From: Bacteroidales bacterium
GTDB lineage: Bacteria > Bacteroidota > Bacteroidia > Bacteroidales > UBA932
NCBI GenBank assembly: GCA_017429885.1
Contig: JAFROA010000214.1
Location: forward strand, 1-16,828
Length of the DNA: 16,828 nt
Reading direction: 5' to 3'
In this document: one piece after another, positions 1 to 16,828 of the stretch
Position numbering within the stretch: position 1 is the stretch's first letter
Layout: the number at the start of each line of letters is the position of its first letter
Made by a program: the position numbers and the translations under genes
Notes under the pieces: generated by a model
The model's database searches: none
Told to the model about the DNA's origin: nothing
The model's input: only the letters and a program-made list of their open reading frames with translations

Positions 1-729
1 AATATTGCCAACTCATGAGACATACGAAAAAGTACTCATGCAGACAATTGATACTATCACATAATATGTATAACTCCGCATGCAATAATCAAAGCATGCT
101 GATGATATCGATTAAAACTAATAGAATATATAAACCAACACCCTAACAATAATTATATGATTAGTTGTGCTGATGATGGACTTTGAGGTGATTCTCCCGA
201 ACAATTACAAAGCAACCCCAATTATAAAGCATTACAAGATATCCTTGATAAGGAAAATGTTATTACAAATACCATGTCATCCAACAAAAATCCTCAATAT
301 TTTATGATATTAAATGAACTATCAACTCCAGAATCTGGATGAACATACTTATCTGCATCTGTAAATAGTGGGAAAAACAATAAGAACACTATTGTCTGAT
401 ATAATCCCAATCTAAATAATATTTTCTTAGATGATAATGGAAGTAAATTACCTAAATGATTATTTTGAAAATGAAATATCATATTACCATTCATACAATT
501 AATACAAATAAATTGAGATGACATTTCCGACACAACTTCATCCTATTCTACTGCAGCAGCAAGTAGTACTCAATGAAATTTCTTATCTATCCTTAAATCT
601 AACTATCCTTGAACTACTTTAGAAGATGCTAATACTATCCTAATCAATAAATACTATATTGAACAACCTTATTACTACAAAGATACTGATTGATCTATTA
701 AAGAATGAGGTAAATGGTATTTCATTGAC
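1..729 (+). CDS. Partial protein in TGA-recoded (code 25-like) frame
   Basis: The frame starting at base 1 is open with no TAA or TAG, although the DNA is very AT-rich and the other + frames contain many stops. It carries 15 in-frame TGA codons (codons 6, 17, 34, 35, 62, 114, 133, 153, 156, 158, 172, 192, 204, 231, 236). Read as Gly they give plausible protein, such as DGSIKEGGKWYF, YPGTTLED and CADDGLGGD; six GGN codons are also used. TGG occurs once, so reading TGA as Trp would make the protein implausibly Trp-rich. This matches code 25 of Absconditabacteria and Gracilibacteria. The product is rich in Asn, Tyr, Ser and Thr, which suggests an exported protein, but I do not recognise the family. 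No start is visible, so it is truncated at the left edge. Its own C-terminus is replaced by GC-rich sequence near 716-735. A tRNA-Gly(UCA) is not in the window. Confidence 0.7.
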
Positions 730-1077
730 GTGGAGAAGTTCCTGGAGGAGGAAGTGTTGAGGAAGTCGGTGATACAGAAGGCGATAGATTCTTCGGCTCC
801 GCCTCAGAATGACATCGCTTTGCCGTCGGGAGCGGGACTGTGCTACAGCGGGATGGGGATAATGTTCGAGGTGGAGGGCCAGAGTTACACGATGACCGAG
901 GCCAACAGGCACACCCTTGAGGAGGCCGTGAGATCAGGCAAGGAAATTTCCTGGACCTGGAGCAAGACCCTCTCCCTCAAGCAAGGCGGCTCCGCCACTC
1001 CCAGTTTCGAAGTCTGTTATCTCGACACCAAGGCCAGGATCATCCCCGACCTCTGTTTTTCGGTTGAATTGAAATAA
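730..1077 (+). CDS. Hypothetical protein, C-terminal part, probably 5'-truncated
   Basis: This is a GC-rich frame of 115 residues in the same frame as the recoded stretch upstream. It contains no TGA and ends in TAA. GTG at 730 is the first usable start on this side of the composition change, but it is probably an internal codon of a gene whose 5' end was lost at the junction. The protein has a charged helical start (EKFLEEEVLRKSVIQKA), a middle with PSGAGLCYSGMGIMFE, and a beta-rich end (EISWTWSKTLSLKQGG, then IIPDLCFSVELK). There is no signal peptide or membrane segment. I do not recognise the family. Codon use resembles the genes to the right, so it belongs to the Bacteroidales part. A palindromic repeat starts directly after the stop codon. 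Confidence 0.5.
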   Translation: MEKFLEEEVLRKSVIQKAIDSSAPPQNDIALPSGAGLCYSGMGIMFEVEGQSYTMTEANRHTLEEAVRSGKEISWTWSKTLSLKQGGSATPSFEVCYLDTKARIIPDLCFSVELK

Positions 1078-1110
1078 ATCCTTCGGTCGCTCCGCTCCCT
1101 CAGGATGACA
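1078..1110. repeat. 3'-end palindromic repeat, copy a
   Basis: This imperfect palindrome starts with ATCCTTCGG and ends with CTCAGGATGACA, directly after the TAA at 1075-1077. Two degenerate partial copies of its end follow (CTCAGGATGAC at 1119-1129 and AAGATGAC near 1144-1151). It has the same ends (GATCC and GATGAC) as the other intergenic repeats in this window. Confidence 0.6.
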
Positions 1111-1151
1111 AGGGAAACCTCAGGATGACTGTGCGAAGCGCTAAAGATGAC

Positions 1152-1172
1152 AAAAGCCCGGCGGAAGCCGGG
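1152..1172 (-). terminator. Hairpin terminator after the HEPN/MNT pair
   Basis: CCCGGC at 1157-1162 and GCCGGG at 1167-1172 form a 6-bp GC stem with a GGAA loop. On the - strand the stem is followed by TTTT (1155-1152), so it fits an intrinsic terminator 24 nt after the MNT stop codon. On the + strand the tail is ATTATTGTTTT, so it may work both ways. Confidence 0.6.
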
Positions 1173-1196
1173 ATTATTGTTTTACGAATGCAGAGA

Positions 1197-1493
1197 TTAC
1201 ACCAGGACACCGGTACGCATGATTTCGTCGTATAGCGGCGAAGGATGGCCTTCTTCTATAAGCACCGGCTCAATAAGGGTATTTATATTCCAAGTCAGCA
1301 TCCAAAGCATCGAGGATGTCTTCAAAAAATCATCCTCAACTTTGGGGACAACCACAGCCACGTCTATATCGCTATCTTCACGGGCCGTGCCTTTGCTATA
1401 AGAACCGAAAAGATACACCCGGGCCTGGCCCAAGTTATCCAGGACCAACTGTTTGTACCTGCGGACACTTTCTATAACATCGTTTTGACCCAT
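1197..1493 (-). CDS. MNT-type nucleotidyltransferase (HEPN/MNT antitoxin)
   Basis: This is a minimal nucleotidyltransferase of 98 residues. The signature GSYSKGTAREDSDIDVAVV at residues 30-48 holds the Gly-Ser turn (30-31) and the metal-binding Asp pair D42 and D44 of the pol-beta fold. In characterised HEPN/MNT systems such as Shewanella MntA/HepT, the MNT protein neutralises the HEPN RNase by AMPylation. I chose the ATG at 1493, just before the conserved helix GQNDVIESVRRYK; a start at 1532 would add 13 residues and a long overlap. The gene overlaps the 3' end of the HEPN gene by 22 nt, which suggests translational coupling. The family assignment is firm. The antitoxin role is inferred from the pairing. 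Confidence 0.88.
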   Translation of the reverse strand: MGQNDVIESVRRYKQLVLDNLGQARVYLFGSYSKGTAREDSDIDVAVVVPKVEDDFLKTSSMLWMLTWNINTLIEPVLIEEGHPSPLYDEIMRTGVLV

Positions 1494-1861
1494 AGCTGTA
1501 GTTCCTTTGTCTTGTCGAAGATCTCTTTGCACTTTTGATGCGTCAAGGACTCTTCAATGGCTTGTTTATAGGAAGGATACCGTGCCTCAATATTCAAGGG
1601 CATCATCTCTCCGATAAAGATCTTCTGCTCACTTGATAACAACTGCGCCAATCCGCAACTTTGTGCAAGATTAATCAGGTTATGGGAGTATGGGGCAGGT
1701 TCTTCTTTGCGACTGCACCAATAGGCCTTGAATATCTTTTCAATAGTCTGATGGCACATATAGCCAACATAGAGCAACCTGCCGGTGCGCAGCATAGCGT
1801 CGGCGGTATCCAAATCATAATCGGATAGTTCAGTCCAGTATCTTATCCTGTCCAAATCCAT
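1472..1861 (-). CDS. HEPN domain protein (HEPN/MNT toxin)
   Basis: This all-helical HEPN protein (PF05168-like) has 129 residues. Typical parts are the start DLDRIRYWTELSDYDLDTADAM, the motif MCHQTIEKIFKAYW, the PYSHNLINLA segment and ARYPSYKQAI near the end. HEPN toxins paired with MNT proteins are RNases. The RX4HXY motif of HepT-type HEPN proteins is not visible here, so catalytic activity is uncertain. I chose the ATG at 1861 because a promoter -7 element lies at 1868-1875 and conserved sequence begins at MDLD; a longer frame starting at 1915 would begin upstream of that promoter. It forms an operon with the MNT gene, overlapping it by 22 nt. Confidence 0.85.
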   Translation of the reverse strand: MDLDRIRYWTELSDYDLDTADAMLRTGRLLYVGYMCHQTIEKIFKAYWCSRKEEPAPYSHNLINLAQSCGLAQLLSSEQKIFIGEMMPLNIEARYPSYKQAIEESLTHQKCKEIFDKTKELQLWVKTML

Positions 1862-1867
1862 ACTGCG

Positions 1868-1899
1868 CAAATGTATGAAATAATAGAGATTTCTCCAAA
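1868..1899 (-). promoter_or_regulatory. Bacteroidetes-type promoter of HEPN/MNT operon
   Basis: On the - strand TTTG (1899-1896) is followed after exactly 20 nt by TACATTTG (1875-1868), matching the Bacteroidetes primary sigma factor consensus. Only 6 nt separate the -7 element from the ATG at 1861, so the mRNA should be leaderless or nearly so. Confidence 0.6.
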
Positions 1900-1982
1900 A
1901 GCCAAAACTGTGCAATAGTCAGGTTTACTATTTCTTGTCCTCAATGTGGTGGCGCTTGCGGGCGGGCTCTACAGGCGATCAA

Positions 1983-2426
1983 TCAATGGGATTTCGGGCC
2001 TTTTTTCTTCCGAGGCAAATAACCATCTACAAATTCACTGGTTTTTGCGTCACCTGGATTTGATCCATTAACAGCAGAGTCACTCAAAAACCCAATGGCT
2101 TCTTTTTCCGGGAAATAGCTGCCGAATTCTTGCAACACTTGACCGATTAATTCAAAAGAAAGAGCTTGCTCAAGCTTAGAAATCGTTTCAAGGGTGATAT
2201 TAGCTTTTCCACTAAGAATAACAGAAACGTGTTGCTGGGTGCACTCCATTTTTTTAGCAAGTCCTTTTTGGGTTAGCCCCAATTCTCTCATTCTTCTTCG
2301 GACTTTGATAGCAATCGCATAGGAGTATTTTAACCAAGACCAATTGTCTTTCAGGTATTGCGCCTTTGAGATAAAATCATCTTTGCTTTTGTGCTCTTTT
2401 TCTCTTAAAAAATCAATGGTATTCAT
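1983..2426 (-). CDS. XRE-family HTH protein, likely antitoxin
   Basis: This protein of 147 residues has a clear helix-turn-helix of the XRE/Cro type at about residues 40-92 (VRRRMRELGLTQKGLAKKM, then CTQQHVSVILSGKANITLETI). The N-terminal 40 residues are helical and charged (DFLREKEHKSKDDFISKAQYL); the tail ends in a basic stretch, PRKKKGPKSH. The ATG overlaps the stop codon of the upstream gene by 4 nt (ATGA), so translation is probably coupled. Its pairing with an upstream partner of about 180 residues and a palindrome in the shared promoter fit an autoregulating antitoxin with the gene order toxin first, as in higBA-like systems. The DNA-binding fold is clear; the antitoxin role is inferred from context. 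Confidence 0.82.
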   Translation of the reverse strand: MNTIDFLREKEHKSKDDFISKAQYLKDNWSWLKYSYAIAIKVRRRMRELGLTQKGLAKKMECTQQHVSVILSGKANITLETISKLEQALSFELIGQVLQEFGSYFPEKEAIGFLSDSAVNGSNPGDAKTSEFVDGYLPRKKKGPKSH

Positions 2427-2965
2427 AGTAATTCCTCCGATATTCCTTCGGCATCGACGATTCCGTTGTCGAGCAGATAGTTTCTGACCATTTCCATCTT
2501 TCTAAGTTCATTGAGCGTATGCTCCCGGTCTGCCATAAGATGCGTAAGCTTAATTGCCCCTCCAGTAACAAGATATGTCCCTTGGCCCAGTTTAATGGCA
2601 TATATCCTAAGCCAGGAACTATGTGTTGACATTCTTTTCCCCTTCGCTTTTTCTCTGGATAAGAACATTTCGTGAATTCGATGGTTTTCTAAAGGCCGGA
2701 ACAAACTGTCTAGATTGGCATTTGGTCTGATATCGAGCATTAGGCAAGACAAAGACACCGCATCCTCAATTGTGTCATAAATCGCTGAATCCAGATTGGT
2801 GATATGGAAATATGATTCAAGATCCTTAATGTTCCTGTTGAAGAACTCCTCTAAATAGCCAGGATCCAGCCAATTCTCAAATGTCTTGGACAGTATATCT
2901 TGCGTATCTCCATCATAAACAACAGCCCACAGTTGCCCGTTATGCAATATGTCCTCAAACCTCAT
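2423..2965 (-). CDS. Putative toxin-like partner of XRE protein
   Basis: This is a protein of 180 residues without signal peptide or membrane segment. It has a conserved-looking core: a LFRPLEN segment near residue 90, a Lys-rich stretch (SREKAKGKR), then LRIYAIKLGQGTYLVTGGAIKL at about 119-140 and a C-terminal helix (ADREHTLNELRKMEMVRNYLL). From memory, proteins with this core commonly precede XRE genes in Bacteroidales, but I know of no established activity or family name. The ATG at 2965 is preferred; a GTG at 2971 in the same frame adds two residues. It is the first gene of a two-gene operon and overlaps the HTH gene by 4 nt. A toxin role rests only on this arrangement. Confidence 0.7.
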   Translation of the reverse strand: MRFEDILHNGQLWAVVYDGDTQDILSKTFENWLDPGYLEEFFNRNIKDLESYFHITNLDSAIYDTIEDAVSLSCLMLDIRPNANLDSLFRPLENHRIHEMFLSREKAKGKRMSTHSSWLRIYAIKLGQGTYLVTGGAIKLTHLMADREHTLNELRKMEMVRNYLLDNGIVDAEGISEELL

Positions 2966-2979
2966 ACACACATTTTTTG

Positions 2980-3010
2980 CAAAGATAAAACAATTTACAA
3001 ATAGTACAAA
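2980..3010 (-). promoter_or_regulatory. Bacteroidetes-type promoter of the toxin/XRE operon
   Basis: On the - strand TTTG (3010-3007) and TATCTTTG (2987-2980) are 19 nt apart, a full match to the Bacteroidetes consensus. The -7 element lies 14 nt upstream of the ATG at 2965, leaving a leader of only about 10 nt. Confidence 0.7.
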
Positions 3011-3021
3011 TTATAATTTGT
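3006..3021. promoter_or_regulatory. 16-bp perfect palindrome, candidate operator
   Basis: ACAAATTATAATTTGT is a perfect palindrome that covers the -33 element of the toxin/XRE promoter. Binding there by the dimeric XRE protein would block transcription, as expected for an autoregulated toxin-antitoxin operon. The sequence is simple and AT-rich, so chance is not excluded. Confidence 0.45.
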
Positions 3022-3079
3022 TAAATTGTCGACTTTTAGGCTGCGTTCCAGAAGTGTCTGATAACCAATATTTTAAATA

Positions 3080-3110
3080 AATGTGCGTGGAATATTTTTC
3101 CACGCACATT
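3080..3110 (-). terminator. Strong hairpin downstream of the ara operon
   Basis: AATGTGCGTGGAA (3080-3092) and TTCCACGCACATT (3098-3110) form a perfect 13-bp stem with a 5-nt loop. On the - strand it is followed by an AT-rich tail (TATTTAAAATATT). It lies about 100 nt past the araB stop codon and just before the next promoter, so it probably ends the ara operon and insulates the toxin-antitoxin operon. Confidence 0.65.
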
Positions 3111-3157
3111 ATAGTAACAGCTTAAATGTCAATTATTTATCAAAAACGGCTGCACGA

Positions 3158-3208
3158 GATCCCGGGTCAGGCCGGGGATGACGGCAGAGCGGGGGCCGGG
3201 AATGACGG
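3158..3208. repeat. 3'-end palindromic repeat, copy b (degenerate, doubled)
   Basis: GATCCCGGGTCAGGCCGGGG followed by ATGAC forms an imperfect hairpin, and a second partial unit (GGCCGGGAATGACGG) follows. It lies 5 nt past the araB stop codon. It is related to the cleaner copy at 15739-15761. Confidence 0.55.
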
Positions 3209-3213
3209 TGTTA

Positions 3214-4854
3214 TCACAAAGAGCTTTCTGTGAAGGAGCCGAGGGCGAGGTACTTTTTGTAAAGATCCGCGTAAACGGCTCCTCGGGCGGGGTCGGGAAT
3301 ATATTCCTTCGAAAAACCGGAGCTCATGGCTGCGGACGCGTCCTCGACCTTCTCATAGACTCCAGCGGCGGTGGCGGCGAACATAGCCGCGCCAAGGGCA
3401 CAGGCCTGCATGGTCTTGCAGACCTTGATAGGCTTGCCGAGCACGTCGGCCATCACCTGCATCACGAAAGGAGACTTGAGGGCGATTCCGCCTATTCCGA
3501 TAACCTCCTCTATCTGAACGCCTTCCTCTACGAAGCGGTCATGGATGGCTTTCGTGCCGAAAGCCGTCGCCTCGACAAGGGCCCTGAATATCATCGGAGC
3601 CGTAGTGCCGAGAGTGAAGCCCGTGATAGCGCCTTTAACCAGAGGATTGGCGTCCGGTGTGCGCCGGCCGTTGACCCAGTCGGTGGCCAGCATGGCGCTC
3701 TGGGAGACCGGAACCTTCTCCGCCTCAGCGGTTAACGAAGGGATGATATTCTCGCAAGCCTCAACCAAAGCATCCCCTTCAAGACCGGAAACCGCGCGGA
3801 GAGGCCACTCCAGAACCTTTCTGAACATGGCATAGACATCCCCGAAACTGGACTGGCCAGCTTCAAGACCTATCATGCCGGGAATAACCGAACCGTCCAC
3901 CTGGCCGCATATTCCCCGGATACATTTGTCCCCGATCTCCTCGTAAGGAACGACCATCACATCGCAGGTCGAGGTTCCGATAACCCTGACAAGAGACCCG
4001 GGCTTGACACCGGCTCCGACCGCACCCATGTGGCAGTCGAAAGCTCCGCCGGCGACCACGACACTAACGCTCAGCCCCAGCCTCGCCGCCCACTCGGGAC
4101 AGAGATAACCCACGGGCTTATCGGCTGTCTCAGTCTTGTCGAAGAGCTTTGCCCTCCAACCTGCCAGAATGGGATCAACACCAGCGAGGAACTCCTCGGG
4201 GGGCAGTCCACCCCACTTGGCGCTCCACATGGACTTATGGCCCTGGGCGCAGCGGCTGCGGACGATGTCCCGATGGTTGGTGACCCCGGTCAAGACAGCC
4301 GGAAGCCACTCGCAACACTCCACGATCGTGCTGGCCTTCGTGGCTATCTCCGGCGAGTTTCTAAGGATATGCAAAGCCTTGGCCCAGAACCACTCGGAAC
4401 TGTAGATACCGCCCTCGTACATGGAATAATCCACATCGGAAGCCTTGCAGGCGGCGTTGATCTCCTCTGCCTCTTTGATTGCAGTATGGTCTTTCCAAAG
4501 AACGAACATAGCGTCCGGATCGGCGGCATATTCCTCGCTCATGGCGAGCGGAGTACCTGTCGCGTCGGCGAATGCCGGAGTGGAACCCGTTGTGTCAAAG
4601 GCTATTCCGACAACATTAGGGGCCACTTCCGGGGCGCATTTTGACAACGCGTCCTTAACCGTGAATTCCAGAACCTCAAGGTAATCCTTGGGATGCTGAC
4701 GCCACTGATTCGCCTGCGGGTCGCAAAAAAGGCCCCTGGACCAACGAGGATAATTCTTGACGCTGGAGGCGAGGATCTCCCACGTCTCAGCGTTGACCAC
4801 GACCGCCCTCGCGGAATCGGTGCCGTAGTCCAGTCCGATGACGTATCTTGCCAT
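3214..4854 (-). CDS. araB: Ribulokinase
   Basis: L-ribulokinase phosphorylates L-ribulose with ATP to give L-ribulose 5-phosphate in the cytoplasm. The protein has 546 residues (E. coli AraB has 566) and the FGGY-kinase layout: the N-terminal phosphate-binding segment VIGLDYGTDSARAVVV at residues 5-20, the GGAFDCHMGAVGAG segment at 269-282 with the probable catalytic base D273, and the C-terminal ATP-binding segment GIGGIALKSPFVMQVMADVLG at 453-473. The stretch between is typical of ribulokinases, with EWFWAKALHIL and GHKSMWSAKWGGLP. The ATG at 4854 lies 1 nt after the araA stop codon, so the two are cotranscribed and probably translationally coupled. It is the last gene of the operon, followed by repeats and a hairpin. 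I see no missing key residue. Confidence 0.97.
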   Translation of the reverse strand: MARYVIGLDYGTDSARAVVVNAETWEILASSVKNYPRWSRGLFCDPQANQWRQHPKDYLEVLEFTVKDALSKCAPEVAPNVVGIAFDTTGSTPAFADATGTPLAMSEEYAADPDAMFVLWKDHTAIKEAEEINAACKASDVDYSMYEGGIYSSEWFWAKALHILRNSPEIATKASTIVECCEWLPAVLTGVTNHRDIVRSRCAQGHKSMWSAKWGGLPPEEFLAGVDPILAGWRAKLFDKTETADKPVGYLCPEWAARLGLSVSVVVAGGAFDCHMGAVGAGVKPGSLVRVIGTSTCDVMVVPYEEIGDKCIRGICGQVDGSVIPGMIGLEAGQSSFGDVYAMFRKVLEWPLRAVSGLEGDALVEACENIIPSLTAEAEKVPVSQSAMLATDWVNGRRTPDANPLVKGAITGFTLGTTAPMIFRALVEATAFGTKAIHDRFVEEGVQIEEVIGIGGIALKSPFVMQVMADVLGKPIKVCKTMQACALGAAMFAATAAGVYEKVEDASAAMSSGFSKEYIPDPARGAVYADLYKKYLALGSFTESSL

Positions 4855-4855
4855 A

Positions 4856-6397
4856 TTACTTCAAAGCTTTTCCGAGAAGGTAATATATCTCGTTGATTTT
4901 CAAATCCCTCTTTACTCCCTCGAGAGTGGTGTCCGAACCGATCTTGATCATCTCGATGTCGGCTATCTCGGCGTAATCCTCCCAATACTCGGGAGTGAGA
5001 TCGTAGGAGAAGCAGGAGTGGTGGGTGCCTCCAGCCATCATCCAGGCTGCGGCCCCGACCTCGAAACTGGGCCTCGGGATCCACAGGGCGGAAGCCACAG
5101 GAAGTTTCGGAAGCGGCTGGGGCTTGATGCAGTCCACCTCATTGACGACCAGACGGAAACGTCCGCCCATATCGACCACCGTCGCTGTCACGCCGTAGCC
5201 GGTCTTGCTTGTGAACACAAGACGGGCGGTCGGAGTCTTGCGGATTCCGATGCCGAGCTCATGGACTTCCAGTTTGGGCTTTTGGGCGGCGATCAAAGGG
5301 CAGACTTCCAGCATGTGGGCCTGGAGAATGGACGAGCGTTCCCCAGCGAAATTGAGGGTGTAATCCTCGAGGAATGAGCAGCCTTCGGAGAGTCCCCTGG
5401 TCATGAACCAGACGGTGCGGTAAAGGGCGGCGGACTTCCAGTCACCCTCAGCGCCAAATCCATATCCTTCCTCCATAAGTCTCTGAGAGGCAAGGCCTGG
5501 GATCTGGTCGAAACCACGGCCTGTCTCCTCGACATTGACATCCCCAAGGTCATCGAAGTTGGTGGTGAAACCCGTGGCGTTCTTAGCTTTAAGGATGGCC
5601 CTGAGTGTCAGCTCAGCCTTGGCGGAACGCCATATCTTGCAATAAGGGAGAGTGCCCTTCTCCTCCAGAGAGGCCTCATGGTCATATAATCTGAAATATT
5701 CCCCGACCAGGGCATCCACATCAGCGTCAGCGACCTTGTCGAAATATGTCATCAGCTCGCTGAATGGCACATAATCGACATGATAGCCAAGCCTCATCTC
5801 CGCCTCGACCTTGTCTCCGTCGGTCACGGCGACATTATTCATCTGGTCGCCGAAACGGAGGATCCTCATGTCCTTGGCGTCAGCCCATGCGGCCGCCACC
5901 CTTTCCCATACAGCGATATGACCAAGAGTCTTGGGATCCTTCCAGTAGCCGACCACTGTCTTGTGGTTCTTGCGCATCCGGGCGAGGATGTGAGCATATT
6001 CCCTATCGCCGTGGGCACTCTGATTCAGGTTCATGAAATCCATGTCCATGGTGTCCCAAGGAATCTCCTCGTTGTACTGGGTGTGGAGGTGCAGAAGCGG
6101 CTTGCGGAGAGCCTGGAGTCCATGGATCCACATCTTGGCGGGCGAGAAAGTGTGCATCCAGGTGATGACACCCACGCACTTGGGATCGCTTTCAGCCTTG
6201 GTCATCACATCCAGGACCTCAGCTGAGGAGTTGGCGGTGCCTTTATAAACGACCTTCACCGGCAGGAGGCCGGAGGCGTTCATCCCCGCCACCATCTCAT
6301 TGGAATGACCGTCCACTTGGACCACAGCGTCGCCTCCATAGAGCAGTTGCGCTCCGGTGACGAACCAGACTTCGTAGTTTTCGTATTGCTTGATCAT
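4856..6397 (-). CDS. araA: L-arabinose isomerase
   Basis: This enzyme converts L-arabinose to L-ribulose in the cytoplasm, using a divalent metal. It has 513 residues (E. coli 500). The catalytic and metal-binding set of E. coli AraA (E306, E333, H350, H450) is conserved as E317 in GAEGDWKSAAL, E344 in FLEDYTLNF, H361 in AHMLEVCP and H460 in AGGTHHSCFSY. The N-terminus YEVWFVTGAQLLYGG is typical of the family. The start at 6397 lies 7 nt after the araD stop codon, and the gene ends 1 nt before araB. It is the isomerase of a complete arabinose catabolic operon, and nothing suggests another substrate. Confidence 0.97.
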   Translation of the reverse strand: MIKQYENYEVWFVTGAQLLYGGDAVVQVDGHSNEMVAGMNASGLLPVKVVYKGTANSSAEVLDVMTKAESDPKCVGVITWMHTFSPAKMWIHGLQALRKPLLHLHTQYNEEIPWDTMDMDFMNLNQSAHGDREYAHILARMRKNHKTVVGYWKDPKTLGHIAVWERVAAAWADAKDMRILRFGDQMNNVAVTDGDKVEAEMRLGYHVDYVPFSELMTYFDKVADADVDALVGEYFRLYDHEASLEEKGTLPYCKIWRSAKAELTLRAILKAKNATGFTTNFDDLGDVNVEETGRGFDQIPGLASQRLMEEGYGFGAEGDWKSAALYRTVWFMTRGLSEGCSFLEDYTLNFAGERSSILQAHMLEVCPLIAAQKPKLEVHELGIGIRKTPTARLVFTSKTGYGVTATVVDMGGRFRLVVNEVDCIKPQPLPKLPVASALWIPRPSFEVGAAAWMMAGGTHHSCFSYDLTPEYWEDYAEIADIEMIKIGSDTTLEGVKRDLKINEIYYLLGKALK

Positions 6398-6404
6398 ATT
6401 GATA

Positions 6405-7118
6405 CTATTTTTTTTGCCCGTAATATGCGTCAGGGCCGTGTTTACGACTATAATGCTTCTCTATCAGATGCTTGTTCATAGAAGGCTCATGGTCGATGAC
6501 ATCCAATGTAGGCAACTGTAGGGTCGAGGAGATGAACGCCATCCTGGCTACCTCCTCAAGCACCACGGCGTTATGGACAGCGTTTAACACGTCCGTTCCC
6601 CATGTGAAAGGCCCATGGTTCCGTACAAGGACAGCAGGAGTGTCGTCTGGATTCATATTCTTGAAACGCTCCACAATCACGTTGCCCGTCTCCTTCTCGT
6701 ATTCCCCGAACACCTCAGCCTTTTTCATGTCACGGGTGCAAGGAATGTCGTCATGGAAATAATCGGCATGAGTAGTCCCGATATTGGGGATATTCCTCCC
6801 GACCTGAGCCCACGCCGTGGCATAGGTGGAGTGGGTGTGCACAACTCCACCGATATTCGGAAACGCCTTATAGAGAACGAGATGAGTCGGAGTGTCGGAG
6901 GATGGCCTCAAAGATCCTTCCACTACATTCCCCTCCAAATCGACCACGACCATGTCCTCAGGCCTCATCACATCATAGGCGACTCCACTGGGCTTGATCA
7001 CCACAAGTCCGGACTTACGGTCGATCGCTGAGGCGTTGCCCCAGGTGAAAAGGACCAGGCCGCTTTTGACAAGATCAAGATTGGCTTGACAGACTTTTTG
7101 TTTCAGTTCTTCGAACAT
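6405..7118 (-). CDS. araD: L-ribulose-5-phosphate 4-epimerase
   Basis: This enzyme converts L-ribulose 5-phosphate to D-xylulose 5-phosphate, which enters the pentose phosphate pathway. It has 237 residues (E. coli 231) and belongs to the class II aldolase/epimerase fold. The zinc ligands are H94 and H96 (VHTHST) and H168 (RNHGPFTWG). The acidic catalytic residues are D75 (SSDTPTH) and D119 (THADYF), with a C-terminal Tyr near 232-233 (DAYYGQKK). The frame is open upstream to 7220, but the extra 34 residues read CHSERSEES, the translation of an intergenic repeat, and overlap the symporter gene. The ATG at 7118, giving MFEELKQKV, is therefore the start. The gap to the symporter gene is 35 nt. 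Confidence 0.95.
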
Positions 7119-7149
7119 AGATTCTTCACTTCGTTCAGAATGGCAGAAA
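7119..7149. repeat. 3'-end palindromic repeat, copy c, inside the ara operon
   Basis: On the - strand this reads CCATTCTGAACGAAGTGAAG followed by AATCT, then directly the araD ATG. It starts within about 5 nt of the symporter stop codon (7154-7156) and fills the whole gap between the two genes. It is the only copy lying within an operon. Confidence 0.7.
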
Positions 7150-7153
7150 GGCA

Positions 7154-8848
7154 CTACCAGAAATAAATATAGAATGCCACGGTCACGGCCAGGATAATAC
7201 ATGAGTGGATAATGTCCCAAGTGCTCCAGGACGCCCTAGTGGCGGCCTTTTGCTCCGGAGTAGCCGTACCGAAACAGAGTCCTTGGACCTGTTCATCGGA
7301 AGGCTTTGGAGTGAACATGGTCACCACCAGGGCCAGAGCGACGCAGAACAGGAACATCCAAACGCAGAACGCATAGACATTCATCTCGTTGAAAACGAAG
7401 GTGAAAGCGTTGTGGGACTCGGGATTAATTATCATCGTGACCAGTCGCGTCAAGCCTAGCGCCAGACCTGCGATCAATGTCCACATTCCCGCCTTGGGCG
7501 ACGTCCTCTTCCAGCATACACCCAAAAGGAACACCGCGGCGATTGACGGGGCGACAAGGCTCTGGACGCTTTGGATATAGTTATATAGGCTTTTACCCAT
7601 CTTCTGGATCACCAGGATCCAAAGGACACCGAACACAACGACTATCACGGTGGCCAACCTGCCGATACGGACCAGTTTCTTCTCCGGAGTATCAGGGTTG
7701 CGACGCTTATAAATGTCGATCGTGTACAGCATCGCGGATGAGTTGTACAGCGAGGCCAGCGAACTCATGAGAGCGGCGAGAACTCCGCAAATCACGACTC
7801 CTTTCAGGCCGACAGGCAGCAAAGTGTTGACCAGCATCGGGAAAGCGAGATCAGGATTGGCTAGAGTGCCGTCCGCCTGCAGACCGAGTGCGGACGCGAG
7901 CATCTGGCCAGTCTGGGAATCAGGAGTCTTAGTCAGGGCAAAGGCTATCATTCCGGGGATAAGGAACAAGAACACCGGAAGTAGTTTGAGATATGCTCCG
8001 AATATCGTCCCCCTGCGAGACTCCTTCTGATCCTTGCCGGAGAGGACTCTCTGGACGATGAACTGGTCGGTACACCAGTACCAGAAACCGATGATGGCCG
8101 AGCCGAATAGGGCTCCATACCAAGGGAACTCAGTGTCCTTCCCGCTACGCATCAGAGTAGTCATCGAGTCACCATATTCATTGACCGGCTGCGCAGCGCA
8201 GATGTCCATCATGGCGTTCCATCCGCCGAGTTCCTTAAGGCCAATCCAGAGGATTACCAAAGAGCCTAGAAGCAAGATAGGTGTTTGCAAGACCGAAGTC
8301 TTCAGGACTGACTCCATGCCGCCTATAATAGTGTAGATAGCGGTTATTACTACCAGGGCCAAAGCCGCCACCCAGAAGTTGATGCCCAGCAACGCGTTAA
8401 GCGCCAGACCTCCGGCCATTACGGTCACGGATACCTTTGTGAGGACATAACTCGCGAGTGAAAGGTAAGTCAATATGCCACGGCTTTCCTTGTTGTAGCG
8501 CTTCTCCAGGAATTCGGGCATGGTATAGACCATCGAGCGCTGGTAGAATGGCACAAATACCCAGCCGAGAATAAGGATCATCCAACCCTGGATCTCCCAG
8601 TGGGCCTGGGCCATTCCTGCCGAGGCGCCAGTGCCAGCGAGACCGATAAGGTGTTCGGAGCCTATGTTGGAAGCGAATATTGACGCGCCTATCGCCAACC
8701 ATGTCGCCGAACGCCCGTCAAGGAAATAGTCACCGGACGTCTCCTTCTTCTTCCGGAAGACGTCCAGGACAATCCAGACCATCGCCGCGAAGAATACGGC
8801 GATGACTATCCAGTCCCAAGACTGGAGGGTTATTCGGTTAAGATCCAT
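7154..8848 (-). CDS. SSS-family sodium/sugar symporter, probably L-arabinose
   Basis: This inner-membrane protein of 564 residues has about 14 hydrophobic segments and belongs to the sodium:solute symporter family, SGLT branch. The N-terminal region has [20 protein letters not shown] followed by [33 protein letters not shown], a segment highly typical of sugar-transporting members. The family signature appears as [12 protein letters not shown], and [18 protein letters not shown] is also typical. The C-terminus is a single hydrophobic helix with an aromatic end (FYIYFW). It lies 1 nt downstream of the epimerase gene and upstream of araDAB, so its substrate is most likely L-arabinose. Bacteroides arabinose loci are known to carry a similar symporter (called AraP). 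Substrate assignment is by context. Confidence 0.9.
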
Positions 8849-8849
8849 T

Positions 8850-9998
8850 TTACCTCACAGAGAAGGCGAACACACAATGGCTTGTGTACTTCTCGCCGGG
8901 CTTCAGGGTAGCTGAAGGCCAGTCGGGCTTGTTGGGGGTGTCGGGATATTTCTGGGTCTCGAGGCAGATGGCGTGACGGAAGTTGTAAACCACACCCTTC
9001 TTTCCGGTGACGGTCCCGTCAAGGAAGTTGCCCGCATAGATCTGGACTCCGGGCTCATCGGTATATTGCTTAAGGGCGATGCCGGTCTCCGGGCAATAAA
9101 GCTCGGCGGCGAGGACAGTGTCGTCTCCCTTGGTGTCGAGCACCCAGTTGTGGTCATATCCCTTTCCATTGTGGAGCTGGTCGTAGTCGGCATTGATGTC
9201 CTTGCCCACGAGCTTAGCCTTGCGGAAATCCATCGGGGTTCCCTCGACAGGAGCGATCTCGCCGGTGGTCATGAAGGTGTCATCCACAGGAGTGAAATTG
9301 GTGGCGTTGATGTAAAGCTCGTCTGCCTCAATGCTGTGGTTAGCAGGGTCACCGGAGAGGTTGAAATATGAATGGTTCGTCATGTTGATGACCGTGGTCT
9401 TGTCGGTGGTGGCCTCGTAACGGATGTCGATGGCGTTATCTTCCGTCAAAGTGAAGGTCACATAGGCTGTGACATGGCCAGGGAAGTTGGCCTCTCCGTC
9501 GGGAGAGTCGAATTTCAGTTTCAGGGTGTTGCCGGAGCCTGAGACAACCTCGGCGACCTTATACTGCCAGCCGTTGGGCCCTCCGTGGAGGCAATGGCCA
9601 TAGTTATTCTGAGGCAGCTGATACTCTACACCTTCCACGGTGATTTTTCCCTGATTGATACGGTTGGCATAACGGCCGATCGTGGCGCCGAAATCAGTCT
9701 GGTTGTTCTCCGGGAAATAATCCTGGATATTGTCGAAGCCAAGGACGACATCCTTGAACTCTCCCTTCTTGTCAGGAACCATCACGGAAACAATGCGGCC
9801 ACCGTAATTGGTGATACTGACTTCCATCCCAGCCTTGTTGGTCAGGGTGTAAAGGTTGATCCACTTCCCGTCCTTCTCCACATGGAAGGCCTCGGGATCA
9901 ATACCGGACTTCAAACCTGTGACTTCTGCCTTCTTTTTTCCGCCGCATCCCATGATCAGGAGAGCGGCCGCGCAAACAGCGAAATACTTTTTAAACAT
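8850..9998 (-). CDS. galM: Aldose 1-epimerase (mutarotase), lipoprotein
   Basis: Mutarotase of 382 residues that interconverts sugar anomers. It has a lipoprotein signal with lipobox LIMGC (C18), so it is probably periplasmic or membrane-anchored. The GalM core follows: ITNYGGRIVSVMVPDKKG, GRYANRINQGK, the catalytic His pair in NYGHCLHGG (about 138) and NMTNHSYFNLSG (H209), and the catalytic Glu E347 in CLETQKYPDTPN. The ATG at 9998 gives a proper signal peptide; an in-frame TTG at 10019 adds seven residues and would abut the upstream stop codon. In this operon it probably supplies the arabinose form taken up by the next gene, a symporter. GalM-type enzymes have broad specificity, so the symbol marks the family, not galactose as substrate. 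Confidence 0.92.
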   Translation of the reverse strand: MFKKYFAVCAAALLIMGCGGKKKAEVTGLKSGIDPEAFHVEKDGKWINLYTLTNKAGMEVSITNYGGRIVSVMVPDKKGEFKDVVLGFDNIQDYFPENNQTDFGATIGRYANRINQGKITVEGVEYQLPQNNYGHCLHGGPNGWQYKVAEVVSGSGNTLKLKFDSPDGEANFPGHVTAYVTFTLTEDNAIDIRYEATTDKTTVINMTNHSYFNLSGDPANHSIEADELYINATNFTPVDDTFMTTGEIAPVEGTPMDFRKAKLVGKDINADYDQLHNGKGYDHNWVLDTKGDDTVLAAELYCPETGIALKQYTDEPGVQIYAGNFLDGTVTGKKGVVYNFRHAICLETQKYPDTPNKPDWPSATLKPGEKYTSHCVFAFSVR

Positions 9999-10019
9999 GG
10001 CTAAAATATTATTAATCAA

Positions 10020-12026
10020 CTATTTCTTCTCAAAAGGCTTGGCCGGAGACGCAGCCCCAAGCTCCGTCGGGAGCCAAACGGCCATCTCCCCCGCTCCCCT
10101 GTGGCACCAGGCGTAATAAGGAATCATGGTCAGTTTGACATCGTCCACCCTCAGACGTCCCATCTGGTCATAATGGAGAGTCTGGGCGACGGTGGAGATC
10201 TTCTCAACCGGATAACCTAGTATATCCCCATGGGCGACCGTCATGGCAGGCACGGGACTCATCAACACGCTCCGGACCGGGAAACTGTTGTCAGCGGCCT
10301 CGGCGCAATAAACGATCGGACCTCTCTCAACAGCGATCTTACCACGGTCGGCCAGGACTTCCTCACGGGCGGTTACGACTCTCGGCTCCATGTCAAGATG
10401 GAGAGAGACCTTGTCACCCTTCTTCCAACTACGGGTTATGGTGAAATATCCTTTATCAAGCTCGGATGAGACTTCCTCTCCATTCACCAGCACCTTGTAA
10501 CCAAGCGACTTCCCGTCAGCATATTTATAGAGCTCACCGGGTGCGACCTCTCCCCTGACCCAGCCGGGAATGCGGAGCTTCAGGGAGAAAGTCTTGGCGG
10601 AGTTCTTGTCAATAGTGACCTGGACATCCCCGTTCCAGGGATAACCTGTCTCCTGCCTCAGGACGACATCCTTCCCGTTCACTTTTTGGGTGAGTGTGTT
10701 GGGCATATAGAGATTGACGTACAAGTCATTCCCGTTGACGGCATAGACATATCCCGGGACGGAAGGAATGAAACGGCAGATGTTCGATGGGCAGCAAGCG
10801 CAACCGAACCAAGGCTTGCGCTCGTATCCTCCGGCCGTCTCCAACGGGTTCGGATAGAAGAACCCGTCGCCTTGGAGAGACACTCCCGAGAGGAGCCCGT
10901 TGTAGAGAGTCCTCTCCAAGACATCGTAATATTTCGACTCGCCATGGAGGAGGAACATCCTGTGGTTGACATAGACATTGCCGATAGCGGCGCAGGTCTC
11001 GCAATATGCCTCAGCGTTCGGCAACTCGTAATTCTTTCCGAAAGCCTCACCCCTTCTGGAGGCTCCGATACCTCCGGTGATATAGTACTTTTTGCTAACG
11101 ATGTTTTCCCAAATCCGGTCAATGGCATCGATATACTCTTTGTCGCCTGTCAGGGCCGCCACGTCAGCGATCCCGGAATACATGTAAGTCGCCCTCACGG
11201 CGTGGCCCACGGCCTCGTCCTGCTCAGTTATAGGCAGATGGGACTGGTTGTAAGGATCCCTGTTGGCGGTGCGTCCCCTCCTGTCGAGGAAGTACTTGGC
11301 CTGGTCGAGATACTTTTTTTCACCGGTCACGAGGTAAAGGCGGCAAAGCGCCATCTCGGCGATCTGGTGGCCGGGAACACTGTCCACCTGGCCGGGGCCG
11401 AGACCGACCTCACGGATCACGCAGTCGGCGTACTTGATGCCGATATCCAGGAAGTTACGCTTGCCTGTGGCCTGGTAATGCGCCACTGCCCCCTCGACCA
11501 TGTGGCCGAGGTTGTAGAACTCATGGCTGAGTTCCTCGACCTTCTCCCATCTTTTCTCTCCGGACCACTCGTGGGGGTGCTTGGGATTCATAGTGCGGGA
11601 GGTGTAAAGGTAGCCGTCCGGCTCCTGGCCTCCCTTGACGATCAGCAGGACGCTGTCGATGTAGGCCTTAAGCTTCTTGTCGGGATAAGTTTGGAGCACA
11701 TAGCTGGCTCCCTCGATGGTCTTATAGACATCAGTGTCGTCAAAAGAGAATCCTCCCACTTTATATTCCTCACTTGGATTTGCGGCCTTGATGAAGTTCT
11801 CGTAGCGACCCGTCTCCTCGCACTTGCTGAAAGCCAGAGGGATAGTCACTTCCCTGGAAGCCTTCAGCCTCTGGCCCCAAAAGCCGTCGCCGACTTTAAC
11901 GGAAGTGAACTGGACCGGGGTAATGGGATAGCCTCCGTCCTGGTGATTTGTCTTCTTGTTCTTGTCGGCAGAGGTCAGAAGAATGATCGCCGCAGCGCAA
12001 AGGAGAATAGTGGTTATTCGTCTCAT
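10020..12026 (-). CDS. GH127 beta-L-arabinofuranosidase
   Basis: Glycoside hydrolase of about 668 residues with an N-terminal signal peptide (RRITTILLCAAAIILLTSA), therefore exported. Characterised GH127 enzymes such as HypBA1 (658 residues) remove beta-L-arabinofuranose and use a zinc-bound cysteine nucleophile. The matching residues are present: E343 and C345 in AYCETCAAIGN, and C411-C412 in FGCACCPSNICRF. The segments GEAFGKNYELPNAEAYCETC and NPLE are also typical. GH146, a related family found beside Bacteroides ara genes, is the alternative. I chose the ATG at 12026: the signal peptide begins there, and the promoter -7 element at 12073-12080 leaves about 40 nt of leader. An ATG at 12068 would sit at the transcription start. 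It is the first gene of the ara operon. Confidence 0.88.
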   Translation of the reverse strand: MRRITTILLCAAAIILLTSADKNKKTNHQDGGYPITPVQFTSVKVGDGFWGQRLKASREVTIPLAFSKCEETGRYENFIKAANPSEEYKVGGFSFDDTDVYKTIEGASYVLQTYPDKKLKAYIDSVLLIVKGGQEPDGYLYTSRTMNPKHPHEWSGEKRWEKVEELSHEFYNLGHMVEGAVAHYQATGKRNFLDIGIKYADCVIREVGLGPGQVDSVPGHQIAEMALCRLYLVTGEKKYLDQAKYFLDRRGRTANRDPYNQSHLPITEQDEAVGHAVRATYMYSGIADVAALTGDKEYIDAIDRIWENIVSKKYYITGGIGASRRGEAFGKNYELPNAEAYCETCAAIGNVYVNHRMFLLHGESKYYDVLERTLYNGLLSGVSLQGDGFFYPNPLETAGGYERKPWFGCACCPSNICRFIPSVPGYVYAVNGNDLYVNLYMPNTLTQKVNGKDVVLRQETGYPWNGDVQVTIDKNSAKTFSLKLRIPGWVRGEVAPGELYKYADGKSLGYKVLVNGEEVSSELDKGYFTITRSWKKGDKVSLHLDMEPRVVTAREEVLADRGKIAVERGPIVYCAEAADNSFPVRSVLMSPVPAMTVAHGDILGYPVEKISTVAQTLHYDQMGRLRVDDVKLTMIPYYAWCHRGAGEMAVWLPTELGAASPAKPFEKK

Positions 12027-12072
12027 CGTAAAGATGATCTTAGTGTCAAACAAATGGTTCTTTTCCAACTAT

Positions 12073-12104
12073 CAAATATAAAGAATATTCGCCGAAAAGC
12101 CAAA
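12073..12104 (-). promoter_or_regulatory. Promoter of the arabinose operon
   Basis: On the - strand TTTG (12104-12101) and TATATTTG (12080-12073) are 20 nt apart, matching the Bacteroidetes consensus. The -33 box lies inside the 37-nt hairpin repeat, so this repeat copy is both the end of the neighbouring gene's transcript and part of the ara promoter. No clear AraR-type palindrome was found between here and the start codon. Confidence 0.65.
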
Positions 12105-12121
12105 CGGCCTTCCGGCGAATG
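12085..12121 (-). repeat. 37-nt hairpin repeat, copy 1 (terminator-like)
   Basis: It is identical over 37 nt to 12886-12922. ATTCGCCG (12087-12094) pairs with CGGCGAAT (12113-12120), with an inner GCC/GGC pairing. On the - strand an AT-rich tail follows (ATATTCTTTATATTTG). It lies downstream of the DUF2442-HTH gene. Confidence 0.75.
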
Positions 12122-12159
12122 ATGTCACGGTGCCATGGCCGACCTGACCAGCCACCCCT

Positions 12160-12187
12160 GTCATTCTGAGCGAAGCGAAGAATCTAT
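12160..12187. repeat. 3'-end palindromic repeat, copy d
   Basis: GTCATTCTGAGCGAAGCGAA followed by GAATCT. It is nearly identical to copy c at 7119-7149 read on the - strand. It covers the stop codon (TGA at 12163-12161) of the DUF2442-HTH gene and supplies its last residues (IDSSLRSE). Confidence 0.75.
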
Positions 12188-12586
12188 GCGAAGCGACATA
12201 AGTTCAAAACCAATCGCTCTTATTGTTGAGAATATCTCCTCAAGCCTTTTTTCCGAAGGCTTTTTCGTACCAGAAATGTATTGTGCGAAAAGGCTTTGGG
12301 AGATCCCCATGCGCCTGGCTACGGCAGAGGCGTTGAGTTCCGGATGCGACATGAACAACTCCCGAAGATCCGTTTTCGGCTTATGCCGGAAGAACTCTTC
12401 AAATAACAGATCCTCATCTAGTTCCGGCCAACGGACACCAAAATCGTCGACGATGAAACAGGCTCTCTGCTCAGATGATGCAAGCCTAAGCCTCGGGTAA
12501 TTAGAGAAAGATTCAGAGGCTACTGCCCCATCATCCCTACGTACCCATACAGCATCATCTGTAAGCCATATCTTCTCAATCTTCAT
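12161..12586 (-). CDS. DUF2442 protein with C-terminal HTH domain
   Basis: This is a protein of 141 residues with two parts. Residues 1-66 form a DUF2442 domain (MKIEKIWLTDDAVWVRRDDG, NYPRLRLASSEQRACF, and the typical end VRWPELDEDLLFEEFF). Residues 74-132 form an XRE-type helix-turn-helix (ELNASAVARRMGISQSLFAQYISGTKKPSEKRLEEIFSTI in pieces). The last residues come from an intergenic repeat, so the native C-terminus may have been altered by its insertion. The ATG overlaps the upstream DUF4160 gene by 11 nt. DUF4160/DUF2442 pairs are widespread and thought to be toxin-antitoxin-like, though I know of no proven mechanism. The HTH suggests this is the DNA-binding antitoxin-type partner. Confidence 0.82.
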   Translation of the reverse strand: MKIEKIWLTDDAVWVRRDDGAVASESFSNYPRLRLASSEQRACFIVDDFGVRWPELDEDLLFEEFFRHKPKTDLRELFMSHPELNASAVARRMGISQSLFAQYISGTKKPSEKRLEEIFSTIRAIGFELMSLRIDSSLRSE

Positions 12587-12830
12587 TCAACTTGTCCCCG
12601 TTATTGAAATACTTGTTCCAGTGTTCAGCGATAACCTCTTGGTTTTCTTCTATAACCGACTCAACAAGTTTAAGTTCAGCAGGTTTCAACCCGTGGTTCT
12701 CAACAAGTTCGACTGGAGCAATCGTAAATTTAGCTCTCGTTCTCCCTTTTATAACATGAATATGAATGGGAGCATGGTCGTTGGAGTAGAACCTAAAAAT
12801 AAAACCAAATAAGATAAATACAGTAAGCAT
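12576..12830 (-). CDS. DUF4160 protein (toxin-like partner)
   Basis: This small protein of 84 residues has the DUF4160 pattern: a hydrophobic start (LTVFILFGFIFRFYSND), then HAPIHIHVIKGRTRAKFTI with its characteristic His-x-x-His-x-His spacing, and a helical second half (LKPAELKLVESVIEENQEVIAEHWNKYF). Family members are usually this size. The ATG at 12830 gives the normal N-terminus. It is the first gene of a pair with DUF2442-HTH, overlapping by 11 nt. The hydrophobic first 13 residues are a usual family trait and not a signal peptide. The family is clear, but its biochemical role is not established. Confidence 0.82.
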   Translation of the reverse strand: MLTVFILFGFIFRFYSNDHAPIHIHVIKGRTRAKFTIAPVELVENHGLKPAELKLVESVIEENQEVIAEHWNKYFNNGDKLNED

Positions 12831-12859
12831 AAGTGGAAGTTTTTCATTTCCGCGAATAT

Positions 12860-12879
12860 AGGTAATAATTTAATTACCT
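12860..12879. promoter_or_regulatory. Inverted repeat upstream of DUF4160 gene
   Basis: AGGTAAT (12860-12866) and ATTACCT (12873-12879) form a 7-bp inverted repeat with a 6-nt spacer, 30 nt upstream of the DUF4160 start. It is a candidate operator for the HTH domain encoded by the second gene of the pair. No convincing TAnnTTTG element was found for this operon; TATATTTTG at 12888-12880 is the closest. Confidence 0.4.
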
Positions 12880-12885
12880 CAAAAT

Positions 12886-12922
12886 ATATTCGCCGAAAAG
12901 CCAAACGGCCTTCCGGCGAATG
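12886..12922 (-). repeat. 37-nt hairpin repeat, copy 2 (terminator-like)
   Basis: It is identical to 12085-12121 and in the same orientation. It lies downstream of the BIG2 lipoprotein gene and upstream of the DUF4160 gene. On the - strand the tail ATATATTTTGAG follows the stem, fitting a terminator for the lipoprotein gene. Confidence 0.75.
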
Positions 12923-12926
12923 TATT

Positions 12927-12975
12927 TGTCATCCTGGGCCTGCCCTGAGCTTGCCGAAGGGCGAAGCTAAGGATC
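12927..12975. repeat. 3'-end palindromic repeat, copy e
   Basis: It begins TTGTCATCCTGGGCC and ends GCGAAGCTAAGGATC, with an inner CCTGCCCTGAGCTTGCCGAA part. It touches the stop codon of the lipoprotein gene (TAG at 12977-12975). It has the same ends as copy d but a longer middle. Confidence 0.65.
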
Positions 12976-15035
12976 TATTTCTTGACGAAGAGATCCCAGG
13001 CTATACCGTCAGGAGAATAGATTGCCGTGTCATTTTTCCAAATGTAATTGTAGGACCTGGAATCGGTATTCCTGTATCCGGAAACATAGGTATCGCCATC
13101 AGGAGTCACGAAGAAGGAATAGAGGTAAACATATTCGTGAACGATTGGAGTGTAAATAATCTCACCGTTCTTGAACACCTCGATCCGGGAAGTCCTGTTA
13201 TTATGCTCAAAGTCATTGTTGACAGCCGCATAAACATCATTCCCGGCAATGCCTATCTCACATGGACTCCCACCTCTCTGGCACACATCGTCGCAGAGCT
13301 GGTATTGTCTCTTCCCATTCTTGTAGGCTGCCAGGATGTTCCTGCCATTGTTGTTTGTACCTTCCCAGACAAGACACCAGACATCATTCCCGGATGCCGC
13401 CACGGCATAGCAGTGCATGTCCCTGGAACCATCACCGAAAGTGGTTTGTGTGACCTTACCATCAACCGAGAGAGTCCACAAAGCAGCGACATCGACATTA
13501 TATTCGTCAGTGAAATAACCAGCGGCATAAAAGTTCCCCTTGGAATCAGCGAACACGTCATATACTTCATAATTAAAGCTTTCATCTGCCTTATAGAGTG
13601 AGAACTCCTTCTCCTCCCCTTCATCGGAGACCCTCAGGACGGAAAGACTCTTCCGGTAGTCCCGCTCGATCTCAATGAAGAAATATCCTCCGCCAGCGGC
13701 CGACTTCCTTCCGTCATACAAGCCGTCAGCATTGATAGCATGAATGTCCACACCGTTCTTGTTAATCAAGAACTTACCATAATAATTATCGACATGGACA
13801 TAGTACATGTTCCCTTCAGGATCCACTCCCGGGGTATAATAGGTCGGGATTCCCAAAGGCTCTCCGCCGTACATCAGATGATTATTCTGGGTCCAATACA
13901 ATCCAGCGAGCGATGAGGATGTCACGATCACTTTACAGGAAGCTTCAAAACCTCCCTCCATGCTCTTCGCGGTAATCGTCGTCTCGCCATGGGACAGTCC
14001 GTTCACAATTCCGTCGGCGTTGACAGTGGCGATGGAAGGGTCTGAGCTTGAGAATGTCACGACCTTGTTGGCGGCATAGTCGGGAGTGAATATCAGTTCG
14101 AGTTTCTTGGGATCTCCGATCGATACCCCAAATCTGTCAGAGGTGAAGGCGATTCCCCTGAGAGTAGGATCCTGAGTCACCGTCAGGTCGCAGGAAGCCT
14201 CAATCTCAGTACCATCTACCCTCGCGAAAATCTTTGTCTTGCCCGCCTTGAGGGGCGTGACGGTGCCGCCTTCAACAGTAGCGACTTCCGGATTTGTGCT
14301 TCTCCATGAGACACTCTTTTCAGGAGCTCCAGCCGGAAGGAACTTTACTGTCAGTTCAAATGTCTCGCCTTCCTTGACTTGTTTGGTCGCTGGTTCCACA
14401 GCGATACTTTCTAATTTGATTTCTTTGGCCGTCACAGTAACCGAGCAAGTGGCTGTCTTGTCTCCGGCCTTGGCAGTGATTGTGGCCGAGCCGGCTTTAA
14501 CAGCGGTCACATTGCCGCTGCCGTCGACTGTCGCCACATTGTTGTCAGAAGATGTCCATGTGACTTTTTTATCTGTGGCATTATCAGGTGCGACTGTGGC
14601 GCTAAGTTTCTGGCTCTCACCTTCCACTATGCTGATCTCTGTCTTATCAATGGTAACGCCTGTGACCGGTACAGTGCTGACGGCAACCGTAACTGAACAT
14701 GTCGCTGTCTTGGAACCATCTGAGGAAGTGACGGTTATCGTGGCTGAACCAGCTTTTACAGCAGTCACTTTACCACTCCCGTCCACTGTCACCACAGCGG
14801 CGTCGGAGGATTTCCAGCTGACCGCCTTGTTCGTGGCGTTGTCAGGAGACACAGTAGCGGTTAGAGACTCCGAGCTCCCTTCAGTGAGGTTGATGCTGGA
14901 TTTGTTAAGTGAGACACCCGTGACGGATACCGTCGCAGGCTCCTTAGGTTCTTCTTTACCGCAGCCGGAGAAAAAACCTACTACCATCATCATGGCAAGG
15001 CCGGCTGATACGATTATTGAAATGGTCTTTTTCAT
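12975..15035 (-). CDS. Surface lipoprotein with four BIG2 domains and propeller-like C-terminus
   Basis: This protein has 686 residues. The start MKKTISIIVSAGLAMMMVVG leads to lipobox FFSGC (C25). The residues after it (GKEEPKEPA) are acidic, like the Bacteroidetes lipoprotein surface-export signal. Four tandem Ig-like group 2 (BIG2) domains follow at about 36-118, 123-202, 206-287 and 291-372, each with the VSWxSSD and VATVdgsG..TAVKAGSATIT pattern; the first two are most alike. Residues 376-686 hold repeated segments such as GNDVYAAV, GNFYAAGY and GDTYVSGY, each followed by a Trp or Lys-Asn-Gly strand, suggesting a beta-propeller. A longer frame begins at 15248, but it overlaps the divergent gene and lacks a signal. 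It is monocistronic with its own promoter. It probably binds or displays something on the cell surface; the ligand is unknown. Confidence 0.88.
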   Translation of the reverse strand: MKKTISIIVSAGLAMMMVVGFFSGCGKEEPKEPATVSVTGVSLNKSSINLTEGSSESLTATVSPDNATNKAVSWKSSDAAVVTVDGSGKVTAVKAGSATITVTSSDGSKTATCSVTVAVSTVPVTGVTIDKTEISIVEGESQKLSATVAPDNATDKKVTWTSSDNNVATVDGSGNVTAVKAGSATITAKAGDKTATCSVTVTAKEIKLESIAVEPATKQVKEGETFELTVKFLPAGAPEKSVSWRSTNPEVATVEGGTVTPLKAGKTKIFARVDGTEIEASCDLTVTQDPTLRGIAFTSDRFGVSIGDPKKLELIFTPDYAANKVVTFSSSDPSIATVNADGIVNGLSHGETTITAKSMEGGFEASCKVIVTSSSLAGLYWTQNNHLMYGGEPLGIPTYYTPGVDPEGNMYYVHVDNYYGKFLINKNGVDIHAINADGLYDGRKSAAGGGYFFIEIERDYRKSLSVLRVSDEGEEKEFSLYKADESFNYEVYDVFADSKGNFYAAGYFTDEYNVDVAALWTLSVDGKVTQTTFGDGSRDMHCYAVAASGNDVWCLVWEGTNNNGRNILAAYKNGKRQYQLCDDVCQRGGSPCEIGIAGNDVYAAVNNDFEHNNRTSRIEVFKNGEIIYTPIVHEYVYLYSFFVTPDGDTYVSGYRNTDSRSYNYIWKNDTAIYSPDGIAWDLFVKK

Positions 15036-15071
15036 AGATTTAATTATTTGGAAATAGTTTCGCATTATTTT

Positions 15072-15103
15072 CAAATTTATAAAACTATTCCCTTTTCCGC
15101 AAA
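15072..15103 (-). promoter_or_regulatory. Promoter of the BIG2 lipoprotein gene
   Basis: On the - strand TTTG (15103-15100) and TAAATTTG (15079-15072) are 20 nt apart. The leader to the ATG at 15035 would be about 30 nt. The -33 box overlaps the left arm of the inverted repeat at 15092-15141. Confidence 0.65.
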
Positions 15104-15141
15104 TATCCGGTATTCGGTTTTTTTCGTATCTTGCGGAAAAG
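15092..15141. promoter_or_regulatory. Inverted repeat between divergent genes
   Basis: CTTTTCCGCAA (15092-15102) and TTGCGGAAAAG (15131-15141) are perfect 11-bp arms 28 nt apart. The left arm overlaps the -33 box of the lipoprotein promoter and the right arm ends 9 nt before the ATG of the DUF6935 gene. It could be a regulator site shared by both promoters or an mRNA hairpin before the DUF6935 gene. A degenerate -7 element (TATCTTG, 15127-15133) overlaps the right arm. Confidence 0.45.
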
Positions 15142-15150
15142 AAAAAACTT

Positions 15151-15738
15151 ATGGATAAACTGGTATCGGATCTCTTGGGCGGCCTCGGACGCCTGTTCAA
15201 GAACAAAGTCAGCCAGACGGTCAGCAAAGCCGTCAGCAACAAAAGCAAGACATACTCCTTTGAGGCTCTCCCGCAGACAGTCGACGAACTGAAAGCTTTA
15301 CCTGAGGCGGCATTGACTGATGTTTATGCTGTCGCGGCGCTGTCTCTACTCGCTTTGACAAGGTTTGAGGCAGACCGCGACGCTTCAATCGCGATGCTCA
15401 ACTTCCTGAAAGGTCCGGAACCCATGACCCCGATGGCGATCCAGCAGATCTCGGACCGTTTCATGGACGGAAAGTTCTACAAGGTAAACTCATTCTTTGA
15501 GGGAGCCACACCGGCCAATAACTACACCCCATCTCAGCCCTACAAGGTCAAAGTCACATCGACTCCGTATTCCTTTGAGACTGAGAACTGGGCGGTTCTC
15601 TACCTCCATTCCGGAGGATCAGACAGTCCCCGCCCGGTCAAACTGAGAAAGAAACCCAGCACCGGTCAGTGGTTTCTGGTTGAGATCCAGTATCTCGGCG
15701 ACGTCCGTACCCCGGTAGCCGCCGACAAATGGGCGTAG
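15151..15738 (+). CDS. DUF6935 family protein
   Basis: This is a protein of 195 residues without signal peptide or membrane segment, so probably cytoplasmic. After a basic, helical start (DKLVSDLLGGLGRLFKNKV) it shows the DUF6935 pattern: YSFEALPQTVDELKALPEAALTD, AIAMLNFLKGPEPMTPMAIQ-like text, FFEGATPANNYTPSQPY, then VKVTSTPYSF, SDSPRPVKLRKKPSTGQWFL and an end near PVAADKWA. I recognise the family from its strong motifs, but its function is not known to me. The ATG at 15151 follows an A-rich stretch (GAAAAAACTT). It is transcribed divergently from the lipoprotein gene and converges with the DUF1015 gene, with 23 nt between the two stop codons. Confidence 0.85.
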   Translation: MDKLVSDLLGGLGRLFKNKVSQTVSKAVSNKSKTYSFEALPQTVDELKALPEAALTDVYAVAALSLLALTRFEADRDASIAMLNFLKGPEPMTPMAIQQISDRFMDGKFYKVNSFFEGATPANNYTPSQPYKVKVTSTPYSFETENWAVLYLHSGGSDSPRPVKLRKKPSTGQWFLVEIQYLGDVRTPVAADKWA

Positions 15739-15761
15739 ATCCCCGGTCAAGCCGGGGATGA
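15739..15761. terminator. Bidirectional hairpin, 3'-end repeat copy f
   Basis: ATCCCCGG (15739-15746) and CCGGGGAT (15752-15759) form an 8-bp stem with a 5-nt loop. It fills the entire 23-nt gap between the convergent DUF6935 and DUF1015 stop codons, so any transcription end for either gene must lie in it or in the opposite gene. No T-tract is present. Confidence 0.6.
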
Positions 15762-16828
15762 CTAGTCCAAGGAGTGAATGAAGAGGCCTGAGCGGAGCTT
15801 GGGCTCGAACCAGGTCGTCTTCGGAGGCATGATGTTGCCGGTGTCGGCAATATCGATCAGCTGCTTCATCGAGACCGGATAAAGGGCGAAAGCGACCTTC
15901 ATATCACCGGAATCAACCCTGCGTGAAAGCTCTCCAAGCCCTCTGATTCCTCCGACGAAATCAATCCTCTTATCGGTGCGCAAGTCCTTGATACCAAGGA
16001 TAGCATTAAGTACCAGGTTGGATAGGATGGTCACATCCAGCACACCAATCGGATCCTTGTCGTCGTAACGACCAGGAAGAGCCTCCAGGGAATACCACTT
16101 GCCGTCCAAGTACATCGAGAAGTTATGAAGATGGTCAGGGTGATATATTTCTGTCCCCTTCTCGACCACGGTGAAATCCTTAGCAAGGGCAGAGAGGAAC
16201 TCCTCTGAGGAAAGACCGTTAAGATCCTTCACCACGCGGTTGTAGTCCAGGATCTTGAGCTGGCTTTCAGGGAAGCACACTGCCATGAAGAAGTTGTACT
16301 CCTCGTCTCCGGTGTGGTTCGGATTCTGAGCCCTTTTCTCGGCGCCGACACGGGCCGCGGCTGCTGTACGGTGATGACCGTCAGCGACATAGAAAGCCTC
16401 AACATCGCCATTGAACAGGCGGGTGATCTGGTCGATAGTCTTGTCGTCATCGATGACCCAGAACTTGTGGCCGAAGTTATTCTCATCCACGAAGTTATAT
16501 TCCGGCTCCCTCAAGACGGTCTGGGCGACGATCTTGTTCAGGATGTCATTGTCCTTGTAGGCGAAGAAGACCGGCTCGATGTTGGCGTTCTGGATACGGA
16601 CATGGACCATGCGGTCGTCCTCCTTGTCCTTGCGGGTGAGCTCATGTTTCTTGATCTTGCCAGTGGCATAGTCGTCGGTGTGGGCACATAGGACGAGACC
16701 ATACTGGGTACGGCCTTCCATCGTCTGGGCATAGACATAATAACACTCCTTGGGATCCCTGCGGAGCCAGCCCTTGGCCTGCCATGCCTTAAAGTTCTCG
16801 ACAGCCTTATCGTACACGAGAGGATCAT
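15762..16828 (-). CDS. DUF1015 family protein, N-terminus cut by window edge
   Basis: At least 355 residues of a DUF1015 (PF06245-like) protein, whose full-length members are usually somewhat over 400 residues. The strongest motif is VEAFYVADGHHRTAAAARVG. Other typical segments are KGWLRRDPKECYYVYAQ near the beginning of the visible part, EPVFFAYKDND, DYNRVVKDLNGL and a C-terminus with MPPKTTWFEPKLRSGLFIHSL. A GTG at 16817 could be taken as start, but the frame stays open to the edge (DPLVYDKAVENF) and the family extends further upstream, so the gene is truncated here. The conserved DGHHR suggests an enzyme-like pocket, but I know of no established activity. The gene converges with the DUF6935 gene. 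Confidence 0.9.
   Translation of the reverse strand, partial: DPLVYDKAVENFKAWQAKGWLRRDPKECYYVYAQTMEGRTQYGLVLCAHTDDYATGKIKKHELTRKDKEDDRMVHVRIQNANIEPVFFAYKDNDILNKIVAQTVLREPEYNFVDENNFGHKFWVIDDDKTIDQITRLFNGDVEAFYVADGHHRTAAAARVGAEKRAQNPNHTGDEEYNFFMAVCFPESQLKILDYNRVVKDLNGLSSEEFLSALAKDFTVVEKGTEIYHPDHLHNFSMYLDGKWYSLEALPGRYDDKDPIGVLDVTILSNLVLNAILGIKDLRTDKRIDFVGGIRGLGELSRRVDSGDMKVAFALYPVSMKQLIDIADTGNIMPPKTTWFEPKLRSGLFIHSLD

Follow-up and report, generated by a model that had tools for sequence, protein, structure and literature searches.

Codon reassignment is usually regarded as something that concerns an entire genome, or else a phage, and crAss-like and other phages encode suppressor tRNAs that read a stop codon in the element's own genes. 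Absconditabacteria (SR1) read UGA as glycine and CGA/CGG as tryptophan, as described in passages of PMC8629427. Allo-tRNAs and selC* tRNAs, some of the latter with a UCA anticodon (Mukai 2017, via passages of PMC7609411), are long-armed tRNAs with an acceptor branch of the 8/4 or 9/3 type and with serine (allo) or cysteine (selC*) identity (PMC7609411, same passages). In engineered genetic code-locking, which is synthetic, a refactored code is tied to particular genes and essential genes are locked (PMC12269064). The locus described here resembles the Absconditabacteria code in combining UGA for glycine with a putative use of CGA/CGG for tryptophan and in the tRNA identity marks (PMC8629427, in part), whereas that code is genome-wide and this one concerns only some genes, in genomes that possess RF2 and use the standard code; the tRNAs of the cassette have long variable arms. 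It differs from suppressor-tRNA phages in residing on bacterial chromosomes, in probably involving a sense codon as well and in having no match among the phage records and viral contigs searched. Long arms are shared with allo- and selC* tRNAs, from which the cassette tRNAs differ in their 7/5 stems and Gly or Trp marks, and a code tied to particular genes is shared with code-locking, but the present one occurs in nature and within a single locus. Searches of open-licence PMC papers turned up no account of a locus of this kind.

The window, i.e. the whole stretch of 16,828 bases analysed, is contig C169 of a genome consisting of 466 contigs and 2.24 Mb (68% complete, 0.5% contaminated). Judging from sequence comparison and predicted structure, it probably opens with the 3′ part of a gene written in a locus-restricted (“private”) code in a standard-code member of the Bacteroidales. 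Frame 1 of positions 1–729 comprises 243 codons including no TAA, no TAG, 15 TGA, six GGN and one TGG, which reproduces the counts given in an earlier note on this DNA. None of 20,000 first-order Markov sequences with matched dinucleotide make-up had this frame free of TAA and TAG, and the remaining five frames of 1–729 contain 9–19 such codons each. The GC content is 23–33% in 120-base windows up to position 720 and mostly 52–58% across 721–1200, and all 15 TGA codons of the gene lie inside codons 6–236. The protein that the earlier note had placed at 1–729 is real as a recoded frame, as supported by the Markov test and by homologues, but its extent had to be corrected, as the same register stays open beyond 729 up to a TAA codon, giving 358 aa (Table 1). 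The homologous family can be aligned across the composition break through to the frame end, and because the alignment with homologue P0002 does so, position 729 represents a composition border, not the end of the gene. By its homologues, the gene appears to encode a lipoprotein with the N-terminus outside the window.

Table 1 Features of the recoded gene, its surroundings and related loci
Feature	Location	Strand	Description
Recoded secreted-lipoprotein gene	1–1077	+	358 codons, TAA stop at 1075–1077; 5′ end lost at contig edge
Reassigned codons of this gene	within 1–1077	+	TGA = Gly (15); CGA probably Trp (codons 9, 37); meanings suggested by homologues
AT-rich, TGA-rich part	1–720	+	GC3 about 0.20; most of the predicted subtilisin-fold domain; change point at codon 240/241
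Candidate catalytic residues	within 1–720	+	His codon 13, Ser codon 181; conserved columns
GC-rich C-terminal part	721–1077	+	GC3 about 0.77; TGA-free, without CGA/CGG, codon style that of the host
MNT nucleotidyltransferase/HEPN toxin–antitoxin-type pair	1197–1915	−	adjoins the recoded gene
Arabinose operon	window contig		FGGY kinase, araA, sodium:solute symporter
L036	47,888-base contig		Prevotellaceae bacterium UBA4372
L037	4,404-base contig		Bacteroidales bacterium UBA1392
Broken UCG tRNA-like copy	L020:131–225		mismatched 5′ acceptor strand; CGA in the adjoining recoded gene ambiguous
Recoded genes beside the RNase III-like gene			in L036, L020 and L047; two in tandem in L046; three in tandem in L049; cut by contig end in L048 and L050

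Beyond the recoded gene the contig carries ordinary table-11 genes, namely the MNT/HEPN pair, an HTH protein and the arabinose operon, whose araA shows 75% identity to Bacteroides finegoldii, with the next record below 50% (plasmid collection). A TGA stop is used by one of the eight mechanically called long ORFs of the window outside 1–1100 and by 16 of the 50 mechanically called host ORFs of all loci together. A match to RF2 (prfB) was found in 10/10 genomes (G000 and 9/9 cassette genomes), nine of them above the cut-off; the match in G668 consists of two pieces, both under it. Genomes of Absconditabacteria and Gracilibacteria, with UGA read as glycine genome-wide, have no RF2; here prfB is present and TGA stops are used. 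The SR1/Gracilibacteria source proposed in the earlier note was therefore abandoned in view of the standard-code genes on the contig, araA, RF2 in the genome, the TGA-ended ORF and the Bacteroidales relatives. Judging from araA and the named relatives, the contig looks like standard-code Bacteroidales, and the recoding is restricted to particular genes and does not extend to the whole genome. An MNT/HEPN pair occurs near the recoded gene both in the window and in L037, which was taken as chance, the HEPN proteins having no similarity and the MNT proteins 26% identity. Short interspersed CTTCGGCTCCGCCTCAGAATGACA-like repeats at 776–834 and 1074–1130 of the window are common to other contigs of the genome and of the genus.

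A protein search with the window query returned P0002 (64% identity, full coverage of 1–729) and P0003, and then P0004–P0009. P0002 has W in 12 of the 15 columns where the window has TGA, which we interpret as TGA having been translated under code 4 in the gene call. The two sequences are nearly identical in blocks (37/40 residues at the start and 59/60 at 181–240, W at TGA counted as a match), are 25–75% identical between these blocks and 20–60% identical past the composition border, a pattern which points to recombination among copies. In a sample of 151 genomes of the genus the window protein was matched in two, the window's own and G147. An earlier genome-contig scan with the window protein matched 32 stretches with none confirmed, and a scan with the family alignment (X-masked rows) confirmed two of 161 candidate stretches, L036 and L037. 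The family alignment had no match beyond the window's own genome in 393 genomes of the order, and nothing was confirmed in the viral contigs scanned. In phage and plasmid records neither homologue P0010 nor the RNase III-like protein described below was matched, and 1–729, compared with phage records, had no match there. The recoded family found no match in a PDB sequence search, and PADLOC matched neither the recoded nor the RNase III-like protein.

Counted from the chosen start codon, the frames of L020 (from G147), L036 and L037 contain 11, 28 and 24 TGA codons, respectively. Their genes share one architecture comprising a GC-rich signal peptide and Ig-like part, an AT-rich and TGA-rich middle and a GC-rich end, and the same mosaic was seen across the MAGs of L020, L036, L037, L046 and L047 and clearly in one of the three genes of L049. 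In P0010 numbering, the AT-rich segment begins at residues 232–281 in 6/9 genes and ends at residues 474–556 in 9/10, to be compared with the limits of the subtilisin domain at 237–548. That AT-rich/GC-rich borders recur close to these domain limits from one genome to another speaks against the left end being SR1/Gracilibacteria DNA misassembled onto, or binned with, a Bacteroidales contig, an explanation that would suit the abrupt GC change within the window gene and the occurrence of UGA for glycine with CGA/CGG for tryptophan in Absconditabacteria (PMC8629427, in part). The near-identical blocks shared with P0002, which reach the junction and give way to divergence, would fit it too; past the junction P0002 has W at six of the eight GGN columns of the window, so its C-terminus seems TGA-rich as well. 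The family alignment, however, crosses the junction into the GC-rich tail, cassettes lie on longer contigs such as a 160 kb contig of G085, and both stretches confirmed in the scan come from records named Bacteroidales or Prevotellaceae. Such a chimera or contamination is highly improbable and was rejected, given the same architecture in L020, L036, L037, L046, L047 and L049. The contigs of L048 (position 6307) and L050 (position 4208) break off in a recoded gene, either ahead of its AT-rich part or just where that part begins, and strain variation or repeats perhaps break assemblies within the recoded gene in these two loci and in the window. Positions 1–150 of L036 encode the C-terminus of another copy of the gene, identical in protein sequence to the corresponding stretch of the first copy, so that the recoded genes stand in tandem.

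The meaning of the reassigned codons was assessed with BLOSUM log-odds within subfamilies for ten related genes. This tally replaced a first one with both subfamilies in one alignment, which had lacked sharpness (Gly 0.32 and then Ser 0.11 as partners of TGA; no clear residue for CGA). The 115 testable TGA codons gave 83.2 for Gly, −0.4 for Ser as the next residue and −49.9 for Trp, the window's own (12 of 15 testable) gave 6.8 for Gly and 1.4 for Ser as the next, and the controls behaved as expected (GGN as G, TGG as W, CGY and AGR as R). On the evidence of homologous columns, UGA is thus shown to be read as glycine in the recoded genes, and the assignment made in the earlier note, to be checked by whether TGA columns hold glycine or tryptophan, was confirmed.

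For CGA the values are modest, with Trp 6.4, Gly 1.3 and Arg −5.2 outside L020 (n = 11) and Trp 2.6 when L020 is included (n = 18). The seven testable CGA codons of L020, where the UCG tRNA is broken, favour no residue (Trp −3.8, Arg −1.2). CGA stands opposite TGG in 3/5 cases at one column and 5/5 at another for L047, and in 2/2 cases for L036. The seven testable CGA/CGG codons of L049, from a genome in which no UCG tRNA was found by pattern, gave Leu 1.5, Met 1.2, Arg 0.3 and Trp −3.5, which argues that they do not encode tryptophan. CGG is absent from the genes accompanied by a UCG tRNA. It is probable, mainly from three columns, that CGA means tryptophan where the UCG tRNA exists.

A private code predicts avoidance of CGA/CGG in the GC-rich parts of the recoded genes, and this is what was observed: of the Arg-type codons, CGA and CGG make up 0/47 in a set of seven genes (window, L020, L036, L037, L046a, L046b and L047, no tRNAs being visible for the window and L037), 0/36 in the five genes for which a UCG tRNA is visible and 0/26 in the four for which it is intact. 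The 50 host ORFs have 352/1305 (p = 7e-7, 2e-5 and 5e-4 against the three counts, respectively), the recoded genes of L049 have 7/35 (p = 0.002, 0.005 and 0.02), and three RNase III-like genes have 35/120. None of the ten recoded genes ends in TGA, which was not counted as evidence, since the frames had been defined by reading through TGA.

In L036 the recoded gene is followed by three tRNAs of 92–94 nt (UCA, CCG, UCG) and then by the gene for a 333-aa RNase III-like/dsRBD protein. The latter was found in 7/400 genomes of the genus and in 2/393 genomes of the order, belonging to other families. A database search yielded at least 269 proteins at E ≤ 1e-5 (7,997 candidates scored); those with an organism name, among the 120 matches listed, are from Bacteroidaceae, Prevotella and Bacteroidales. 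Ten loci with this gene were compared (L036, L020, L046–L051, L054 and L055). The gene is accompanied by tRNA(UCA) in nine of them, the exception being L020, whose contig starts 230 bases before the gene, and by tRNA(UCG) in eight (not L049 or L051), including the broken copy of L020. TGA-recoded lipoprotein-type genes adjoin it in seven of the ten loci. The contig of L051 ends within the RNase III-like gene, and in L055 the tRNAs and this gene are present with no recoded gene recognised. In L049, situated in the 160 kb contig mentioned above, the RNase III-like gene and tRNA(UCA) are accompanied by three recoded genes. Ten neighbouring proteins were scanned, with Pfam matches for six including GH120, GH97, acetylesterase-type and GH109 proteins, and the GH120/GH97/GH109-type neighbours are a Bacteroidales-like setting.

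In the window's own genome (68% complete, the contig being cut inside the gene), the RNase III-like gene was not found, nor were tRNA(UCA) and tRNA(UCG) by pattern (for UCA, a D-arm pattern). There is no tRNA on the short contig of L037, and no UCG tRNA was found by pattern in G085 (92% complete) and G063. RNA model R1 had matches in 390/395 genomes of the phylum, those listed being mostly ordinary tRNAs of 72–74 nt, and was uninformative on the cassette. The diverged cassette of L054 has an additional third, degenerate tRNA-like sequence, and the same locus contains a different candidate recoded secreted protein at 1893–2639 (249 codons, three TGA, one CGA/CGG). An abiF RNA element is located near the cassette of L036, at 3874–3910.

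The nine tRNA(UCA) sequences aligned have 27 consensus pairs, 11 of which show double-sided changes, and covariation gives them 7/5 acceptor/T stems with a long variable arm. The marks of tRNA-Gly(UCA), i.e. G1:C72, C2:G71, G3:C70 and U73, are present in 9/9 sequences from related loci. The UCG/CCG tRNAs likewise have 7/5 stems by covariation and long variable arms, and eight of the nine aligned are intact. A20 is an arginine mark in tRNA. All eight intact UCG/CCG tRNAs have C or U in its place, together with G73 and A/G1:U72, as is characteristic of tRNA-Trp. The Gly and Trp identity rules used here are those given in passages of PMC8629427. Going by these marks, the cassette appears to carry the same reassignment set as Absconditabacteria.

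ARAGORN labels tRNA(UCA) as tRNA-SeC, and one survey reports suppressor tRNAs, read as nonsense suppression, in 0.3% of its standard-code genomes (PMC13092985, in part). Both would be in line with tRNA(UCA) having no connection with the recoded genes and being instead a selenocysteine tRNA or a general suppressor of nonsense codons. This is very improbable in view of its Gly marks and its 7/5 stems, in place of the elongated acceptor branch of selenocysteine tRNA; moreover, recoded genes adjoin in seven of the ten loci, TGA columns hold glycine, and for the tRNA(UCA) of L036 the general tRNA family is the top-scoring one of its clan. The 7/5 stems also set it apart from allo-tRNAs, defined by an 8/4 or 9/3 branch and serine identity.

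In the RNase III-like protein the signature motif reads NxRxxFxGM in 7/7 aligned members, against ETLEFLGDAL in Aquifex RNase III (1i4s, 1jfz; a weak PDB match, E 0.4), with the catalytic Glu/Asp of the motif apparently absent in all seven; the second acidic motif of RNase III lies beyond the aligned range of this match. Pfam Ribonucleas_3_3 matches 7/7 members at E ≤ 1, the first member under its cut-off. The AF2 model is weak (mean pLDDT 59.4), its usable parts being only the dsRBD and a long basic helix. Because the signature acidic residues are absent in the seven members, the protein probably does not cleave RNA, and with its dsRBD and long basic helix it may bind the cassette tRNAs.

In all eight complete recoded genes a TGA occurs among the first 14 codons, and in five of them it is codon 3 (start codons chosen by hand); the cut genes of L048 and L050 have an MRg start too. 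The TGA:GGN ratio is 8:4 in the signal region versus 16:114 downstream to codon 250 (p = 7e-5), the two being split at the first Cys, whereby the TGA of L046b was counted downstream. From this early-TGA excess we infer selection for dependence on tRNA(UCA). With an early TGA in every complete gene, translation should abort without the tRNA. That the hosts retain RF2 and end long ORFs in TGA would also agree with dead genes from a code-25 donor, in which TGA codons are plain stops and no product is made. It is, however, very unlikely that the genes are dead, since ten divergent frames are free of TAA, TAG and frameshifts across the whole homologous length (the frames were chosen as open, the point being length and alignment), the cognate tRNAs are conserved with compensatory changes, and the early TGA is kept even in L049a, although this gene has only five TGA in 789 codons.

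According to the private-code explanation, the AT-rich middle and one codon near the gene start would use UGA for glycine and, in most loci, CGA would probably be used for tryptophan. Host GlyRS and TrpRS presumably charge the cassette tRNAs, whose competitors would be RF2 at UGA codons and tRNA-Arg at CGA/CGG codons. With a UGA so close to the start, expression would be all-or-none, as in the absence of tRNA-Gly(UCA) release would occur after about 2–13 residues and no secreted fragment would be formed. The RNase III-like protein would most likely bind the long-armed tRNAs or their precursor and regulate how much of them is available, so that less harm is done at the UGA stops and the CGA/CGG Arg codons of the host. 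A point against the explanation is that tRNA(UCA) would be expected to cause read-through at UGA stops of host genes.

We lean slightly towards a wider proposal of two codes in one bacterium, in which a portable chromosomal locus, equipped with class II-like tRNAs of its own and with a pseudo-RNase III, would confine UGA as glycine and CGA/CGG as tryptophan to a small number of genes for surface proteins. An early UGA would lock these genes, which would be expressible only where the code is supplied. Such a locus would be the equivalent in nature of engineered code-locking, and it may have passed between phyla along with its code. Because the code is shared, an Absconditabacteria-like donor is suggested for the middle domain and the tRNAs, with the GC-rich host parts fused or ameliorated around them; the cassette code may also have arisen independently. 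If true, a cellular locus with stop and probably sense reassignment and its own tRNAs would mean that codes are modular and transferable, and would provide a testable route for how codon reassignment starts. It is also suggested that genes of this kind, when they lie in standard-code genomes, escape the pipelines used for gene calling and for inferring the code.

The gene family appears from its sequences to encode a surface lipoprotein with a signal peptide, one or more Ig-like domains, a subtilisin-fold domain and a C-terminal domain. Read with TGA as glycine and CGA as tryptophan, P0010 gave a predicted fold with a mean pLDDT of 82.5, the middle of which (residues 237–548) has the subtilisin fold of Peptidase S8 and served as the model for positions 1–720 of the window. 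The likeness to Peptidase S8 (subtilases) lies in this fold, whereas the recoded domain shows 7–16% identity among the matches listed. In the triad columns His is invariant and Glu stands at the presumed Asp position; the presumed catalytic Ser is invariant in nine rows of the window's subfamily but not across both subfamilies aligned together. Protease activity is uncertain, because the catalytic Asp of subtilisins appears to be replaced by Glu; the encoded protein probably acts at the cell surface, either as a protease or as a binding protein derived from one.
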